Origin: Kutzneria kofuensis
GTDB taxonomy: Bacteria > Actinomycetota > Actinomycetes > Mycobacteriales > Pseudonocardiaceae
DNA: 64,000 nucleotides
Assembly (NCBI RefSeq): GCF_014203355.1
Contig: NZ_JACHIR010000002.1
Location: forward strand, 124,001-188,000
Direction: 5' to 3'
A program made the translations under genes and the position numbers. The notes beneath the pieces are model-generated. The model ran no database searches. It was not told where the DNA came from and saw nothing but the letters and a program-made list of their open reading frames with translations. This document shows, piece by piece, positions 1 to 64,000 of the stretch (positions are counted from its first letter, which is position 1; each line of letters opens with the position of its first letter).

Positions 1-793
1 CCTGCTGCCGGGTGATCCAGGACAGGATCTCCGGCTGGGTGTGCAGGGCGCCGCGCGCGTCGTCGGCGGTGCCGAAGGGCATGCAGGACAGCACGGTGCG
101 GGCGTCCATGTTGACCAGGTTGTCCACCCGCAGCAGGGCCTGAAGCTGGCCCAGGGTGAGCCAGCGGAAGTCGGGCCCCGCGTCGACGCGGTCCTCGAGC
201 TCCACGACCATGTTGCGGTTGCGCTTGCGGTAGAACCAGGCGCCCTGCTCGGACTGGAGGACGTCGGCGAACACCCGGCGCGGGTCGGGCTCGCGGAAGT
301 GCTCCAGGTAGGGCACCGCCGCGCCGCGGTGCACGCGCGTGTAGTTGCTGCGGGTGGCCTGCACCGTCGGCGAGAGCTGGACGCCGTTGACGTTGCCCGG
401 TTCGGACTTGGCCTGCATCAGGCAGTGCAGCACGCCTCCGATTTCGCGCAGGGCTATGCCGAGGATGCCGATCTCGGGCTGGTTGATCATCGGCTGGGAC
501 CACGCGGTGACCGGGCCGAAGTCGCTGTGCACCCGCACGCCCTCGACGGAGAAGAATTTCCCCGTGTGGTGACGCAAGTCGCCGGTGCGCGGGTCGAACG
601 ACCAGCCGGCCAGCGCGTCGAGGTCGACGCGCCGGACGTCCTGGCGCTGCTGCGCCTGCCGCTCGGTGAACCATTCGTGGAACTCGGCATTGCTGGTCGC
701 CACGCCGTCCACGGCCTGCTGCGACTCGGCGACGCGGGCGGGCAGGCCCGCGTCGAGGTGGCGCAGCAGTGTCACGCCGGACATCGACACCAC
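1..793 (-). CDS. NDP-hexose 2,3-dehydratase (partial, C-terminus off the left edge)
   Basis: Deoxysugar enzyme that removes water across C2-C3 of an NDP-4-keto-6-deoxyhexose, an early step toward 2-deoxy and 2,6-dideoxy sugars. About 264 residues are visible. Family blocks seen include LAGWSFDPRTGDLRH, INQPEIGILGI, LHCLMQAKSEPGNVNG, LSPTVQATRSNYTRVHRG, QGAWFYRKRNRNMVVE and LVNMDARTVLSCMPF. The family is about 450-480 aa with two homologous halves, so roughly half is missing here. The start is GTG at 793 (GTG at 790 and ATG at 784 are in-frame alternatives), chosen for GAAGGGAG just upstream. It lies 40 bp after the cyclase gene and is probably the same transcript. With the glycosyltransferase at 12.5 kb it implies a deoxysugar on the cluster product. 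Recognition of the family is firm. Confidence 0.93.
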   Translation of the reverse strand, partial: MVSMSGVTLLRHLDAGLPARVAESQQAVDGVATSNAEFHEWFTERQAQQRQDVRRVDLDALAGWSFDPRTGDLRHHTGKFFSVEGVRVHSDFGPVTAWSQPMINQPEIGILGIALREIGGVLHCLMQAKSEPGNVNGVQLSPTVQATRSNYTRVHRGAAVPYLEHFREPDPRRVFADVLQSEQGAWFYRKRNRNMVVELEDRVDAGPDFRWLTLGQLQALLRVDNLVNMDARTVLSCMPFGTADDARGALHTQPEILSWITRQQ

Positions 794-833
794 GGCTCCC
801 TTCGGTGGTTTGCTCGGTGTGGCGGCCAGATGC

Positions 834-1292
834 CTAGCGGCGCGCCTTGGCCTCGGACTCGATGAACTCGGCGGTGGTCCGCAGGGCCTTCTCGGTGCCC
901 GCGGACAGCAGTTCGGCCATCTTGTCGTCGTCGACCGGCGAGGCTTCGGTGGTCTCGAAGTCCTGTACGCAGCGGATGGACGAGCCCCCGGGCGCGGGTG
1001 CGTACACCCACAGGGCGGTGGAGTAGAGGAAGAACGGGTTGCCGAAGCGGCGGGCATACGCGACGCGGCGGACCGGGTCGAGGATCCGTTCGACGTGGTA
1101 GTGCCACACCCGGCCGTCCGCGTCCGGCGGGGTGGCCACGCGCAGCACGCGGGAGTGGCGCGCCGGGTCCTCGGCGACGACGGCCTGCCCCTCCGGGGAG
1201 TGGCGGCGGTCCAGTTCGGTGGAGTTGGCCAGTTCCCAGGTCAGCTCGACGGGCGCCTCGATGAAGATCTGGTTGTCGACATGTCCTGCCAC
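834..1292 (-). CDS. SRPBCC-fold polyketide aromatase/cyclase-like protein (divergent copy)
   Basis: A 152-residue START/SRPBCC-fold protein of the kind that folds and aromatises poly-beta-keto chains in type II PKS pathways. It opens with AGHVDNQIFIEAPVELTW and ends with IRCVQDFETTEAS plus a C-terminal helix, the same layout as the cyclase at 4242-4700. The middle differs: the WPELF block is replaced by RRHSPEGQAVVAEDP, so the pocket may be changed. The GTG start at 1292 is preceded by GAAGGGGAG with about 7 nt spacing. It overlaps the end of the AcpS gene by 52 nt, which supports cotranscription. Inference: it acts at a different ring or step from the other cyclase. Confidence 0.8.
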   Translation of the reverse strand: MAGHVDNQIFIEAPVELTWELANSTELDRRHSPEGQAVVAEDPARHSRVLRVATPPDADGRVWHYHVERILDPVRRVAYARRFGNPFFLYSTALWVYAPAPGGSSIRCVQDFETTEASPVDDDKMAELLSAGTEKALRTTAEFIESEAKARR

Positions 1293-1747
1293 AGCGGTTC
1301 TCCCCTTCTCGTGTTCCACGCGATGACGCGGACCAGCACCAGTGCGCGGTCCGCGAGGTGCGACCAGCAGCCGGTCCAGCCGCGCACCCCGGCGCGCCAG
1401 GCGTGCGCGGCGGCGGCGCCGCTCAGTTCCAGGCGCAGGGCGCCGGCGGGGCCGGCGCGCACGGCGATGTCGGTCCACGCCATGCCCACCAGGCCACGGC
1501 CCAGTGCCTTGCCGCACGCCTCCTTGCCGGCCACGCTCACGCCCATCCGCACCGCCGGGTGCGGATGGCTGTCCACCTCGGCGAGCTCGCCGGAGGTGAA
1601 CACCTTGCCGAGGACGTCAGCGGGGAACCTGGTTCGCCACCGGGACATCCGCCGCAGGTCGGCCAGGTCGACGCCGATGCCCCGCACCAGCGGCGGGGGC
1701 GCCGGGGGTCTCGGTGGGCCCGCGGCCGGCCCGCCCCCGAGCCGCAT
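1241..1747 (-). CDS. acpS: Holo-ACP synthase (AcpS-family phosphopantetheinyl transferase)
   Basis: Transfers 4'-phosphopantetheine from CoA to the conserved serine of an acyl carrier protein. It has 168 residues with the AcpS signatures GIGVDLADLRRM near the N-terminus (Mg-binding Asp), FTSGELAEVDS, and VAGKEACGKALG (the Lys-Glu pair that binds metal and phosphate). It sits 2 bp after the ACP gene, so the ACP at 1750-2004 is the obvious substrate. The ATG at 1747 was chosen because the upstream extension is Arg-rich and carries no motif. The Ala/Pro-rich N-terminal 25 residues are longer than usual. A second, degenerate AcpS-like protein lies at 12656-13033. Confidence 0.87.
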   Translation of the reverse strand: MRLGGGPAAGPPRPPAPPPLVRGIGVDLADLRRMSRWRTRFPADVLGKVFTSGELAEVDSHPHPAVRMGVSVAGKEACGKALGRGLVGMAWTDIAVRAGPAGALRLELSGAAAAHAWRAGVRGWTGCWSHLADRALVLVRVIAWNTRRGEPLWQDMSTTRSSSRRPSS

Positions 1748-1749
1748 GG

Positions 1750-2004
1750 TCAGCTCAGGGCCCCGGCGGCCTTGCCGACGAGGGCGCACACATCGGCGAC
1801 GCTGGGGTCGGCGTCCAGTTCGAGGTCGATGTCGACGCCGAGGGTGCGCTTGAGCTCCAGGGTGATCTCGACCAGCTCGGTGGAATCCAGCTCGAGGTCG
1901 CTGCGCAGCCGGGCGGCGGAGGTGATGTCGTCGGCGGCGATGCCGATGGCGGCGATGGCCCGGACGACCTCGTCGGTGATCTGGTCGCTGGTGGTGTCGG
2001 TCAT
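1750..2004 (-). CDS. Acyl carrier protein (type II PKS)
   Basis: A discrete 84-residue carrier protein. The phosphopantetheine site is LELDSTELVEI, with the modified Ser in DST where DSL is usual. This is followed by the helix II region EITLELKRTLGVDIDLELDADPSVADV, here given only as family context. The ATG at 2004 overlaps the stop of the upstream KS-beta gene (ATGA), giving translational coupling. No other carrier protein is seen in this operon, so it should carry the growing chain and may also receive the salicyl starter. Confidence 0.92.
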   Translation of the reverse strand: MTDTTSDQITDEVVRAIAAIGIAADDITSAARLRSDLELDSTELVEITLELKRTLGVDIDLELDADPSVADVCALVGKAAGALS

Positions 2005-3254
2005 GGCATGCTCCGTTCCGGTTCCTGGTGGTGGTGGTCGGTGTCGGCCCGGCCGAGCACGATGACCACGTTGGCGCCCTCGCGGGCGCGGCTCACGACG
2101 ACGACGGTGTCGGTCTCCACCGGCCGGGTCCCGGTGACCAGGTCGACCGGGCAGTCCGGGTCGGCGTCGCCGCCGCCCGGGGTGGGCGGTATCGCCTTGT
2201 CGCGCAGCATCAGCACCGCGCACGCCACCTCGGTGGCGGCGCTCGCGCCGTACTGGTGTCCGTAGGCGGCCTTGGGGACGGTGACGGGCACGCCACGCGG
2301 CCCGAACACCCGCGCCAGCGCCCGCGCCTCCACGGCGTCCGCGACGACGCCGCCCGCGCCCTCGGCGAACACGACACCGACCTCCGCGGGTCGGCGACCG
2401 GCGCGGTCGAGGGCGGCGCGCAGCGCGGACTCCAGCCCGGCCGGGTCGGCCGGATCCGTGGTGCGCTGTTCGACGGCGAGAACCTCGCCGAGCACCTCGG
2501 CACCGCGCCGGGTGGCTCGCTCGGCGGTCTCCAGGACCAGCACGGTGGCGCCTTCGCCGAGGACGAGGCCGTCGCGGCCGGGCCGGAAGGGCCGGTAGGC
2601 GGTGGCCGGGTCGGCGGAGCGGGTCAGCTCGCCGGTGGTGACGTGGGCGGCGACTCCCAGGCGTGTGATGGGGGCTTCTGAGCCGCCGGCCAGGACGACG
2701 TCGTTGCGGCCCCAGGCGAGGCTGCGCAACGCGTGGTGCAGGGCGGTGGCGCCGCTGGCGCGGTCGCACGCGAAACTCTTGGAGAAGCCCCGCACGCCGT
2801 AGCGGATGCTGGTGAAGCCCTGCGCGGCCGTGGGGAACCAGGCGGTCGCCTGCCACGGGTTGATCATCGACGGGCCTTGTTCGTAGTACTCGCGGAAGCC
2901 GCGTTCGCACAGGTCCCAGCCGCCGCTGTTGTTGCCGAAGCTGATGCCGGTGCGGAACTCGTCCTCACCAGCCAGGTCGAGGCGCGCGTGCGCGAGCGCC
3001 TCGGCGGTGGCCGCGATCGCGTAGTGGGCGAACACGTCGCTCTTGACCGCGAGGCGGCGCGGGACGTGATCGAACCGGTCGAACTCGCGGACCTGCGCGG
3101 CCAGGTGGATCGGCAGGCCGCCGGCGTCGAATCGGTCGATCGGGGCGATCGCCGACGCGGCGGACAGGCAGTTCTTCCAGAAGGTCTCCCGGTCGTTGCC
3201 GAGGGGGTTCACCGTGCCGATACCGGTGATCAGGACACGGGGCCGGTCAGCCAC
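2001..3254 (-). CDS. Ketosynthase beta / chain-length-factor-like protein with Arg at the active-site position
   Basis: A 417-residue thiolase-fold KS of the KS-beta (chain length factor) type, partner of the KS at 6321-8411. When SGATA (167-171) is aligned with the SG(L/I)DA block of KS-alpha, the catalytic Cys position is Arg165. Most described chain length factors have Gln there. The VNAHG His motif is also lost (FAEGAGG), while a PKAAYGHQYGAS block keeps the second Lys/His region. The protein should therefore not condense by itself. GTG at 3254 follows GGAGGAGG, overlaps the upstream gene by 8 nt and is coupled to the ACP downstream. The role in chain length is known for the family; what Arg does here is unknown. 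Confidence 0.88.
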   Translation of the reverse strand: MADRPRVLITGIGTVNPLGNDRETFWKNCLSAASAIAPIDRFDAGGLPIHLAAQVREFDRFDHVPRRLAVKSDVFAHYAIAATAEALAHARLDLAGEDEFRTGISFGNNSGGWDLCERGFREYYEQGPSMINPWQATAWFPTAAQGFTSIRYGVRGFSKSFACDRASGATALHHALRSLAWGRNDVVLAGGSEAPITRLGVAAHVTTGELTRSADPATAYRPFRPGRDGLVLGEGATVLVLETAERATRRGAEVLGEVLAVEQRTTDPADPAGLESALRAALDRAGRRPAEVGVVFAEGAGGVVADAVEARALARVFGPRGVPVTVPKAAYGHQYGASAATEVACAVLMLRDKAIPPTPGGGDADPDCPVDLVTGTRPVETDTVVVVSRAREGANVVIVLGRADTDHHHQEPERSMP

Positions 3255-4245
3255 CTCGCACCTCCTCCCGCGCGGGTGTCCCCGCGCCCTCACGAGCGGC
3301 CGGTCCGCCCGGGTGTGGCCCGGCGACGGGTTTGAGCGACAGGGGCGTGCCGGTGACCTCGGCGACGCCGACCACCAGGTTGATTCGAGTGCGTTCCGGT
3401 TCCGCCCACCCGGCGACCGGGCCGGCGTCGAGCCGGTCCGCGGCGTCGGCGAGCAGCGCGGCGGCCGCCGGGTCGGGCCTGCCCTCGAGCGTGCCGACGA
3501 GCCCACGAACCGCGTCCGGGTGGGCGGCGGCCAGGTCGGCCGCGGCGGCTCGCACGGCACGCAGGTAGTCGCGGCAGGCGTGCAGCGCGTCGGCCGTCGC
3601 CACCGGGCCGTGGCCGGGCACGACGACGGTCGGGTCCAGGGCGCTCAATTCGTCCAGCGCGGCGGCCCAGCCGGCCAAGTTGCCGTGTCGGGCCAGCGGG
3701 GTCACCCCGTGCGAGCACAGGTCGCCGGTGACCAGCACACGGCTGTCGGGCAGCCATACGGTCAGGTCGGCGGGGCTGTGCGCGCCGAGGAACGCGCGAA
3801 TGCGCGCGCCATCGGGCAGGGCCGCGTGGTCCAGGTCGGTGGTGGTCGGGCCGGTGAGCGTGAAGCCTTCGGCGTCGACGCCGAAGTGGGCCAGCATCCC
3901 GGGCAGGAAACGGGGTTCGGCGGCCATCAGCGCGACGATCCGCCCGGTGGTGGGGTGGGCGAGGATCTCCGTGTCCGGGAACGCGGGGTTGCCGCCGAGG
4001 TGGTCGAGGTGGTTGTGGGTGTTGACCACGAGCCGGGTGGTGGCGCCGCGACGGGCCACCTCGGCGGTGATCGAGGCGGCCATGCCGGTGGTGAGCATCG
4101 TGTCGATCACGACGGCGTCACGGCCGTCGAGCAGGATCGTGGAGTTGGCCCGGCCGAGCCGCCCGGCGCCGTTGAGGACGGCGACGACGTCGTCAGCGAC
4201 CTCGACGGGCACGCGGGTGTCCTGCGCCACGGTCGTCCCGGTCAC
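3247..4245 (-). CDS. Metallo-beta-lactamase-fold hydrolase in the PKS operon
   Basis: A 332-residue metallo-beta-lactamase-fold protein. Metal motifs are NTHNHLDHLGG (HxHxDH), the GAHSPADL and TGDLCSHG blocks, and VVPGHGP. The last ~30 residues are Pro/Gly/Glu-rich and probably disordered. There is no signal peptide, so it is cytoplasmic. MBL-fold proteins in polyketide clusters have been found to act as thioesterases or cyclases, and this gene lies between an aromatase gene and KS-beta with stop-start overlaps on both sides, so chain release or cyclisation is likely. An independent esterase or resistance role is not excluded. Confidence 0.8.
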   Translation of the reverse strand: MTGTTVAQDTRVPVEVADDVVAVLNGAGRLGRANSTILLDGRDAVVIDTMLTTGMAASITAEVARRGATTRLVVNTHNHLDHLGGNPAFPDTEILAHPTTGRIVALMAAEPRFLPGMLAHFGVDAEGFTLTGPTTTDLDHAALPDGARIRAFLGAHSPADLTVWLPDSRVLVTGDLCSHGVTPLARHGNLAGWAAALDELSALDPTVVVPGHGPVATADALHACRDYLRAVRAAAADLAAAHPDAVRGLVGTLEGRPDPAAAALLADAADRLDAGPVAGWAEPERTRINLVVGVAEVTGTPLSLKPVAGPHPGGPAAREGAGTPAREEVRGG

Positions 4246-4700
4246 GCCAGTGCCGCCTCGGTCTCGATGAACTCCTTGTGCCGCAGCAACTGCGCCAGGG
4301 AGTTGCGGCCGATGCGGTCAGCCACCTGCTCGGTGGTGAACGGCGCCTCGGGCAGCACCTCGAAGTCCTGCACCCACCGCACCCGGGTGCCGCCGGGGAT
4401 CTCGGCGAAGTGCTGGAAGATGTGCATGTAGAGGAACGGGCCGGTCTCCACCCGGCGGGAGTTGACCGTGTGCCGCTCCGGGTCGGTGATCCGTTCGGAA
4501 ACCCAGCTGCGCTGCCTGCCCTGCTCGTCGGGGACCATCGTCAGCCGGAAGACCTTCCGCTCGCCGTCCACCTCGATCAGTTCGGCGGCGGCGTACTCGT
4601 CGACGAACAGCTCTGGCCAACGCTCCACGTCGTTCGCGATGCGCCACACGAGGTCCAGCGGAGCTGCGATCACGATGTCGTTGTCGAGGTGCCCGGACAC
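4242..4700 (-). CDS. Polyketide aromatase/cyclase (SRPBCC fold)
   Basis: A 152-residue START/SRPBCC protein that closely follows the TcmN/WhiE type of mono-domain aromatase/cyclase: SGHLDNDIVIAAPLDLVW, VERWPELF, RQRSWVSERITDPERHTV, RVETGPFLYMHIFQHFAE, VRWVQDFEV. Such enzymes catalyse regiospecific first-ring aldol cyclisation and aromatisation of an ACP-bound polyketone. The GTG at 4700 has a perfect AGGAGG about 5 nt upstream. It overlaps the ligase end by 31 nt and the next gene by GTGA. It is more canonical than the copy at 834-1292. Confidence 0.9.
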   Translation of the reverse strand: MSGHLDNDIVIAAPLDLVWRIANDVERWPELFVDEYAAAELIEVDGERKVFRLTMVPDEQGRQRSWVSERITDPERHTVNSRRVETGPFLYMHIFQHFAEIPGGTRVRWVQDFEVLPEAPFTTEQVADRIGRNSLAQLLRHKEFIETEAALA

Positions 4701-6328
4701 AGTGCCTCCTGGGGTTCGGGATGTGATCGGTCGGTGCGGGCGGAGGCGCCGCCCGGCGGGGTGGCGAGCGCGGTGAGGGCGGCGCGATCGAGCTTGCCGA
4801 CCGGGGTCAGCGGGAGTGCCTCCAGCACGCGCAGCAGGTCGGGCAGCTTGTACCCGGCCAAGCCCTGGTGGCGCAGGTACCGACGGACATCGGCCAGGTC
4901 GGGTGCCGCGTCGCCGGCCGGCACGACGAACACGCCCACGGTCTCGCCCAGGAACTCGTGCGGCACCGGCGCGACCGCGCAGGCGGCGACGCCGGGGCAG
5001 CCCACGAGCAACCCCTCGACCTCGTTCACCGAGACCTTCTCGCCGCCCCGGTTCACGAACTCGCGACGGCGGCCCTCGACGACCAGGTTGCCGCCCTCGT
5101 CCCGGCGGACCAGGTCGCCGCTGCGGTAGAAACCGTTCGAGGTGAACGAAGCGGCGTTCGCCTCGGGCGCGCGGTGGTAAGCGCCGATCGTGTACGGCCC
5201 GCGGACGAGCAGCTCGCCGATCTGGCCGTCCGGCACGGGTTGGCCGTCCTCGCCGACGATGAGCACCTCGTCACCGGGCGAGCCAGGGCGACCCTGGGTG
5301 CCGGTGACCACGTCCTCGGGGTCGTCGAGGCGGGTGAAGTTGAGCAGGCCCTCGGCCATGCCGAACACCTGCTGCAGCCGGCCGCCGATGGACTTGACCA
5401 CGCGCAGCGCGTCCGCGCGGTGCAGCTTGGCGCCGCCGACCTGGAGCAGCGCCAGGCCGGACAGATCGGCGCCCGAGTCGCACAGCGCGACGGCCATGCC
5501 GGGCACGGTGGCGGTGGCGGTGACCCGGTGCCGGGCGATCGCGTCCAGCAGCGCGGGCACTCCGGTCGCGCTGGGGAAGACCGCGGTGCCGCCCGCCGCC
5601 AGCACGCCCAGCACGCCTGGGCAGCCCAGCGCGAAATTGTGCGTCACCGGCAGCGCCGCCAGGTAGCGGGTGTTCTCGTCCACCCCCGCCAGTTCAGCGC
5701 TCATCCGCAGGTTGTAGCCGTAGTCGCGGTGCGTGCGGGGGATCAGCTTGGGCAGCCCGGTAGTGCCACCGGAGAGCAGGAAGAACGCCACGTCGGCCGG
5801 GTCGGCGCGATGGGAGGGCGGGGGCCCGTCGGCCGCGAGCACGTCGGCGAGGGCAACCGCGCCGGAGCGGGCGGGGTGGGCGACGACGGTGACGCCGGGA
5901 AGATCGGGCAGCTCGTCTCGGCCCGGGGAGACGACCAGGGCGCGGGCCTGCGCCGTGGTGACCACGTGCCGCAGCTCCCGCGTCCCGAGAGCGGGCACGG
6001 CGAGCACGGGCAGCGCCCCGGAGCGCACCAGGCCCAGCACGGTCACCAGCAGATCGGGCCCGTTGGGCAGGCGCACGACGACCCGGTCGCCGGGGCCGAC
6101 GCCCAGCTCGCGGAAGCCTGCCGCCGCCGCGGCGACGCGGGCCGCCAGCTCGCCCCGGGTCAGTCGCTGGTCCCCGGCCAGGATGGCGACCCGGTCCGGG
6201 TCGGCGCCCGATGGCCGCAGGACCAGTTCGTCGACCAGCTCGTCCCGCCACCAGCCGCGCGCCGTGTACTCGGCGACGAGGTCGGCGGGGGGCGCGACCG
6301 CGACCGGCGCCGGATCGCGTTCAGGCAC
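4670..6328 (-). CDS. Salicyl-AMP ligase (EntE/YbtE-like aryl acid adenylating enzyme)
   Basis: A 552-residue ANL-superfamily ligase that activates salicylate or 2,3-dihydroxybenzoate with ATP. Visible signatures are LLSGGTTGLPKLIPRTH (phosphate loop), YLAALPVTHNFAL, LQQVFGMAEGLLNFTRLDD, FYRSGDLVRRDEGG, NRGGEKVSVNEVEG, GYKLPD and the C-terminal TPVGKLDRAAL with the catalytic Lys. The combination is that of standalone aryl-acid ligases. Because the salicylate synthase gene lies in the same operon, salicylate is the likely substrate. No aryl carrier protein is seen, so the acyl group may go to the ACP, to the KS-hydrolase, or to a sugar as in the SF2575 pathway. GTG at 6328 overlaps the previous stop by 8 nt. 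Confidence 0.9.
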   Translation of the reverse strand: MPERDPAPVAVAPPADLVAEYTARGWWRDELVDELVLRPSGADPDRVAILAGDQRLTRGELAARVAAAAAGFRELGVGPGDRVVVRLPNGPDLLVTVLGLVRSGALPVLAVPALGTRELRHVVTTAQARALVVSPGRDELPDLPGVTVVAHPARSGAVALADVLAADGPPPSHRADPADVAFFLLSGGTTGLPKLIPRTHRDYGYNLRMSAELAGVDENTRYLAALPVTHNFALGCPGVLGVLAAGGTAVFPSATGVPALLDAIARHRVTATATVPGMAVALCDSGADLSGLALLQVGGAKLHRADALRVVKSIGGRLQQVFGMAEGLLNFTRLDDPEDVVTGTQGRPGSPGDEVLIVGEDGQPVPDGQIGELLVRGPYTIGAYHRAPEANAASFTSNGFYRSGDLVRRDEGGNLVVEGRRREFVNRGGEKVSVNEVEGLLVGCPGVAACAVAPVPHEFLGETVGVFVVPAGDAAPDLADVRRYLRHQGLAGYKLPDLLRVLEALPLTPVGKLDRAALTALATPPGGASARTDRSHPEPQEALCPGTSTTTS

Positions 6329-8411
6329 GGCTGGTCACCGCCGGAGGCCGGATCGCGAGCAACGGCGCCAGGAGGCCGGCCAGCCGGGCCGGGTCGTCCA
6401 GGTGCAGGTAGTGATCGGCGTCCGCCAAAACATGGGCGGTGCCGTGCGGCAGGGCCGCTGCCAGGGCGCGCCCCTTGCGCGGGGACACCACGCGGTCGGC
6501 GGCCGGCACCAGCACATCGACCGGGACCCGCACCGCCGCTTCGGTCTGCTTCGGGTCCGTGCCGACGACCCCCCACAGGTCGGTGTCACGGGCGGGCAGA
6601 CGCACGGCGCGGAACCCGGCCAGCAGCGCCTCGCGCGCGGACTCGGTACCGGTGCGCAGGCAGGAGCCCAGGAAATCCTCGTCGAGTTCGCCGGTGAGCA
6701 CCTGCTCCACCATCCTGGGGTGCAGGCGCAGCGGCAGCCCGGCGCCGAGCGTGACCACAGAGGACACCCGCACGGCGTGCGCGGCCAGGTCCAGGGCGAG
6801 GACACCGCCGAAGGAGTGGCCCACCACGACCGTGTCGGCCATGCCGTGTGCGTCCAGCGCGTCGAGCAGGAACGCGCGGGTGCCGTCGGGACCACCGCCG
6901 TCGGCCGGCAGGGTGTTGGCGCCGTGCCCGGGCAGGTCCACGGCCAGCACGTGGGCGCGCACGTCCAGCTCGCGCAGCAGCGGCACCCAGTGCTCGGCGG
7001 TGCCAGCGAAACCGTGCAGCAGCAGCACATCCGGACCGTCACCGGGGCTGCCCCAGGACACGGTGGTGGCCCCGCTGCCGGGCAGCGTGCCCCGGACCAG
7101 GTCACGGTCCCCGACGTCGCCCGGGTGCCACCAGCTTTCCCGTGCCGGGCCGACCCGCGACAGCACGGCGCACGAATGGATGCCGCCGAAGCCGCTGGCG
7201 CTGACCAGGGCGGTGCGAACGTCGTGCGCGCGAGCCGTGGTGGGTACGTAGTCCAGGTCGCATCTCGGGTCCGGCGTGGTGAGATTCGCCGTCGGCGGGA
7301 CCACGGCGTGGCGCAGCGCGCCGATCGCGGCGATCGTGCCGACCAGGCTGGCCGAGGACAGCGAGTGACCGATCATGGACTTGGTCGAGCTGATCGGCGT
7401 GCGGCGGGCGTGCTCCTCGCCGAGGACCTGCTTGAGAGCCTGGGTCTCGAACACGTCGTTCTGCGGAGTGGAGCTGCCGTGCGCGTTGACGTAGTCGATC
7501 CGTTCCGGCGGCACCCCCGCGTCGGCGAGCGAGCGGGTGATCACAGCGGCCATCGCCCGGCCGTCCGGGGCGAGGTCGCTCATGTGGAAGGCGTTGTTGG
7601 CGCTGGCGAACCCGTTGACCTCGGCGTAGATCCGGGCGCCCCGGGCGCGGGCGTGCTCGTACTCCTCCAGCACGACGGCGGCGGCCCCCTCGCCCAGGAC
7701 GAACCCGCCCCGGGTCGCGTCGAACGGGCGCGAGGCGGTCTCCGGCGGACCGTCGACGACGGCCAGCGACCCGATGACGTCGAGGGTGGCGTAGGCGAGC
7801 CCGGACAGCGGCGCCTCCCCCGCCGCGGCCACGGCCAGGTCCAGGTCGCCGTAGCGGATCTGGTCGAAGGCGAGGCCCAGGGAGTCGATGCCCGCGGTGC
7901 AGCCGGTCGTCAGCGTGGTGCACGAGCCGCGCAGGCCGAATCGGCGGGACGTCCAGGCCGCGGTGTAGTTGAGGAACACGGAGTCGTAGAACGGCAGGTC
8001 CTCCGGGAACGGGCGCAGCGCGGTGGCGCCCCGGTCGCTGTAGACCTCATACGCCTTCTGGAACTCCGGTGTCCCGCCGATCGCGGAGGAGAAAACCACC
8101 CCGGCGCGGTCGCCGTCGAAATCCGAACGGTCGAGCGCGGCGTCCCGTGCGGCCAGCGCGGTCGCGGTGACCGACAGCTGCACGAACCGGCTCAGCCCGG
8201 CCAGTTCGGCGGCGGTCTCCGCGTCGTGGTGGTCGGCCAGGTCGAAGTCCTCGATGGGGCAGTGCGACCGGCTCCTGAGGCCCAGCTCGGCCATCAGCGG
8301 TTCGGGGCGCAGCCGCGACCGTCCGGACACGCTCCCCCGCCAGAACTGCTCGACCCCGATGCCGTTCGGGGCGACCACGCCGATCCCGGCGACCACGACG
8401 CGGCGCTTCAC
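6321..8411 (-). CDS. Ketosynthase fused to a C-terminal alpha/beta-hydrolase
   Basis: A 696-residue two-domain protein. Residues ~1-415 are a KS-alpha-type ketosynthase with a complete catalytic set: Cys171 in LTTGCTAGIDSLG, His311 in VNAHGSS, Lys344 and His349 in STKSMIGHS. Residues ~455-690 are an alpha/beta-hydrolase: DVLLLHGFAGTAEHW (oxyanion region), nucleophile Ser533 in GHSFGG, Asp639 in PAADRVVSP and His667 in DADHYLH. There is no stop or frameshift between them. KS-alpha proteins of type II PKSs normally stop after the first domain. The hydrolase could act as a thioesterase, an editing domain or an acyltransferase. GTG 8411 overlaps the salicylate synthase stop (GTGA). The assignments rest on clear motifs; the fused domain's job is inferred. 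Confidence 0.9.
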   Translation of the reverse strand: MKRRVVVAGIGVVAPNGIGVEQFWRGSVSGRSRLRPEPLMAELGLRSRSHCPIEDFDLADHHDAETAAELAGLSRFVQLSVTATALAARDAALDRSDFDGDRAGVVFSSAIGGTPEFQKAYEVYSDRGATALRPFPEDLPFYDSVFLNYTAAWTSRRFGLRGSCTTLTTGCTAGIDSLGLAFDQIRYGDLDLAVAAAGEAPLSGLAYATLDVIGSLAVVDGPPETASRPFDATRGGFVLGEGAAAVVLEEYEHARARGARIYAEVNGFASANNAFHMSDLAPDGRAMAAVITRSLADAGVPPERIDYVNAHGSSTPQNDVFETQALKQVLGEEHARRTPISSTKSMIGHSLSSASLVGTIAAIGALRHAVVPPTANLTTPDPRCDLDYVPTTARAHDVRTALVSASGFGGIHSCAVLSRVGPARESWWHPGDVGDRDLVRGTLPGSGATTVSWGSPGDGPDVLLLHGFAGTAEHWVPLLRELDVRAHVLAVDLPGHGANTLPADGGGPDGTRAFLLDALDAHGMADTVVVGHSFGGVLALDLAAHAVRVSSVVTLGAGLPLRLHPRMVEQVLTGELDEDFLGSCLRTGTESAREALLAGFRAVRLPARDTDLWGVVGTDPKQTEAAVRVPVDVLVPAADRVVSPRKGRALAAALPHGTAHVLADADHYLHLDDPARLAGLLAPLLAIRPPAVTSRA

Positions 8412-9772
8412 GACGTCACCTCGGCGGCCAGGCCCGCCAGTGCGCCGTCCGGCGCCGGCGTCGCGAGCGGAACGAGGAACCGGGACACCGAGCGGAGTTT
8501 CTCGCACGTCTCCTCGTACTCCCGGTCCGGTGTGGACGCTGCGACGATCCCGGCGCCCGCGCGCAGCCAGGTGCGGCCGCCGGCCTGGAACACGGTCCGC
8601 AACACCAGAGTCGCGTCCAGCGTGCCTCGGCTGTCGGCCACCAGCACCGCGCCCGCGTACAGGCCGCGTGGCCCCGACTCCAGGCGGCGGATCGTTTCGT
8701 AGGCGGCGGCCTTCGGGATGCCCGACACGGTCACCGCGGGGAACACCGACTGCAGCGCGTCCCACGCGTCACGGTTCGCGGCCAAGTCGCCGCGCACGGC
8801 CGACCCGAGGTGCTGCACGCTGCCGCGCTCCTGCACGCCGAGGAACCCTTCGACCCGCACCGAGCCCGGCGTGCACACGTCGCGCAGGTCGTCGATGGCG
8901 GCCTTGACGGACACGGCGTGTTCGAAGATCTCCTTGGGATCGGTCTCCAACTCCGCGCGCAGCCGCCGGTTCAGCGCCTCGTCCTCCTGCAGCGCGCGCG
9001 TTCCGGCCAGCGGCTGGGTGACCACGGTGACGCCGTCGGACTCGCAGACGATCTCCGGGCTGAACCCGGCCGCGCGCACCCCGCCCAGGTCCAGCAGGAA
9101 CGACCGCACCGGCGTGTTGCCGCGCCGGCCCCGCGCATAGGTGCGGGGCAGGTCGACGGGACCGCGCACGGGCACCACGCGGGACACGATGGCCTTCTGC
9201 AGCGCGCCGGAACGGATCTCGGCGACCGCGGCGGCCACCGCCGCTCGGTAGTGGTCGCGGCCGTGCGATATGTCGACGCCGACCACGGCGGTATCGTCCA
9301 TTGTGGACTGTACTGGAGTGGCCAGCACATCGACGACCTCGGCGATCGTGCCCGGGTCGATCCCGCGCACCACGGCGCGGCCACCGTCCAGGATCACCTC
9401 GCAGCGCGGCACGACGACATGCGCGAGGGGTTCGTCGCCGACGCTCTGGCCCAGCGGTGGGTAGGCGGCCTCGAAGGCCACCCATCCGTAGGCGCGCCAA
9501 TCCGCGACCGGCAGGCTCCGCAGGGCGTCGACGACCTGCCCCAGGGTCCCGTCGCACGGCCTGGTCGTGGTCGAGCCGTCCAGGGTCAGCCGCAGCCCGG
9601 CACGTTCGGAGCGCACCTCGGCGAGCACGTCGCCGGCCACGGAGAACCGCCCGTCGCGCTCGACGACGACGTAGCTGTCGAACACGCCGGACGACACCAG
9701 ATTGGTGACGACGTCGAGCGGATCACCTGCGAACGGCGTGACACGCTCCGCGTAACGGTAGGAAGTGGGCAC
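8408..9772 (-). CDS. Salicylate synthase (MbtI/Irp9/SsfH type)
   Basis: Converts chorismate to salicylate through isochorismate, using Mg2+. The 454 residues match family length (MbtI 450). Diagnostic blocks: LQKAIVSRVVPV with the catalytic Lys, QPLAGTRAL, TDPKEIFEHAVSV with metal-binding Glu, RGSVQHLGSAV, FPAVTVSGIPKAAA, GPRGLYAGAV, TWLRAGAGI and EETCEKL. GTG at 9772 is preferred because the upstream in-frame extension has no family similarity; no strong ribosome site precedes it, so the start is uncertain. It is first in the long leftward operon and divergent from the P450. No other siderophore genes are seen nearby, so the salicylate probably feeds the polyketide product. Confidence 0.93.
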   Translation of the reverse strand: MPTSYRYAERVTPFAGDPLDVVTNLVSSGVFDSYVVVERDGRFSVAGDVLAEVRSERAGLRLTLDGSTTTRPCDGTLGQVVDALRSLPVADWRAYGWVAFEAAYPPLGQSVGDEPLAHVVVPRCEVILDGGRAVVRGIDPGTIAEVVDVLATPVQSTMDDTAVVGVDISHGRDHYRAAVAAAVAEIRSGALQKAIVSRVVPVRGPVDLPRTYARGRRGNTPVRSFLLDLGGVRAAGFSPEIVCESDGVTVVTQPLAGTRALQEDEALNRRLRAELETDPKEIFEHAVSVKAAIDDLRDVCTPGSVRVEGFLGVQERGSVQHLGSAVRGDLAANRDAWDALQSVFPAVTVSGIPKAAAYETIRRLESGPRGLYAGAVLVADSRGTLDATLVLRTVFQAGGRTWLRAGAGIVAASTPDREYEETCEKLRSVSRFLVPLATPAPDGALAGLAAEVTS

Positions 9773-9926
9773 GGAACCGAGCGTGCCCCGCGGTTCCAGG
9801 CGGCGGAACCGAACGAACCCGTACCGCGCCGCTGGTAAGACTGGCAACCCGGCTACGGTCCAACCCGCAACCGGGTTGCGGTCTACTGCGGCGGCGCCGC
9901 CCGGGGGGTGGCGCTATCCATGGGGG
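9773..9926. promoter_or_regulatory. Divergent promoter region with inverted repeat
   Basis: The 154 bp between the salicylate synthase and P450 starts must hold both promoters. It contains a perfect 7+3+7 inverted repeat (CCGCAAC-CGG-GTTGCGG, 9865-9881) nested with a second one (CAACCC-N6-GGGTTG, 9861-9878). Another copy of the half-site GCAACC lies at 9844. This looks like the operator of a dimeric repressor such as TetR, but no regulator of that type is in the window. Confidence 0.55.
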
Positions 9927-11117
9927 GTGGAGTCCATCACCGCACCAGAGCTGTCCCTGCACCGGCCCAACCCCGTCGACCCGCCGCCGGAGTGCCCGGC
10001 GCACCGCGCGGGCGGGATCAGCCGCGTGCTGCTTCCCACCGGACAGGAGGCCTGGCTGGTGTCGCGCTACGAGGACATCCGAACCCTCGCCGTCGACCCC
10101 CGGATCAGCTCACACCTCAACGGCCTGGGCACGGTCAGCCACGAGCCGGTGCCGCGCAGGCACCCGGGCGCACCCGAGCACATCACCAACCTGGACGGGG
10201 CGGCGCACCGCCGGTTCCGGCTGCCGATCGCGCGGCACTTCACGGCGCGCAGGCTGACCCAGCTCACCGAGTACGTCAGGGAGACCGCCGACGCCTGCTT
10301 CGCCGAGATGGAGCGGCAGGGGCCGGGCGTCGACCTGGTGCGGACGCTCGCGATGCGGGTCCCCTCGGACACGATCTGCCGTCTGTTCGGCCTGCCCGTG
10401 GCCGACCAGGACACCTTCCACGAGCTGGCCACGCTGGCCTTGGGCGGGTTCGCCCGCAGCGAGGAGGAGCAGCGTGAAGCGGGCCCTCGGATGTTCGGCT
10501 ACCTGGCCGGCATCGTCGCGGACAAGCACGAGCACCCCGACGACGGCCTGTTCTCCGACCTGGTGCACGGCGGGCACGGCTTCACCGACGAAGAGGTGCT
10601 GGTGCTGTCCGGCACGCTGCTGGTCGCCGGGTTCGACACCACGGCGAACATGCTCGCGCTGGGCACCTACGCCCTGCTCGACCAGCGAGACCAGTGGGAC
10701 GCGCTGGCCGCCGCGCCGGACCGGGCCGAGGCGGTCGGCGAGGAGCTGATGCGGTACCTGACCGTCATGCAGCGCGGCATTCTGCGGCGAGCCGCCACCG
10801 ACTTCGAATACGCGGGCACCCGCTTCGCCGAAGACGACCTGGTGCTGCTGTTCCTGCCCGCCGGCAACCGGGACCCGGACCTGGTCGCGGAACCGGACGT
10901 GCTGGACGTGACCCGGGACCCGGTGCGCCACCTCGGTTTCGGCTACGGGCCGCACCAGTGCATCGGCCAGCAGCTGGCCCGTCTGGAGATGGGCGTGGTG
11001 TGGTCGGGGCTCGCGCGCCGCTTCCCCGGGCTGCGCCTGGCCGTGCCCGCGGAGGAGATCCGGTTCCGGTCGGACACCGTGGTGTTCGGGGTGGAGGAAC
11101 TGCCCGTCACCTGGTGA
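9927..11117 (+). CDS. Cytochrome P450
   Basis: A 396-residue soluble actinobacterial P450, probably a tailoring oxygenase of the polyketide cluster. The I-helix motif is VAGFDTTANML with the acid-Thr pair, the K-helix ExxR is EELMR, and the heme loop is FGYGPHQCIGQQLARLEM with the Cys ligand. The N-terminus (PPPECPAHR) is typical of CYP107/CYP105-like enzymes. I chose GTG at 9927, although a GTG at 9765 is in frame, because the homologous region starts near there and the longer version would overlap the divergent gene. Substrate cannot be told from sequence. It needs a ferredoxin partner, and none is seen. Confidence 0.92.
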   Translation: MESITAPELSLHRPNPVDPPPECPAHRAGGISRVLLPTGQEAWLVSRYEDIRTLAVDPRISSHLNGLGTVSHEPVPRRHPGAPEHITNLDGAAHRRFRLPIARHFTARRLTQLTEYVRETADACFAEMERQGPGVDLVRTLAMRVPSDTICRLFGLPVADQDTFHELATLALGGFARSEEEQREAGPRMFGYLAGIVADKHEHPDDGLFSDLVHGGHGFTDEEVLVLSGTLLVAGFDTTANMLALGTYALLDQRDQWDALAAAPDRAEAVGEELMRYLTVMQRGILRRAATDFEYAGTRFAEDDLVLLFLPAGNRDPDLVAEPDVLDVTRDPVRHLGFGYGPHQCIGQQLARLEMGVVWSGLARRFPGLRLAVPAEEIRFRSDTVVFGVEELPVTW

Positions 11118-11171
11118 TCGCGCCGTAGTGGAGCGACCACACCGATCTCGTCGCCCAAGGACGACCGCTTG

Positions 11172-11198
11172 GCCCCGATCCGGGAGCTGGATCGGGGC
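11172..11198. terminator. Bidirectional stem-loop between convergent genes
   Basis: Perfect 10-bp stem GCCCCGATCC / GGATCGGGGC with a 7-nt loop, flanked by CTTG/CAAG that can extend the stem past one bulge. It lies between the converging P450 and glycosyltransferase genes, where a shared terminator is expected. The rest of 11118-11346 shows no gene. Confidence 0.75.
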
Positions 11199-11346
11199 AA
11201 GGGCGGGGGGCGACAGTGTGTCGCGGCTCGGCGTATACCTGGACCGCATCCGCGTCAACTACGGCGGCCGACTCCGGATGACCCCCGCCTCGGCGGCCGC
11301 AGGCACTGTTGACTGCCCAACGCGGGCCTATCGCCCGCCGCCGCGC

Positions 11347-12498
11347 TCACGCCGCGACCCGCGCGGCCAGCCTCTCCACTTCGGCCACCAGCGCGACCGG
11401 GCCGGGCCGGGCCGCCAGTTCGGCCGCCACTTCGCCGGCGCGGGCGGCATAAGCCGGGTCACCGAGGACCGACGCGCACGCCTCGCGCACCTCGTCCGGA
11501 CCGGTGTGGCCACGGGTCAGGCCGATTCCGGCGCGCAGGGCGTGCACGTGCGCAGAGTTGCTGAACTGGTCGGCCGCGTGCGGCATGACCACCTGGGGGG
11601 TGCCGGTGGCCAGAGCGGTCATCGCCGAGCCGGACCCGCCGTGGTGCACCAGCAGGTCACAGCCGGGCAGCACCGCGTTCAGCGGCGTGTAGCCGATCTG
11701 CCGGACGCGGTCCGGCAACGGGGGAAGCGCAGCTGCCACCTCGGCGGACACGGCGAGCAGCACCTCGTAGCCCTGCCCGGCCAGCAGGGCTGCCAGTCCG
11801 CCCACGGCGCGGTCGATCCCCGGATAGTTCCCGATCATCGTGCCGAACGTCAGGCACACCCGCGGCCGGCTCGCCGGAGTGAGCAGCCAGGACGGGAGCG
11901 TGGCCACGCCGTTGTAGGGCACGAATCGCATCCGGAAGCCGGCATCGTCTGCCGGCAGGGCGTCCCCGGGACTGGTGCGCAGCACCAGGTCCGGCCGGGC
12001 GGCCCGTTCTCCCGGGTCGCGCTCGGCGCGCTCCGGGGCCAGTTCCTCGCGGACCGCGTCGGCCATCACCGAGGGCACCGGCAGACCCCAGTCGTGCACC
12101 ACGAACGGGATGCCGCGCCGCGCGGCGGCCAGGCGCACCGCGTACTCGGTGGGCTCGACCACGACGACGTCCGGGCGCAGCGTGTCCACCAGGTCGTCGG
12201 CCGCGTCCAGGGCGGCCAGGCCGGCCCGGCCGAACCCACGACCGCTGCGGGCCAGCTTGCCCTCCTCCTCAGGCGGGTCCGGCACGGGCTCACCCGCACG
12301 ATCCACGCCGATGCACCGGCGCATCTCGATCGACGACGCGGTCTCCACATGCGGCAGCCCGGCGCCGAGGATCGCGCCGGCGAAGTTGCCGGCTGCGGCG
12401 ACGAGGACGTCGTGGCCGGCGGCGCGCAGCGCGGACGCCAGCGGGACCATCGGGTAGAAGTGTCCGTACGACGGCAGGGTGCTGAACAGGACCCGCAT
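11347..12498 (-). CDS. Glycosyltransferase, GT1 family (antibiotic tailoring type)
   Basis: A 383-residue GT-B fold enzyme that moves a deoxysugar from an NDP-sugar to an aglycone. The N-terminal acceptor domain starts MRVLFSTLPSYGHFYPMVPL. The C-terminal donor domain carries the signature LLVHHGGSGSAMTALATGTP followed by HAADQFSNSAHV. The length is typical of glycosyltransferases from aromatic polyketide clusters. The ATG at 12498 has GGGAGGAC 5 nt upstream; a longer in-frame N-terminus from 12558 lacks similarity. With the 2,3-dehydratase it argues for a 2-deoxysugar product. O- versus C-glycosylation cannot be decided. Confidence 0.92.
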   Translation of the reverse strand: MRVLFSTLPSYGHFYPMVPLASALRAAGHDVLVAAAGNFAGAILGAGLPHVETASSIEMRRCIGVDRAGEPVPDPPEEEGKLARSGRGFGRAGLAALDAADDLVDTLRPDVVVVEPTEYAVRLAAARRGIPFVVHDWGLPVPSVMADAVREELAPERAERDPGERAARPDLVLRTSPGDALPADDAGFRMRFVPYNGVATLPSWLLTPASRPRVCLTFGTMIGNYPGIDRAVGGLAALLAGQGYEVLLAVSAEVAAALPPLPDRVRQIGYTPLNAVLPGCDLLVHHGGSGSAMTALATGTPQVVMPHAADQFSNSAHVHALRAGIGLTRGHTGPDEVREACASVLGDPAYAARAGEVAAELAARPGPVALVAEVERLAARVAA

Positions 12499-12655
12499 GT
12501 GTCCTCCCGGGTCGGGGCGGTCGTTACCGGGCGAGGCTAGCGGCGGCCGGGCGGACACGGCGGTGGGTGGAACCGCAGTTCGTGTCGGGTTTCCCGCAGC
12601 GAGGGGTCGGCACCGCCCGGGGTGGTGGCGAGCACGCGACGGCTAGCGTTTGGTG

Positions 12656-13033
12656 GTGCTGCGCACCGAACTCGTCGACGTGGCGCGCCTGTCCCGCGCG
12701 CTGACCCGCACGCCCCGGCTGGCATCGCGGCTGTTCACCGAGGCGGAGCGACGCGGCCCGGACGGGCGGCCGCGGGGGACGGCCTCCCTCGCGGCGCGGT
12801 GGGCGGCCAAACGTGCGGCCGTACTCCTGCTGGACGGCGATCCAGCGCGGCTGCCGAGCTGTGAGGTGCTGACCGGCGAAGGCGGGCAGCCGCTGCTGCG
12901 CGTACCGGGCACGTCAGGGATCCGCTGGCACGTGTCCCTGTCCCACCAGTCGGGTACGGCCGTGGCCTCGGTGTGGGCCGAGCCGGTGACCGGCCCGAGC
13001 ACTTCATACAGGTCCCCGTCTTCCACCGGGTGA
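12656..13033 (+). CDS. AcpS-like protein with lost catalytic Glu (degenerate phosphopantetheinyl transferase)
   Basis: About 125 residues with the layout of AcpS: TELVDVARLSRAL (metal Asp retained), LFTEAERRG, LAARWAAKRAAVLLL and WHVSLSHQSGTAVASV. In active AcpS the third block reads AAKEA; here it is AAKRA, replacing the metal-binding Glu by Arg, so activity is doubtful. The C-terminus after the VSLSH block is short. There is no ribosome-binding site before GTG 12656, but TAGCGT at 12644-12649 fits a -10 box for a leaderless transcript. GTG at 12653 is an alternative. It diverges from the glycosyltransferase. It could be a scaffold, an unusual transferase or a decaying gene. Confidence 0.65.
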   Translation: MLRTELVDVARLSRALTRTPRLASRLFTEAERRGPDGRPRGTASLAARWAAKRAAVLLLDGDPARLPSCEVLTGEGGQPLLRVPGTSGIRWHVSLSHQSGTAVASVWAEPVTGPSTSYRSPSSTG

Positions 13034-13108
13034 TGCGCACCGCCCCGGCGGAGTAGCCGGCGCTGCTCGGCCGAAGTACACCGCTCGAAATGGTCTCAGC
13101 GCCGTCAC

Positions 13109-13729
13109 TTATGAGGAAACCACCACGCAGCGCCGGAACGTGTGCGCGTCGTCGAGATGGTCGACGATGTATGCGGCCAGGTCGGCGCGCGAGGTGTGGT
13201 TGCCGAGGCGTGTGGTGGCATCGATGGAGGCACGGGGGCGTCCGGTGGCCGGACGGTCGGTGAGTCTCGTGGGCCGGACGGCGGTCCAGGCGAGCTCGCT
13301 GGCGGCGAGAAGGCTCTCCATGCGGGCCATGTCGGCGTAGGGGTGGCGCATCACGTGGTGCAGGACGCGGCCGAGCAGGCGCGTGGCGGGACCGGCGTCC
13401 GGGGGTGTGGCGAGGCCGGCGGAGGAGATGACCACGAGTCGGCCGTCGCGTGGCAAAGCCGGGATGATCGCGGCGGTCCCCGCGGAGTAGACGCTGGTGG
13501 GGCCGCGACCGGTCGAGCCGAGCGCGGAGACGACCACGTCGTGCCCGGCGAGGGCGGCATGCAGGGCCTCGGGGTCGAGGACGTCGGCCGCCCGGTGGGT
13601 GAGGCGAGGATGGGCGAGGTCGTAGGGCTGACGGGAAATGGCGGTCACGTCGTGTCCGGCGGCCAGGGCGACATCGACGACGAGGCGCCCGGTGCGTCCG
13701 GTGGCGGCGACGACGGCGAACGAGGACAT
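13109..13729 (-). CDS. NAD(P)-binding atypical SDR (NmrA/YwnB-like)
   Basis: A 206-residue single-domain Rossmann protein with the N-terminal dinucleotide motif VAATGRTGRLVV, DVVVSALGSTG after the third strand, and VVISSAGL. The C-terminal half has WTAVRPTRLTD, as in atypical SDRs that bind NAD(P) and often act as redox sensors or reductases. The Tyr-xxx-Lys dyad of classical SDRs is not evident. The ATG at 13729 has GGAGTG upstream. It lies 4 bp after the SDR gene and is likely cotranscribed with it. Function unknown; probably outside the polyketide cluster. Confidence 0.8.
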   Translation of the reverse strand: MSSFAVVAATGRTGRLVVDVALAAGHDVTAISRQPYDLAHPRLTHRAADVLDPEALHAALAGHDVVVSALGSTGRGPTSVYSAGTAAIIPALPRDGRLVVISSAGLATPPDAGPATRLLGRVLHHVMRHPYADMARMESLLAASELAWTAVRPTRLTDRPATGRPRASIDATTRLGNHTSRADLAAYIVDHLDDAHTFRRCVVVSS

Positions 13730-13733
13730 GGGA

Positions 13734-14468
13734 TCACTCCGAGCCGAGTAACGAAAGTGCTGTGCCCCTGGGCAACAGTCGCGTCACGGTGGTGAGCAAC
13801 GCGTTGCGCCGGCCGGACATCACGGTCGGGCCCCTGCGGTCGGCCAACGCGGCCAGGGCACGGGTGACGACCTCGGCCGGGGTTTGCACCAACCAGGACG
13901 GAACGTCGTCGGCGGACTGGGACTCGGTCGCGGTGACGCCGGGACACAGCGCCATCACGTGGACGCCGCGCGGTTTCTGTTCGTGCCACAGAGTTTCCGA
14001 GAAGGACGTGACGAACGCCTTGCTGGCGCTGTAAATACTCAAGCCCGGCTTCGGAGTGTGGCCCAGCGTCGAGGAAACGTTCACCAGCGCGGCGCCGGAG
14101 TCGGCATGGGCGAGGAACGCATGAGCCAAGGTCACAACGGTGCGGCAGTTGAGGTCCAGCACGGCGAGGGACGCATCCAACGGCGTCGACGCGAAGTTTC
14201 CGTGCACGGCGGCGCCGGCGTTGTTGACCAGCAACGAATACGGCCCACGGGAAAGCACCTCTGCCGTGGCGCTAATACCGTCCGGAGTGGACAGATCAGC
14301 GACCAGGTAGTCGTGTCCAGGCCCCAATTCCGCCATCAGGCCGGCGAGCCGGTCCTCGCGGCGGGCCACGGCGGTCACCGTGTAGCCCGCCGCGGCCAGG
14401 GCCGTCGCGAACGCCCGGCCGATGCCGGCGCTGGCCCCGGTGACCAGCGCCATGCCCGCCGTGCTCAC
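13734..14468 (-). CDS. Short-chain dehydrogenase/reductase
   Basis: A 244-residue classical SDR: TGASAGIGRAF (nucleotide binding), DLSTPDG, LLVNNAGAA (NNAG), LVNVSSTLG with the catalytic Ser, YSASKAF (Tyr-xxx-Lys), and LCPGVTATE. Substrate is unknown. The GTG start at 14468 overlaps the stop of the upstream SnoaL-like gene (GTGA), so the three leftward genes from 14911 form one operon. It contains a rare TTA leucine codon at 13749-13751 near the C-terminus, the codon read by the developmental bldA tRNA in streptomycetes. Confidence 0.9.
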   Translation of the reverse strand: MSTAGMALVTGASAGIGRAFATALAAAGYTVTAVARREDRLAGLMAELGPGHDYLVADLSTPDGISATAEVLSRGPYSLLVNNAGAAVHGNFASTPLDASLAVLDLNCRTVVTLAHAFLAHADSGAALVNVSSTLGHTPKPGLSIYSASKAFVTSFSETLWHEQKPRGVHVMALCPGVTATESQSADDVPSWLVQTPAEVVTRALAALADRRGPTVMSGRRNALLTTVTRLLPRGTALSLLGSE

Positions 14469-14911
14469 TGCTGCGCCTTGGGCCTGGTCTCCGGCGCGAA
14501 CCGGAACGAGATGCCCTCCATCACCGACTTGCGCTGGGTGTTGTGGAACGCGGCGACGAGCCAGCGGTCGCCCTCGCGCACCAGGGTGTAGGTCTGGACC
14601 TTGGTCAGCTTCTTCGGGTGCTCCCCCTTGACCGTGTCGCCCCGGGTGGTGAGGACGGCCGCGTCCGAGCCGAGGAAGCGCAGGTCGAGCACCTCGTGCG
14701 CGAGCTTCGTGCCCTTGAGGAACTTGGCGAACAGGGCGCGGTGGCTGTCGGCGATGTCCTGTCGGCCCTGGTAGCAGGTCCCGACGAAGGTGACGTACGT
14801 GGCGTCCTCGGTGAAGTGGGCCCCGTAGGCGTCGGCGTCGCCGCGCGCCCACGCGTCGGCGAGCGAGTCGATGACCGCGGTGATGGTCGCCGTCCGGTCG
14901 GTGTCGATCAT
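14465..14911 (-). CDS. SgcJ/EcaC-type NTF2-fold protein
   Basis: A 148-residue SnoaL/NTF2-like alpha+beta barrel of the SgcJ/EcaC family. Visible signatures: DSLADAWARGDADAYGAHFTED is family-typical near the N-terminus, then YVTFVGTCYQGRQDI, and a C-terminal LVREGDRWLVAAFHNTQ. Members occur beside antibiotic clusters and oxidoreductases, but no common reaction is established. The ATG at 14911 is divergent from the MarR gene, and the shared promoter region has two palindromes, so MarR control of this three-gene operon is likely. Confidence 0.82.
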   Translation of the reverse strand: MIDTDRTATITAVIDSLADAWARGDADAYGAHFTEDATYVTFVGTCYQGRQDIADSHRALFAKFLKGTKLAHEVLDLRFLGSDAAVLTTRGDTVKGEHPKKLTKVQTYTLVREGDRWLVAAFHNTQRKSVMEGISFRFAPETRPKAQQ

Positions 14912-14931
14912 GGCCGTCCTCCGCTACAGTT

Positions 14932-14967
14932 GTCTGCACAGACTCAGTATCTGCACACATGCAGATA
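14932..14967. promoter_or_regulatory. MarR operator pair in divergent promoter
   Basis: Two inverted repeats lie between the SgcJ-like and MarR genes: GTCTG-CA-CAGAC (14932-14943) and TATCTGCA-CACA-TGCAGATA (14948-14967, perfect 8+4+8). The octamer TCTGCACA occurs in both. An approximately 20-bp palindrome overlapping divergent promoters is classic for MarR autoregulation. Confidence 0.75.
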
Positions 14968-14987
14968 TTAGGCAGAGGAGGGGTCCC

Positions 14988-15449
14988 GTGGCAAGCCCGA
15001 TCGAGCGACGGCTGGTCTTCCGCCGGTACCTGGACGCCGTCGGCCTGCACGGCCTGGCCGCCGCGGCGGCCGCGGGCCTGCACGCGACCGAGTGGTACGC
15101 GCTCAGCCTGCTCGACCTGGAGGGCTCGCTGACCTCCGGGGAACTGTCCGCCCGCACGGGCCTGACCACCGGCGCGACGACGCGGCTGATCGACCGGCTC
15201 GAACGCGCCGGCTACGTCCGGCGCACCACCGACGCGGCCGACCGGCGCAAGGTGGTCGTCGAACCCGCGCCGGACGCGCTGGCCGGCGTCGAGGCGATCG
15301 TCGGCCCGGCCCGGCGCCACATCGCCGAGATCATCGCCGGCTACACCCCGGAGCAGCAGGAGCTGCTGTTCGACTACTTCACCCGCGCCGCCCCGGCCTA
15401 CCGCGAGGCGTCGGAGGAGATCCGGCGGGCGACACGGGACGGGAAGTGA
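14988..15449 (+). CDS. MarR-family transcriptional regulator
   Basis: A 153-residue winged-helix regulator. The recognition-helix region is SGELSARTGLTTGATTRLID, the wing reads RRTTDAADRRKVVVE, and helices for dimerisation flank it. GTG 14988 follows GAGGAGGGG. It most likely represses the divergent operon 14911-13109 and itself through the palindromes at 14932-14967, and releases DNA on binding a small lipophilic or phenolic ligand, as is common in the family. The ligand is unknown. Salicylate binds several MarR proteins, which is of interest given the nearby salicylate genes, but no link is shown. Confidence 0.88.
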   Translation: MASPIERRLVFRRYLDAVGLHGLAAAAAAGLHATEWYALSLLDLEGSLTSGELSARTGLTTGATTRLIDRLERAGYVRRTTDAADRRKVVVEPAPDALAGVEAIVGPARRHIAEIIAGYTPEQQELLFDYFTRAAPAYREASEEIRRATRDGK

Positions 15450-15485
15450 CCGTCAGCCGGAGCCGCCGTCGAGTGAACCCGTGCC

Positions 15486-16508
15486 TCACGCCGATTCGCG
15501 CAGCACCAGCTCGGTGTCCAGGACGACCTGGCGTTGCTCGGCCACGGTGCCGTCGATCAGGGCGAGGAGTTCACGCGCGCTCCGCGCACCTGCCTCCTCG
15601 ACCGGTTGCCCCACGGTGGTCAGCGGCGGATCGGTGGTGCGGCAGATCGGCGCGTTGTCGAAGCCGATCACGGCGACGTCGTCGGGCACCCGACGCCCGA
15701 GGCGCCGCAGGGCCCGCAGCACGCCGACGGCCATCAGGTCGGACGCGGCGAAGATGGCGTCCACGTCGGGCCGCCGGTCCAGCAGCCGCAGGGCGGCATG
15801 TTCCCCGGCCGGCAGTCCGAAGTCGCCGTGCACCACCAGGCCCGGGTCGAACCGGCCGGCGGCGGTGAGCGCGTCGCGGAAACCGGCGAGCCGGTCGACG
15901 CCTGCGGACATGTCCTTCGGTCCGGCGAGGGTGGCGATCCGGGTCCGGCCGGCCTCGATCAGGTGGCGGACGGCCTGGCCGGCTCCGCCGTGATTGTCGA
16001 CGTCCACATAGGAGTAGCGGTTCGGATCGGCGCCCACCGGCCGCCCGGCGATGACCATCGGGACGTCGACCCGCTCCAGCGCCGCGGCATGCCGCGCGTG
16101 CATGCTGACGATCAACGCGCCGTCGACGTGGTCGCCCCGTAAGTGGCGCAGCGCCGCGGACTTGCCGTTGCGGGCCGGTTCCATCGTCAGCAGCACGACC
16201 TGGTGGTCGGCCGCGGCCAACTCCCGGTTGATGCCCCACAGGATCCGGCTGAAGTACGGGTCGGCGAACAGCCGGCCGCCGTCCTCGCACACCGTCACGG
16301 CGACCAGGCCGGTGCGCCGGGGACCGGGCATCCGGCCGGCCCGCTGCCGGACGTAGCCGAGCCGGTCCACCGCCTGCTCCACCTGCCGCCGCGTTTCCGG
16401 CCGGACATGGTGGAATCCGCTGAGCACACGGGACGCCGTGGCCAGCGAGACGCCGGCGGCGTGGGCCACGTCAGCCAGCGTCGGTCGGACATCTGTCAGG
16501 TTGAGCAC
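15486..16508 (-). CDS. LacI-family transcriptional regulator
   Basis: A 340-residue sugar-responsive repressor. The N-terminal helix-turn-helix is TLADVAHAAGVSLATASRVL, followed by the hinge and a periplasmic-binding-protein-like ligand domain ending AVIGFDNAPICRTTDPPLTT. I chose GTG 16508 because GAGAGGTGG precedes it and because it gives the usual length; GTG 16535 is in frame. It contains a TTA codon at 16140-16142. It lies downstream of GH12 on the same strand and is a candidate regulator of GH12 and the rhamnogalacturonan operon. Confidence 0.9.
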   Translation of the reverse strand: MLNLTDVRPTLADVAHAAGVSLATASRVLSGFHHVRPETRRQVEQAVDRLGYVRQRAGRMPGPRRTGLVAVTVCEDGGRLFADPYFSRILWGINRELAAADHQVVLLTMEPARNGKSAALRHLRGDHVDGALIVSMHARHAAALERVDVPMVIAGRPVGADPNRYSYVDVDNHGGAGQAVRHLIEAGRTRIATLAGPKDMSAGVDRLAGFRDALTAAGRFDPGLVVHGDFGLPAGEHAALRLLDRRPDVDAIFAASDLMAVGVLRALRRLGRRVPDDVAVIGFDNAPICRTTDPPLTTVGQPVEEAGARSARELLALIDGTVAEQRQVVLDTELVLRESA

Positions 16509-16559
16509 GGCAGCGTCCACCTCTCGGAAGAACACGCGACCTTCAGCCGGCCGGGCCCG

Positions 16560-16584
16560 CCTCCGCCGGCGGCGGTGGCGGAGG
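16560..16584. terminator. Possible terminator after GH12
   Basis: CCTCCGCC / GGCGGAGG stem (8 bp) with a 9-nt GC-rich loop between the GH12 stop and the LacI start. No T-tract follows, and the region is low in complexity, so this is a weak call. Confidence 0.35.
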
Positions 16585-16608
16585 AGGACCCGTCGCCGGG
16601 TCGGCCGA

Positions 16609-17301
16609 TCAGGACGAGGAGACCGAGAAGCTGTTCGAGGTGAAGTTCAGCGACCGCCCGGTCGAGGTGATCTCGAAGCCGAACTGCACGTCCCCCAGCG
16701 TCACGTCGCCGAACCAGCCCTTGGACCTGATCCAGTTGAGCACGGCCTTGATGTCCACCGAGCCGGCATTCGTGTTGCCGTGCCGCAGGAACGAGAACAC
16801 GGCGTTGGCGCCGTTCGATCCCTTGTAGACGTCCCAGGTGTGGCCGCCGACGGTGACCGTGGTCTGCTTGCTGCCGATCGGGCCGACCGCGCCGGTCTTG
16901 TTCATCCACAGCATGATCTCGTAGGCGTTGTTGTTGGCCCAGATGTCGTACGCCGTCTCGTAGGCGCCGCTGCCCGGAACCGTGACGTTGAACTTGCTCG
17001 TGACGCTGCCGATGGAGCTGAGCTTCTTGCCGATGCCGCGACCGGAGTGCGGGTAGCTCTTCACGCCGCCGGTGTTGGGCTGGTTGGAGGACACGCCCCA
17101 GTTGCTGTACGAGTTGGCCCAGATCGTCTGCGGGCCGGCGCCGCCGCCCCAGACGTCGTTACTGAGCGTGTACCCCCCGTTCGACCACGTGCCCCATTTG
17201 TCGGACGAGGACCAGGTGGCGGCGTGGGCAGTGGTGGCGGTCAGCACCAGCGTGGCCAGGGTGGCCAGGCCTACCTGGGCAAAGCGCAGGGATTTACGCA
17301 T
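16609..17301 (-). CDS. Secreted GH12 endoglucanase / xyloglucanase
   Basis: A 230-residue secreted glycosidase with a Sec signal peptide (MRKSLRFAQ..., likely cut after TTAHA, residue 27). GH12 signatures: NDVWGGGAGPQTIWANSYSN, VKSYPH, YDIWANNNAYEIMLW with nucleophile Glu128, and VQFGFEITS with acid/base Glu210. GH12 enzymes are retaining endo-beta-1,4-glucanases, some specific for xyloglucan. It has the catalytic domain only, with no cellulose-binding module. The ATG at 17301 has only a weak GGTCC nearby. It diverges from the rhamnogalacturonan operon across a 612-bp control region. Confidence 0.9.
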   Translation of the reverse strand: MRKSLRFAQVGLATLATLVLTATTAHAATWSSSDKWGTWSNGGYTLSNDVWGGGAGPQTIWANSYSNWGVSSNQPNTGGVKSYPHSGRGIGKKLSSIGSVTSKFNVTVPGSGAYETAYDIWANNNAYEIMLWMNKTGAVGPIGSKQTTVTVGGHTWDVYKGSNGANAVFSFLRHGNTNAGSVDIKAVLNWIRSKGWFGDVTLGDVQFGFEITSTGRSLNFTSNSFSVSSS

Positions 17302-17913
17302 CAGCAGGGACCTTCCGAGCGTCGTTGCGCGGGTGTTCGACCGGACGGTTCATCGCGTCGTTTCGACGGTTCCTCGTGATCGTCCGGTGACGCAGGGTCA
17401 AGCGAACGCACTGTGACACGGGAATTGCGAGCCGGTCAAGAACCGACGCCTGCGGCCCCACCCGGTCTAGACCAAGACATGCGCGTCCACCTCGGGTTCG
17501 ACGAATTCGACCGCCCTACCGGGTGTCGAATATTCGACAAATGCGAGTCGTGCGGATCCGCACGTCCGAACCGTGTCGACGAATGTCAATCGCCCAACGG
17601 TGATGTCATCTCATTGATGGCCAATGGATCGCGCCCGCCGCCGGCGGGGGACCGGAGGCGGCGGCTGCCGCCGCCATCCGTGTAATTTTCACCTCGGACG
17701 GTGATCACCGTCGATCGCATCGAGTGGCGTCCGCCACCCCTGGCTACCGGCGAGAACGTCCGAGCCCGCACGTCCATCCGGCGCCGAACCGTCTACCAGC
17801 GGCTCTGGCAAGTTGAAACGTTTTTGGCGGTGGCCGGGGCCGCCAGTACTGTCCTGCCGCACGGACTCCGTCGCGCCATGCGCAGTCCATACTGGACACG
17901 ACAGGAGAAGTCC
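17302..17913. promoter_or_regulatory. 612-bp divergent control region, palindrome-rich
   Basis: No convincing gene lies here. It separates GH12 from the rhamnogalacturonan operon. Exact palindromes: GGTCTAGACC (17464-17473), TGTCGAATATTCGACA (17524-17539) and CGTGCGGATCCGCACG (17549-17564). A direct repeat TTCGAC-GAA-TTCGAC (17497-17511) recurs at 50425 and, with another spacer, at 30910. TGTAATTTTCA (17681-17691) and GGCTACCGGCGAGAACGTCC (17742-17761) resemble a pair upstream of the CE2 esterase. TTGAAACGTTTTTGG (17813-17827) is LacI-operator-like. Several regulators probably act here. Confidence 0.65.
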
Positions 17914-18966
17914 ATGTCTCTCAAGCATCATGCGTTCCTCATGGCCGGTGTCACCGCGGCCGTCCTGATCCCCGTCCCGGCCGCCACGGCCGCGCCGCAG
18001 GCCCTGCCCCCGCAGTGCTCCGGAACCGCGCCGATCAAGTGCCACTTCGACGTCTCGCCGGGCAACTACGACGTCACCGTGGGACTCGGCAGCACCACGA
18101 AGGCGGCCAACACCTCGATGTCGGTCGAGGCACGCCGGCAGATCCTGACCGCCGTCGCGACCGCCGCCGGCAAGGTCGTCCCCACCACGGTCACGGTCAA
18201 CGTGCGCACTCCGGAGGGACAACCCACCGGCCAGGGCGGCACCGGAACCCCGGGCCTGGACATCGTCTTCGGCGGCAGCGCGCCCGCGATCAGCTCCTTG
18301 ACCGTCACCAAGGCGAACGCCCCGCTGGTGGCCTACCTCGCCGGCGACTCGACCGTCTGCGACCAGCCGACCGCGCCCTACACGGGGTGGGGCCAGATCC
18401 TGCCGACCGACGTGCGCAACGGCGCCGTTGTCGCGAACTACGCGGACTCCGGCGAGAGCTCCGGCAGCTTCCTGGCCAACAAGGCGCTGTTCCCGACGCT
18501 CAAGGCGCTGATCAAGCCCAAGGACCTGGTGCTCATCCAGTTCGGGCACAATGACAAAGACACCTCGGAAAGCGCTTTCCGCAGCAACCTGACCGCGATG
18601 GTCAACGGCGTGCGGGAGCGCGGCGGCATCCCGGTGCTGGTGACGCCGCCGGTGCGGCGGCTGTTCAACGGCAACACGCTCACCCCGACCGCGTTGCACG
18701 TCAACAGCAAGGGTGTCGACCTGCCGGCGGTGATCCGCGCGCTCGGCAAGAGCGCGAACGTGCCGGTGATCGACCTGACCGCCAAGAGCAAGGCCCTGGT
18801 GCAGGGCCTCGGCCCGACGGGGTCGCAGAAGATCTACCTCACCAAGGCCGCCGACGGTGTCAGCGACAACACGCACTTCTCCCAGTACGGCGCGACGCAG
18901 ATGGCCAACCTCGTCGTGCAGGGCGTCCGCGAGCTGAACCTGTCGCTGGCCGGCTACCTGCGCTGA
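17914..18966 (+). CDS. Secreted rhamnogalacturonan acetylesterase (CE12-like SGNH hydrolase)
   Basis: A 350-residue secreted esterase expected to remove O-acetyl groups from pectic rhamnogalacturonan-I. It has a signal peptide (residues 1-27, cut after ATAA), a ~95-residue N-terminal beta domain (FDVSPGNYDVTVGLGS) common in this family, then the SGNH domain: AGDSTVCD with Ser146, the Gly block NYADSGESS, FGHND with Asn213, and DNTHFS with Asp318/His321. The ATG at 17914 follows ACAGGAGAAG. It is first in a seven-gene operon of secreted pectin enzymes with gaps of -4 to 26 nt. A paralogue ends the operon. The sequence CGGAAAGCGCTTTCCG inside it is a possible operator. Confidence 0.88.
   Translation: MSLKHHAFLMAGVTAAVLIPVPAATAAPQALPPQCSGTAPIKCHFDVSPGNYDVTVGLGSTTKAANTSMSVEARRQILTAVATAAGKVVPTTVTVNVRTPEGQPTGQGGTGTPGLDIVFGGSAPAISSLTVTKANAPLVAYLAGDSTVCDQPTAPYTGWGQILPTDVRNGAVVANYADSGESSGSFLANKALFPTLKALIKPKDLVLIQFGHNDKDTSESAFRSNLTAMVNGVRERGGIPVLVTPPVRRLFNGNTLTPTALHVNSKGVDLPAVIRALGKSANVPVIDLTAKSKALVQGLGPTGSQKIYLTKAADGVSDNTHFSQYGATQMANLVVQGVRELNLSLAGYLR
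18567..18580. promoter_or_regulatory. GGAAAGCGCTTTCC palindrome inside CE12
   Basis: Exact 14-bp palindrome (16 bp with flanking C/G) within coding sequence. Near-identical sites lie at 40632, 49561 and 50327. The form matches LacI-family operators with a central CG. Being intragenic, it may act as a roadblock or be coincidental. Confidence 0.45.
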
Positions 18967-18978
18967 GGAGGAACGGCT

Positions 18979-21177
18979 ATGGCTATCCGTGGCAGAGTCT
19001 GGAAAATCGTCGCCTGCGCGGTGGCGTTGCTGTTGACGGCGCCGGCCGGCACCGCCCCCGCGGTCGGCAGCGGCACGACCGCCGCCAACCGGCTGCGCAC
19101 GGTCACCGACTTCGACGCCGGCTGGCTGTTCCACTACGGCGACGCGAGCGGCGCGAACGCGACCACCTACCCCGACAGTGCCTGGCGCAAGGTCAGCGTG
19201 CCGCACGACTGGAGCATCGAGGGCCCGAACCCGCCGGCGAACCCGTTCGCCCAGTCGGCCCCGAGCACGGGTCGCGGCGGCTACCTGCCCTCGGGAATCG
19301 GCTGGTACCGCAAGCACTTCTCACTCGCCGGGGTACCCAGCACCCGCAAGGTGTTCGTCGAGTTCGACGGCGTCATGGCCAACGCGAGCGTGTACGTCAA
19401 CGGCAAGCTCATCGGCACCCACCCGTACGGGTACACCAGTTTCCGCTACGACATCACGGCGGCGGCGAACCTCGGCGCCGACAACGTGATCGCCGTCAAG
19501 ACCGACACCAGCCAGCAACCGGCGTCCCGGTACTACACGGGCGCCGGGATCTACCGCGACGTCCGTCTCATCGCGACGGACCCGGTGCATGTCGACCAGT
19601 GGGCCACCTACGTCACCACGCCCAACGCCACCGGCGTCCACGCGCAGACCACGGTGGTCAACAGCGGCAGCTCGGCGGCGAGCGTCAGCGTGCAGGGCGT
19701 GCTCACCGACCCGAACGGCGCCGCGCTCTCCCCGGTCACCACGTCGGCGAAGACCATCGCCGCCGGCGGCTCGGCCACCTTCAGCTATGACGTGCCGGTG
19801 AGCAACCCCAAGCTCTGGGACCTCACCAACCCGAACCTGTACTCGTTGGCCACCAACGTGATCGTCGGCGGCACGGCGGTGGACGACGACATCACCCCGG
19901 TCGGCATCCGCACCCTGACCTTCAGCGCCTCGGCGGGGATGAAGCTGAACGGCAAGTCCGTGAAGTTTCAGGGTGTCGCCCTCCACCAGGACTTCCACGG
20001 ACTGGGCATGGCCGCCCCGCAGCGGGCCATGCAGCGGCGACTGGCCGAGCTCAAGGCGCTCGGCGTGAACGCCATCCGCACCGCGCACGACCCGCCGAGT
20101 CCGGCCTTCCTCGAACTCACCGACCGGATGGGTTTCCTGGTCCTGGACGAGTTCTTCGACGTCTGGACCCAGCACAAGTATTCCGACGTCGGCGACTACG
20201 CGACGTACTTCAACCGGACCGCCTCCTCCCCCACGGGCACGCCGGCCGTGCCCGGCGCGACCGGCTCGACGCCGTGGTACCAGGTCGACGCCACCAGCAT
20301 CGTCGCGCGCGACCGCAACCACCCCAGCGTGGCGATGTGGAGTGCCGGCAACGAGATCCGCGACTCGATCTCGACGCGGACACCGCTGTTGAGCAAGATG
20401 GTGTCGATCTCGCACGCCCTGGATCCGAGCCGGCCCGTCACCCAGGCGCTGTTCCGGCCGGGCGACAGCGGTGACGTCACCGGCGCCACCCGGACCACCC
20501 TCGACGTCTTCGGCGGCAACTACCGGCCCGACGAGGTCATCAAGGCCATGGGCATGTCGCCGGCGCGGCCGGGGCTGTTCACGGAGATGGGCACCGACAC
20601 GTCGGCGTGGACGACGGTGAAGAACAACCCCGGCGTCACCGGCCTGTTCATCTGGACCGGCGCGGCCTACCTCGGCGAGGCGGACGGCTTGTGGCCCAAC
20701 GTCGAAACCGGCTTCGGCCTGATGGACGCGGTCGGGACGGTGCGACCGATCGGGTACTCGTGGCAGACCACCTGGGGCGCGCCCCGGACGTCACCGCCGC
20801 CGACCGGCAGCACGCCGAACCGGGTACTGCTCTCACCCGACCACGGCACGGTGTCGACCGACGGCAACGACATCTCGTACGTCAAGGCGACCGTCGCCGA
20901 CAGCTCCGGCCGGGTCGTGACCAGCTCCGCTGCCCCGATCACGTTCAGCATCAGCGGACCAGGCGTGATCGTGGCCGTCGACAGCGGCAGCCAGGCGCAG
21001 GAAAGCTTCCGCGGCAACACGAGGAAGGCGTACCAGGGCGTCGCGTACGCACTGGTCCGGGCCACCGGCGCGGGCACCATCACGGTGACCGCGAGCGCCA
21101 ACGGGCTGACGCTGGGCAAGACCACCCTGACCGGCACCACGGCCCCGTTCGTGCCGTGCTCGGGCAGTTGCGACTGA
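18979..21177 (+). CDS. Secreted GH2 glycosidase (beta-galactosidase-like)
   Basis: A 732-residue secreted GH2 enzyme. After the signal peptide (~1-35) come the sugar-binding jelly roll (VPHDWSIEGP, YLPSGIGWYRKHF, YYTGAGIYRDV), the Ig-like domain, the TIM barrel, and a C-terminal Ig-like domain. The acid/base is Glu459 in SAGNEIRDS and the nucleophile Glu536 in LFTEMGTDTS. It is shorter than the 1000-aa GH2 at 47350-50352 and lacks the discoidin domain. In a rhamnogalacturonan-I operon with a GH53 galactanase, trimming of beta-galactosyl side chains is the likely job, though beta-glucuronidase or other GH2 activities are possible. Confidence 0.88.
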   Translation: MAIRGRVWKIVACAVALLLTAPAGTAPAVGSGTTAANRLRTVTDFDAGWLFHYGDASGANATTYPDSAWRKVSVPHDWSIEGPNPPANPFAQSAPSTGRGGYLPSGIGWYRKHFSLAGVPSTRKVFVEFDGVMANASVYVNGKLIGTHPYGYTSFRYDITAAANLGADNVIAVKTDTSQQPASRYYTGAGIYRDVRLIATDPVHVDQWATYVTTPNATGVHAQTTVVNSGSSAASVSVQGVLTDPNGAALSPVTTSAKTIAAGGSATFSYDVPVSNPKLWDLTNPNLYSLATNVIVGGTAVDDDITPVGIRTLTFSASAGMKLNGKSVKFQGVALHQDFHGLGMAAPQRAMQRRLAELKALGVNAIRTAHDPPSPAFLELTDRMGFLVLDEFFDVWTQHKYSDVGDYATYFNRTASSPTGTPAVPGATGSTPWYQVDATSIVARDRNHPSVAMWSAGNEIRDSISTRTPLLSKMVSISHALDPSRPVTQALFRPGDSGDVTGATRTTLDVFGGNYRPDEVIKAMGMSPARPGLFTEMGTDTSAWTTVKNNPGVTGLFIWTGAAYLGEADGLWPNVETGFGLMDAVGTVRPIGYSWQTTWGAPRTSPPPTGSTPNRVLLSPDHGTVSTDGNDISYVKATVADSSGRVVTSSAAPITFSISGPGVIVAVDSGSQAQESFRGNTRKAYQGVAYALVRATGAGTITVTASANGLTLGKTTLTGTTAPFVPCSGSCD

Positions 21178-21188
21178 TGGAGGAGCTC

Positions 21189-22508
21189 ATGAAGCGTTCC
21201 CTGCTGTTCTCCGCGGTCACGGCGATCGCGGTCACCGTCGTCGGCAGTGCGGCGGCCGTGGGCAGCCCGGCGGCCGGCAAGACGTACTACGTCGCCCCGA
21301 GCGGCAACGACAGCGCCGCGGGGACACAAACCGCGCCCTGGGCGTCGATCGCCCACGCCCAGGCCGTCGTGCAAGCCGGCGACACGGTCTACTTCCGGGG
21401 CGGCACCTACGCCTATTCACGGGCCAACAGCGGCTGCAAGAGCGAGACCGACCGGGTCGACGCGATCACCCTGAGCCGCAGCGGCAGTTCCGGCAACCTG
21501 ATCAACTACGTGGCCTATCCCGGTGAGAAGCCCGTCTTCGACTTCTCCCGGGTCAAGGACAACTGCCGCATCAAGGGCTTCGACGTCACCGGCGACTGGA
21601 TCCACATCAAGGGCCTGGAAGTCACGGGCGTTCCGCAGAACAACAACCTCAACCACGAGTCGTGGGGCATCTGGGTGTCCGGCAGCGACAACGTCTTCGA
21701 ACTGATCAACGCCCACCACAACATGGGGCCCGGCCTGTTCATCCAGGACGGCGGCGGCAACGTCGTGCTGAACTCCGACTCGCACGACAACTACGACCCG
21801 CACACCTCCAACGGGGCCGGCGAGAGCGCCGACGGCTTCGGCGCGCACATCTCGGCCAACCATCCGGGCAACGTGTTCCGCGGCTGCCGCGCCTGGAACA
21901 ACTCCGACGACGGGTTCGACCTGATCAACGCCTTCTCGTCGGTGACCATCGAGAACTCCTGGGCCTGGCACAACGGCTACATCCCGGGCACGAACACCTC
22001 GTCCGGCAACGGCAACGGCTTCAAGATGGGCGGCTACGGCGGCAAGTACGTCTCGAACGGCGCCAAGCACACCATCCGGAACTCGGTGGCGTTCAACAAC
22101 AAGGCGTCCGGTTTCTACGCCAACCACCACACGCTGGCCAACGACTACTTCAACAACACCAGCTACGGCAACCACCCCGACTTCAACATGCTCGGCGTGA
22201 ACAGCAGCGGCGCGGCCGTCGGCCTGGGCAACCTGCGCAACAACATCGCCTACACCGGCACCCTGTTGTCGAACATGTCCGGCACCAGCGCCTCGTACAA
22301 CTCCTGGAACCTGGGCGTCTCCCTGTCCGACGCCCAGTTCCGCAGCGTGTCGACGTCCGGTTGGGACGCGCCCCGGCAGGCCGACGGCAGCCTGCCCGTG
22401 CTGCCCAACTTCCGCCTCGCCGCCACCAGCGGCCTCATCGACAAGGGCACGAACGTCGGCCTGCCGTACAACGGGCGGGCGCCGGACCTCGGCGCCTTCG
22501 AGTCCTGA
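21189..22508 (+). CDS. Secreted PL9-family pectate / rhamnogalacturonan lyase
   Basis: A 439-residue secreted right-handed parallel beta-helix lyase. The signal peptide is ~1-28. The N-terminus KTYYVAPSGNDSAAGTQTAP, then QAGDTVYFRGGTY, is typical of PL9 (Pel9A-like) and related families. Repeated Asn-rich coils follow (NVFRGCRAWNNSDDGFDL), and NGNGFKMGGYGG carries the Lys proposed as catalytic base in PL9. PL9 cleaves polygalacturonate or rhamnogalacturonan-I by beta-elimination with Ca2+. The operon context favours rhamnogalacturonan-I. ATG 21189 follows GGAGGAGCTC. Confidence 0.87.
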   Translation: MKRSLLFSAVTAIAVTVVGSAAAVGSPAAGKTYYVAPSGNDSAAGTQTAPWASIAHAQAVVQAGDTVYFRGGTYAYSRANSGCKSETDRVDAITLSRSGSSGNLINYVAYPGEKPVFDFSRVKDNCRIKGFDVTGDWIHIKGLEVTGVPQNNNLNHESWGIWVSGSDNVFELINAHHNMGPGLFIQDGGGNVVLNSDSHDNYDPHTSNGAGESADGFGAHISANHPGNVFRGCRAWNNSDDGFDLINAFSSVTIENSWAWHNGYIPGTNTSSGNGNGFKMGGYGGKYVSNGAKHTIRNSVAFNNKASGFYANHHTLANDYFNNTSYGNHPDFNMLGVNSSGAAVGLGNLRNNIAYTGTLLSNMSGTSASYNSWNLGVSLSDAQFRSVSTSGWDAPRQADGSLPVLPNFRLAATSGLIDKGTNVGLPYNGRAPDLGAFES

Positions 22509-22534
22509 TCCCCCTGCCAGACAAGGAGCTCACC

Positions 22535-23596
22535 GTGAACGACAAGCCCGAGACCCAACTGGGGCGGCGCAGCCTGCTGCTCGGCGCGGCCGCCGGCGCC
22601 GGCGCGCTCGTGCTCGGCACCAGCGCCCTGCCCCGGGCGCTGGCCGCCGCCGCGCCGGCCGCTCCCGCCGCGACCACCTTCTTCAAGGCCGTCGACATCA
22701 GCTGGGCGCCGCAGATGCAGGCCCACGGCTACAGCTGGAAGAACGCCAGCGGGCAGAGCCAGGACCTGCTGACCATTCTCAAGGGTTACGGCATCAGCGC
22801 GGTCCGGCTGCGCACGTTCGTCAACCCCAGCGGCGACCCCGCCAACGGCCACTGCAGCATCGCCGAGGTGGCGGCGTTCGCGAAAAAGATCAAGGACGCC
22901 GGCATGTCGATCATGCTGGACTACATGTTCGGCGACACCTGGAACTCCGTCGGCGTGCAGAACCCGCCCGGGGCCTGGAAGAACATGAGCTACAGCCAGA
23001 TGCTCTCGGCGATGAACAGCTACGTCAACCAGAGCATGAACGTCATGAAGAGCAACGACGTGCTGCCCACCTGGGTGCAGATCGGCAACGAGATCAACAG
23101 CGGCATCTGCCACCCCGTCGGCAGCGTCTCCAACCCGGGCCAGATGACCGGCCTGCTCAACGCCGCGTACAACCAGGTCAAGCAGGTGTCGCCGAGCACG
23201 ACCGTGTGCATCCACTTGGCCCAGCCGCAGAAGTACGACTCGATGCAGACGTTCTTCAGCCGCTACTCCGGCAACGGCGGCAAGTGGGACATGTCCGTGT
23301 TCTCCTCCTACGGCAGCGCCAGCCTGGCCGGCGGCATCGTCGGCAACATGAAGAAGATCTCCGACGCCTACCACAAGCCGTTCATGCAGACCGAGTTCGG
23401 CGGACCCGTGAGCAAGGTCTCCGCCACCGAGTCCGCGCTGGTGGCCTACCTCAAGGCGCTCAAGAGCAACGGCGGGCAGGGCCTGTTCTACTGGGAGCCC
23501 GAGTGCATGTCGCCGTTCACCGGCTACGGCAACGGCGCCTGGAACTCCTCGACCCGCCAGCCCACCGCGATCATGGACGGGTTCAAGCAGGTATGA
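22535..23596 (+). CDS. Secreted GH53 endo-beta-1,4-galactanase (Tat signal)
   Basis: A 353-residue TIM-barrel enzyme that cuts beta-1,4-galactan side chains of pectin. The N-terminus has a twin-arginine signal (LGRRSLLLGAAAG) and a cleavage region around ALA-AAAP. Catalytic residues: acid/base Glu186 in VQIGNEINSG and nucleophile Glu287 in MQTEFGG. FKAVDISWAPQMQAHG and VRLRTFVNPSG are also family-typical. Start GTG 22535 follows AAGGAGCTCACC. Its stop overlaps the next start (ATGA). Use of the Tat route for this barrel is less common than Sec. Confidence 0.9.
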   Translation: MNDKPETQLGRRSLLLGAAAGAGALVLGTSALPRALAAAAPAAPAATTFFKAVDISWAPQMQAHGYSWKNASGQSQDLLTILKGYGISAVRLRTFVNPSGDPANGHCSIAEVAAFAKKIKDAGMSIMLDYMFGDTWNSVGVQNPPGAWKNMSYSQMLSAMNSYVNQSMNVMKSNDVLPTWVQIGNEINSGICHPVGSVSNPGQMTGLLNAAYNQVKQVSPSTTVCIHLAQPQKYDSMQTFFSRYSGNGGKWDMSVFSSYGSASLAGGIVGNMKKISDAYHKPFMQTEFGGPVSKVSATESALVAYLKALKSNGGQGLFYWEPECMSPFTGYGNGAWNSSTRQPTAIMDGFKQV

Positions 23597-25734
23597 GCAC
23601 GATGACCAGGTTCGGGACGCGGGTGGCCGTGCTGCTGGCGGTCGGTCTCGTCGTGACGCAAGGCGCTGCCAGCGCCCGGCCCGCGCAGACCGCCGTCAAG
23701 GCGTCCGGGATCACCGCTACCGTGAACACCGACGGCAGCTACCAGATCCGCACCCGGCAGCCCGCCGACTGGACGTTCAGCGGGACCGTCGGCCACCCGC
23801 TGACCAGCCGGAGCAACACCGCCGGGAGCGACTCCATCGGCGGGTACCAGCAGGTGACCTTCGGCTACACCGACGGCGTGCCGCGCACCGCCAGCATCCG
23901 GGTGTACCAGAACGCGCCGGTCGTGCTCTTCAGCGCGACCAACCAGTCCGCCGCGGCCAACAGCGCCGCGGCGACGTTCCCGGCGCTGACCACGCCCGCG
24001 CTGCCGTACCGGGAGTCGTTCCAGCACAAGCAGTTCTCGCCGTACCAGTTCAACGGCTCGCTGGCGCCGGACAGCCCGCTGGTGAGCTTCGACGGCCACG
24101 ACAACGGGTTTCTGGTGTCCGCCGCGGACAACTTCGCGGTGGCCAACCTGACCCGGGGCGCCAACACCGTGGCCAACGGGATCACCTCCGGCGTGACGAC
24201 CCTGCCGGCCGGGTTCACCCATCGCACGATGCTGGTCGCCGGTCAGGGCATCAACGCAACGTTCACCACCTGGGGCTCGGCACTGACGGCGTTGGGCGGC
24301 AAGCGGCCCATCCCCAACGACGCCGGCGTCACGCTGAACAACCTGGGTTACTGGACGGACAACGGCGCGAGCTACTACTACAAGTACGACACCTCGAAGG
24401 GTTATGCGGGCACGCTGACCGCCGTGGCCAAGGACTTCGCCTCCCGTGGTGTCCCGCTGGGCTATCTCCAGCTGGACAGCTGGTGGTATCCGAAGGGGTC
24501 GTCGAACAGCTGGCAGGGCAACGGGACCGACCGCGGCGGCGAGTATCGCTACCAGGCGGCGCCGGAGTTGTTCCTGAACGGCCTGGCCGCGTTCCAGAAG
24601 CAGCTCGGACTGCCGCTGGTCACCCACGCGCGGTGGATCGACGCCGCCAGTCCGTATCGGCAGCAGTACACGATGTCCGGCGACGTGGTGACCGATCCGG
24701 CGTTCTGGAACAGCACCATGAACTACCTCGCCGACGCCGGCGTGGCGACGTACGAGCAGGACTGGTTGTCGTCGGGCGCGCAGCCCCGGTACAACCTCAC
24801 CGATCCCGACGCGTTCACGGGCAACATGGCCAACTCGGCGGCGGCGAAGAACGTCAGCGTGCAGTACTGCATGGCGTTGCCGTGGAACAACCTGCAGAGC
24901 ACGCGCTACCAGAACGTCCAGACCGCGCGGGTCAACGAGGACCGGTTCGAACGATCGAAGTGGGACACGTTCTTGTTCGGCTCGCGGCTGGCCAGCGCGC
25001 TCGGCGAGTGGCCGTGGAGCGACGTGTTCCTGAGCAACGAGACCAGCAACCTGCTGTTGGCCACGCTGTCCGGCGGCATGGTCGGCGTCGGGGACGCGAT
25101 CGGCAAGGAGAACACGACGAACCTGCTGCACAGCGTCCGGTCGGACGGTGTGATCGTCAAGCCGGACGTGCCGATCGTGCCCGTGGACTCGGTCTATCCG
25201 GCGATGGCCCAGGGTGGCACGCCGCCAATGGTCGCCGCCACCCACACCGACCACAACGGACTGCGGGACGGGTACTTCTTCGCCTACGCCCGCAACGGCG
25301 GCTCACAGTCGATCAGCTTCCGCCCCAACGACCACGGCATCGCCGGCGTTTCCTACGTGTACAACTACTTCACCGGGGCCGGAAGGCTGGTGCCGGCCGG
25401 TGGGACGTTCACCGACACGGTCAACGCCGACGGCTCCTACTACCTGGCCGCACCGGTTGGTCGGTCCGGTATCGCGTTCCTCGGGGACGCCGGCAAGTTC
25501 GTGTCACTGGGCGGCAAGCGCATCACCCAACTGTCCGACAACGGGACCGTGCGGGCCACCGTCAGCTTCGCGGCGAACGAGAAGTCGGTGACGCTGCACG
25601 GTTACGCCCCGACCGCGCCGACGGCCACCGGCAACACGGTCGGCGCGGTGCACTACGACTCGGCGACCCACCTGTTCACGGTGACCGTGACGCCGGGAAC
25701 CGACCACAACGCCGTCATCACGCTCACTCGCTAG
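23593..25734 (+). CDS. Secreted GH36/GH27-like (clan GH-D-like) protein of unknown substrate
   Basis: A 713-residue secreted protein (signal peptide ~1-29, ASA cut). An N-terminal beta-rich region (~35-235) is followed by a TIM-barrel-like domain with NLGYWTDNGASYYYKYD, GYLQLDSWWYPKG (Asp295) and ATYEQDWLSSG (Asp390). Asp in W/Y-x-x-DW at strand ends is the pattern of the nucleophile in alpha-galactosidase-like clan GH-D enzymes. A C-terminal beta domain (~600-713) follows. I do not recognise a characterised family. In a rhamnogalacturonan-I operon it may remove alpha-linked side groups. It starts within the GH53 stop (ATGA). It is a good candidate for an undescribed activity. Confidence 0.7.
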   Translation: MSTMTRFGTRVAVLLAVGLVVTQGAASARPAQTAVKASGITATVNTDGSYQIRTRQPADWTFSGTVGHPLTSRSNTAGSDSIGGYQQVTFGYTDGVPRTASIRVYQNAPVVLFSATNQSAAANSAAATFPALTTPALPYRESFQHKQFSPYQFNGSLAPDSPLVSFDGHDNGFLVSAADNFAVANLTRGANTVANGITSGVTTLPAGFTHRTMLVAGQGINATFTTWGSALTALGGKRPIPNDAGVTLNNLGYWTDNGASYYYKYDTSKGYAGTLTAVAKDFASRGVPLGYLQLDSWWYPKGSSNSWQGNGTDRGGEYRYQAAPELFLNGLAAFQKQLGLPLVTHARWIDAASPYRQQYTMSGDVVTDPAFWNSTMNYLADAGVATYEQDWLSSGAQPRYNLTDPDAFTGNMANSAAAKNVSVQYCMALPWNNLQSTRYQNVQTARVNEDRFERSKWDTFLFGSRLASALGEWPWSDVFLSNETSNLLLATLSGGMVGVGDAIGKENTTNLLHSVRSDGVIVKPDVPIVPVDSVYPAMAQGGTPPMVAATHTDHNGLRDGYFFAYARNGGSQSISFRPNDHGIAGVSYVYNYFTGAGRLVPAGGTFTDTVNADGSYYLAAPVGRSGIAFLGDAGKFVSLGGKRITQLSDNGTVRATVSFAANEKSVTLHGYAPTAPTATGNTVGAVHYDSATHLFTVTVTPGTDHNAVITLTR

Positions 25735-25746
25735 GAAAGGTCGCCG

Positions 25747-28434
25747 ATGCCGTTTCCGAGACGAATCTTCCTGGCCGGCACCGGCGTGGCGGCCGCGGCC
25801 ACCGCACTGGGTGCGCCGGCGGCCGCGACACCGACCACGCCGACGGCGGACCTGCACTGGCTGGACGGTCCGCCACCGGCCCCGGCCGGTAGCACCTGGG
25901 GGGTGCCGTGGCCGCGTGGCCAGGTGGCCAAGGGTGCGACTTTCGCGCTGGCCAGCGCGGACGGGGCGCCGGTTCCGGTGCAGTCGTGGCCGTTGGCCTA
26001 CTGGCCGGACGGCAGTCTCAAGTGGACCGGACACGCGATCGGCGCCGAAACGCCGGTGGCTGGGGCGTTCCGCCTCAGCACCGGCGCCCCGGCCGCTCCC
26101 CAACATCCCGTTGCCGTGTCGAAATCGGGCGACGAGATCAGGCTCGGCAACGGGATCGTCGACGTCCGGCTGGCCGCGCACGGCCCCACGCCCATCCGCT
26201 CCGTCGCCCGTAACGGCACGGTCGTCGGTCGTGACGGGCAACTCACGCTGTTGTTGCAGGGACAGCAGGACGAGGCGGACGTGGTCCGGCGCACCGAGTG
26301 GGCCGGGTATGTCACGTCGGCGACCGTCGAGCAGGCCGGCCCGGTACGGGCGGTCGTGAAGTTGACCGGACGCTATCGCCTTCAGGGCGAAGTGCGCTCG
26401 GTCCTGCCGTGGACGCTGCGCATCTACCTCGGGGCCGGCGACGAGGCGATCCGCCTGGTGCACCACTTCGTCTGGGACGCCGACGTCGACCACGACCTCA
26501 TCCGGGGGCTCGGGCTGCGGATCGCGGTGCCGATGACCGAGGAGCCGCACAACCGGCACGTCCGCTTCGGCACGGCGGCCGGCGGCATCTGGGGCGAGCC
26601 GGTGCGGGTGCTGACCGGGCTCCGCCGCGACCCCGGGTCGGCCGTGCGCGCCGCCCAGGTCGCCGGCACCGCCACCCCGCCCGTCGACCAGTGGTCGCAG
26701 CAGGTGCGCGACGGATACCAGCAATTGGCCATGTGGAACGACTTCACCCTGTTCCAGGAGACCGCCAACCACTTCTCGGTGTGGAAGCGGACCTCGGCCA
26801 AGGCGAGTTGGCTCAAGCACGCCGGGCACGGCGACCGCGCCTCGGGGTTCGGTTACGTCGGCAGCACCAGCGGCGGCATCGGCTTCGGCATGAGCGACTT
26901 CTGGCAACGCTTCCCCCGCGCGGTGGACATCCGCGGCGCGGCCGGCGACACCGCCACCGTCACGCTGTGGTCGTGGGCGCCGCAGGCCGGCGCGATGGAC
27001 CTGCGCCCCTACGACACCACGGCCCACGGCCTGGACCTCTCCTACGAGGACGTACAGCCGGGATTCGCCACCCCGGAGGGCGTGGCCCGCTCCACCGAGA
27101 TGTGGCTGTGGGCCCTCGACAGCACGCCGTCACGTACCCGGGTGGCGCAGCTTCCCGCCGAGGTCAGCGCGCAGATCGTGGCGCCGCCGGCCCGGTACCA
27201 CGAGGCCGGCGTCTTCGGCCGCTGGAGCCTGCCCGACCGCCGCACCGCGACCCTGGCGGCCTACGAGGACGGCGTCGACCGGGAGGTCGCCTTCTACGCC
27301 GGCCAGGTCGACCAGCGCGAGTTCTACGGGTTCTGGCACTACGGCGACGTCATGCACACCTACGACGCCGACCGGCACTGCTGGCGCTACGACGTGGGCG
27401 GATACGCCTGGGACAACGCCGAACTCGGCACCGACGCCGCGCTGTGGTACGTGTTCCTGCGTACCGGACGGCCCGAGGTGTTCCGGCTGGCGCGGGCGAT
27501 GACCCAGCACGTCAGCGAGGTCGACACCCACCACAGTGGACGGTTCGCCGGCCTCGGCTCGCGGCACGCCGTCTCGCACTGGGGCGACGGCGCCAAGGAG
27601 GCCAGGGTCGGCGAGTCGTTCACGAAGCGGTTCGCCTACTACCTCACCGCCGACGAGCTGCTCGGCGACCTGATCAGGAGCTCGCTGCGGGCCGACGCCA
27701 CGCTCCGTTCGATCGATCCGCTGCGCGAGGTCCTGCCGCCGCAGAACCAGGCGCCGGCCCGCGTGCGCATCGGACCCGACTGGTACGCGTTGGTGAGCAA
27801 CTGGCTGACCGAGTGGGAGCGCACCGGCGACACCCGGTGGCGGGACCGGATCGTCGTGGGCATGCGTGACATCGCCACCTTCCCCGCCGGGTTGTTCACC
27901 GGCGAGGCCGGCGGGGCCGTCGGCTTCGACCCCGCCACCGGGCACCTGACCAACTTCGGGCGCGGCGACTTCGACGGCGGCTACAACCTCTCGATGGCGT
28001 TCTGCGGCGAGCAGATCCTGTGGGAGGCGCTGGACCTCGTCGACGTGCCCGAGTTCCGCCGCACCCTGCTGGACTTCGCCCGCTACGTGCAGGCACCGTC
28101 GGCGGAGAAGATCGCCCGCTACGGCCGGGACTTCAACCCCGGAGTGTTCAAGACGATCTACTCCCGGGTGACGGCGTGGGCCGGCGAGCAACTGGCCGAC
28201 CCGGCGATCCGGACCCGGGGCTGGCAGCAGTTCACCTCCGACCCGAGCGGCCAGCCGTGGCCGGCGGCGGTCCGGGTGTCCGGCACGGCCGTGCCCGTGC
28301 CCGTCGACGAGATCCCGACCCGGGGCACCTCGAACCCGGCCGGCGACTTCGCCACGTTCGCCACCAACGACTTCGCCCAGCGCACCCTCGCCTACATCTC
28401 CCTGCTCGCCATCGCCCCGCAGGAGGCCCCGTGA
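25747..28434 (+). CDS. Exo-rhamnogalacturonan lyase-like protein (PL26/YetA-like, Tat signal)
   Basis: An 895-residue secreted protein of the YetA / PcRGLX type. The N-terminus has a twin-arginine signal (FPRRIFLAGTG). The start of the mature protein, with WGVPWPRGQV and VPVQSWPLAYWPDGSLKWTG, is the hallmark of this family, whose fungal member is a rhamnogalacturonan-I exolyase (PL26). The large middle is an (alpha/alpha) barrel region with many aromatics (FYGFWHYGDVMHTYD, VGGYAWDNAELGTD). It should release unsaturated disaccharides from rhamnogalacturonan ends. ATG 25747 follows AGGAAAGGTCGCCG. Family assignment is from recognised motifs; activity is inferred. Confidence 0.82.
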   Translation: MPFPRRIFLAGTGVAAAATALGAPAAATPTTPTADLHWLDGPPPAPAGSTWGVPWPRGQVAKGATFALASADGAPVPVQSWPLAYWPDGSLKWTGHAIGAETPVAGAFRLSTGAPAAPQHPVAVSKSGDEIRLGNGIVDVRLAAHGPTPIRSVARNGTVVGRDGQLTLLLQGQQDEADVVRRTEWAGYVTSATVEQAGPVRAVVKLTGRYRLQGEVRSVLPWTLRIYLGAGDEAIRLVHHFVWDADVDHDLIRGLGLRIAVPMTEEPHNRHVRFGTAAGGIWGEPVRVLTGLRRDPGSAVRAAQVAGTATPPVDQWSQQVRDGYQQLAMWNDFTLFQETANHFSVWKRTSAKASWLKHAGHGDRASGFGYVGSTSGGIGFGMSDFWQRFPRAVDIRGAAGDTATVTLWSWAPQAGAMDLRPYDTTAHGLDLSYEDVQPGFATPEGVARSTEMWLWALDSTPSRTRVAQLPAEVSAQIVAPPARYHEAGVFGRWSLPDRRTATLAAYEDGVDREVAFYAGQVDQREFYGFWHYGDVMHTYDADRHCWRYDVGGYAWDNAELGTDAALWYVFLRTGRPEVFRLARAMTQHVSEVDTHHSGRFAGLGSRHAVSHWGDGAKEARVGESFTKRFAYYLTADELLGDLIRSSLRADATLRSIDPLREVLPPQNQAPARVRIGPDWYALVSNWLTEWERTGDTRWRDRIVVGMRDIATFPAGLFTGEAGGAVGFDPATGHLTNFGRGDFDGGYNLSMAFCGEQILWEALDLVDVPEFRRTLLDFARYVQAPSAEKIARYGRDFNPGVFKTIYSRVTAWAGEQLADPAIRTRGWQQFTSDPSGQPWPAAVRVSGTAVPVPVDEIPTRGTSNPAGDFATFATNDFAQRTLAYISLLAIAPQEAP

Positions 28435-29444
28435 TCACCCCGCTCGTCAGCGCCGTCGCCCTGCTGTCCCTGCTCACCACCTCCCCCGCCGCCACCTCGT
28501 ATTCCTTCAACGTCCCGCCCGGCGACTACGACGTCACGGTCACCCTGGGCAGCACCACCGCCGCCGCGCAGACCGGCGTCCAGGTGGAAGCGCGGCGCAC
28601 GATGCTCGCGCCGGTCAGCACCCGCGCCGGCGAGCTGCGCCAGGAGGTGCTGTCGGTCAACGTGCGCAGCCCGGAAAGCATGCCCACCGGCGAGGAGGGA
28701 ACGGGCACCCCCGGCCTGCAGGTCCGCCTCACCGGTAGCCACCCGGCCGCGACCAAGGTGACCGTGGCACCGGCGCATCACCCCCACCTGTTCGTGATCA
28801 GCGACTCGACCGCCTCGGACTGGCTGAACGGTCCCAAGCGGGGCTGGGCCCAGGAACTGCCCCAGCTGCTGCGGCCCGGCATCGTGGTGGACAACTACGC
28901 CGACTCCGGCGAGAGCACCGTCAGCTGGCTGAGCAACCCCAAGCTGTTCGCCACCGTGCAACCACTGATCAAGTCCGGCGACGAGGTCCTGATCCAGCTG
29001 GCCCACAACGACAAGACGACCACCGAGGCCACGTTCCGGGCCAACCTGCGCAAGCTGGTCGACGGCGTGAAGCAGCGCGGCGGCATGCCGGTCCTGGTCA
29101 CCCCGCCCGTGCGGCACATGTTCGACTCCCACGGCAAGCTCACGCCGACCGGCCTGATCGTCAACAACCTCGGCGTCGACCTGCCCGCGGTGATCCGGTC
29201 CCTGGCCGGTGAGCTGCACGTGCCGCTGATCGACCTCACCGCGCGCAGCCAGGCCCTGCTGGAACAGCTGGGCGAGAACGCGTCCTGGCCGCTGTACCTG
29301 ACCGTCGCCCACGACGGCGTCCAGGACGCGTCCCACTTCTCCGAGTACGGCGGCACGGTCATGGCCAGTCTGGTCACGCGCGGCATGGTCGACGCCCACC
29401 TGCCCGCCGCCGCTTTTCTGCGCCAGCAAACCGCCGTGAACTAG
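28431..29444 (+). CDS. Secreted rhamnogalacturonan acetylesterase paralogue (CE12-like)
   Basis: A 337-residue paralogue of the operon's first gene, with the same N-terminal beta domain (YSFNVPPGDYDVTVTLGS) and SGNH domain. The nucleophile is Ser126 in VISDSTASDW, so the usual Gly of GDS is Ser here. The Asn block is LAHNDK rather than FGHNDK, and the Asp/His pair is in QDASHFSEYG. The short signal peptide (~1-22) begins at GTG 28431, which overlaps the PL26 stop (GTGA) and follows AGGAGGCCCC. Two esterases in one operon may serve different acetyl positions (O2/O3 of galacturonate). It ends 16 bp before a strong terminator. Confidence 0.86.
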   Translation: MITPLVSAVALLSLLTTSPAATSYSFNVPPGDYDVTVTLGSTTAAAQTGVQVEARRTMLAPVSTRAGELRQEVLSVNVRSPESMPTGEEGTGTPGLQVRLTGSHPAATKVTVAPAHHPHLFVISDSTASDWLNGPKRGWAQELPQLLRPGIVVDNYADSGESTVSWLSNPKLFATVQPLIKSGDEVLIQLAHNDKTTTEATFRANLRKLVDGVKQRGGMPVLVTPPVRHMFDSHGKLTPTGLIVNNLGVDLPAVIRSLAGELHVPLIDLTARSQALLEQLGENASWPLYLTVAHDGVQDASHFSEYGGTVMASLVTRGMVDAHLPAAAFLRQQTAVN

Positions 29445-29460
29445 CACTTCACCTTCGCAC

Positions 29461-29503
29461 GTGAGTGGCTCACTTGGCCTCGGCGGCCGAGTGAGCCACT
29501 CAC
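29461..29503. terminator. Strong bidirectional terminator
   Basis: Near-perfect 19-bp stem with a 5-nt loop: GTGAGTGGCTCACTTGGCC pairs with GGCCGAGTGAGCCACTCAC (one G-T wobble). It sits between the end of the rhamnogalacturonan operon and the leftward CE2 gene and its mini-ORF, so it ends both. Confidence 0.85.
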
Positions 29504-29592
29504 CTGCGCCAGGTCGCCGACGCCGGCATCACCAGGCTCGCCACCAGGGCGCTCGCGGCGACCAGGGCCGAGCGCCGGCCGACGCCGGACAT
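29500..29592 (-). CDS. Mini-ORF: a signal peptide with almost no mature protein (gene remnant?)
   Basis: Thirty codons after a strong AAAGGAGAG ribosome-binding site: MSGVGRRSALVAASALV continuing to VMPASATWRR. This is a complete Sec signal peptide (n-region with two Arg, a hydrophobic core, and an ASA cleavage motif) followed by four residues and a stop inside the terminator stem. It lies 29 bp downstream of the CE2 esterase gene on the same strand. The simplest reading is a secreted-protein gene truncated by a deletion up to the terminator. A translated leader or secreted micropeptide is possible but less likely. Confidence 0.5.
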   Translation of the reverse strand: MSGVGRRSALVAASALVASLVMPASATWRR

Positions 29593-29621
29593 CAGCTCTC
29601 CTTTCCGCGGGTATTCGTGGC

Positions 29622-30638
29622 TCACCGGAGGATCGAGGCGAGTCGGGCGGCGATCTTCTGGTGGCCGCCGTCGGTGGGATGAGTGCCGTCGGCGGTGTCG
29701 GTGGTCGGGTTGATCCAGCCTTCGGTGTCGACGAACCGGACCTTGCTGTCACCGGCCTTGTTCCGGGCGGCGACCGCGGCCTTCGTCTCGGCGACGTACC
29801 ACTTCTTGAACGTCTCCATCGCGTAGATGGTGGCGTCCGGGTACTTCGCGCGGATCCGTTCCAGCAGCGTGATGTACGCGCTCTGGAACTGGGAGCTGGA
29901 GACGTTGTGCCCCCGGTCGTTGGTGCCGAGGTTGATCACGACATCGCTGGCCCGGTAGCGGGAGAAGTCCCAGTCCGGCGTGCTGGTGTCCAAGCCGGTC
30001 TTGAGGTACCGGTCCCGCATGCCGACGCACCCGTCGGCGGTCGGGTAGAGGCACACGCTGGGACGGGCGATCTGGGTGTGCGCGGCGCCCAACTTCTCCG
30101 CGGTCACCCAGCCGTACGCGGTCAGCGCCTCCTTGGACGACCGGTAGCCGGCCGTGATCGAGTCGCCGATGAACTCGATGATCCGGGACGGCACGGTCGG
30201 TGCCACGGTGTGCGCGCCGGCGTCCAGGACAACGCCCTGGAAAACCCCGTCACCATGGTAGGAACCGGCGACCTGGCGGTAGGCCACCCGCAGCGTGTGC
30301 GTGCCGGCCGGCAGCCGGGTCGGTGTCAGGTTCACCGTGCCGCTGACGCCCTTGTACGACACGAAGGCGCCGCCGTCGACGCTGGCGTACAGGTCGACGC
30401 TGTTGCGCTGGCGGAGTTTCACCGTGGTGCCGGTGAAGCCGACCACCGCGTAGGCACCGGCCCACCCGGGCACGTACGCACTCGACGAGCGGGTGTCCCA
30501 CCGCCCGAAATACTTGATGTTGGCGTCGCCGGGCGAGCCGTCACCCGTGGCGGCCGCGGCCGGCTGCACCACCGTGATCATTCCGGCCACGAGCGCCACC
30601 GCGAGCGCAACGACTCGCGACCTTGTGTTGAACGGCAT
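29622..30638 (-). CDS. Secreted CE2-type SGNH acetylesterase
   Basis: A 338-residue secreted esterase. After the signal peptide (~1-30, AAAA) comes an N-terminal jelly roll (IKYFGRWDTRSSSAYVPGW, VNLTPTRLPAGTHTLRV) and an SGNH domain with IEFIGDSITAGY (nucleophile Ser), VINLGTNDRG, and DGTHPTDGGH (Asp/His). This two-domain layout is that of CE2 deacetylases, which act on xylan or glucomannan acetyls and sometimes bind glucans. It converges on the rhamnogalacturonan operon. Its upstream region shares a promoter/leader-like pair with that operon, so coregulation is likely. Confidence 0.87.
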   Translation of the reverse strand: MPFNTRSRVVALAVALVAGMITVVQPAAAATGDGSPGDANIKYFGRWDTRSSSAYVPGWAGAYAVVGFTGTTVKLRQRNSVDLYASVDGGAFVSYKGVSGTVNLTPTRLPAGTHTLRVAYRQVAGSYHGDGVFQGVVLDAGAHTVAPTVPSRIIEFIGDSITAGYRSSKEALTAYGWVTAEKLGAAHTQIARPSVCLYPTADGCVGMRDRYLKTGLDTSTPDWDFSRYRASDVVINLGTNDRGHNVSSSQFQSAYITLLERIRAKYPDATIYAMETFKKWYVAETKAAVAARNKAGDSKVRFVDTEGWINPTTDTADGTHPTDGGHQKIAARLASILR

Positions 30639-31080
30639 GGTCTGTCTCGCTTCTGCTCAATGTGGACAGTTCAGCGGCGATTCGAAAAGGTTACTGATGA
30701 CACGCCGAAAACCGCTTCAGACCGAGGCCCATCGGTGTGCGGAAACGCATCGCGGTCAACGGCGGCGCGTGGTCGTTCGCACCGGTAGCCGGTGGTAAGA
30801 ACCGAGATCCGACACCACTGACGAGGCCACCGCGGCCATCACGGTCGATGAAAATTACAGGTGAGCGCCCCTCGCAATGTCGGACATCCGTCGCCAAATG
30901 CGGCGCCGTGTCGAAACTGTCGAAGAATGCCGTGATGGTTGACACACCCGATACGCGTGCTTAACCTCGCTCCAACGCGAACCGGTTCGATGACCGGGAC
31001 GCGACGGTTATCCCTTATCAGCCGGCGAACGGACCATCCGTCTCGCCTGATTGTCGAACCGGTTCGTACGGGGAGCGGCG
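30639..31080. promoter_or_regulatory. 442-bp divergent control region between CE2 and LacI
   Basis: No convincing gene. Two identical LacI-type palindromes CGAACCGGTTCG lie at 30978-30989 and 31055-31066. GTCGAA-ACT-GTCGAA (30910-30924) is the same 9-bp-phased repeat as TTCGAC-N3-TTCGAC elsewhere. TGAAAATTACA (30849-30859) and the hairpin CACCGG-TAG-CCGGTG (30780-30794) belong to an element shared with the 17.7-kb region, reading toward CE2. Confidence 0.65.
30978..31066. promoter_or_regulatory. Paired LacI operators CGAACCGGTTCG
   Basis: Two exact 12-bp palindromes 77 bp apart (about seven helical turns), the second ending 4 bp before the GGGGAG ribosome site of the LacI gene. The arrangement suits loop-forming autorepression of the regulator-transporter operon. 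Confidence 0.8.
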
Positions 31081-32106
31081 TTGAACATCGGAGAGATCGC
31101 CCGCCGGGCCAACGTGTCGCGGAGCACGGTGTCCTACGCGCTGAGCGGCAAGCGACCGGTGTCCGAGGCCACCCGCCGGAAGATCCAACAGGTGGTCGAC
31201 GAGTTGGGCTATCAACCCAACGCCAGCGCCCGGGCGCTGGCCAACGGCCGCACCGGCACGCTCGGCCTGGTGTTCCCGCCGGCGGTGGGCCACCACTACA
31301 CGGCGATGCAGCTCGACTTCATGGGCAGCCTGGCCGACGCGGCCGCGGCGCACGAGCACGACGTGCTGCTGTCGACCGCCGGGCTGGACAGCGTGACGTC
31401 GCTGCGGCGGTTGCTGGCCGAACGCCGTGTCGACGGGGTGATCCTGATGGAGGTCCGACTGGCCGACGAGCGCATCGAGTACCTGCTCGAGGCCGACTTC
31501 CCGTTCGTCACCATCGGCCGCACCGACGCGGCGGACCGCACCAGCTGGGTCGCGGTGGACCACCGGGCGCTGGTCACCGCGTGCGTCGATCACCTGGCCG
31601 ACCTGGGGCACCGCCGGATCGCCCTGGTCAACCGGCCGGAACGGTTGCTACGGGTCGGATACGAGTCGGCCCAGCGCGGGCTCGACGGTTTCCGCCGGGC
31701 CATGGCGGCCCGTGGCCTCACCGGCCGGCACTACCCCTGCGACGACGACGCCGCGTCCGGCCACGCCTGTGTCGAACGGATCCTCGCCGACGATCCGGCC
31801 ACCACCGCACTGGTCACGCTGAACGAGGCGGCGCTGGGTGGCCTGTACCGAGGGCTGGCGGGTGCCGGCCGCACGGTGCCGCGCGACTTCTCCGTCGCCG
31901 GCGTGGCGCTGCCGCACTGGGCCCAGATGGTGACGCCGCAGCTCACGGCGGCCGACGTGCCCGCGGCGGAGCTGGGTCGGCTGGCGGTCGACCTGCTCGT
32001 GGCGCGACTCGCCGATCCGGCCGGTCCATCCGGGCATCACCTGCTCACGCCTCCCGTCTCACTGCGGGGCAGCACCGGCCCGGCGCCGCTTCCACTGTCC
32101 TCCTGA
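31081..32106 (+). CDS. LacI-family regulator of the downstream ABC/glycosidase operon
   Basis: A 341-residue repressor. The helix-turn-helix is IGEIARRANVSRSTVSYALS, followed by KRPVSEATRRKIQ and the hinge PNASARALA, then a sugar-binding core ending LLVARLADP. The start is taken as TTG 31081, because GGGGAGC precedes it and homologues begin (M)NIGEIA; GTG 31066 and ATG 31051 are in frame but would put the second operator inside the gene. It probably represses itself and the genes to 40307 through CGAACCGGTTCG and is relieved by an imported oligosaccharide. Confidence 0.9.
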   Translation: MNIGEIARRANVSRSTVSYALSGKRPVSEATRRKIQQVVDELGYQPNASARALANGRTGTLGLVFPPAVGHHYTAMQLDFMGSLADAAAAHEHDVLLSTAGLDSVTSLRRLLAERRVDGVILMEVRLADERIEYLLEADFPFVTIGRTDAADRTSWVAVDHRALVTACVDHLADLGHRRIALVNRPERLLRVGYESAQRGLDGFRRAMAARGLTGRHYPCDDDAASGHACVERILADDPATTALVTLNEAALGGLYRGLAGAGRTVPRDFSVAGVALPHWAQMVTPQLTAADVPAAELGRLAVDLLVARLADPAGPSGHHLLTPPVSLRGSTGPAPLPLSS

Positions 32107-32156
32107 CACCTTCCGGCCCGCCTCCCCACGCACTCCCCCGAGGAAGGGAACCCGCC

Positions 32157-33380
32157 ATGAAGACCTCCAGACGCCTCACCCTGGTCGCCGTCGCCGCGAT
32201 CACCGCCGCCGGGCTCGCCGCCTGTGGCTCGACGAGCGAGGGCAGTTCCGGCACCGACTACGTGGTCTGGGACCCGTATCCGCAGTTCACCGCCGACGCG
32301 GCGTGGGTGAAACTCCTCCAGTCGTGTGGGAGCAAGGCGGGCGTCACGGTCAAGCGGACGGCGTTCGACACCACGGACCTGACCAACAAGGTGCTGCTCG
32401 CCGCCCAGCAGGGCAACGCGCCCGACGTGCTGGTGGTGGACAACCCCGTGGTGTCCACATTGGCCGATGCGGGCGTGCTCACCACGACCGGCGACACCGG
32501 GATCGACACCTCCGGCGCGGACCCGAACCTGCTCGCCGCCGGGCAGCTGGACGGCAAGGCCTACGGCACGCCGATCGGGGCGAACACGCTGGCCCTGTTC
32601 TACAACAAGGAGATCCTGCAGGCCGCGGGCGTGGACCCGGCCTCGGTCAAGGACTGGTCGTCGCTGACGGCGGCGCTGGCGAAGGTCGCGGGCACCGGCA
32701 AGAAGGGCATCACGTTCTCCGCGATCGGCACCGAGGAGGGCAGTTTCCAGTTCCTGCCGTGGTTCTGGGGATCCGGCGCGCGGCTGGACAAGCTGGACTC
32801 CGCCGAGGGGATCGCGGCGCTGACGCTGTGGAGCGACTGGCTCAAGGCCGGCTACGCCCCCAACTCCGTGATCAACAACACCCAGACGACGAGTTGGCAG
32901 GACTTCGCCGCCGGCAACGTCGCCTTCGCCGAGAACGGCACCTGGCAGCTGGCGAACGCCAAGAAGCTGGGCTTCGCCTACGGGACGATCACCGTGCCGG
33001 CCCGCAACGGCGGCGCGGCGCCGGTGCCGACCGGCGGTGAGTTCGTCACGGTCCCGACGCAGAAGGACGCCTCCCGGTACGCCACGGACCAGAAGATCGT
33101 CTCCTGCCTCACCAGCGCGGATAACATCTACGCCACGGACACCACGCTGTCCTACGTCGCGCCGAGCGCCGCCGTGCAGCAGAAGCAGGCCGCCGCCGAT
33201 CCGGCACTGCAGGTGTGGGTCGACGCCGTGCACGCCGCGAAGGGCCGCACCAGCGACAACCTGGGCACGAAGTACCCGAAGATCTCCGAGCAGATGTGGA
33301 CCGCCGTGCAGGCCGCGCTGTCCGGGTCGAAGTCGCCGGCCGCGGCGATGCAGGCGGCGCAGGCCGCCGTGCCGCGGTGA
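32157..33380 (+). CDS. ABC sugar transporter, substrate-binding lipoprotein
   Basis: A 407-residue CUT1-type solute-binding protein. The signal ends in the lipobox LAAC (TAAGLAACGS), so it is a membrane-anchored lipoprotein. The fold is evident from NAPDVLVVDNPVVSTLADAG and ANTLALFYNKEIL. The ATG follows GAGGAAGGGAACCCGCC. It is first of the SBP-permease-permease set and lies 50 bp after LacI. Substrate is unknown but probably an oligosaccharide made by the secreted enzymes nearby. No ATPase is encoded in the set. Confidence 0.9.
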   Translation: MKTSRRLTLVAVAAITAAGLAACGSTSEGSSGTDYVVWDPYPQFTADAAWVKLLQSCGSKAGVTVKRTAFDTTDLTNKVLLAAQQGNAPDVLVVDNPVVSTLADAGVLTTTGDTGIDTSGADPNLLAAGQLDGKAYGTPIGANTLALFYNKEILQAAGVDPASVKDWSSLTAALAKVAGTGKKGITFSAIGTEEGSFQFLPWFWGSGARLDKLDSAEGIAALTLWSDWLKAGYAPNSVINNTQTTSWQDFAAGNVAFAENGTWQLANAKKLGFAYGTITVPARNGGAAPVPTGGEFVTVPTQKDASRYATDQKIVSCLTSADNIYATDTTLSYVAPSAAVQQKQAAADPALQVWVDAVHAAKGRTSDNLGTKYPKISEQMWTAVQAALSGSKSPAAAMQAAQAAVPR

Positions 33381-33387
33381 GGGTCCG

Positions 33388-34338
33388 ATGACCACCGATG
33401 TGCTGCGCGAGACCGGCACCGCCGCGACGGCCCCGGCGCCGGCCACCCGGCGCCGGCGGAACCTCGACCGGTGGGCCGCCTGGGGATTCCTCCTCCCGGT
33501 CACCGCCTACCTGGTCATGTTCTACGCCTATCCGTTGTACCGCAACGTCGACCTCAGCCTGCGCGACTACACGGTCCGCTCGTTCGTCCGGGGCGACGCC
33601 CCGTTCACCGGCCTGGCGAACTACGGGGTCGTGCTGCGTGACCCGGCATTCCTGCCCGCGCTGGCGCACACGGCGGTGTTCACCGGCGTGTCGATCGCCT
33701 TCCAGTACTCGATCGGCCTGGCGCTGGCGGTGTTCTTCCGCCAGCACTTCCGGCTCTCGGCCACGCTGCGGGCCCTGTTCCTGGTGCCGTGGCTGCTGCC
33801 GCTGATCGTGTCCGCGTCCACGTGGTCGTGGCTGCTCAACAGCGACTCCGGCATCGTCAACGCGGCGCTGGGCGCCGTCGGCCTGGGCCCGGTCAACTGG
33901 CTGACCTCGCCGCAGTGGTCGCTGGTGTCGGTGACCGTGGCCAACATCTGGATCGGCATCCCGTTCAACCTCGTGATCCTCTACAGCGGGCTGCAGACGA
34001 TCCCGGCGAGCCTGTACGAGGCGGCGGCGCTGGACGGGGCGAGCGCGTGGCAGCGGTTCTGGCGGGTCACCTTTCCCCTGCTGCGGCCGGTGTCCGCGAT
34101 CACGCTGCTGCTCGGGCTGATCTACACGCTCAAGGTGTTCGACATCATCTGGATCATGACCCGGGGCGGCCCGACCGACTCGTCCACCACCTTCGCCACC
34201 TGGTCCTACCGGCTGGGCTTCGGCACGCTGGTGCCGTCCTTCGGCCCGGCCGCCGCCGTGGGGAACCTGCTGGTCATCACCGCGCTGGTGTTCGGCCTCG
34301 TCTACATCCGGTTCCAGCGGAAGCTGGTGGCGTCGTGA
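33388..34338 (+). CDS. ABC sugar transporter permease (MalF-like)
   Basis: A 316-residue inner-membrane subunit with six predicted transmembrane segments after a basic N-terminal tail (TRRRRNLDRW). The ATPase-docking EAA loop is EAAALDGASAWQRFWRVTFP. A short spacing after the binding-protein gene and a GTGA overlap with the second permease show cotranscription. Confidence 0.92.
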   Translation: MTTDVLRETGTAATAPAPATRRRRNLDRWAAWGFLLPVTAYLVMFYAYPLYRNVDLSLRDYTVRSFVRGDAPFTGLANYGVVLRDPAFLPALAHTAVFTGVSIAFQYSIGLALAVFFRQHFRLSATLRALFLVPWLLPLIVSASTWSWLLNSDSGIVNAALGAVGLGPVNWLTSPQWSLVSVTVANIWIGIPFNLVILYSGLQTIPASLYEAAALDGASAWQRFWRVTFPLLRPVSAITLLLGLIYTLKVFDIIWIMTRGGPTDSSTTFATWSYRLGFGTLVPSFGPAAAVGNLLVITALVFGLVYIRFQRKLVAS

Positions 34339-35159
34339 CGCTGCCCGCGCTCCGGCGCAAGGGAAAGACCGCCCTCGCGCTGCTGCTGACCGCCGTCATG
34401 CTGTTCCCGGTGTACTGGATGGTCAACGTGTCCTTCACCCCGGAGCAGGACATGCGGAAGTCGCCGCCCAGCCTGTTCCCGGTGCACGGCACGCTGGCCG
34501 GCTATCGTGCCGCGCTGGCCGAGCAGTTGCCGTACCTGGGCACCAGCGTGGTGGTCGCGCTCGGCACGGTCGTGCTGACTGTGGCCCTGTCCGCGCCCGC
34601 CGGGTACGCGCTGGCCAAGCTGCGTCCGCGCGGCGCCGGCGTGCTCAACTTCCTCCTGCTGGCCGCGCAGATGATTCCCGGAATCATCATGGCGATGGGC
34701 TTCTACGCCGTCTACCTCGACCTCGGGCTGCTGCGGTCGGTGCCCGGCCTGATCGTCGCCGACTCGACGCTGGCCGTGCCGTTCGGGGTGTTCATCTTCA
34801 CCGCGCTGATGTCGACCATTCCCGACGAGCTGCTGCAGGCGGCGAAGACCGACGGTGCGAGCCGGCTGCGCACCTTCTGGTCGATCGTGCTCCCGATGAG
34901 CCGCAACGCAATCGTCACCGTCTCGGTGTTCGCCTTCCTGTGGGCGTGGTCGGACTTCATCTTCGCCAGCACGCTGGACAACGGCGGCTCACACGAGCCG
35001 ATCACCCTCGGCATCTACCACTACATCGGCAACAACAACCAACAGTGGAACGCGATCATGGCGACCGCCGTGTTCGCGTCGATCCCGGCCGCGGTCATTC
35101 TCGTGCTGGCGCAGCGCTATGTGGCCGCGGGCGTCACCGCGGGCGCCGTCAAGGACTGA
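34335..35159 (+). CDS. ABC sugar transporter permease (MalG-like)
   Basis: A 274-residue permease with six transmembrane segments and the EAA-type loop LLQAAKTDGASRLRTFWSIVLP. GTG 34335 overlaps the stop of the first permease. It ends with the AAGVTAGAVKD tail common to MalG-like subunits. It must pair with a shared ATPase (MsiK-type) encoded elsewhere. Confidence 0.92.
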   Translation: MTLPALRRKGKTALALLLTAVMLFPVYWMVNVSFTPEQDMRKSPPSLFPVHGTLAGYRAALAEQLPYLGTSVVVALGTVVLTVALSAPAGYALAKLRPRGAGVLNFLLLAAQMIPGIIMAMGFYAVYLDLGLLRSVPGLIVADSTLAVPFGVFIFTALMSTIPDELLQAAKTDGASRLRTFWSIVLPMSRNAIVTVSVFAFLWAWSDFIFASTLDNGGSHEPITLGIYHYIGNNNQQWNAIMATAVFASIPAAVILVLAQRYVAAGVTAGAVKD

Positions 35160-35196
35160 CCTCTCCCTTCCCAGCGAACGAATCGAGTGCCGACCG

Positions 35197-36921
35197 ATGA
35201 GCGCCGTCACCGAGTTCTCCGTCCACGACATCCCGTTCTCCCACCACGGTTCCTGGTTCGGCATCTCCCCCGTGCTCGGCCAGCACTCCCGGGCCGACGA
35301 CCTGCACCTCGTTTCGCACCGCACCGGGATGCACGGTGTGCTGCGCCTCGTGCCGGTCGACCCGTCGACCGGGCAGCGGATCGACGCCACGATCCGGGCC
35401 ACGCCGGCCGTGTTGAGTTGGGAGCACGCCGGTGGGCGTGTCGACCTCGCCTACGACACGCCGGACGCCGTGCGCCTGCGCGGCACCGGGCCGGGTCTGC
35501 GGATCGAAGCGGCGGCCAGGGAGCTGACCCCGTTCACCGGAGCCTACTTCTGCCCGGACGCGTCCGGCGGCGGATACACCTTCACCGCCTACGAAACCGG
35601 GCGGCGGTACCGGATCACCGTGCTCGCCGGGCAGGTGGCGGAGGTGTTCGGCGCGCAGGCGCTGGGCGCCGCCGAGCGAGGGCTCACGGTCACCGGGGAC
35701 CCGTGGGAGATCGCGATCGAGGAACTGAGCGGGGTCGGCGCACCCTACCGTGCGGCCCGCGACTTCGAGCAGGTCGTGCGGGCGAGCGCCGACGCCTTCG
35801 CCGGATTCGTCGACGCGGTCGCGCCGTGGCGGCGGGACGACACCCCCGCCGCCGAGCTGGCCTGCTACGTGCTGTGGTCGGCCACCGTGGCGCCGGAGGG
35901 CTTCCTCGGCCGCCCCGGCGTGCTGATGTCCAAGCACTGGATGGACAAGGTGTGGAGCTGGGACCACTGCTTCAACGCGCTGGCCCTCGCACCTGGCGCG
36001 CCGGAGCTGGCCTGGGATCAGTTCTCGGTGATGTTCGACCACCAGGACCCGACCGGCGTGCTGCCCGACTCGGTCACCCATTCCGAGGTGCTGTACAACT
36101 TCGTCAAGCCGCCGATCCACGGTTGGGCGCTGGGCGCCCTGCGGCGGCTGCTGGTCGGACGGCTGGGCCGCGACGAGCTGATCGAGGCCTACCACCGGGT
36201 GGCCCGCTGGACCGACTTCTGGCTCACCTGCCGGCGTGCGCCCGGCGACGCGCTGCCGCATTACCAGCACGGCAACGACAGCGGCTGGGACAACGCCACC
36301 ACGTTCGATCCCGAGCGGGTCGTCGTCACCGCCGACCTGGCCGCGTTCCTCGTGTTGCAGCTGCGTGAGCTGGCCGACCTCGCCGCCGAACTCGGCCTGG
36401 CCGACGACTCCGCCCGGTGGGACGGCCTGGCCACGACCACTCGGAACGCGCTGCTGGACGAGCTGTGGACCGGCGACCGCTTCTACACCCGCGGTGTCCA
36501 CACCGGACAGAAGTGGTCCACCGACAGCCTGCTCGACCTGATGCCGATCGTGCTCGGCGAGCACCTGCCCGGCTCGGTCGGCACGGTGCTGGCCGAACGG
36601 ATCGCCGCGCATCTGACCCCGCACGGGTTGGCCAGCGAGCTGCCCGCGTCGTCGCACTACCGGTCCGACGGCTACTGGCGCGGCCCGATCTGGGCCCCCG
36701 CCACCATGCTGGTCGTCGACGGCCTGCGCCGCGCCGGACACGGCGACCTCGCCCGGCGGGTCTCCGACCGGTTCCGGGCGCTGTGCGAGGCATCCGGCTT
36801 CGCCGAGAACTTCGACGCGCTCACCGGCGAGGGCCTGCGCGACCGGGCCTACACCTGGACCGCGAGCGTGTACCTCCTGCTGGCCCGCGCCCACGTGGCC
36901 GATCACACGCCGAACTCCTGA
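35197..36921 (+). CDS. Cytoplasmic GH63/MGH-like glycoside hydrolase
   Basis: A 574-residue protein with no signal peptide. An N-terminal beta-sandwich (to ~230) is followed by an (alpha/alpha)6 barrel: KVWSWDHCFNALALA, GNDSGWDNATTF (likely catalytic acid Asp), KWSTDSLLDLMPIVLG, DGYWRGPIWAPATML and a C-terminal TGEGLRDRAYTWTASVYL. The layout is that of the GH63/GH37-like group, including alpha-glucosidases and glucosylglycerate or mannosylglycerate hydrolases. It directly follows the permease genes, so it probably cleaves the imported oligosaccharide. ATG 35197 has no strong ribosome site (CGAGTG). Confidence 0.82.
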   Translation: MSAVTEFSVHDIPFSHHGSWFGISPVLGQHSRADDLHLVSHRTGMHGVLRLVPVDPSTGQRIDATIRATPAVLSWEHAGGRVDLAYDTPDAVRLRGTGPGLRIEAAARELTPFTGAYFCPDASGGGYTFTAYETGRRYRITVLAGQVAEVFGAQALGAAERGLTVTGDPWEIAIEELSGVGAPYRAARDFEQVVRASADAFAGFVDAVAPWRRDDTPAAELACYVLWSATVAPEGFLGRPGVLMSKHWMDKVWSWDHCFNALALAPGAPELAWDQFSVMFDHQDPTGVLPDSVTHSEVLYNFVKPPIHGWALGALRRLLVGRLGRDELIEAYHRVARWTDFWLTCRRAPGDALPHYQHGNDSGWDNATTFDPERVVVTADLAAFLVLQLRELADLAAELGLADDSARWDGLATTTRNALLDELWTGDRFYTRGVHTGQKWSTDSLLDLMPIVLGEHLPGSVGTVLAERIAAHLTPHGLASELPASSHYRSDGYWRGPIWAPATMLVVDGLRRAGHGDLARRVSDRFRALCEASGFAENFDALTGEGLRDRAYTWTASVYLLLARAHVADHTPNS

Positions 36922-36944
36922 CCCTGCCGACCGAGGAGAACGTC

Positions 36945-39900
36945 ATGAGATCGACATGGACCGCCTTGTCGCTGGTGGCCGCCCTCGCCGTGGCCGCCGC
37001 CGGGGTGGCCGGGGCGAGCCCGCCCGCGACCGCGGTCGTCACACCGCACGCCGCCGAGACCCTCGCGGTGGACCTGGGCACGCCGACCGGGTCGTTCCGG
37101 GGCGGCGCTTCCGGTGCGCTGTACGGCCTCTCCGACCAAGGCGTGCCCAGCGACAACCTGATCGCCGGCATGGGCCTCGCCACCGTCGACACCAAGGCAC
37201 AGGACGGCCAGCAGCATCCCGGTTCCGACGCTCTCGAAGTCGCGAAGCCGTTCTTCGCCGGCGGCGGTCGGGACCTGTTCGTGTACATGACCGACGTGTA
37301 CCGCAACTTCCCGTACGAACGCACCAGCTACGCGCAGTACCAGGGATACCTGCGGACCGAGGTCGAGCAGATCCTCGCCGACCCGCACCGGGACCACATC
37401 GTCCTGGTGCCGTACAACGAGCCGGACGGCAACTGGTTCTCCGGCCTGACCACCGACCCGGCCGAGCTGGCGGCGTTCGACGACGAGTGGCTGCAGACCT
37501 ACCGGTTTCTCAAGGGACTGTGGCCGCAGGCCCGGATCGCCGGGCCCAACTTCTACTCCTACCACCCCGACCAGCTCCGCACCTTCCTCGCGTTCTGCAA
37601 GCAGAACAACTGCCTGCCGGACGTGATGACCTGGCACGAGCTGGGCAACACCTCGACGGTGCGGCCGAACGTGGCGGCCTACCGGCAGTTGGAGACGTCG
37701 CTCGGCATCGCGCACCGCACGGTGAACCTGAACGAGTACGCGGCCCGGTACCAGCTCACCAGTCCGGGTCGAATGGTGCCGTGGCTGTCCGCGATCGAGG
37801 ACAGCAAGGTCGACGGCGACCTGCCGTACTGGAACCAGAACGGCACCCTGGGCGACTCGGTGTCGCAGAACAACATTCCGAACGCGCAGTGGTGGCTTTA
37901 CCACTGGTACTCGTCGATGAGCGGCCAGACCGTCGCCGTGGCCCCGCCCCACGGCGACACCGACAACACCCTGCAGGGCGTGGCCACGCTGGACAAGGCC
38001 AAGCGGCAGGCACGGATCATCGTCGGCGGCGGCCCGGCGGGGCCGGCGGATGTCGTGGTCAAGCACGTCGACCCGGCGGTGTTCGGCCGCACCGTGCACG
38101 CGACCGTCCAGGAGGACGACTGGAGCGGCATGACCGGCGCCGCGGCCACCCCGGCCCGGATGTTCGACGGTGACGTGCGGGTCGCCGCCGACGGCTCGGT
38201 CTCCCTCCCGGTCGACATCGCCGGACCGTCCGCCGGCGGCGACTGCACCGCGACCGGTGCGCGGGCCGCCGGACGAGTGGGTGCCGCGTTGAAACTGTGC
38301 GGCAACGGCGAATACGTGAACCTGCCCGCGGGCGTGGTCGACGGGTTGCACGACTTCACCGTCTCGGCCTGGGTCAACCCGGCCCAGAACAGCACGTGGA
38401 CCCGGCTGTTCGACTTCGGCTCCGGCACGAACGCCAACATGTTCCTCACCCTCAACGCCGGCAGCGCGATCCGGTTCGCGATCACCACTGGCGGCGGGTC
38501 CGCCGAGCAGCGCATCGACGGCACCGGGACGCTGCCGACCAACGCCTGGTCGCAGGTCACGGTGACGGTCTCCGGCAACACCGGCACGCTGTACGTCAAC
38601 GGCAAGGCGGTCGGCACCAACCCGAACATGACGCTGCACCCGGCCGACGTGGGCGCCACGACGCAGAACTGGATCGGCCGCTCGCAGTACTCCGCGGACC
38701 CCGACCTGAACGGCAAGGTCGACGACTTCGCCGTCTACGGCCGGGCCCTGTCCTCAGCGGAGGTCGCCGGGCTCGCCGCCGGCCAGGCCGCCGCCGGCGA
38801 CGTCGCCGACTACCGTTTCGACGAGACCGGCGGCGCCGCCGCAGCCGACTCGTCCGGCCACGGCCGCGACGCCACCGTCGTCTCCGCTGCCCAGGAGCCG
38901 ACGTCGATGAACGCGTACCAGATCATCCTGTCCCCCGGCGGCACCGGTTCGTCGTCCCCGATCGACGACAGCTGGCACGCCAGCTACCCGGCCGCCCAGG
39001 CGACGATCACCGGCAGCGGATGGAACGCCAACACCGAGGGCACGCCGAGCAACCTCAGCGGGTTCGCCACCTACGGCGACACCGATGTCGGCGGGCTGCG
39101 CACCGGGTCGGACACGGTCATCACGTTCCCGGTGAACGTTCCCACCACCGGCGACTACACGCTGCGCGTCTTCGCCGGCAGCAACGCCCAGGCGGCCAAC
39201 GTGTCCGGACCGACCAACGTCTTCCTCGGCGTGGACGGCGGCACACCGCAACAGGTGTGGCTGCCCGACGGATACGGCTGGGTGATCTGGAACCACGCCG
39301 ACACCGCGGTCCACCTGGCCGCCGGCGACCACCGGATCAGCCTGTCGACCACCGGCCCCGACGGCGCGGCCACCCACGGCGACGCGATCATCAACAAGAT
39401 CGACCTGCGGTTGGCCGACGCCGCCCGGAATTCGACCGGTTACGAGGCCGAGCAGGCCGATCTGCGCGGCGCCGTGCCGGACTATCACGCACAGGGCCAG
39501 TCCGGCGCCGGCGTGGTCGGTCTCGACCGCGGCCAGACCGCGACGTTCTGGGTGTACTCCGCCTCCGACGGCTATACCGACCTGGCGTTCCGTTCGCGTG
39601 GTGCGGGAACCGCCACGGTTGCCGTGAACGACCAGGCACTGCCCGGAAACCTTGCCGGCGGCGGGGCCCGGTGGTCCACCGACACCGACCGCGTGTACCT
39701 CACTTCGGGCATCAACAAGGTCGTGGTCACCGGCCACAGTGGTCGCGTGGCGCTCGACGAGCTCACCACCACCCCGGTGGACCGCGGCGCGGACATCGCC
39801 ACGTACCAGGCCGAGGACGGCACGCTGACCGGCACCGGCCGCGTGGACACCGGATACGGCCAGGCCCACGGCGGCGTGGTGACCGGCATCGGCGGCGGCA

Positions 39901-40307
39901 ACGCCAACTCGCTGACCATGACCGTGCAGGCGCCCGTGACCGGCACCTACGCCATGACCATCCGCTATGCCAACAACCAGGGCATCCTCGCCAACCACTA
40001 CAACCCCGACCTGATGACCGCCCCCGCCGACATCAGCGTCAACGGCGGGCCCACGTTCCACGTCAACTTCGCCAACACCTTCGACTGGAACCAGTTCTGG
40101 ACCCGCACCGTCCCCGTGCGGCTCACCAAGGGCGGCAACACCATCAGGTTCATCGCCAACCAGCAGTACAACTGGGACGGCACGACCGTCGGCGTCATCC
40201 ACTCCGGCAGCGACGTCGGCGACGCGCTCCGCTCGGACACCGCGCCGAACATCGACCAGATCAGCCTGGCGCCCATGCGGTTGAGCCGCCCGTCAACGGA
40301 TCACTGA
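36945..40307 (+). CDS. Large secreted GH39/GH-A-like glycosidase with LamG and CBM6/35-like modules
   Basis: A 1120-residue secreted protein. After the signal peptide (~1-24) is a GH-A clan barrel: acid/base Glu159 in VPYNEPDGNW and proposed nucleophile Glu264 in VNLNEYAARY. A LamG-like domain follows (~415-590; GEYVNLPAGVVDGLHDFTVS). A DXS-tagged linker (DSSGHGRDATVV) leads to a jelly roll (~640-820). Two CBM6/35-like modules start at YEAEQADLRG (~827) and YQAEDGTLTGTGRVDTGYG (~945). The domain string implies a complex wall polymer. The closest catalytic type looks like GH39, but the family is not certain. A strong terminator follows. Confidence 0.78.
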   Translation: MRSTWTALSLVAALAVAAAGVAGASPPATAVVTPHAAETLAVDLGTPTGSFRGGASGALYGLSDQGVPSDNLIAGMGLATVDTKAQDGQQHPGSDALEVAKPFFAGGGRDLFVYMTDVYRNFPYERTSYAQYQGYLRTEVEQILADPHRDHIVLVPYNEPDGNWFSGLTTDPAELAAFDDEWLQTYRFLKGLWPQARIAGPNFYSYHPDQLRTFLAFCKQNNCLPDVMTWHELGNTSTVRPNVAAYRQLETSLGIAHRTVNLNEYAARYQLTSPGRMVPWLSAIEDSKVDGDLPYWNQNGTLGDSVSQNNIPNAQWWLYHWYSSMSGQTVAVAPPHGDTDNTLQGVATLDKAKRQARIIVGGGPAGPADVVVKHVDPAVFGRTVHATVQEDDWSGMTGAAATPARMFDGDVRVAADGSVSLPVDIAGPSAGGDCTATGARAAGRVGAALKLCGNGEYVNLPAGVVDGLHDFTVSAWVNPAQNSTWTRLFDFGSGTNANMFLTLNAGSAIRFAITTGGGSAEQRIDGTGTLPTNAWSQVTVTVSGNTGTLYVNGKAVGTNPNMTLHPADVGATTQNWIGRSQYSADPDLNGKVDDFAVYGRALSSAEVAGLAAGQAAAGDVADYRFDETGGAAAADSSGHGRDATVVSAAQEPTSMNAYQIILSPGGTGSSSPIDDSWHASYPAAQATITGSGWNANTEGTPSNLSGFATYGDTDVGGLRTGSDTVITFPVNVPTTGDYTLRVFAGSNAQAANVSGPTNVFLGVDGGTPQQVWLPDGYGWVIWNHADTAVHLAAGDHRISLSTTGPDGAATHGDAIINKIDLRLADAARNSTGYEAEQADLRGAVPDYHAQGQSGAGVVGLDRGQTATFWVYSASDGYTDLAFRSRGAGTATVAVNDQALPGNLAGGGARWSTDTDRVYLTSGINKVVVTGHSGRVALDELTTTPVDRGADIATYQAEDGTLTGTGRVDTGYGQAHGGVVTGIGGGNANSLTMTVQAPVTGTYAMTIRYANNQGILANHYNPDLMTAPADISVNGGPTFHVNFANTFDWNQFWTRTVPVRLTKGGNTIRFIANQQYNWDGTTVGVIHSGSDVGDALRSDTAPNIDQISLAPMRLSRPSTDH

Positions 40308-40324
40308 CCACGCGGGCCGGCCGG

Positions 40325-40363
40325 ACGAGGACACTGACCGCTCCCGGCGGTCAGTGTCCTCGT
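40325..40363. terminator. Strong stem-loop terminator after the GH39-like gene
   Basis: Perfect 16-bp stem (left arm 40325-40340, right arm 40348-40363; core GGACACTGACCG / CGGTCAGTGTCC) with a 7-nt loop, 17 bp after the stop codon. Confidence 0.88.
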
Positions 40364-40631
40364 GTCAGGCCGCTGAAAGTTTCAGACGGACATTCCGGTT
40401 CTCAGCGGAATCGGCGCGGCGGCCGGGGACGGCGACGACGCGCCGCACGATCGACGCCAGGCGCGCGGCGGGCCCGGAACACGCTGGCATGACGCCCGTC
40501 CGCTCTCACGCCACGGCCGCGGATCCCTGTCCTGGAGCCAAGAGACGGGAAGCGGCCGCCGCGCGCGTTCTCGAACGGCAGACGCCGGCCCTTGAAATGA
40601 TCTTGGATGAGGGTTTCGATCCGACGGGTCA

Positions 40632-40645
40632 GGTAAGCGCTTTCC
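40632..40645. promoter_or_regulatory. GGTAAGCGCTTTCC operator upstream of GH43
   Basis: Imperfect palindrome (one mismatch) with a central GCGC, of LacI-family operator form. It is identical over 14 bp to a site at 49561-49574 and differs by one base from those at 18567 and 50327. Confidence 0.6.
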
Positions 40646-40723
40646 AACACAGCCGGGCGCCTTCCCACCGGTGACACTCGCGCTCGCTGCGACGCCGAGG
40701 CCATCGACACCAGAGGACGTGAG

Positions 40724-42226
40724 ATGCTGAGGAAAACAACAAGAAGGACGATCGCTTCGCTTCTTCTCTCCGCTGCCGCCACCCTGACGTTCTTCGGAAC
40801 CGTCACCACCGCGAACGCCGCCACCCCCCAGGCTTCCGCGACGATCCAGAACGACGTCTTCTGGAAGGACACCGCCGGCAACCCGATATACTCCCAGGGC
40901 GGCGGGGTGCTGAAGGTCGGCGGCACGTACTACTGGTACGGCGCGAAGTACAACGGGGCGGTCACCTACTACAACAATCCGGCCAAGGGCAAGAACGGCG
41001 ACACCTCGTTCAGCGCCATCACCGTCTACTCCTCGACCGACCTGGCGCACTGGAAGTTCGAGGGGAACGCGTTGACCGCCTCGGACGTGGGCGGCGGTGG
41101 CTGGGTCGGCCGCGTGGGCGTGGCCCACAACCCCAACACTGGCAAGTACGTCCTGATCTCGCAGCTCAACAGCGGGCTCGTGTTCGCGACCAGCAGCACG
41201 CCGACGGGTCACTTCGCCGTGGCGGGCACCCAGTCGAGCATCGGGAACGTCACCACCGGCATGTCCGGCGACCAGTCGGTCTTCACCGACGACGACGGGC
41301 GGGCCTACCTGGTCTTCAGCAACAAGAGCGGCCGCTCGCACCTCTACGTGGCGCCGCTGCGGTCGTCCGACTTCCTGCACGTCGAGACGGCCGCGAACAT
41401 CTACAACAGCTCGTCGGGCGGGCGTGAAGGCAACATCATGTTCAAGCACGACGGGACCTACTACTTCTGCTCCTCCGACCTGCACGGCTGGAACGCCTCC
41501 CACACGTACTGCATCACGTCGTCCAAGATTTCCAGCGGCTACTCCTCGGAGTTCGTGCTGCAGGGCACGGACGCCGACTTCTCGCACGTGACGCAGACCG
41601 GCCTCGCGTTCACCGTGACCGGCTCGGCGGGCTCGTTCGTCGTGTTCGGCGGCGACCGCTGGAGCGACTTCGCCGGCAACGGCATCGGCTACAACGACTG
41701 GCTGCCGATCACCTTCAACGGCAAGACGCCGGTCTTCCACTCGCTCAGCGAGTGGACCGTCGACGCCGCCGCGGGAACGTGGGCCACCGGCAAGGGCAAC
41801 AACTACGTGCTCAATCCGAGCGCCGAGGCCGACCGGGTGTCGCAGAGCACGCTGGCCGGCTGGACCAACTCGGGTAACGTCGGCGGCAACTACTCCGGCG
41901 GGCACACCGGTCGCTGGGCGATGACGCTGCGCTCCTCCTCCGCCTACAACGCCAGCATGTACCAGAACATCTCGCTGCCGAACGGCACCTACACCCTGTC
42001 GGCGTGGGTCCAGAGCAGCGGCGGCCAGAAGGCGGCGAACATCTTCGCCAGGAACTTCGGCGCGGGCGAGATGGACCACGCCGTCAACCAGTCCATCGGC
42101 AGCTGGACCAAGGTCACCATCTCCGGCGTCACCGTCACCAACGGGACGATCCAGGTCGGCGTGTCCGCCAACGCCAATGCCGGCAACTGGGTCAACGTCG
42201 ACGACTTCAGCCTGGTCCAGGCCTAG
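40724..42226 (+). CDS. Secreted GH43 (subfamily 24-like) exo-beta-1,3-galactanase with CBM
   Basis: A 500-residue secreted protein. The signal peptide (~1-33, ANA) precedes a five-bladed propeller: NPIYSQGGGVLKVGGTYYWYG, YSSTDLAHWKFEG, WVGRVGVAHN, GDQSVFTDDDGRAYLVFS, and GREGNIMFKHDGTYYFCSS with the likely acid Glu. The GGGVLKVGGTYYWYG form is that of GH43_24, exo-beta-1,3-galactanases acting on arabinogalactan. The C-terminal ~140 residues (NYVLNPSAEADRVSQ onward) are a CBM4/9-like jelly roll. The substrate is inferred from these motifs and the adjacent propeller protein. Promoter with an operator candidate at 40632. Confidence 0.84.
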   Translation: MLRKTTRRTIASLLLSAAATLTFFGTVTTANAATPQASATIQNDVFWKDTAGNPIYSQGGGVLKVGGTYYWYGAKYNGAVTYYNNPAKGKNGDTSFSAITVYSSTDLAHWKFEGNALTASDVGGGGWVGRVGVAHNPNTGKYVLISQLNSGLVFATSSTPTGHFAVAGTQSSIGNVTTGMSGDQSVFTDDDGRAYLVFSNKSGRSHLYVAPLRSSDFLHVETAANIYNSSSGGREGNIMFKHDGTYYFCSSDLHGWNASHTYCITSSKISSGYSSEFVLQGTDADFSHVTQTGLAFTVTGSAGSFVVFGGDRWSDFAGNGIGYNDWLPITFNGKTPVFHSLSEWTVDAAAGTWATGKGNNYVLNPSAEADRVSQSTLAGWTNSGNVGGNYSGGHTGRWAMTLRSSSAYNASMYQNISLPNGTYTLSAWVQSSGGQKAANIFARNFGAGEMDHAVNQSIGSWTKVTISGVTVTNGTIQVGVSANANAGNWVNVDDFSLVQA

Positions 42227-42238
42227 ACCCCTGCGTAC

Positions 42239-42266
42239 GGGGTCCGTCGGCGTGCCGGCGGACCCC
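42239..42266. terminator. Hairpin between GH43 and BNR genes
   Basis: GGGGTCCGTCGGC pairs with GCCGGCGGACCCC (one G-T wobble), with a very short loop, 12 bp after the GH43 stop. It may terminate or attenuate transcription, or protect the 3' end of the GH43 message. Confidence 0.6.
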
Positions 42267-42286
42267 ACTCGGAATGAGGTACAGCA

Positions 42287-43714
42287 ATGCACAAAGGTGG
42301 TTTCCTGCACACCTTGCTGGTGGCTGTGACGGCAACCGGCCTGGTGGCCACGGCTACCTCGCCCGGCCTCGCGCAAGCCGCCGGCCCGACCGGCGTGACC
42401 AGGATCGCCGACACCCAGCTGGATCCGACCGCGCTGTACTTCGTCTCGTACGACGGGCTGGTCAACAACGACTCCTTCCAGCAGAGCGGGATCCTGTCCT
42501 ACGCCGGCTTCCAGTACACCGCCTGGTACACCGCCGACCGGAGCGCCGTGATCGCTCGGCGCCAGCTGCCGTCGGGCTCGTGGAGCACGGTGAAGTTGCC
42601 GCACCAGCTGTCGACGAACGATTCGCACAACGTCATCTCGCTGGGCGTCTCCCCTGCCGACGGCCGGCTGCACGTCGCCATGGACACCCACGACAATCCC
42701 GTCTACTACGTCGCCTCGATCGCCGGTCTGGTGTCGCACCCGGCCTCACATTCCTGGACCGGCGCCGATTTCGGCTCTGTGCAACGCACTCTGGGCGGCG
42801 TGGACCTGGGCTCGATCACGTACCCCCAGTTCCTCGTCACGCCGACCGGCGCCCTGCAGTTGTCCTACCGCACCGGCGCTTCCGGCAACGGCAGCAACGA
42901 GCTGGCCGAGTACGCCGGCGGCCGGTGGACCAAGCTGGGCCGGTGGCAGTCCGCCACCGGCAACTACACCGGTCCCAACGGCGTCGTCAGCACCACCCGC
43001 AACATGTACCTGCACGGTATCGACTACGCCCCGAGCGGTCGACTGTTCGCCACGTTCACGTGGCGGGAGGGCAACACCGGCGTGCTGTGCGCCGCCGGCG
43101 GACTGTCCAATCACGACACCGGCTACGTCTACAGCGATGATCGCGGCCGCACCTGGCGCAACAACGCCGGCACCCTCGTCGGCTCCACCGGCGGACAAGC
43201 CGTTTCCATCAACTCTCCCGGCCTGGTCGTCGACCCGTTGGATCCCAACCATGGCCTGATGAACCAGGAGAGCCAGGCCGCCGATTCGACCGGCGCCGTC
43301 CACGTGCTCATCAGCTACGTGCCCGGCCGGTTCACCCAGTGCGTCACCAACTACCAGTCGGATCGGCAGCGGAACGGCCGTACCTTCTTCCTGTCGAGGG
43401 CGGCGAACGGCTCCTGGTCCAAGGTGGAGATCCCCGTGCCGTCCGGTTCCACCCAGCGCTCGAAGCTGGTCTTCGACCGGAACGACAACGCCTACGTGGT
43501 CATGCCGTTCGGCCGGATCGTGGCCGCCACCAGGGCCAGCAACTGGACCGACTGGACCCAGGTGTTCGGCGCCGACCAGCTCGGGGCTTTCGGCGAGGTC
43601 GACGTGGACACCTCCCGGGTACGCAGCGAGGGAGTGTTGTCGGTGCTGTACCAGCGGGCATCCACCGGGACCACCCCGTCACCGATCCGGGTGGCGGATT
43701 TCCGGCTGGGCTGA
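42287..43714 (+). CDS. Secreted BNR-repeat (PF15892-like) beta-propeller, possible polysaccharide lyase
   Basis: A 475-residue secreted protein (signal peptide ~1-31, AQAA). The fold is a seven-bladed propeller of the BNR_4 type: YAGFQYTAWYTADRSAVIA, STNDSHNVISLGVSPADGRL, HVAMDTHDNPVYY, MYLHGIDYAPSGRLFATFTW. This fold includes ulvan lyases (PL24/PL25) and L-rhamnose-alpha-1,4-D-glucuronate lyases acting on arabinogalactan-proteins (PL27/PL42) as well as GH145. Next to an exo-1,3-galactanase, a lyase or hydrolase for the rhamnose-glucuronate caps of arabinogalactan-protein is plausible. Exact family not assigned. Confidence 0.75.
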   Translation: MHKGGFLHTLLVAVTATGLVATATSPGLAQAAGPTGVTRIADTQLDPTALYFVSYDGLVNNDSFQQSGILSYAGFQYTAWYTADRSAVIARRQLPSGSWSTVKLPHQLSTNDSHNVISLGVSPADGRLHVAMDTHDNPVYYVASIAGLVSHPASHSWTGADFGSVQRTLGGVDLGSITYPQFLVTPTGALQLSYRTGASGNGSNELAEYAGGRWTKLGRWQSATGNYTGPNGVVSTTRNMYLHGIDYAPSGRLFATFTWREGNTGVLCAAGGLSNHDTGYVYSDDRGRTWRNNAGTLVGSTGGQAVSINSPGLVVDPLDPNHGLMNQESQAADSTGAVHVLISYVPGRFTQCVTNYQSDRQRNGRTFFLSRAANGSWSKVEIPVPSGSTQRSKLVFDRNDNAYVVMPFGRIVAATRASNWTDWTQVFGADQLGAFGEVDVDTSRVRSEGVLSVLYQRASTGTTPSPIRVADFRLG

Positions 43715-43773
43715 ACGGGCAGCGGCGGCGGGCATGATCTCCACCTGCTCGCCGGACGACGCCACCCGAGGCG

Positions 43774-44304
43774 TCACCGGGTCCGCCGCCGCGCCACAGC
43801 CGCCGTCGCCAGCACGAGCAAACCCGGCGCCAGAACCACAAAAGCCGGTGCCTGCACGACAACAACGACGAGCACCACCAACGCAACGGCCACCATGGCA
43901 CTGCCACGCCAGTCACGCAGCGGCAACGGGTCGGCGAGCAACCCGGCCCACGACGCGCCGGGCGACCACCGGGCCGCGCTGCGCAGCACCATGACGGCGA
44001 TCGCCAGCAGCGCAAGGCCGATCACCGGGCCGAAGGGAACGCCGGCGAGCAGAGCCACCACGTCCACCACACCGACAGCCAGGAGGACAGCGGGCACGAG
44101 CAGGGCCATCGGATCGCGCAACGCCCGCCCCAGCAACCAAACAAACCGGGCAGCAGTGGGAGTCCGGCCGGTGTCGAGAAGTTCGCCCAACAGCACCGAT
44201 CCCGCGGCCACCGCACCGAGCGAGGTCACCATCGGCACGGACGCCGAGCACACCAGCACGCCGATCAGCCCGACCTCCGCGAACAACCCCAGCGACCGCG
44301 TCAT
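43774..44304 (-). CDS. DUF624 (YesL-like) membrane protein
   Basis: A 176-residue integral membrane protein with about five transmembrane segments (VGLIGVLVCSASVPMVTSLG, VPAVLLAVGVVDVVALLAG, AMVAVALVVLVVVVV). Similar YesL/DUF624 proteins sit next to sugar ABC importers, including the B. subtilis rhamnogalacturonan locus; their role is unknown. The ATG at 44304 overlaps the permease stop (ATGA), so it is the last gene of the importer operon. It converges on the BNR gene with only 60 bp between them and no clear terminator. Confidence 0.75.
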   Translation of the reverse strand: MTRSLGLFAEVGLIGVLVCSASVPMVTSLGAVAAGSVLLGELLDTGRTPTAARFVWLLGRALRDPMALLVPAVLLAVGVVDVVALLAGVPFGPVIGLALLAIAVMVLRSAARWSPGASWAGLLADPLPLRDWRGSAMVAVALVVLVVVVVQAPAFVVLAPGLLVLATAAVARRRTR

Positions 44305-45128
44305 CCCTTCAGCCCCGAGGTCGCCGCGCCCTCCACCAACAACCGTTGGAACGCCAGGAAGAACAGCCCGATCGGCACCAGGGCGAGCACGGACATCGCG
44401 AACATGGGCCCGTAGGCCGACTGCGTGCTCTGGTCGACGAAGATCTGCAACGCCAGCGGCAGCGTGAACCGGCTCGGGTCGTTGAGGTACACGACCTGGC
44501 TGAAGAAGTCGTTCCAGGTCCAGATGAACGTGAAGATCGCGGTGGTGACCAGCGCCGGCCGCAGCAGCGGCAGCACCACGTGCCGGAACGTGCCCACCGG
44601 ACCGCAGCCGTCCAGGGTGGCGGCCTCGTCGAGTTCCCGCGGCAGGCCACGGATGAACTGCACCATCAGGAACACGAAAAACGCGTCCGTGGCCAGGAAC
44701 TTGGGCAGCACCAGCGGCCAGAACGTGTCGACCATGCCCAGCTTCTGGAAGATGACGTACTGCGGGATCAGCACGACGTGCTGCGGCAGCATGATCGTCC
44801 CCATCATGAAGCCGAACATCGGCCCCCGGCCCCGGAAGTGCAGGCGGGCGAAGGCGTACGCGGCCAGCGAGCACGAGATCACGTTGCCCAGCACCGCGCC
44901 GACCGACACCAGCAGGGAGTTGCCGAGGTAGTGCCACACGCTGAAGCCGCCCACGCCGCCGAACACCTGGGTGTAGTTGTCCGTGGTGGGAGCCTTGGGC
45001 AGCAACGCGAGACCGGACAGCACCTCCTCGGCCGGTTTGAACGACGTGCTCACCAGCCAGATCACCGGGTAGAGCAGCACCAGCAGCACGAGCACGACGA
45101 AGACGTGCCATACGAGCGGTCGTGTCAT
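44301..45128 (-). CDS. ABC sugar transporter permease (MalG-like)
   Basis: A 275-residue permease with six transmembrane segments and the EAA loop ELDEAATLDGCGPVGTFRHV. It ends LLVEGAATSGLKG as in other MalG-like subunits. The ATG at 45128 overlaps the stop of the first permease (ATGA). Third gene of a leftward SBP-permease-permease-DUF624 operon. Confidence 0.92.
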   Translation of the reverse strand: MTRPLVWHVFVVLVLLVLLYPVIWLVSTSFKPAEEVLSGLALLPKAPTTDNYTQVFGGVGGFSVWHYLGNSLLVSVGAVLGNVISCSLAAYAFARLHFRGRGPMFGFMMGTIMLPQHVVLIPQYVIFQKLGMVDTFWPLVLPKFLATDAFFVFLMVQFIRGLPRELDEAATLDGCGPVGTFRHVVLPLLRPALVTTAIFTFIWTWNDFFSQVVYLNDPSRFTLPLALQIFVDQSTQSAYGPMFAMSVLALVPIGLFFLAFQRLLVEGAATSGLKG

Positions 45129-46009
45129 CGCCCCTCCCCCGCGTAGAACACCAAGCCACGCGCACCGCGGAACAACAGCACGGTGACGCCGGCGACGACG
45201 ACCAGCAGCACCCACGCCATCGCCGACGCGTAACCCATCCGGAAGTCGGTGAATCCCCGCTGGTAGAGGTAGAGCGTGTAGAGCAGGGTCGAGTCGCTCG
45301 GACCGCCGCGCCCGCTGCTGACCACGAAGGCGCCGGTGAAGGCCTGGAACGCGTGGATGGTCTCCAGCACCAGGTTGAACAGGATGACCGGCGACAGCAT
45401 CGGCAGCGTCACGCTCACCAGCCGCCGCAGCGGCCCGGCGCCGTCGATCGCGGCGGCCTCGTACAGCTCACGGGGAATCTGCTTGAGACCGGCCAGGAAG
45501 ATGACCATCGGCGCGCCGAACTGCCAGGCCGCCAGCGCGACCAGGGCCAACAGCGCGTACTGCGGCTGGTCCACCCAGCCGCCGGTGGTGATGCCCACCG
45601 CCGCGAGCACCCGGTCGACGGTGCCGCCGCTGGCGAACATCGCCCGCCACACCAGGGCCAGGCTCACGCTCGCGCCCAGCAGCGACGGCGCGTAGAACGC
45701 CGACCGGTACAGCCCGCCGCCGCGCCGCGGCCGGTTCAGCAGCAGCGCGACGGCCAGCGCGAGAACGAGCTTGAGCGGCACGGAGAACAGCACGTACCGG
45801 ACGGTGGTGCCGACCGCCGCCCAGAACCGGTCGTCCTCGGTGAACATGACCCGGTAGTTGTCCAGTCCGATCCACTTCGGCGGGTCGAACAGGTCGTAGT
45901 CGGTGAGCGACAGGTACAGCGAGGCGAGCATCGGGCCCACCGTCAGCAGTGTCGCGCCGATGATCCACGGCGACAGGAACAGGTACGCCGCCCCCTGGGT
46001 GCGCCTCAC
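45125..46009 (-). CDS. ABC sugar transporter permease (MalF-like)
   Basis: A 294-residue permease with six transmembrane segments and the EAA loop ELYEAAAIDGAGPLRRLVSV. I chose GTG 46009 because it overlaps the binding-protein stop (GTGA) and because it places RRTQGAAYLFLSPW at the N-terminus, as in homologues; the longer frame upstream is out of register with any motif. Confidence 0.92.
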   Translation of the reverse strand: MRRTQGAAYLFLSPWIIGATLLTVGPMLASLYLSLTDYDLFDPPKWIGLDNYRVMFTEDDRFWAAVGTTVRYVLFSVPLKLVLALAVALLLNRPRRGGGLYRSAFYAPSLLGASVSLALVWRAMFASGGTVDRVLAAVGITTGGWVDQPQYALLALVALAAWQFGAPMVIFLAGLKQIPRELYEAAAIDGAGPLRRLVSVTLPMLSPVILFNLVLETIHAFQAFTGAFVVSSGRGGPSDSTLLYTLYLYQRGFTDFRMGYASAMAWVLLVVVAGVTVLLFRGARGLVFYAGEGR

Positions 46010-47280
46010 GACAACGAGTGCTCGGCGTTTTGCACCACCCGCTCGGCGCCGTCGGCGGCACTGATCCGGCCGAAGATGACGTCGTCGTAGGTGCGCTGGA
46101 AGTCCCGCTTGATGGCCGACGACCCGGTGGGCCAGGCCCCGAACGCCGGCCCCACCTTGTCCCGCTGCGCCGCCTCGTAGTCGCACACGGCCTTGTTCGC
46201 GCCGGTGGCCGCGCCGCACACCTGGGTGCGGATGTCCTGGTTCGGCGGCAGGCCGCGGGTGGCGCCGAGGATCTTGCCGGCGGCCGGGTCGTTGACGAGG
46301 AAGTCGAGCAGCTTCGCCGCCGCGTCCTTGTGGCTGGAGCGCTGCGACACGGCGAACGACACCGGCGGCATCGCGGCCATGCCGGTGTCCTTGCCGTCGC
46401 TGGGCAGCGGCGCGGCGGCCAGCTGCGCGCCGTAGGACGAGAGGTAGCCGGTGAGGCTGGAGTCGTAGTTGATCTCCGACGCCGACTGCTTGCCCACCAG
46501 CGCCGAGTTCTGCGTCGAACCGTCCATCTTGGTCGTGGCGGTGGCCGCCGTGACGCCCTTGCGGTCACGCAGCGACCCGGTCAACGTCCAGAACGTCCGC
46601 AGGTCACCGGCGTCGAAACCGAGCTTGCCCTCGGTGTAGAGGGACTTGCCGTGCTGGTGCAGCCACACCTCGAACCAGTCGATGGCCCAGCCGAAGTCGG
46701 TGGTGCCGGCCACCCCGCCCGCGCCGACCTTGGTGATCGCGTCGGTGAACTGCGCCCAGGTCCAGCTCTGGCCCTTCTCGGTCGGCACGGTCACGCCGGC
46801 GGCGGTGAACCGGGCCGGGTCGAACACCAGCATCTGGGTCGTCTGCCCGGCCGGCACCGCGTACTGGCCGCCGTCGACCTTGCCGCCGGCCAGCAGGTTG
46901 GCGTCGATCTTGTCCAGGTGCAGCCCCATGCCGCCGAGGTCGGCCAGCACGTGCCGGTGCTCGTACTCGCCGATGGTGGCCCGGTCCAGCTGCAGCAGGT
47001 CCGGCCCGGCGCCGCCGGCGACCTGCGTGGACAGCTTCTGGAAGTACGCGTCGTAGCCGCTGTACTCGGTCTCGACCTTGATGTCGGGGTGGAGCTTCTC
47101 GAACGCGGCCACCGCGGCCTTGGTCGCGTTGGCCCGGTCCTCGTTGCCCCACCACACGAAGCGCAGCGTCGTCGGACCGCCCGACTCGCCGCCGCACGCG
47201 GTCAGCGTCGTGGCGGCCGCCGCCACGACGGTGGCCGCCGCCACCGCTCTGACACAACACCGGGTCAGCCGTTCGAGCAT
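46006..47280 (-). CDS. ABC sugar transporter, substrate-binding lipoprotein
   Basis: A 424-residue CUT1 solute-binding lipoprotein with lipobox LTACGG. Recognisable blocks: LRFVWWGNEDRANATKAAVA, FEKLHPDIKVETEYSG, GPDLLQLDRATIGEY. ATG 47280 has GGAGAGG about 7 nt upstream; GTG 47286 is too close to it. The LacI-type palindrome CTTGAA-TCGT-TTCAAG (47294-47309) covers the ribosome site, so a bound repressor should shut the operon. Substrate unknown. Confidence 0.9.
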   Translation of the reverse strand: MLERLTRCCVRAVAAATVVAAAATTLTACGGESGGPTTLRFVWWGNEDRANATKAAVAAFEKLHPDIKVETEYSGYDAYFQKLSTQVAGGAGPDLLQLDRATIGEYEHRHVLADLGGMGLHLDKIDANLLAGGKVDGGQYAVPAGQTTQMLVFDPARFTAAGVTVPTEKGQSWTWAQFTDAITKVGAGGVAGTTDFGWAIDWFEVWLHQHGKSLYTEGKLGFDAGDLRTFWTLTGSLRDRKGVTAATATTKMDGSTQNSALVGKQSASEINYDSSLTGYLSSYGAQLAAAPLPSDGKDTGMAAMPPVSFAVSQRSSHKDAAAKLLDFLVNDPAAGKILGATRGLPPNQDIRTQVCGAATGANKAVCDYEAAQRDKVGPAFGAWPTGSSAIKRDFQRTYDDVIFGRISAADGAERVVQNAEHSLS

Positions 47281-47293
47281 GGCCACACCTCTC

Positions 47294-47309
47294 CTTGAAT
47301 CGTTTCAAG
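47294..47309. promoter_or_regulatory. LacI-type operator over the ribosome-binding region of the importer operon
   Basis: CTTGAA-TCGT-TTCAAG, a perfect 6+4+6 inverted repeat close to the generic LacI operator TTGAAACGTTTCAA. It lies 13 bp upstream of the binding-protein ATG. A related half-conserved site is TTGAAACGTTTTTGG at 17813-17827. Confidence 0.75.
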
Positions 47310-47349
47310 ACATAGGAGCGACCCACCGGGGGTCGCGGGGTGACGATGG

Positions 47350-50300
47350 TCAGCCGGTCGTCAGCTCGGCGATCTGCAGGAACCCGTTGCCGGCGCCGGG
47401 ACGGCTGCTGTCCAGGTCCAGCCGGATCTTGGTGGTGGACACCGGATCGAAGGCCACCCGCGTCGGCTGGTTCGAGCCGGCGGCCCAGGTGATCTTCGGG
47501 TTGGTCACCGGCACGAACGCCTGCCCGTCCCACCACGACACCCGGATCGACGCCGGCAGCGAGTGCACCGCGTCCACCGTGAAGTAGGCGCCGATCTCGC
47601 CGACCTGGCGGGCGGCCGACCACGACTCGGAGACCCAGTCGCCGGCGTGCGCCTTGCTCACGGCCGGCAGCAGCGCGGTGGCGGCCTTGCTGTAGTAGTT
47701 CGACCAGCCGCCGCTGGTGGTGACGCCGTCCAGCATCGCGGCGGGCAGCGTGTTCGGCGCGCCGGAGAAACTGGCGTCCGCACCCGGCTTCACCTTGACG
47801 GCCGGCCCCGCGTTCGACGGCATCCCGTTCAGCGAACCGGAACGCAGGCCGGGCGACGTCACCGTCAGGCTCAGCGGACCGCGAACGATGGCCAGGGCCT
47901 TGCCGTTGAACGCCGCCCGCGAGCTCGACTGGTAGTTCTCGGCGCTCTCCTGCTGTCCGTTGTCGAGACCGACGAGCTGCCCGCCGGACGCGTGGAAGGT
48001 CAGCTCGTTGTTCGCGCTCGGCACGGTCACCCCGTTCGCGTCGACGACCTCGGCCGTGACGAAGGACAGCGAGCTCCCACGGTCCGCGGTCAACCGGATG
48101 GCCGCCGGCGCGCCGGCCGTCCGCAGCTCGTCGCGGGCCACCTCGACGCCGCCGCGCTTGGCCACCGCCACGAGCTGGCCGGGGGCGAACGGAACCGTCC
48201 ACGTCAGGTTGAGCTTGCCGGCGCTGCCGTTCGGGCTGGTGTAGCTGCCCGGATACGGGCCGCCCGTGACGGTCTTGTCGTCGCCGGTGGCCTCGGTCGT
48301 CTCCAGGTACTTCCGACCGTCCGTCGTCGTCTTCTGGTCGAACTTCCGCACGCCCAGGGACTTGCCGTTGAGGAACAGCTCGACGGTGTCGGCGTTGCTG
48401 TAGGCCCAGACCGTCACCGGCTCCCCCGGCCGGTGGTCGGTCCAGTTCATCGGCACCAGGTGGACCATCGGGTCGGCGCTCCACTGGCTGCGGAACAGGT
48501 AGTACTGGTCCTTGGGGAAGCCGGCCGTGTCGACCGCGCCGAAGAACGAGGACTTCACCGGGAACACGTCGTCGAACGGGGTCGGCTCGCCGATGTAGTC
48601 GAAGCCCGACCACAGGAACTGGCCGGCGAAGAACGGGCGGTCCCGGTCCTTCTTCAGCGAGTACTGCCCGCTCATCGTCCAGGACGCCAGGTTGTTGTCG
48701 TACGAGGACGCCGACCGCCGGCCCGGCGTGTAATTCTCACCGGAGTTGAGCTGGTCCGGGCTGTCGTAGGCGCCCCGGGTCGAGGTCTCCGAGGAGGATT
48801 CCGACTCGAACAGGAACTTGGTCGGGTACTTGGCGTGCAGCGCGTCCACCGAGGCGGCCGTGTTGTAGTTGAGGCCGAGACCGTCCAGCATGCGCAGGAT
48901 CTGGTCCTGGGCCGAGCCGTCGGCCGGCACCTGGCGGTACTTGTCGGAGCCCATCACGATCGGCCGGGTGGGGTCGGCGGCGCGCACGTCGGCGATGAGC
49001 CGGCGGGCGATCGGCACGCCGATCGCGACCGAGGTGGAGTCGGGGATCTCGTTGCCGATGGACCACATCACCACCGCCGGCGAGTTCTTCGCGGCGTTGA
49101 CCATCTCGGTGACGTCGGCGTCGCTGTTGGCGTCGAAGAACCGCCCGTAGTCGTACTTCACCTTGGGGGTGCGCCAGGTGTCGAACGCCTCGTCCATCAC
49201 GACGATGCCGAGTTCCTCGCACACCTGCAGCATCTGCGGCGAGGGCGGGTTGTGCGAGGTGCGCAGCGCGTTCACGCCCATGCTCTTCATGATCCGCATC
49301 TGGCGGAGCACCGCGTCCCGGTCGACGGCGGACCCGAGCGCGCCGAGGTCGTGGTGCATGTCGACGCCGTGCAGCTTCATCGCCTTGCCGTCGAGGGAGA
49401 AGCCCTGGTTGGCGTCGAAGGTGAACCAGCGCACGCCGAACGTGGTGCTGGTCTGGTCGACCACCCGCGCGCCGACGGAGAGCTTCGTGTCCACTGTGTA
49501 CAGATAGGGAGTGTCGGTCGACCACAGGTTTGGATGGTCCAGACGCAGGTCCAGGCCTGTGGTAAGCGCTTTCCTACCCAGCCTGACGACACTGGTCCCG
49601 CTGGTCACCGGCTTGCCGGCGGCGTCCCGAACCGTGACCGCCAGCTGGGCCCGGTTGTCGCCGGACTCGCTGACCGCCGTCGTGTCCACGTGCACGGTCG
49701 CGAAGCCGGACTTGATCGTGCTGGCCAGGTTCGGCGTGGTGACGAAGGTGCCGTGCCGGGTCACGTGCACCGGGTCGGTGACGACGAGGTGCACGTCGCG
49801 GTAGATGCCGCTGCCCGAGTACCAGCGGCTGCTCGGGACCTGGTTGCGCACCTTCACGTCGAGCACGTTCGGCGTGTGGCCGTCGGTGTGTGCCAGCGGC
49901 GTCAGGTCGAGGTTGAAGCCGGTGTAGCCGTAGGCGTGCGTGCCGATCGGCTTCCCGTTGAAGTACACCGCGGAGTCCATGTACACGCCGTCGAACTCGA
50001 TCGACAGCTTCTTGCCGGCCAGCGAGCTCGGCAGCGTGAAGGTCTTGCGGTACCAACCGAGTCCGCCGGGCAGGTATCCGGTGCCGGCGGTGGTGTTCGG
50101 GCCGGCGGTGGGATCGAGGCCGATGCTCCAGTCGTGCGGGAGATCCACCGCTCGCCAGGACGGGTCGGTCGCCGCCGGCTCGGGCGCGTCCGCTCCCGTA
50201 GTGTTCACCAGCGCGAAGCGCCAGTCGCGGTCGAAGTCGACGGCTCGGTCGCCGGCCCGGACCGGCGCGGCGAGCACGGGGGTGCCCGCCGCCGTCAGGC

Positions 50301-50352
50301 CGAGCAGAACCGCTGCGATGGCAACGAGAAAGCGCTTACCTGAAGTCGACAT
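47350..50352 (-). CDS. Large secreted GH2 beta-galactosidase-like enzyme with discoidin domain
   Basis: A 1000-residue secreted GH2 enzyme (signal ~1-29, VLA). Domain order: sugar-binding jelly roll (VDLPHDWSIGLDP, YLPGGLGWYRKTF, YSGSGIYRDVHLV), Ig-like domain, TIM barrel with acid/base Glu in SIGNEIPDS and nucleophile Glu in FLFESESS, DUF4982-like domain (ADTVELFLNGKSLGVRKFD), an invasin/Big-like domain (~690-800), and a C-terminal F5/8 type C-like domain (WVSESWSAARQVGEIGAYF). The architecture matches beta-galactosidases acting on complex plant glycans. It has its own 98-bp upstream region, and two GGTAAGCGCTTTC-type sites lie inside the gene (one in the signal-peptide codons). Confidence 0.88.
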   Translation of the reverse strand: MSTSGKRFLVAIAAVLLGLTAAGTPVLAAPVRAGDRAVDFDRDWRFALVNTTGADAPEPAATDPSWRAVDLPHDWSIGLDPTAGPNTTAGTGYLPGGLGWYRKTFTLPSSLAGKKLSIEFDGVYMDSAVYFNGKPIGTHAYGYTGFNLDLTPLAHTDGHTPNVLDVKVRNQVPSSRWYSGSGIYRDVHLVVTDPVHVTRHGTFVTTPNLASTIKSGFATVHVDTTAVSESGDNRAQLAVTVRDAAGKPVTSGTSVVRLGRKALTTGLDLRLDHPNLWSTDTPYLYTVDTKLSVGARVVDQTSTTFGVRWFTFDANQGFSLDGKAMKLHGVDMHHDLGALGSAVDRDAVLRQMRIMKSMGVNALRTSHNPPSPQMLQVCEELGIVVMDEAFDTWRTPKVKYDYGRFFDANSDADVTEMVNAAKNSPAVVMWSIGNEIPDSTSVAIGVPIARRLIADVRAADPTRPIVMGSDKYRQVPADGSAQDQILRMLDGLGLNYNTAASVDALHAKYPTKFLFESESSSETSTRGAYDSPDQLNSGENYTPGRRSASSYDNNLASWTMSGQYSLKKDRDRPFFAGQFLWSGFDYIGEPTPFDDVFPVKSSFFGAVDTAGFPKDQYYLFRSQWSADPMVHLVPMNWTDHRPGEPVTVWAYSNADTVELFLNGKSLGVRKFDQKTTTDGRKYLETTEATGDDKTVTGGPYPGSYTSPNGSAGKLNLTWTVPFAPGQLVAVAKRGGVEVARDELRTAGAPAAIRLTADRGSSLSFVTAEVVDANGVTVPSANNELTFHASGGQLVGLDNGQQESAENYQSSSRAAFNGKALAIVRGPLSLTVTSPGLRSGSLNGMPSNAGPAVKVKPGADASFSGAPNTLPAAMLDGVTTSGGWSNYYSKAATALLPAVSKAHAGDWVSESWSAARQVGEIGAYFTVDAVHSLPASIRVSWWDGQAFVPVTNPKITWAAGSNQPTRVAFDPVSTTKIRLDLDSSRPGAGNGFLQIAELTTG
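49561..49574. promoter_or_regulatory. GGTAAGCGCTTTCC site inside GH2
   Basis: Same 14-mer as at 40632-40645, located about 780 bp into the coding sequence of the large GH2 gene. Possible second operator for looping with the site at 50327-50340. Confidence 0.45.
50327..50340. promoter_or_regulatory. GGTAAGCGCTTTCT site at the 5' end of GH2
   Basis: On the minus strand, 12-25 bp inside the GH2 coding sequence (codons for GKRFL). Near-identical to sites at 40632 and 49561. A repressor here would block early elongation. Confidence 0.55.
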
Positions 50353-50450
50353 GAGTCCCCTGTCTCCCGGAACAGCGTGCCATGCTGCCCGTGCCCTCGC
50401 GGCACTGTCAACGAACCGTGAATATTCGACGAATTCGACACCCGGGGGCT
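50353..50450. promoter_or_regulatory. GH2 upstream region with TTCGAC repeat
   Basis: The 98 bp before GH2 contain TTCGACGAATTCGAC (50425-50439), the same 15 bp as at 17497-17511, inside a wider AT-rich stretch (GAATATTCGACGAATTC). The motif is likely a binding site shared with the 17.5-kb control region. Confidence 0.55.
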
Positions 50451-51638
50451 TCAGGCCGGGCGCTGGATGCCGTGCAGCACGCTCATCAGGTCGTCGTTGG
50501 CGTACGCGGACCACGTCGGGTTGAGCAGGCCGTACGTCTCCACCGCGCCGCGGGTGCGGTTGTAGCCCGAGGACTGCGTCCCGTTGACCGGCCACCAGGC
50601 CCAGTCGAGATCGGCCTTCTTCAGGTACCGCGCCATGGTGTACGGGTAGGTCAGGCGGTCCTGTGCGCACAGCGAACCGTCGGCGTTGGGCTGCGTGCAG
50701 CCGCCCCACTCGCTCACGTACACCGGAGCGCTCCAGGGATGCCCCGGCTCCGCGACGAAACCCCACCGCTGCGTCTCGTCGGCGGCGAAGGCGGCGTCGT
50801 CGGTGAGGTGGCCGACGGCGTGATCCCACGTGTAGTCGTGCACGGCGTAGACCAGCCGGTCGGGCACCGACAGCGTCACCGGATGCGCGGGCACGCCCTT
50901 CAGGTCGAGCTGGTAGTTCAGCCCGCCCACGATGACCAGCAGTTTCGGATTGACGGCCAGCACCGCGTTCCCGCCCCGCACGGCGGCGGCCTGCCAGTCG
51001 GTCGCGGGGTTGCCGTCGCCCCAGGTCGGCGAGAGCTTCTGGCTCGGGTCGGGCCGGATCTCGTTGCGCAGCTCGGCGGCGATTACCTGCGGGCTGTGGC
51101 GGTACCGCTGGGCCATGAACCGCCAGTCGGCCAGCCAGGAGGACTCGGGATACGCCGGCGTGTGCCAGAGCCCGTCGCCGTGCGCCTCGTCGCAGCACCA
51201 GTCGCCACGGCTGCGATGGTTGTCCAGCACGACCATCAGCCCGTGCCGGCCGAGCGAGTCGATCACGGCGTCCAGGATGTCCAGGGCGTGCTTGCCGCGC
51301 AGCCGCGGGTTGGCGGTGAGGTACGTGTCGGCGACGACCGGGTTGCTCTCGACGAGTTCGTTGGACCACGGCAGCCGCACCGAGTTGAAGCCGCCGTTGC
51401 GGATCAGCTGGGCGATCCGGTCCAGCGGCTGGCGGTCCAGGCCGCCGACCACGAACTCGCCCGACTCGGCGCCGAACCAGTTCACACTGGCCAGCTTCAC
51501 CCGGTGGCCATGAGCGTCCACTATGGACGTTCCGCTGGTCTTCAGGCCCGTGGGCGCGGCGGTGGCGGCTCCCGGCAGCAGCGGCAGCAGGAGCGCCACC
51601 AAGGCGGCGACACGGGACAGCGAGCGTTTCAGGGACAC
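50451..51638 (-). CDS. Secreted GH5-like endoglycosidase
   Basis: A 395-residue secreted TIM-barrel enzyme with signal peptide (~1-28). GH5 signatures: NGGFNSVRLPWSN, LMVVLDNHRSRGDW, VIAAELRNEIRPD with acid/base Glu193, and APVYVSEWGG with nucleophile Glu310. The pattern fits GH5 cellulase-like or related subfamilies; the polymer is unknown. It lacks a binding module. GTG 51638 follows GGAGGTGCGCA and overlaps the DUF2264 gene by 10 nt, placing it last in the seven-gene leftward operon from 57534. Confidence 0.87.
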   Translation of the reverse strand: MSLKRSLSRVAALVALLLPLLPGAATAAPTGLKTSGTSIVDAHGHRVKLASVNWFGAESGEFVVGGLDRQPLDRIAQLIRNGGFNSVRLPWSNELVESNPVVADTYLTANPRLRGKHALDILDAVIDSLGRHGLMVVLDNHRSRGDWCCDEAHGDGLWHTPAYPESSWLADWRFMAQRYRHSPQVIAAELRNEIRPDPSQKLSPTWGDGNPATDWQAAAVRGGNAVLAVNPKLLVIVGGLNYQLDLKGVPAHPVTLSVPDRLVYAVHDYTWDHAVGHLTDDAAFAADETQRWGFVAEPGHPWSAPVYVSEWGGCTQPNADGSLCAQDRLTYPYTMARYLKKADLDWAWWPVNGTQSSGYNRTRGAVETYGLLNPTWSAYANDDLMSVLHGIQRPA

Positions 51639-53539
51639 TGCGCACCTCCGAACGCGGGCAGGGAGAGGGTGACTCGACGGCTGTCCGGCCAGAACAGCTG
51701 AACCTGGTCCGACACCACGTGCAGTTCCGCCGCCGGCGAACCGCCACCGAGCACCACCACGGCGGCGAGCACCTCGCCGAGCGGGACCGGCCCCTTCGTG
51801 GCCAGCCACGGCGTCGCGGTCCACCGCCCGAGCGGCGTGACGTCCCGCTCGACGGCCACTCCGCTCCGCTCGAACCCACGTAGCGGCCGCAGTTCCGAGC
51901 GGAGCCGGCCGACGGACGCGCGAGCGGCCGATCCGCTGGCCGTCAACGGCTTGTCGCCACCGGACAGCGGCCAGCCGCCGAGACGGACCGCACGCCAGCG
52001 CTCGTCCGGCTCGGCGGCGTCGACCCGGCACAGGCGGACCTCGGTGCCGCCGCGCAGAACGGAGGCGACGGTGAGCACGGGTCCGGCGGTGACCGGCCCG
52101 CTGCGGCCGGAGCCGTGATCGGGCGAGGTGTCGTCGATGTCGACCCAGCGGACCGGACCGCTGGACGCCGCCAGCAGAATGCCGCCGGGCCGCTCCTCCA
52201 CGTACAGCGTGCGGAAACCCGCGCGGTGGCTGGCGCGACCATCGGCGTCGATCACGGACACGGTGTTGTCCAGCGGCCGGGCCCAGCCCGATGACGGCGG
52301 CATCGTGACCGTGGAGTAGCCGATGCGGGCGTACAGCGGCGAGTCGGAGCGATGATCACCGGGCAAGGCGTGGTCGGTGCCGTGGTTGAGCACGACGGCG
52401 AAGCCGTCCTGCCGGCGGGCGGACAGCAGCCAGCCCGGCGCGGTCACCGCCCGCTCCTCGTCACGGACCTCCACCGGCAGCGGCCGTTCCGGCGCCGTCC
52501 ACACCGGGTGACCGGCGGGCAGCACGAGGCCGAGCATGCCCTTGCACGCCCAGTACGGCGACCCGGGCCCGGAGTAGGCCTGCCGGATCGCCGGCCACTC
52601 CCCCTGCCATCCGAGGCTCAGGATGCCGTCGGATCCGAGCGCCCCGTTGGTGACGAAGTACTTGGCGATGCTCGTGGTCACGCGGCGGATGAGCCCCGGC
52701 TCCAGCCCGCCGGTCCCCGTCAGCGCGGCGACCCAGAACGGCGCCGCGGCGGCGAACCGGTAGGTCAAGCTGCGACCCTGCATCAGCGGCGCCCCGTCGG
52801 CGCCGACCAGTCGCACCGCGTCGTCCAGGTACCGGGTCAGGTCGGCGGCCCACTCGGCGCGAACCCCGGGCGCGACCAGTGGGCCGGTGACGTCGAACAG
52901 GTGGGTCCACAGCAGCGGGTAGAGATGCAGCGCCCAGCCGACGTAGTGGTCGTAGGCGCGTTCCGGCCCGTCGCTCAGCCAGCCGTCGCGGCGTCGCATC
53001 CCCGCGTGCACGGCCAGGTCCGCCTCGATGTCCTCGGCCGACCACGGGCCGCCGACCTCACGCAGGAAGGACTCGACGACGATGCGGAACCATACCCAGT
53101 TGATCGGCGGGTAGGGCTGCCCGACCACACCGGACAGCCAGTCGACCACCCGTTCCCGCACGCCGGGCGCGAGCCGGTCCCACAGCCAGGGGCGGGTCAG
53201 CTGCAGGATCAGGGCGATGGACGCGGCCTCGACCTTCGCCTGGTCGAGCTGGTCGACCCGCGGCCACGCCTCCGGCGACGACGGATCCGTGCCGGCGGCG
53301 AGGCCGACGGCGTACCGCTCCAGCCACCCGTCGGGATCGACGCCGCCGTTACCGGCGACGAGGAAACCCGCCAGCAGGAACGTGCGGGCGAAGCCCTCCA
53401 ACCCGTCGGAGGCAGCGCCGTTCCGGCTGTTCGGGCCCGGAAGATCCACCCGTGCGCCCAGCGGCGACCGGTACGGCTCCAGCGCGGTCAGCATCCGCCG
53501 TGCCAGGGCGACCCAGTCGTCCCGCGTCCATCCCGTCAC
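51629..53539 (-). CDS. DUF2264 protein (cytoplasmic, probable glycan-active (alpha/alpha) barrel)
   Basis: A 636-residue protein matching DUF2264: WTRDDWVALARRMLTALEPY, DGLEGFARTFLLAGF, QPYPPINWVWFRIVVESFLR, GWLSDGPERAYDHYVGWALH, QGRSLTYRFAAAAPFW, WQGEWPAIRQAYSGPGSPYW. The N-terminal half is all-alpha and the C-terminal half beta-rich, as in uronate-cleaving and alginate-lyase-like enzymes. No signal peptide, so it acts in the cytoplasm. No member function is firmly established. The GTG at 53539 overlaps the dehydrogenase stop (GTGA). Context suggests it processes the imported oligosaccharide. Confidence 0.85.
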   Translation of the reverse strand: MTGWTRDDWVALARRMLTALEPYRSPLGARVDLPGPNSRNGAASDGLEGFARTFLLAGFLVAGNGGVDPDGWLERYAVGLAAGTDPSSPEAWPRVDQLDQAKVEAASIALILQLTRPWLWDRLAPGVRERVVDWLSGVVGQPYPPINWVWFRIVVESFLREVGGPWSAEDIEADLAVHAGMRRRDGWLSDGPERAYDHYVGWALHLYPLLWTHLFDVTGPLVAPGVRAEWAADLTRYLDDAVRLVGADGAPLMQGRSLTYRFAAAAPFWVAALTGTGGLEPGLIRRVTTSIAKYFVTNGALGSDGILSLGWQGEWPAIRQAYSGPGSPYWACKGMLGLVLPAGHPVWTAPERPLPVEVRDEERAVTAPGWLLSARRQDGFAVVLNHGTDHALPGDHRSDSPLYARIGYSTVTMPPSSGWARPLDNTVSVIDADGRASHRAGFRTLYVEERPGGILLAASSGPVRWVDIDDTSPDHGSGRSGPVTAGPVLTVASVLRGGTEVRLCRVDAAEPDERWRAVRLGGWPLSGGDKPLTASGSAARASVGRLRSELRPLRGFERSGVAVERDVTPLGRWTATPWLATKGPVPLGEVLAAVVVLGGGSPAAELHVVSDQVQLFWPDSRRVTLSLPAFGGAQCP

Positions 53540-54534
53540 GCCTGCACCCGCAGCGACGCCCGGGTGACGGGAGCCAGCGGCGGCCGGCCGGCGGCGTAGT
53601 TCTCCAGCTCCGCCAGTGCCGAGGCGGCCATCAACCGGGTCTCCGCGCCGAGCGAGCCCGCCACGTGCGGGGTCAGCATCACGTTGGGCAGGTCGTAGAG
53701 CGGCGAGTCGGCCGGCAGGGGCTCGGGATCGGTGACGTCGAGGATGGCGTGCAGGCCGTCGACGCAGGCCCGTTCCAGCGCCGCGGTGTCGACCAACGCG
53801 CCCCGCGCGGTGTTCACCAGCGTGGCGTTGGGCGGCAGCGCGGCCAGTTCGGCGGCGCCGATGAGGTGACGGGTCTCGGGCAGCAGCGGCGCGTGCAGGC
53901 TCAGCACGTCCGCCCGCGGCAGCGCCTCGGCCATCGACACCAGCCGGCCGCCGGCGGCCGCCACCTCGGCCGGGTCGACGACCGGATCCACCACCAGCAC
54001 GTCGCACAGGTCCCGGAGCAGCCGGACCACCCGGCGACCGATGCGGGAGAACCCCACGACGACCACGGTCCGGTCCACTCCGGACAGTTCGCCCCGATGC
54101 TCGCGATAGCTCCAGTCCGAGCGGTACGTCCGCGCGTCGGCGGCGAGGAAGGGCGCCTTCTTGAAGGCCCAGAGAATGGCGGCCAGGGCGAACCGGGCCA
54201 CCGGTTCCGCGTTGGCGTCGGCCGCCGTGGTGACGCGGATGCCCCGATCGAAGACGGCGTCCCCGACGTGGCCACGCACGGTTCCGGCGGCGTGCAGCAC
54301 CGCCCGCAGCCGTGGCGCTCCGCGAAGCACGTCCTCGTCCAGCGGCGGACAGCCCCAGGAGGTGATCAGCACCTCCACTTCGGACAGTCGGGCCCGCGCC
54401 CGCCGGGACGACAGCTCGTCGACCCACATCGGCTCACGCAGCGACGCGGTCGCCCGCAGCCGGGTCATCTCCTCGGGGCCGAACTGCGTCGACAGCGTGT
54501 CCAGGCCCATGACCAGCAGCGTCTCCGGCTTCAC
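53536..54534 (-). CDS. D-2-hydroxyacid dehydrogenase family protein
   Basis: A 332-residue NAD(P)-dependent dehydrogenase. It has the Rossmann signature VVVGFSRIGRRVVRLL (GxSxxG instead of GxGxxG), catalytic Arg in NTARGALVDTAAL, Glu in DVTDPEPLP and His in LTPHVAGSLG. It probably interconverts a 2-keto acid and a D-2-hydroxyacid derived from uronic or aldonic acids. GTG 54534 overlaps the permease stop. Such dehydrogenases linked to DUF2264 and importers recur in sugar-acid pathways. Confidence 0.88.
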   Translation of the reverse strand: MKPETLLVMGLDTLSTQFGPEEMTRLRATASLREPMWVDELSSRRARARLSEVEVLITSWGCPPLDEDVLRGAPRLRAVLHAAGTVRGHVGDAVFDRGIRVTTAADANAEPVARFALAAILWAFKKAPFLAADARTYRSDWSYREHRGELSGVDRTVVVVGFSRIGRRVVRLLRDLCDVLVVDPVVDPAEVAAAGGRLVSMAEALPRADVLSLHAPLLPETRHLIGAAELAALPPNATLVNTARGALVDTAALERACVDGLHAILDVTDPEPLPADSPLYDLPNVMLTPHVAGSLGAETRLMAASALAELENYAAGRPPLAPVTRASLRVQA

Positions 54535-55355
54535 TTGACCGCCCCGGTCGCGAGACCGGACCGCCACTGCCGCTGCAGCACGACGAAGGCGACCACCAGC
54601 GGCAGCACCGCCAGCAGCGACCCGGTGATGACCAGCGGCGTGTACTGCGGGAACTGGGTGACGCGGGTGCTCCACTGGTACAGGCCGAGGCTCATCGGGA
54701 ACAGCTTGGGGTCGGTGAGCATCACCAGCGGCAGGAAGACGTTGTTCCAGATCCCGACGAACTGGAACAACAGGACCGTGACCAGGCCGGGTCGCATCAT
54801 CGGCAGCGCGACGGTGAAGAACGTCCGCAGCTCCCCCGCGCCGTCCATCCGCGAGGCCTCCAACACCTCACCCGGCACCGCCGCGTCGGCGTACACGCGG
54901 GCCAGGTACACACCGAACGGGTTGGTGAGCAACGGAAGGAACACCGCCCAGAACGTGTCCACCACGTGCAGCTGCGCCGCCAGCAGGTACAGCGGCAGGG
55001 CCAGCGCCGTGGTCGGTACCAGCACGCCGGCAAGTGTCAACGCGAACAGCAACCGCCGGCCGGGGAAGGTGAGTTTGGCGATGGCGTACCCCGCGGCGGT
55101 GCAGATCAGCGAGCCGAGGACCGCGCCGAGGCCGGCGTAGAGCAGCGAATTCCGGATCCACCAGAGGAAAACGCCGCCGTCCTGGTCGAACAGCCCGCTC
55201 AGGTTGGCGCCGAGGTTCCAGTGGCCGAACGCGAACGCGCTGGTGGTGGAGAAGTCGCCCAGCGACTTGGTGGCCGAGGTGACCAGCCACACCAACGGCA
55301 GCACGCTGTACAGGGCCGACAACAGCAGAACGAGGTGCACCACCGCCTTTCTCAT
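54531..55355 (-). CDS. ABC sugar transporter permease (MalG-like)
   Basis: A 274-residue permease with six transmembrane segments and the EAA loop EVLEASRMDGAGELRTFFTV. The ATG at 55355 has GGAGGTACCG upstream and overlaps the first permease stop (ATGA). The N-terminus MRKAVVHLVLLLSALY is standard for MalG-like subunits. Confidence 0.92.
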   Translation of the reverse strand: MRKAVVHLVLLLSALYSVLPLVWLVTSATKSLGDFSTTSAFAFGHWNLGANLSGLFDQDGGVFLWWIRNSLLYAGLGAVLGSLICTAAGYAIAKLTFPGRRLLFALTLAGVLVPTTALALPLYLLAAQLHVVDTFWAVFLPLLTNPFGVYLARVYADAAVPGEVLEASRMDGAGELRTFFTVALPMMRPGLVTVLLFQFVGIWNNVFLPLVMLTDPKLFPMSLGLYQWSTRVTQFPQYTPLVITGSLLAVLPLVVAFVVLQRQWRSGLATGAVK

Positions 55356-56215
55356 CGGTACCTCCGGGTGGACAGGCGCATCACCAGCGCGGACAGCACC
55401 GCCGACACCACCGCGAGCAGCACGGAGGCGGCGGCCGCCCGGCCGTAGTCGTTGGTGATGAAGGCCGATTCGTAGACGTACAAGCTGGGGGTCCAGGTGC
55501 TGGTCACGGCCCCGGTGAAGCTGCGCAGCACCAACGGCTCGGTGAACAGCTGCAGTGAGCCGATGACGGTGAACACCAGCGCCACGAACACCGTCGGCCG
55601 CACCATCGGAACCTTGATCGTCAGCGCAGTGCGCACCGGACCGGCCCCGTCGGCTCGGGCCGCCTCCAGGATCTCCTTCGGCACGGCCCGCAGCGCCGTG
55701 TAGAAGATCACGACGTTGTAGCCGACCCACTGCCAGGTGGCGATGTTCACCACCGCGGGCAGGATTCCCCGCCCGCTCATGGGGTCGAAGTGCAGCAGCG
55801 AGGCCAGCGGCCCGATGCCCGGGCTGTACAGGTACGCCCAGATCAAACCGCCGATCACGACCGGCACCGCGTACGGCAGGAACAGCGCCAGCGTCCACAC
55901 CTGCCGCAGCCGCACGACCGCGGAGTCCAGCAACAGCGCCAACACCATGGCCAGGATCAGCATCACCGGCACCTGCACGAGGGCGTACAGCGCGACGGTG
56001 AGCACACTCTGCCCGAAGGCCCGGTCGACCAGCACCGACAGGTAGTTGCCGAGGCCGATGAACACCTGGCGGGGTCCGTCGAATCCCAAGCCGGACAACC
56101 GATCGGTGAACAGGCTCAGGTACACCGTGTACAACACCGGCACGAGCACGGTGAGCACGAGCAACACCGTGAACGGCAACGCCAGCGTGAAACCCGCGGC
56201 ACGGCGACGTCTCAC
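55352..56215 (-). CDS. ABC sugar transporter permease (MalF-like)
   Basis: A 287-residue permease with six transmembrane segments and the EAA loop EILEAARADGAGPVRTALTI. GTG 56215 overlaps the binding-protein stop (GTGA); it starts [15 protein letters not shown]. Confidence 0.92.
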   Translation of the reverse strand: MRRRRAAGFTLALPFTVLLVLTVLVPVLYTVYLSLFTDRLSGLGFDGPRQVFIGLGNYLSVLVDRAFGQSVLTVALYALVQVPVMLILAMVLALLLDSAVVRLRQVWTLALFLPYAVPVVIGGLIWAYLYSPGIGPLASLLHFDPMSGRGILPAVVNIATWQWVGYNVVIFYTALRAVPKEILEAARADGAGPVRTALTIKVPMVRPTVFVALVFTVIGSLQLFTEPLVLRSFTGAVTSTWTPSLYVYESAFITNDYGRAAAASVLLAVVSAVLSALVMRLSTRRYR

Positions 56216-57534
56216 CTCGCTCCTCCTTCCACAACGGACAGTCCGCGGCCGCGCATGTCCGCCACCGCCCTGGCCTGCACGGCCCGCACGGCGTCCGGCA
56301 TCGTGACGTGCCCGGATCGCACGTCGCTGAAGGTGTCGGCCACCACCGAGAACGACCCCAACGCGGTCGGTCCCCACGTCCAGTCCGGCACCCGGCGGGC
56401 CGCCTCGTCGAGCACCTGGTACACCGGCGGCCCGAGGAAGAACTTGCTCTTGTAGACGTCCCGCGCGACCGCGCGGCTGGCGTTGAAGGCGGGGAACGGG
56501 GCGGTGAAGGCGGAGCCGATGCGCACCACGGCCGGGTCCGTGCTGAGCCAGCGCAGGAACGTCAATGCGGCATCGGCGACCCGGCTCTGCTTCGAGATCG
56601 CGAACGCGCTGCCGCCCTGCATGCCGTTGGCCGGCTGGCCGTCCCAGGTCGGCATCGTCGCGACCGCCCACCGCCCGGTGTCGTTCGGCACCGACTTGGC
56701 GAACGTGCCCACGTTCCAGGCGGCGCCGAGCAGCCCCCAGAGCCGTCCGTTGTGGATGGACGCGATCCAGTCCTGGTCGCCGGTCGGGCTGGTGGCGACC
56801 AGGTCGTCGGCGATGAACCCCTGCCACTGCTCGGCGGTGCGCACGGTGCCGGGACCGCTGATGTCCACCGCCCAGGCGTCGTGGTCGATCCGCCACCAGG
56901 GATCGCCGGCCTGCCAGCACATGCCGGCGAAGAAGGAGCCGTCGTTGAGCGGGAAGGTGGTGATCCGCGCGGCCGGGTCGGCGGCCCGCACCGCGGTGGC
57001 GGCCGCGCGGAAGTCCCGCCACGTCACGGGGACGGCAATGCCGTGGGCGTCGAAGAGGTCCTTGCGGTAGTAGAACACCATCGGCGCCACGTCCATCGGC
57101 ACCGCCCAGGTTCGGCCGTCCGGCCGAACCGCCCGCCAGGCGGCCGGCGTGTAGCCGGGCCCGAGGTCGGCGACCTCGTCGGTGATCTCCCGGAATCCGC
57201 CGCTGAGCAGCAGCTGCGGCAGCGCCTGGTACTCCGCGTGCATGATGTCGGGTGCGTTGTTCGCCTTGATGGCGTTGATCTCCTGGGCGTAGCCACCCTT
57301 CAGACCGCTGGTGATCACGCTCAGCTCGACGTGCACGTGGCGCTGCGCCGCGTTGAAGGCGGCGATGTACTTGTCCATGCCGGTCAGCCAGGACCAGATC
57401 CGAACGACGGTGCGACCGTCGGCCGCGGCCGAGGTCGCACAGCCGCCCAGGAGCCCGCCGGCCGCCAGCGCGGCCCCGGCGCGCAGGGCCGTTCGGCGCG
57501 ACAGCACCGTTTTTCCACCCATCGTCGGGTCCAT
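56212..57534 (-). CDS. ABC sugar transporter, substrate-binding lipoprotein (Tat-type signal)
   Basis: A 440-residue CUT1 solute-binding protein. The signal [17 protein letters not shown] ends in lipobox LGGC, so it is probably a Tat-exported lipoprotein. Blocks such as [17 protein letters not shown] and [20 protein letters not shown] are typical. ATG 57534 has GAGGG 9 nt upstream; ATG 57522 is an alternative. First gene of a leftward operon (SBP, two permeases, dehydrogenase, DUF2264, GH5). Confidence 0.9.
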
Positions 57535-57612
57535 GGGGAGCAACCCTCAGCTGTACGATGCTCAACGTCAACTGATTCGATCCTTTTCGATCAAAAACGA
57601 ACAGGAACGATA
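57535..57612. promoter_or_regulatory. Divergent promoter with TTCGATC direct repeats
   Basis: 78 bp between the importer operon and the lyase gene. TTCGATC occurs at 57576-57582 and 57586-57592 (10-bp phase), followed by AAAAACGA. The phasing fits a regulator binding one DNA face; the DeoR-like regulator at 59436 is the natural candidate. Confidence 0.6.
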
Positions 57613-59439
57613 GTGATAGCGCTAACAGCACCGGACCTGGCGACGCTGCTGTCCCATGCCCGCAGCCGGATCGGCGTCCCGGACGTGACCGATCGGGCCG
57701 TCTGGGACCGCGTCGACCCGGCCACGCGTGGGCGGCTGCTCGCGGCCGCCGAGACGGAGCTGGCGACGCCTCCGCCGGTGCTGAGCGCCACGGCGTGGGC
57801 GCGAGCGTTTCGCGACGGCGTGCGGACCGAATACGAGGATGCCGCGCGGCGACTCCGGGACCGCGTGGGCGTGTTGGTGCTGGGCGTGGTTCTCACCGGC
57901 GAGGTGGAACCCTTTCTGGACGCGGCGATCGACGGCATGGTCGCCCTCGCGGAGGCGAGCACGTGGTGCTGGGCCCCGCACGACAGCTTCACCGCGGCCC
58001 GCAGGGAGGTCGTGCCCGATGTCGACGATCCGTACCTGGATCTCGGCGCGGCCGAGGTGACCTCGCTGCTGGCCTGGGCCGACCACGTGCTCGGTCCGCT
58101 GCTGGACGTGCGGGCGCCGGGGCTGCGTCGACGCTTACGGCGCGAGGTGGACAAACGCGTGTTCGATCCGTTCGAACGAATCCGGGACTGGCACTGGATC
58201 GGGTTCGACGGCGACGCGCACAACTGGAATCCCTGGATCCACGGCGCGGTGTTGGTGGCGGCGCTGCTGCTGTGCGACGACCCCGCGCGCCGGGCGAACC
58301 TGGTCCGGCTCGTCATTGCCGGTCTTGAAAGTTTCATCGCGGTGCTGCCCGACGACGGCGGGATCGACGAAGGCGTGGCCTACTGGTGGCAGGGCGCGGG
58401 CCGGCTGCTCGAAGCGCTCGACCTGCTCGCCGCGGCGGGCGGCCCGGCGCTCGACTCCCGTGACCGGCCGGTGTTCGCCGAGCTGATCCGGTTCCCGCAC
58501 CGCATGCACCTCGGCGGCGACTGGTACGTCAACGCGGGGGACGCATCCGCCCGGCTGCCCGCCGCCCAGCCGTGGCACGTGCTGCACCGGTGGGGCGAAC
58601 GCCTGGGCGACAAGGACGTCCAAGCCTACGCACTGGCCAACGGCCACACCGTGCACCCGGCGGCCGGGCTCGGCCGAGCGCTCGACGCCCTGGCCAACCC
58701 CATGCCGCGGAGTCCACAACGGACGAAGAGTTGGCAGGCGCCGCACGTGTGGCTGCCACGGGTGCAGGTGTTGGTGGCGCGGGAATCCGTGACCGGCCTC
58801 ACGCTGGCGATGAAGGCCGGGCACAACGGCGAACGGCACAACCACCTCGACGTCGGCTCGTACTGGGTGGCCCTGCGCGGTCGCCCCGTGCTGGTCGACG
58901 TCGGGCAGCCGACCTACACGGCCGCCAGCTTCGGACCAGACCGCTATGCCGCCTGGCCGTTGCAGAGCGCGTGGCACAACGTGCCCGAGCCGGGGGCCGC
59001 GCAGCAGCCCGGCGCCGCGTTCACCGCGACCGATGTCCACGTCGAGCTGGCACCGGAAACCGCCGCGCTGCAGGCCGATCTCGCGGCCGCGTATCCGCGG
59101 GGAGCCGTGGAGAGCTGGCGCCGCACTGCACGGCTCGTCCGGGGCCCGCGGCCACGGGTCGAAGTCGTGGATTCGTGGACCGGAGCACGGGATGTGGTGC
59201 TGCTACGGCACATTCTCGCCGGAACCGTCGATCTGGCCGAGGGCGCGGCGGTGATCACGCTGGACGATTCGCGGCGGGTGCGGATGAGCTGGGGCACCCA
59301 GGCCGACGCTGTCCTGGAACGGCAGGACATCACCGATCCGCTGCTGCGGGCCAGCTGGGGCGAGTCGCTGACGCGGTTGACCCTGCGGCCGACAGCCGGC
59401 ACCGGCTCGCTCACGGTGTGGTGGGAGGCAACGGAATGA
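57613..59439 (+). CDS. Cytoplasmic heparinase II/III-family lyase
   Basis: A 608-residue protein with no signal peptide. The N-terminal (alpha/alpha) toroid has DWHWIGFDGDAHNWNPWIHG and DDGGIDEGVAYWWQGAG; the C-terminal beta-sandwich has AMKAGHNGERHNHLDVGSYW and RPVLVDVGQPTYT, the heparinase II/III metal/His region. Such enzymes cleave uronic-acid-containing oligosaccharides by beta-elimination (PL12/15/17/21 and relatives). Here it would act on imported oligosaccharide. Start GTG 57613 follows AGGAACG. It has a TTA codon at 58135-58137 (Leu175). Its stop overlaps the regulator start (ATGA). Confidence 0.86.
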   Translation: MIALTAPDLATLLSHARSRIGVPDVTDRAVWDRVDPATRGRLLAAAETELATPPPVLSATAWARAFRDGVRTEYEDAARRLRDRVGVLVLGVVLTGEVEPFLDAAIDGMVALAEASTWCWAPHDSFTAARREVVPDVDDPYLDLGAAEVTSLLAWADHVLGPLLDVRAPGLRRRLRREVDKRVFDPFERIRDWHWIGFDGDAHNWNPWIHGAVLVAALLLCDDPARRANLVRLVIAGLESFIAVLPDDGGIDEGVAYWWQGAGRLLEALDLLAAAGGPALDSRDRPVFAELIRFPHRMHLGGDWYVNAGDASARLPAAQPWHVLHRWGERLGDKDVQAYALANGHTVHPAAGLGRALDALANPMPRSPQRTKSWQAPHVWLPRVQVLVARESVTGLTLAMKAGHNGERHNHLDVGSYWVALRGRPVLVDVGQPTYTAASFGPDRYAAWPLQSAWHNVPEPGAAQQPGAAFTATDVHVELAPETAALQADLAAAYPRGAVESWRRTARLVRGPRPRVEVVDSWTGARDVVLLRHILAGTVDLAEGAAVITLDDSRRVRMSWGTQADAVLERQDITDPLLRASWGESLTRLTLRPTAGTGSLTVWWEATE

Positions 59440-60524
59440 AGCTGGCATCCGAACGCCAGGAGCTGATCCTGGCCGCCGTCCGCGCGCAGGGAACCGTGCG
59501 GCTGACCGAACTGGTGGACAAGCTCGGCGTCACGCCGGTCACGGTCCGCCGGGACGTCACCGTGCTGGCCGACCGCGGGCTGGTCGTCCGGGTGCACGGC
59601 GGCATCCGCCTCCCCCACCGCGGCATCGCGGAGGGCACCACGTCGGCGGCCCGGTCGGTGTTCGGTCGGCTGTGCGGCGGCGAGGTCGGCATGGTGGTGC
59701 CGTCCGTGGAGTACTACTGGCCGACGGTGATCCGGGGCGCCCAGTCCGCCGTGACGGCCGCGGGCGGCCGGCTGGTGCTGCGCGCCTCCTCGTACGACCC
59801 GGCCGAGGACCGCCGGCAGGTGACCAAGCTGCTCGACCGCGGCATGCAGTGCCTGCTCGTGGCCCCGAGCACCGAGGGCAGCCGCGGGCTGGACCTGCTG
59901 CGCTGGCTGGGTTCCCTGAACGTCTCCGTGATCCTGGTGGAACGGGTTCCGCCGCCGGAGCTGCCCATGCTGGCGCTGGACGCGGCGTACACCGCGCACG
60001 GGCTCGGCGCCGGCATGGCGGTGCGGCACCTGGTGACGTTGGGCCACAAGCGCATCGGGCTCGTCACCTCGCGGTCCAGCCCGACCAGCCGCGCCCTGCG
60101 GCGGGGTTGGGCCGAGGCGGTGTCGGCGCTCGGTCTGCCCGACGTGCTCACCGGCGAGGTGCCGGCCTACGGCCTGCCCGGCTGGGCCCGGGCGTACGAC
60201 GAACTGCTGCGGCAGTGCCGGGAGCGGGACGTGCATGCCCTGATCGTGCACGCCGACCGGGAGGCGATCGGATTCCTGGAACGCGCCCAGGAGCTGGGCA
60301 TCGACGTGCCGGGTGAGCTCGCGGTCGTCACCTACGACGACGAGGTGGCCGCCGCGTCCGACCCGCCGCTGACCGCCGTGTGCCCGCAGAAGTACCGGCT
60401 CGGCGCGCTCGCCGCCGAGCTGGCCCTCACCCGGCTCGCCGACGGCGCCGAGCGGCCCGTCCACCGGGTGGAGCTGTGGCCCACGCTTGTCGTCCGCGAG
60501 TCCTGCGGCACCCCGGCGAGGTAA
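59436..60524 (+). CDS. DeoR-type HTH fused to a LacI-like sugar-binding domain (regulator)
   Basis: A 362-residue chimeric regulator. Residues ~1-60 are a DeoR winged helix (RQELILAAVRAQGTVRLTEL, VTPVTVRRDVTVLADRGLV, RVHGG). Residues ~80-355 are a periplasmic-binding-protein-like domain of the LacI/GalR type (GAGMAVRHLVTLGHKRIGLV, VVTYDDEVAAASDPPLTAV). It thus senses a sugar rather than a sugar phosphate, unlike classical DeoR proteins. It is coupled to the lyase gene and 2 bp before the isomerase gene. It probably controls the divergent importer operon through the TTCGATC repeats. Confidence 0.88.
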   Translation: MKLASERQELILAAVRAQGTVRLTELVDKLGVTPVTVRRDVTVLADRGLVVRVHGGIRLPHRGIAEGTTSAARSVFGRLCGGEVGMVVPSVEYYWPTVIRGAQSAVTAAGGRLVLRASSYDPAEDRRQVTKLLDRGMQCLLVAPSTEGSRGLDLLRWLGSLNVSVILVERVPPPELPMLALDAAYTAHGLGAGMAVRHLVTLGHKRIGLVTSRSSPTSRALRRGWAEAVSALGLPDVLTGEVPAYGLPGWARAYDELLRQCRERDVHALIVHADREAIGFLERAQELGIDVPGELAVVTYDDEVAAASDPPLTAVCPQKYRLGALAAELALTRLADGAERPVHRVELWPTLVVRESCGTPAR

Positions 60525-60526
60525 CG

Positions 60527-61291
60527 ATGCCGCTGGCCTTCTCCACCCTCGGCGTGCCGGGCATGCCCCTGGCCGATGTCGCCCGGCTCGCCGCCGACAC
60601 CGGGTACCAGGGCGTCGAACTACGGTGCGCCCCAGGCGAACCCGCGGCGGAGCTGCCGCCCGAGAGCGTGCACGCGACGCTGGCCGATCACGGCATCGCC
60701 GTCCTCGCGCTCGCCGGCTACGTGAAGATCGCCGCCCCCGGGCCCGACGGCCCGGTCCTGGGCGAGATCTCACGCCAGGTAGACCTCGCCGCCGCCATCG
60801 GCGCTCCGTATGTCAGGCTGTTCCCCGGCGGTTCACCCGGCGACGACGCCCGTGCCGTCGCGCGCCTGGCCGAGGCAGGTCCACTCGCCCAGGCGGCCGG
60901 CGTGTGCCTGCTGGTCGAAACCCATGACTCGCACCCCAGGGGTGCGGACGTCGCCAGATTGCTGCGGGCCCCCGGCGTCGGCGCCATCTGGGACCTCATG
61001 CACACCTGGCTCGCCGGCGAGACACCGGCCGAGTCGGCGGCAGCGCTGCGGCCGTGGCCGGGATACGTTCAGGTGAAGGATATCGCCGGCCCGGCGGACC
61101 GGACTCCCTTGCCACTGGGCCGAGGCGTGCTGCCGCTGGCAGACTGCCTCGGGCAACTCGCCCCGGACGCGTGGGTGTCGTGGGAGTACGAACGGCTGTG
61201 GTACCAACACGCCCCGGCGCTGCCGGGGCTGCTGGCCGAGGGCCGGCGCGTGATCGCCGCGCGCCGGCCCCGGCCGACCGGTCAGATGTAG
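60527..61291 (+). CDS. Sugar phosphate isomerase/epimerase (xylose-isomerase-like TIM barrel)
   Basis: A 254-residue AP-endonuclease-2/xylose-isomerase-like barrel: DVARLAADTGYQGVELRC, VRLFPGG, CLLVETHDSHPRGADVARLL, VGAIWDLMHTW and GYVQVKD. Metal ligands would be Glu in VELR/LVETH, Asp in WDLMH and His/Asp later in the chain. It probably isomerises or epimerises the keto sugar produced by the lyase. It starts 2 bp after the regulator stop and overlaps the convergent polyesterase gene by 10 nt. Confidence 0.85.
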   Translation: MPLAFSTLGVPGMPLADVARLAADTGYQGVELRCAPGEPAAELPPESVHATLADHGIAVLALAGYVKIAAPGPDGPVLGEISRQVDLAAAIGAPYVRLFPGGSPGDDARAVARLAEAGPLAQAAGVCLLVETHDSHPRGADVARLLRAPGVGAIWDLMHTWLAGETPAESAAALRPWPGYVQVKDIAGPADRTPLPLGRGVLPLADCLGQLAPDAWVSWEYERLWYQHAPALPGLLAEGRRVIAARRPRPTGQM

Positions 61292-62199
61292 GGGCACTTG
61301 GCCTGGTACATCGAGATCTTCGTCGGGTCGGGCAGCTTCGGGCAGAGGAACTGCTGGTAGCGGCTGTCCTGGTCGACGAAGATCTTCAGCCACGGGATGA
61401 TGATCTTCATCTGGACGTTGTTCGGGTGCGTGTAGTACAGGTGGTCGGCCCCGGAGATCTCCGCGAACAGGCTCTTGGTCGATGCCGGCACGCCGGCGTA
61501 CAGGCCCTTCAGGTAGGACGGGGTGACCGTCGGGTCCTTCTGGCCGCCGAGCACCAGCGTCGGCACGCGTTCGCTGGACATGTTCTGCGACGGGGAGAAC
61601 GGCGCCAGTCCGATCCCGGCCTTGAGCGTGGGCCGGTGCTCGGTGGCGTAGACCATGCCGCCGCCGCCCATCGAGTGACCCAGCACCGACAGCCGGTTCG
61701 GGTCGACCCGGTTCTTGACCGGGCTGCGGGTGGTCAGCCAGTCCAGCGCCGCCAGCAGCTGCTGGCCGCGGGCGGTGTCCCAGTCGTTGGGGCTGTTGGT
61801 CTCGATGCAGATCACCACGAAGCCGAATGAGGACAGCCACGGCCCCATCCAGGCCTCTTCCTTGGCGCACTTCGCGGTGTAGCCCGGCACGATGGCCAGC
61901 GCGCCCCAGGTGCCCAGGCTCGTGTCGGTCGGGTAGTACACCACACCGCCGTTGAACCCGTTGCCCGGCGAGACGTTCTGCTGCGCGGTGGCGAACGGGC
62001 CACGCGACGCCTCGATCATCGCCAGCGTCGGGTCGGGACCGCGCTGCGTCGCCTTGACGGACGCCGAGGGCTCGGCCGAGGCCGGTCCGCCGGTCACCGT
62101 CGCCACAGTCACGGCGGCCAGCACCGCGACCAGCGCGGTCACCGCTCCCTTGATCCGCCGGGCCCCACGCGCCCGCTGCTGCGTCGCATCCACTCGCAT
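61282..62199 (-). CDS. Secreted polyesterase / cutinase (PET-hydrolase-like, TfCut2 family)
   Basis: A 305-residue secreted alpha/beta-hydrolase; signal peptide to ~42 (ASA). It follows the actinobacterial cutinase pattern: RGPFATAQQNVSPGNGFNG, ALAIVPGYTAK (oxyanion Tyr107), GHSMGGGG (Ser176), GGQKDPTVTP (Asp222), GADHLYY (His253), FVDQDSRYQQFLCP with a C-terminal disulfide Cys286-Cys302. At the position of the PET-clamping Trp of TfCut2 (TPWH) this protein has APFS, so Phe. Natural role likely cutin or other polyester. ATG 62199 follows GGAGGTGATGCGTCG. Cys111 and Cys131 could form an extra disulfide. Confidence 0.87.
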   Translation of the reverse strand: MRVDATQQRARGARRIKGAVTALVAVLAAVTVATVTGGPASAEPSASVKATQRGPDPTLAMIEASRGPFATAQQNVSPGNGFNGGVVYYPTDTSLGTWGALAIVPGYTAKCAKEEAWMGPWLSSFGFVVICIETNSPNDWDTARGQQLLAALDWLTTRSPVKNRVDPNRLSVLGHSMGGGGMVYATEHRPTLKAGIGLAPFSPSQNMSSERVPTLVLGGQKDPTVTPSYLKGLYAGVPASTKSLFAEISGADHLYYTHPNNVQMKIIIPWLKIFVDQDSRYQQFLCPKLPDPTKISMYQAKCPYI

Positions 62200-62353
62200 C
62201 GACGCATCACCTCCTCAGGTAGATGGACCGCCCGGGAGTACAGCAACCCGCGCCCCGACGCGACAATCAACCCCGAGGTGAGCAGAACTCATCTCCTGCG
62301 GCTGAGCTGTGACAACGCCGTTCCCCACGCCCGCCGACGGCTGAAACTTCCAG

Positions 62354-63841
62354 TCAGCGCGCCGAAACCCGCCACACCGCCGTGACGTCGTCGGCCGGCG
62401 GCTCGGCGATCATGGAACCACCGACGGCGATGTCCCGGGAGTTGCCGTCGTAGACCGGCCAACCGGGGTCGCCGGTGGCGGCGAAGGCCGCGAATGCCCG
62501 CACGAGCGTGTCCCGCACGGCGAGCCGCGCCGGGGTGTCGGCGCCGATGAGGGCGAGCGCGTCGAAGGTGTGGAGCAGGTCGGCGCCGTGGAAGGCGCCC
62601 ATGACCGGCCCCCAGGGCTCGTCGCGGAACAGGTAGTGGTACGCGCGGCCGCCGGCCTCGACCTGGGCCTGGGCCAGCCGCGCCGCCGGCAGCCGGTAGA
62701 CCGCGTCGGTCAGGAAGGCACTGCGCACAGTGGACGGATCGGAGCCGACGCGGGCGCGGTAGGCGTCGAGAAGCTTGGCCGGATCGGCAATGCCGGCGCC
62801 GCGGATCTCGGCCAGCAGGCTCGCCTCGTCGGCGGGCCGGAACCGGTCGCCGTTGACGATCTGGAAGAGCCGGACCTCGTCCAGGGTGACGCCGACGAGC
62901 AGCGGAACGGCGGCCGCCGCCCCGGCCACGACGGCCCGGTGCGGCTCGACCGGCAAGACCTCGCCGTCGACAACGGCGCCCCAGGCGCGGCCGCCGGGAA
63001 GGTTGCGGCGGCCGATGTCGCCATCGATGACGGTGCCCTGCTTCGCCAGGATCCGTTCGGCGGGAACGGATCGCAGGGCCTCGGGCTCGTCGAGCCCAAG
63101 GGCGGCAAGGAGATCCTCGGCCATGCCGGCGGCGGGGGCCCGGTCGAAGCTGCGGGACGCGCTGCCGCTCTGCAGGATCGCCTTGTGGAACAACCCGGCG
63201 GCCGCCGGGACGGCCAGCAGCGTGCCGACGGAGTAGGCCCCCGCGGACTGCCCCGCCACCGTGACGTTGCCCGGGTCGCCGCCGAAGCCGGCGATGTTGT
63301 CCCGCACCCAGCGCAGCGCGGCGATCTGGTCCCGCACGCCGAGATTGTTCGCGCCGATGTCGGGCAGATGCAGGAATCCCAACGCGCCCAGCCGGTAATT
63401 GGCCGCCACGACAACGGTTCCGGTCTGCCGGGCCAGTGCGGCGCCGTCGGTGTACGGCGGCGCGGCCGAGCCGGATTCGTAGCCGCCGCCATAGATCCAC
63501 ACGATCACCGGGCGGGGTTCGCCGGCCGGCGTGGCGGGCACCCACACGTTGAGGTACAGGCAGTCCTCGGACGTCTCGCCGAGATCGCCGGTGGGAAAAC
63601 CGGGCAGGGACGGGAATGCGGTGTCCTGCTCCCCCACCAGCGTCGGAATCCCCTGCACGGGGGCCGCCGCGAAGCGGTCGGCGTCGCGCACTCCGTGCCA
63701 CGGCTCGGGTGCTTGCGGCGGGCGGAACCGCAACTCGCCGACCGGCGGCGCGGCGAAGGGGATGCCGGCGAAGACCCGGCTCCCGTCCGGCAGCTCGCGT
63801 CCGCGGACGGCTCCGAGGGTGGTGTCGACGACGAGTGTCAT
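62354..63841 (-). CDS. Type B carboxylesterase
   Basis: A 495-residue cytoplasmic alpha/beta-hydrolase of the carboxylesterase/PnbA family: FAGIPFAAPPVGELRF, EDCLYLNVWVP, VIVWIYGGGYESGS (oxyanion hole), VTVAGQSAGAYSVG (nucleophile Ser), VTLDEVRLF (Glu) and GAFHGADLLHTF (His). The ATG at 63841 follows GAGAGGGAGACCC. Its natural substrate is unknown. Lying 154 bp after the polyesterase start on the same strand, the two may be separately transcribed. Confidence 0.9.
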   Translation of the reverse strand: MTLVVDTTLGAVRGRELPDGSRVFAGIPFAAPPVGELRFRPPQAPEPWHGVRDADRFAAAPVQGIPTLVGEQDTAFPSLPGFPTGDLGETSEDCLYLNVWVPATPAGEPRPVIVWIYGGGYESGSAAPPYTDGAALARQTGTVVVAANYRLGALGFLHLPDIGANNLGVRDQIAALRWVRDNIAGFGGDPGNVTVAGQSAGAYSVGTLLAVPAAAGLFHKAILQSGSASRSFDRAPAAGMAEDLLAALGLDEPEALRSVPAERILAKQGTVIDGDIGRRNLPGGRAWGAVVDGEVLPVEPHRAVVAGAAAAVPLLVGVTLDEVRLFQIVNGDRFRPADEASLLAEIRGAGIADPAKLLDAYRARVGSDPSTVRSAFLTDAVYRLPAARLAQAQVEAGGRAYHYLFRDEPWGPVMGAFHGADLLHTFDALALIGADTPARLAVRDTLVRAFAAFAATGDPGWPVYDGNSRDIAVGGSMIAEPPADDVTAVWRVSAR

Positions 63842-63955
63842 GGGTCTCCCTCTCACTGGTACGGGCGTCGTCGACTATATTCTCAGGAATGACCTTCTGT
63901 GGAAGTTTCGAATGACTGTGACCGGCCTTACGCGGGTGTTCGCCGGTCTCGGCCG

Positions 63956-64000
63956 CTAGCGCCTTCCGACCTCAAGCACGATCTTGCCCGTGGTGGCCCC
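63956..64000 (-). CDS. C-terminus of a zinc-type alcohol dehydrogenase / quinone reductase (partial)
   Basis: Only 14 codons are in the window: GATTGKIVLEVGRR then TAG. The GKIVLEV ending is typical of NADPH:quinone reductase-like and zinc alcohol dehydrogenase-like proteins. The rest lies to the right. Too short to be certain. Confidence 0.55.
   Translation of the reverse strand, partial: GATTGKIVLEVGRR

What the first reader, a model, noticed from the sequence alone, without database searches (positions are those of the whole stretch)
6321..8411. Ketosynthase fused to an alpha/beta-hydrolase in a type II PKS operon
One open frame encodes a KS with Cys171, His311, Lys344 and His349 intact, then a hydrolase with Ser533, Asp639 and His667. 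Type II KS-alpha proteins are normally single-domain. The hydrolase could release or edit chains, or transfer salicyl. Being locked to the KS, it should act on the KS- or ACP-bound chain, which may be a new way to start or end aromatic polyketide synthesis.
Basis: partly seen in the sequence, partly recalled or inferred. Interest (0 to 1): 0.85.

Follow-up and report, generated by a model that had tools for sequence, protein, structure and literature searches.

The report
Ketosynthase with a built-in hydrolase
The chain-building enzyme of an aromatic-antibiotic-like pathway carries, as an extra domain, a hydrolase that is a separate protein in related bacteria; this suggests a dedicated chain-release or proofreading step in this class of pathways and gives a simple way to test it.

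Summary
It is not a sequencing join: Streptomyces oryzae and a second genome of that genus carry the same fusion in the same gene order, 61-62% identical over both domains, with different linkers. The pathway is a salicylate-primed type II PKS of the thermorubin clade. In 15 of 15 loci of this clade compared, the hydrolase is present, separate in 12 and fused in 3; its triad is invariant in all 15. KS and hydrolase trees largely agree, and the three fusions form one group in both. So a standing part of this PKS type seems to have been tethered to the KS once. Most likely it hydrolyses thioesters held by KS-CLF/ACP: chain release first, starter editing second. Salicyl transfer is disfavoured: four loci with the hydrolase show no salicylate synthase, and a published relative loads salicylate without it.

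The parts
6321..8411 (-). KS-alpha fused to alpha/beta-hydrolase, 696 aa (KS 1-~420, linker ~417-456, hydrolase ~456-690); KS residues C171, H311, K344, H349; hydrolase triad S533/D639/H667
   Evidence: translation; Pfam; residues; conserved fusion
6321..7061 (-). hydrolase domain as used for alignment A7 (246 aa); Abhydrolase_6/Abhydrolase_1
7150..8411 (-). KS domain; nearest solved structures by sequence 6smo_B, FabF-type 1j3n_A and the actinorhodin KS 1tqy_A
8408..9847 (-). salicylate synthase (start uncertain); its end overlaps the KS start by 4 bases (GTGA)
   Evidence: NCBIfam TIGR03494 447.8 bits, cut-off 325.2
4670..6328 (-). aryl acid-AMP ligase, predicted salicylate activation; its start overlaps the end of the KS-hydrolase frame by 8 bases
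   Evidence: Pfam AMP-binding; nearest NCBIfam DHB_AMP_lig 481 bits, below its cut-off 723.6
4242..4700 (-). SRPBCC polyketide cyclase 1
   Evidence: Pfam PF10604/PF03364; 14 of 15 loci
3247..4245 (-). metallo-beta-lactamase-fold protein; among the 15 loci in the 4 actinobacterial ones only
   Evidence: Pfam
2001..3254 (-). chain length factor (KS-beta) of the thermorubin type, Arg in the active-site Cys column
1750..2004 (-). acyl carrier protein, 84 aa
   Evidence: Pfam PP-binding; 15 of 15 loci
1241..1687 (-). AcpS-like phosphopantetheinyl transferase (start uncertain)
   Evidence: NCBIfam hits below their cut-offs; start; 12 of 15 loci
834..1292 (-). SRPBCC polyketide cyclase 2 (start uncertain)
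   Evidence: Pfam PF10604 26.5 bits, just below its cut-off 27.4; start
1..784 (-). NDP-hexose 2,3-dehydratase, runs past the window's left edge
   Evidence: Pfam PF03559 555 bits on the longer frame in L012; start
9765..11117 (+). cytochrome P450, divergent from the salicylate synthase; a 61% identical copy lies beside the fusion in G1085
   Evidence: Pfam
11347..12558 (-). EryCIII-like glycosyltransferase
   Evidence: Pfam; NCBIfam

Best explanation
This is a thermorubin-type, salicylate-primed type II PKS in which a clade-wide, normally separate alpha/beta-hydrolase was fused, most simply once, to the C-terminus of the KS in an actinobacterial branch. Proposed working: salicylate synthase makes salicylate; the ligase loads it on the ACP; KS-CLF extends it with malonyl units; the tethered serine hydrolase takes the acyl group from the ACP (or KS) onto Ser533 and hydrolyses it, freeing the assembly line. 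I think release of the finished, partly cyclised chain is its main job (AlpS-like in function). Shown here: fusion in three genomes, relatedness to the clade hydrolases, invariant triad, co-inheritance, operon layout. Inferred: thioester substrate, release rather than editing, the benefit of tethering, the salicyl starter in this organism.
For: Same fusion in three genomes, one group in both trees: KS 99*, hydrolase 100/99*. The hydrolase is in 15 of 15 clade loci compared, 12 separate and 3 fused. Ser/Asp/His invariant 15 of 15. The fused domain scores 82-115 bits against 10 of the separate clade hydrolases (53 in Lapidilactobacillus, no direct hit in Listeria), while the nine best matches listed from its own 10.4-Mb genome score 35-58 bits in the same kind of search. 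KS and hydrolase distances over the 15 loci correlate, r 0.952, 0 of 5000 permutations as high. Salicylate synthase model above cut-off. Precedent: AlpS, a discrete alpha/beta-hydrolase, is needed for kinamycin, hydrolyses an aromatic acyl-SNAC but propionyl-SNAC only minimally, and raised a polyketide titre about 25-fold in E. coli (PMC7492732, abstract and passages).
Against: No assay and no structure. The domain does not reach the Pfam Thioesterase model (PF00975 19.6 bits, cut-off 26.4), so it is not shown to be of the classical type II thioesterase family. Its nearest solved relatives by profile are assorted esterases, lipases, depolymerases, a lactonase and C-C hydrolases, so sequence does not name the bond cut. 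The Gloeocapsa minimal PKS makes C29 salicyl products in vitro, and the passages I read list no hydrolase among its components (PMC11744666), so it is not strictly needed for release. The four actinobacterial loci also have a metallo-beta-lactamase-fold protein that could be the release enzyme. The grouping of all 15 clade hydrolases against the nine others is not starred (93/90), the N. tenerifensis hydrolase is unresolved, and the order inside the fused three differs between the two trees.
Confidence: 0.45

Rival explanations
1. Starter-editing thioesterase: the tethered hydrolase removes acetyl (from decarboxylated malonyl) or other wrong starters from KS/ACP so that only the ligase-supplied starter is extended, as ZhuC and EncL do in function.
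For: All 15 loci also have an AMP-ligase that may activate a special starter. Without salicylate the Gloeocapsa minimal PKS makes chains of 12-13 malonyl units, so mispriming is real (PMC11744666, passages). Other non-acetate systems carry editing enzymes (PMC12664062, passages). Six of six thermorubin-type CLFs checked have Arg, not Gln, in the Cys column, which would fit weak decarboxylative priming (that reading is recalled, not from a call).
Against: ZhuC and EncL are AT-like by the review, a different fold. An AT homologue (Acyl_transf_1 37.6 bits, L012:3794-4771) lies near the window's cluster and could edit.
Confidence: 0.3
2. C-C bond or ring-forming release: the hydrolase releases the chain by retro-Claisen trimming, Claisen/Dieckmann closure or lactone (pyrone) formation, like PlAntI in function.
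For: PlAntI, an alpha/beta-lyase of another bacterial type II PKS, off-loads, trims and cyclises (PMC11165489, abstract and passages). The KS is nearest by sequence to 6smo_B, which I recall as the Photorhabdus anthraquinone KS. Profile neighbours include C-C hydrolases and an enol-lactonase.
Against: PlAntI and its fungal relatives have an N-domain in front of the hydrolase domain (about 140 residues in the fungal two); the separate clade hydrolases are 250-268 aa, 221 in Listeria, with no room for one. 6hxa (PlAntI) is not among the 26 distinct sequences at E <= 1e-20; looser thresholds were not tried with the profile.
Confidence: 0.13
3. Salicyl transferase: the hydrolase carries salicyl from the ligase or CoA to ACP or KS.
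For: Neighbour of salicylate synthase and ligase genes.
Against: Present in the 4 of 15 loci where no salicylate synthase was found in the stretch held. The Gloeocapsa ligase with ATP loads salicyl on the ACP (PMC11744666).
Confidence: 0.04
4. Artefact or dead domain: two genes joined by error, or a hydrolase without function.
For: The fused hydrolases diverge faster than the KS (44-46% against 71% identity between the window and the other two).
Against: Three genomes, one frame each, different linkers, invariant triad.
Confidence: 0.02

Closest known systems
Thermorubin-type type II PKS (Laceyella sacchari; Gloeocapsa gloPKS)
   Same: KS, CLF, ACP, ligase, salicylate synthase, SRPBCC cyclase, alpha/beta-hydrolase; KS in one group (99*) apart from 31 canonical actinobacterial KS. 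That the Gloeocapsa cluster resembles the thermorubin one and makes C29 salicyl products is from PMC11744666 (passages). Gloeocapsopsis crepidinum, not the published Gloeocapsa strain, is in my set, and the L. sacchari record is strain DSM 43356.
   Different: Hydrolase fused to the KS; Cyclase (PF04199), cupin and CMD genes not found; metallo-beta-lactamase-fold protein and second SRPBCC present; sugar, P450 and glycosyltransferase genes nearby.
Nocardia tenerifensis locus (L052/L057)
   Same: Shares salicylate synthase, ligase, hydrolase, KS, CLF and the metallo-beta-lactamase-fold protein; KS sister to the fusions (support 90).
   Different: Hydrolase is a separate gene just upstream of the KS; other gene order; the locus is cut by the contig end inside the CLF.
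AlpS (kinamycin off-loading thioesterase)
   Same: Alpha/beta-hydrolase with Ser-Asp-His in a type II PKS, perhaps co-transcribed with a KS pair (PMC7492732).
   Different: AlpS is discrete and has the GHSMG motif; here the domain is fused, reads GHSFGG, and is below the PF00975 cut-off.
PlAntI (anthraquinone trimming lyase)
   Same: Alpha/beta fold acting on an ACP-bound aromatic polyketide in a type II PKS (PMC11165489).
   Different: Extra N-domain; a discrete enzyme.
ZhuC / EncL editing thioesterases
   Same: Serve non-acetate-primed type II PKSs (PMC12664062).
   Different: AT-like proteins.

Membership tests
[quoted passage not shown]
   KS group of 15 rows, 99*, with Laceyella sacchari and Gloeocapsopsis; 31 canonical KS outside; 6 thermorubin-type CLFs together 99* (quick tree, long-branch warning)
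Thermorubin-type (salicylate-primed) type II PKS | salicylate synthase and aryl-acid ligase in the operon | tested here: met
   TIGR03494 above cut-off; AMP-binding ligase, nearest equivalog model below its cut-off
Thermorubin-type (salicylate-primed) type II PKS | Cyclase PF04199, cupin and CMD genes of the cyanobacterial and firmicute loci | tested here: not met
   not found in the 4 actinobacterial loci (N. tenerifensis locus incomplete)
Thermorubin-type (salicylate-primed) type II PKS | salicyl-primed C29 product | not testable with these tools
   no product known to me for this genome
Alpha/beta-hydrolase superfamily | Ser-Asp-His triad on a PF00561/PF12697 domain | tested here: met
Type II thioesterase (PF00975) | match to the Thioesterase model at its cut-off | tested here: not met
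   19.6 bits, cut-off 26.4; 14 of 15 members match at E <= 0.1; the Laceyella copy reaches 30.0 but scores higher with Abhydrolase_1
AlpS-type off-loading thioesterase | hydrolysis of aromatic acyl thioesters | not testable with these tools
   needs an assay; AlpS itself was not compared by sequence
PlAntI-type trimming lyase | N-domain before the hydrolase domain | tested here: not met
   separate members are 250-268 aa, 221 in Listeria; domain description from PMC11165489
ZhuC/EncL editing enzymes | acyltransferase-like protein | tested here: not met
   no acyltransferase model among the Pfam hits of the protein at E <= 0.1

The most novel reading that the evidence does not exclude
The hydrolase is the dedicated off-loading or proofreading enzyme of a whole, cross-phylum class of type II PKSs (actinobacteria, cyanobacteria, firmicutes), and in one branch it is wired in cis to the KS, so that a dissociated type II system acquires the type I trick of a covalently attached terminating domain.
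Probability: 0.5. Interest if true: 0.72.

Novelty: new variant of a known kind. Interest (0 to 1): 0.58.

Why it matters
How type II PKSs let go of their chains is poorly known; AlpS was presented as the first dedicated off-loading thioesterase (PMC7492732). Here a hydrolase is tied to a PKS class by presence in all 15 loci compared and, in three genomes, by covalent bond to the KS. That names a candidate for release or proofreading in thermorubin-type pathways, gives a ready-made test (one protein, one serine), and offers a natural design for raising titres of aromatic polyketides. Thermorubin is a ribosome-targeting antibiotic (PMC9938272, search listing).

Tried and rejected
Artefactual join: rejected by three genomes. 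Canonical actinobacterial KS with a domain gained from the host's own hydrolases: rejected; the KS is outside 31 canonical KS, and the fused domain groups with the clade hydrolases against the nine best-matching hydrolases listed from its own genome (93/90, not starred). Salicyl transfer: disfavoured.

Led nowhere: naming the reaction from sequence relatives. phmmer and profile searches of the PDB give generic esterases, dehalogenases, epoxide hydrolases, MenH, C-C hydrolases and a lactonase. NCBIfam hits shown for the hydrolases are under their cut-offs. Literature searches for a KS-hydrolase or KS-thioesterase fusion in type II PKSs found none (no papers; only the listings seen, most of the papers in them not opened; term look-ups in PMC10132072, and PMC4383371, show no KS fusion). 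The key thermorubin gene-cluster paper (McCord 2022, seen only as a reference) and the EncL paper are not held, so 'not described before' covers the held library only.

Limits: the genome searches scored only the two best candidates per genome, seven; their match lists are capped but ranked by E-value, so a fusion (about 830 bits) would stand at the top. The scan used two peptide patterns, so the 15 loci are a sample: 12 from the scan, plus Priestia, G1085 and the window. N. tenerifensis is counted once; L057 stood in for L052. The four loci without a salicylate synthase are known only over the stretch held (10.6 kb in Lapidilactobacillus). The KS tree was of the quick kind with a long-branch warning. 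Correlated KS and hydrolase distances are expected of any co-inherited gene pair and do not show interaction.
Full report
OBSERVATION. The frame at 6321-8411 is on the minus strand and encodes 696 aa. Pfam finds a full KS (ketoacyl-synt 3-254, Ketoacyl-synt_C 262-377) and an alpha/beta-hydrolase (Abhydrolase_6 462-678). C171, H311, K344, H349, S533, D639 and H667 are in place. GC3 is 0.88-0.98 in all twelve 58-codon blocks, and 0.93 over codons 417-456. The genes around it overlap: the salicylate synthase end and the KS start by 4 bases, the KS-hydrolase end and the ligase start by 8, as in a translationally coupled operon.

SURROUNDINGS. On the same strand lie a salicylate synthase (TIGR03494, 447.8 bits, cut-off 325.2), an AMP-binding ligase nearest to dihydroxybenzoyl-AMP ligases (below that model's cut-off), an SRPBCC cyclase, a metallo-beta-lactamase-fold protein, a CLF, an ACP, an AcpS-like transferase, a second SRPBCC protein and an NDP-hexose 2,3-dehydratase. 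Beyond the window's left edge, in the same genome, are an acyltransferase homologue, an F420-type oxidoreductase, a protein that NCBIfam places near ketosteroid isomerases and a methyltransferase homologue (last two below their cut-offs); two more frames there look like methyltransferases by eye only. A P450 is divergent from the salicylate synthase, and an EryCIII-like glycosyltransferase follows. So the product is probably a glycosylated aromatic polyketide; this is inference.

RELATIVES. Of the 20 plasmid rows listed (1347 records matched), the highest-scoring KS was from Priestia megaterium (364 bits; the actinomycete rows at most 303). The CLF had one plasmid hit at E <= 1e-60, the Priestia one. 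An alignment of the two CLFs (A3) found 12 loci in the genome collection: Streptomyces oryzae, six cyanobacteria, Laceyella sacchari, Orenia metallireducens, Lapidilactobacillus mulanensis, Nocardia tenerifensis and Listeria aquatica. S. oryzae has salicylate synthase, KS-hydrolase in one frame, ligase, cyclase, metallo-beta-lactamase fold, CLF and second cyclase in the window's order. Genome G1085, in the same genus code as S. oryzae, has it too (61% over residues 3-686). In N. tenerifensis the hydrolase is a separate gene just upstream of the KS; in the six cyanobacteria and Laceyella it directly follows the salicylate synthase.

CORE GENE SET. An all-against-all comparison of 15 loci (window with L012, S. 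oryzae, G1085, N. tenerifensis, six cyanobacteria, Laceyella, Orenia, Priestia, Lapidilactobacillus, Listeria) gives: KS, CLF, ACP and ligase in 15 of 15 (CLF split in Listeria, cut in N. tenerifensis); hydrolase as a separate gene in 12, fused in the other 3; SRPBCC cyclase in 14; PPTase in 12; salicylate synthase in 11 (not found in Priestia, Orenia, Lapidilactobacillus and Listeria, over the stretches held); cupin and Cyclase (PF04199) in 11 and CMD in 10, none of them in the four actinobacterial loci; metallo-beta-lactamase fold in those four only (family names). The Listeria hydrolase was linked through its relatives, not by direct similarity to the fused domain. In the alignment of all 15 hydrolases, H466, G467, W475, P494, G495, G531, S533, G535, G536, D639, R645 and H667 are invariant. 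KS C171, H311, K344 and H349 are invariant in the 15 clade KS.

TREES. In a quick tree of 60 rows the 15 thermorubin-type KS form one group (99*), the three fused KS form one (99*), N. tenerifensis joins them (90), and 31 canonical KS from the window's family stay apart (97*). In a careful tree of the hydrolases with 9 others from the window's own genome, the fused three group at 100/99* and all 15 stand apart from the 9 at 93/90, short of a star; N. tenerifensis is unresolved there, and inside the fused three the KS tree pairs the window with G1085 while the hydrolase tree pairs S. oryzae with G1085. KS and hydrolase identity distances correlate at r 0.952, 0 of 5000 permutations as high. The simplest history is one fusion, in an actinobacterial branch, of an already present hydrolase. 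Its rarity: own family 1 of 390, phylum 1 of 396, the genus of G1085 1 of 392, its family 2 of 394 (the second taken to be S. oryzae), the genus of the N. tenerifensis genome 0 of 150; the samples overlap.

MECHANISM. Two things are strong: the hydrolase belongs to this PKS class, and it is built as an active serine hydrolase. What it hydrolyses is inferred. Being tied to the KS, its likely substrates are acyl groups on the KS cysteine or on the ACP docked there. Release is favoured because a discrete alpha/beta-hydrolase, AlpS, does just this in kinamycin biosynthesis (PMC7492732), and because the hydrolase is constant while the salicylate gene is not. Editing is close behind: every locus has an AMP-ligase that may serve a special starter, and the related Gloeocapsa minimal PKS makes chains from malonyl units alone when salicylate is withheld (PMC11744666). 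That study got C29 salicyl products from KS-CLF, ACP, ligase and a malonyltransferase; the passages I read list no hydrolase, and the words hydrolase and thioesterase have no occurrence in the main text. So neither priming nor some release strictly needs it. Trimming or ring-closing release, as in PlAntI (PMC11165489), stays open, though the N-domain of that family is missing. Neither Pfam nor PDB profile searches decide the reaction.

KNOWN AND NEW. The PKS is a member of a known kind: the thermorubin-type clade. PMC10132072 (passages) reports a large, mainly non-actinobacterial CLF clade; whether this clade is part of it I did not test. The KS-hydrolase fusion and the constant presence of the hydrolase did not come up in the literature searches or in the passages seen. 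The main thermorubin cluster paper could not be read. I file it as a new variant of a known kind.

Noticed in passing
window 2001-3254 (-) and relatives: Six of six thermorubin-type CLFs checked have Arg (DRASG/DRVSG) in the column of the KS active-site Cys, where canonical CLFs mostly have Gln (6 of 8; the two from the window's own genome have Gly and Glu). This may go with loss of decarboxylative self-priming (recalled link).
   Followed up: partly
L053 7063-7299 and 7286-8221: The CLF of the Listeria aquatica locus is split over two frames: a broken gene or a sequencing error. Only described.
   Followed up: no
window 1241-1687 (-) and 12650-13033 (+): Two AcpS-like phosphopantetheinyl transferase genes in one neighbourhood, both with NCBIfam hits below cut-off.
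   Followed up: no
L012:3794-4771 (own genome, left of the window): An acyltransferase homologue (PF00698 37.6 bits; FabD 44.8 bits against a cut-off of 260.9) in the same neighbourhood: malonyl loader or a ZhuC-like editor.
   Followed up: partly
window 3247-4245 (-): A metallo-beta-lactamase-fold protein present in all four actinobacterial thermorubin-type loci, where the Cyclase (PF04199), cupin and CMD genes of the other loci were not found: a possible replacement.
   Followed up: partly
G000 contig C2, about 46,600-86,800 (77-37 kb left of the window): Many KS domains in frames of 3,750-5,878 aa: probably a large modular type I PKS cluster on the same contig.
   Followed up: no
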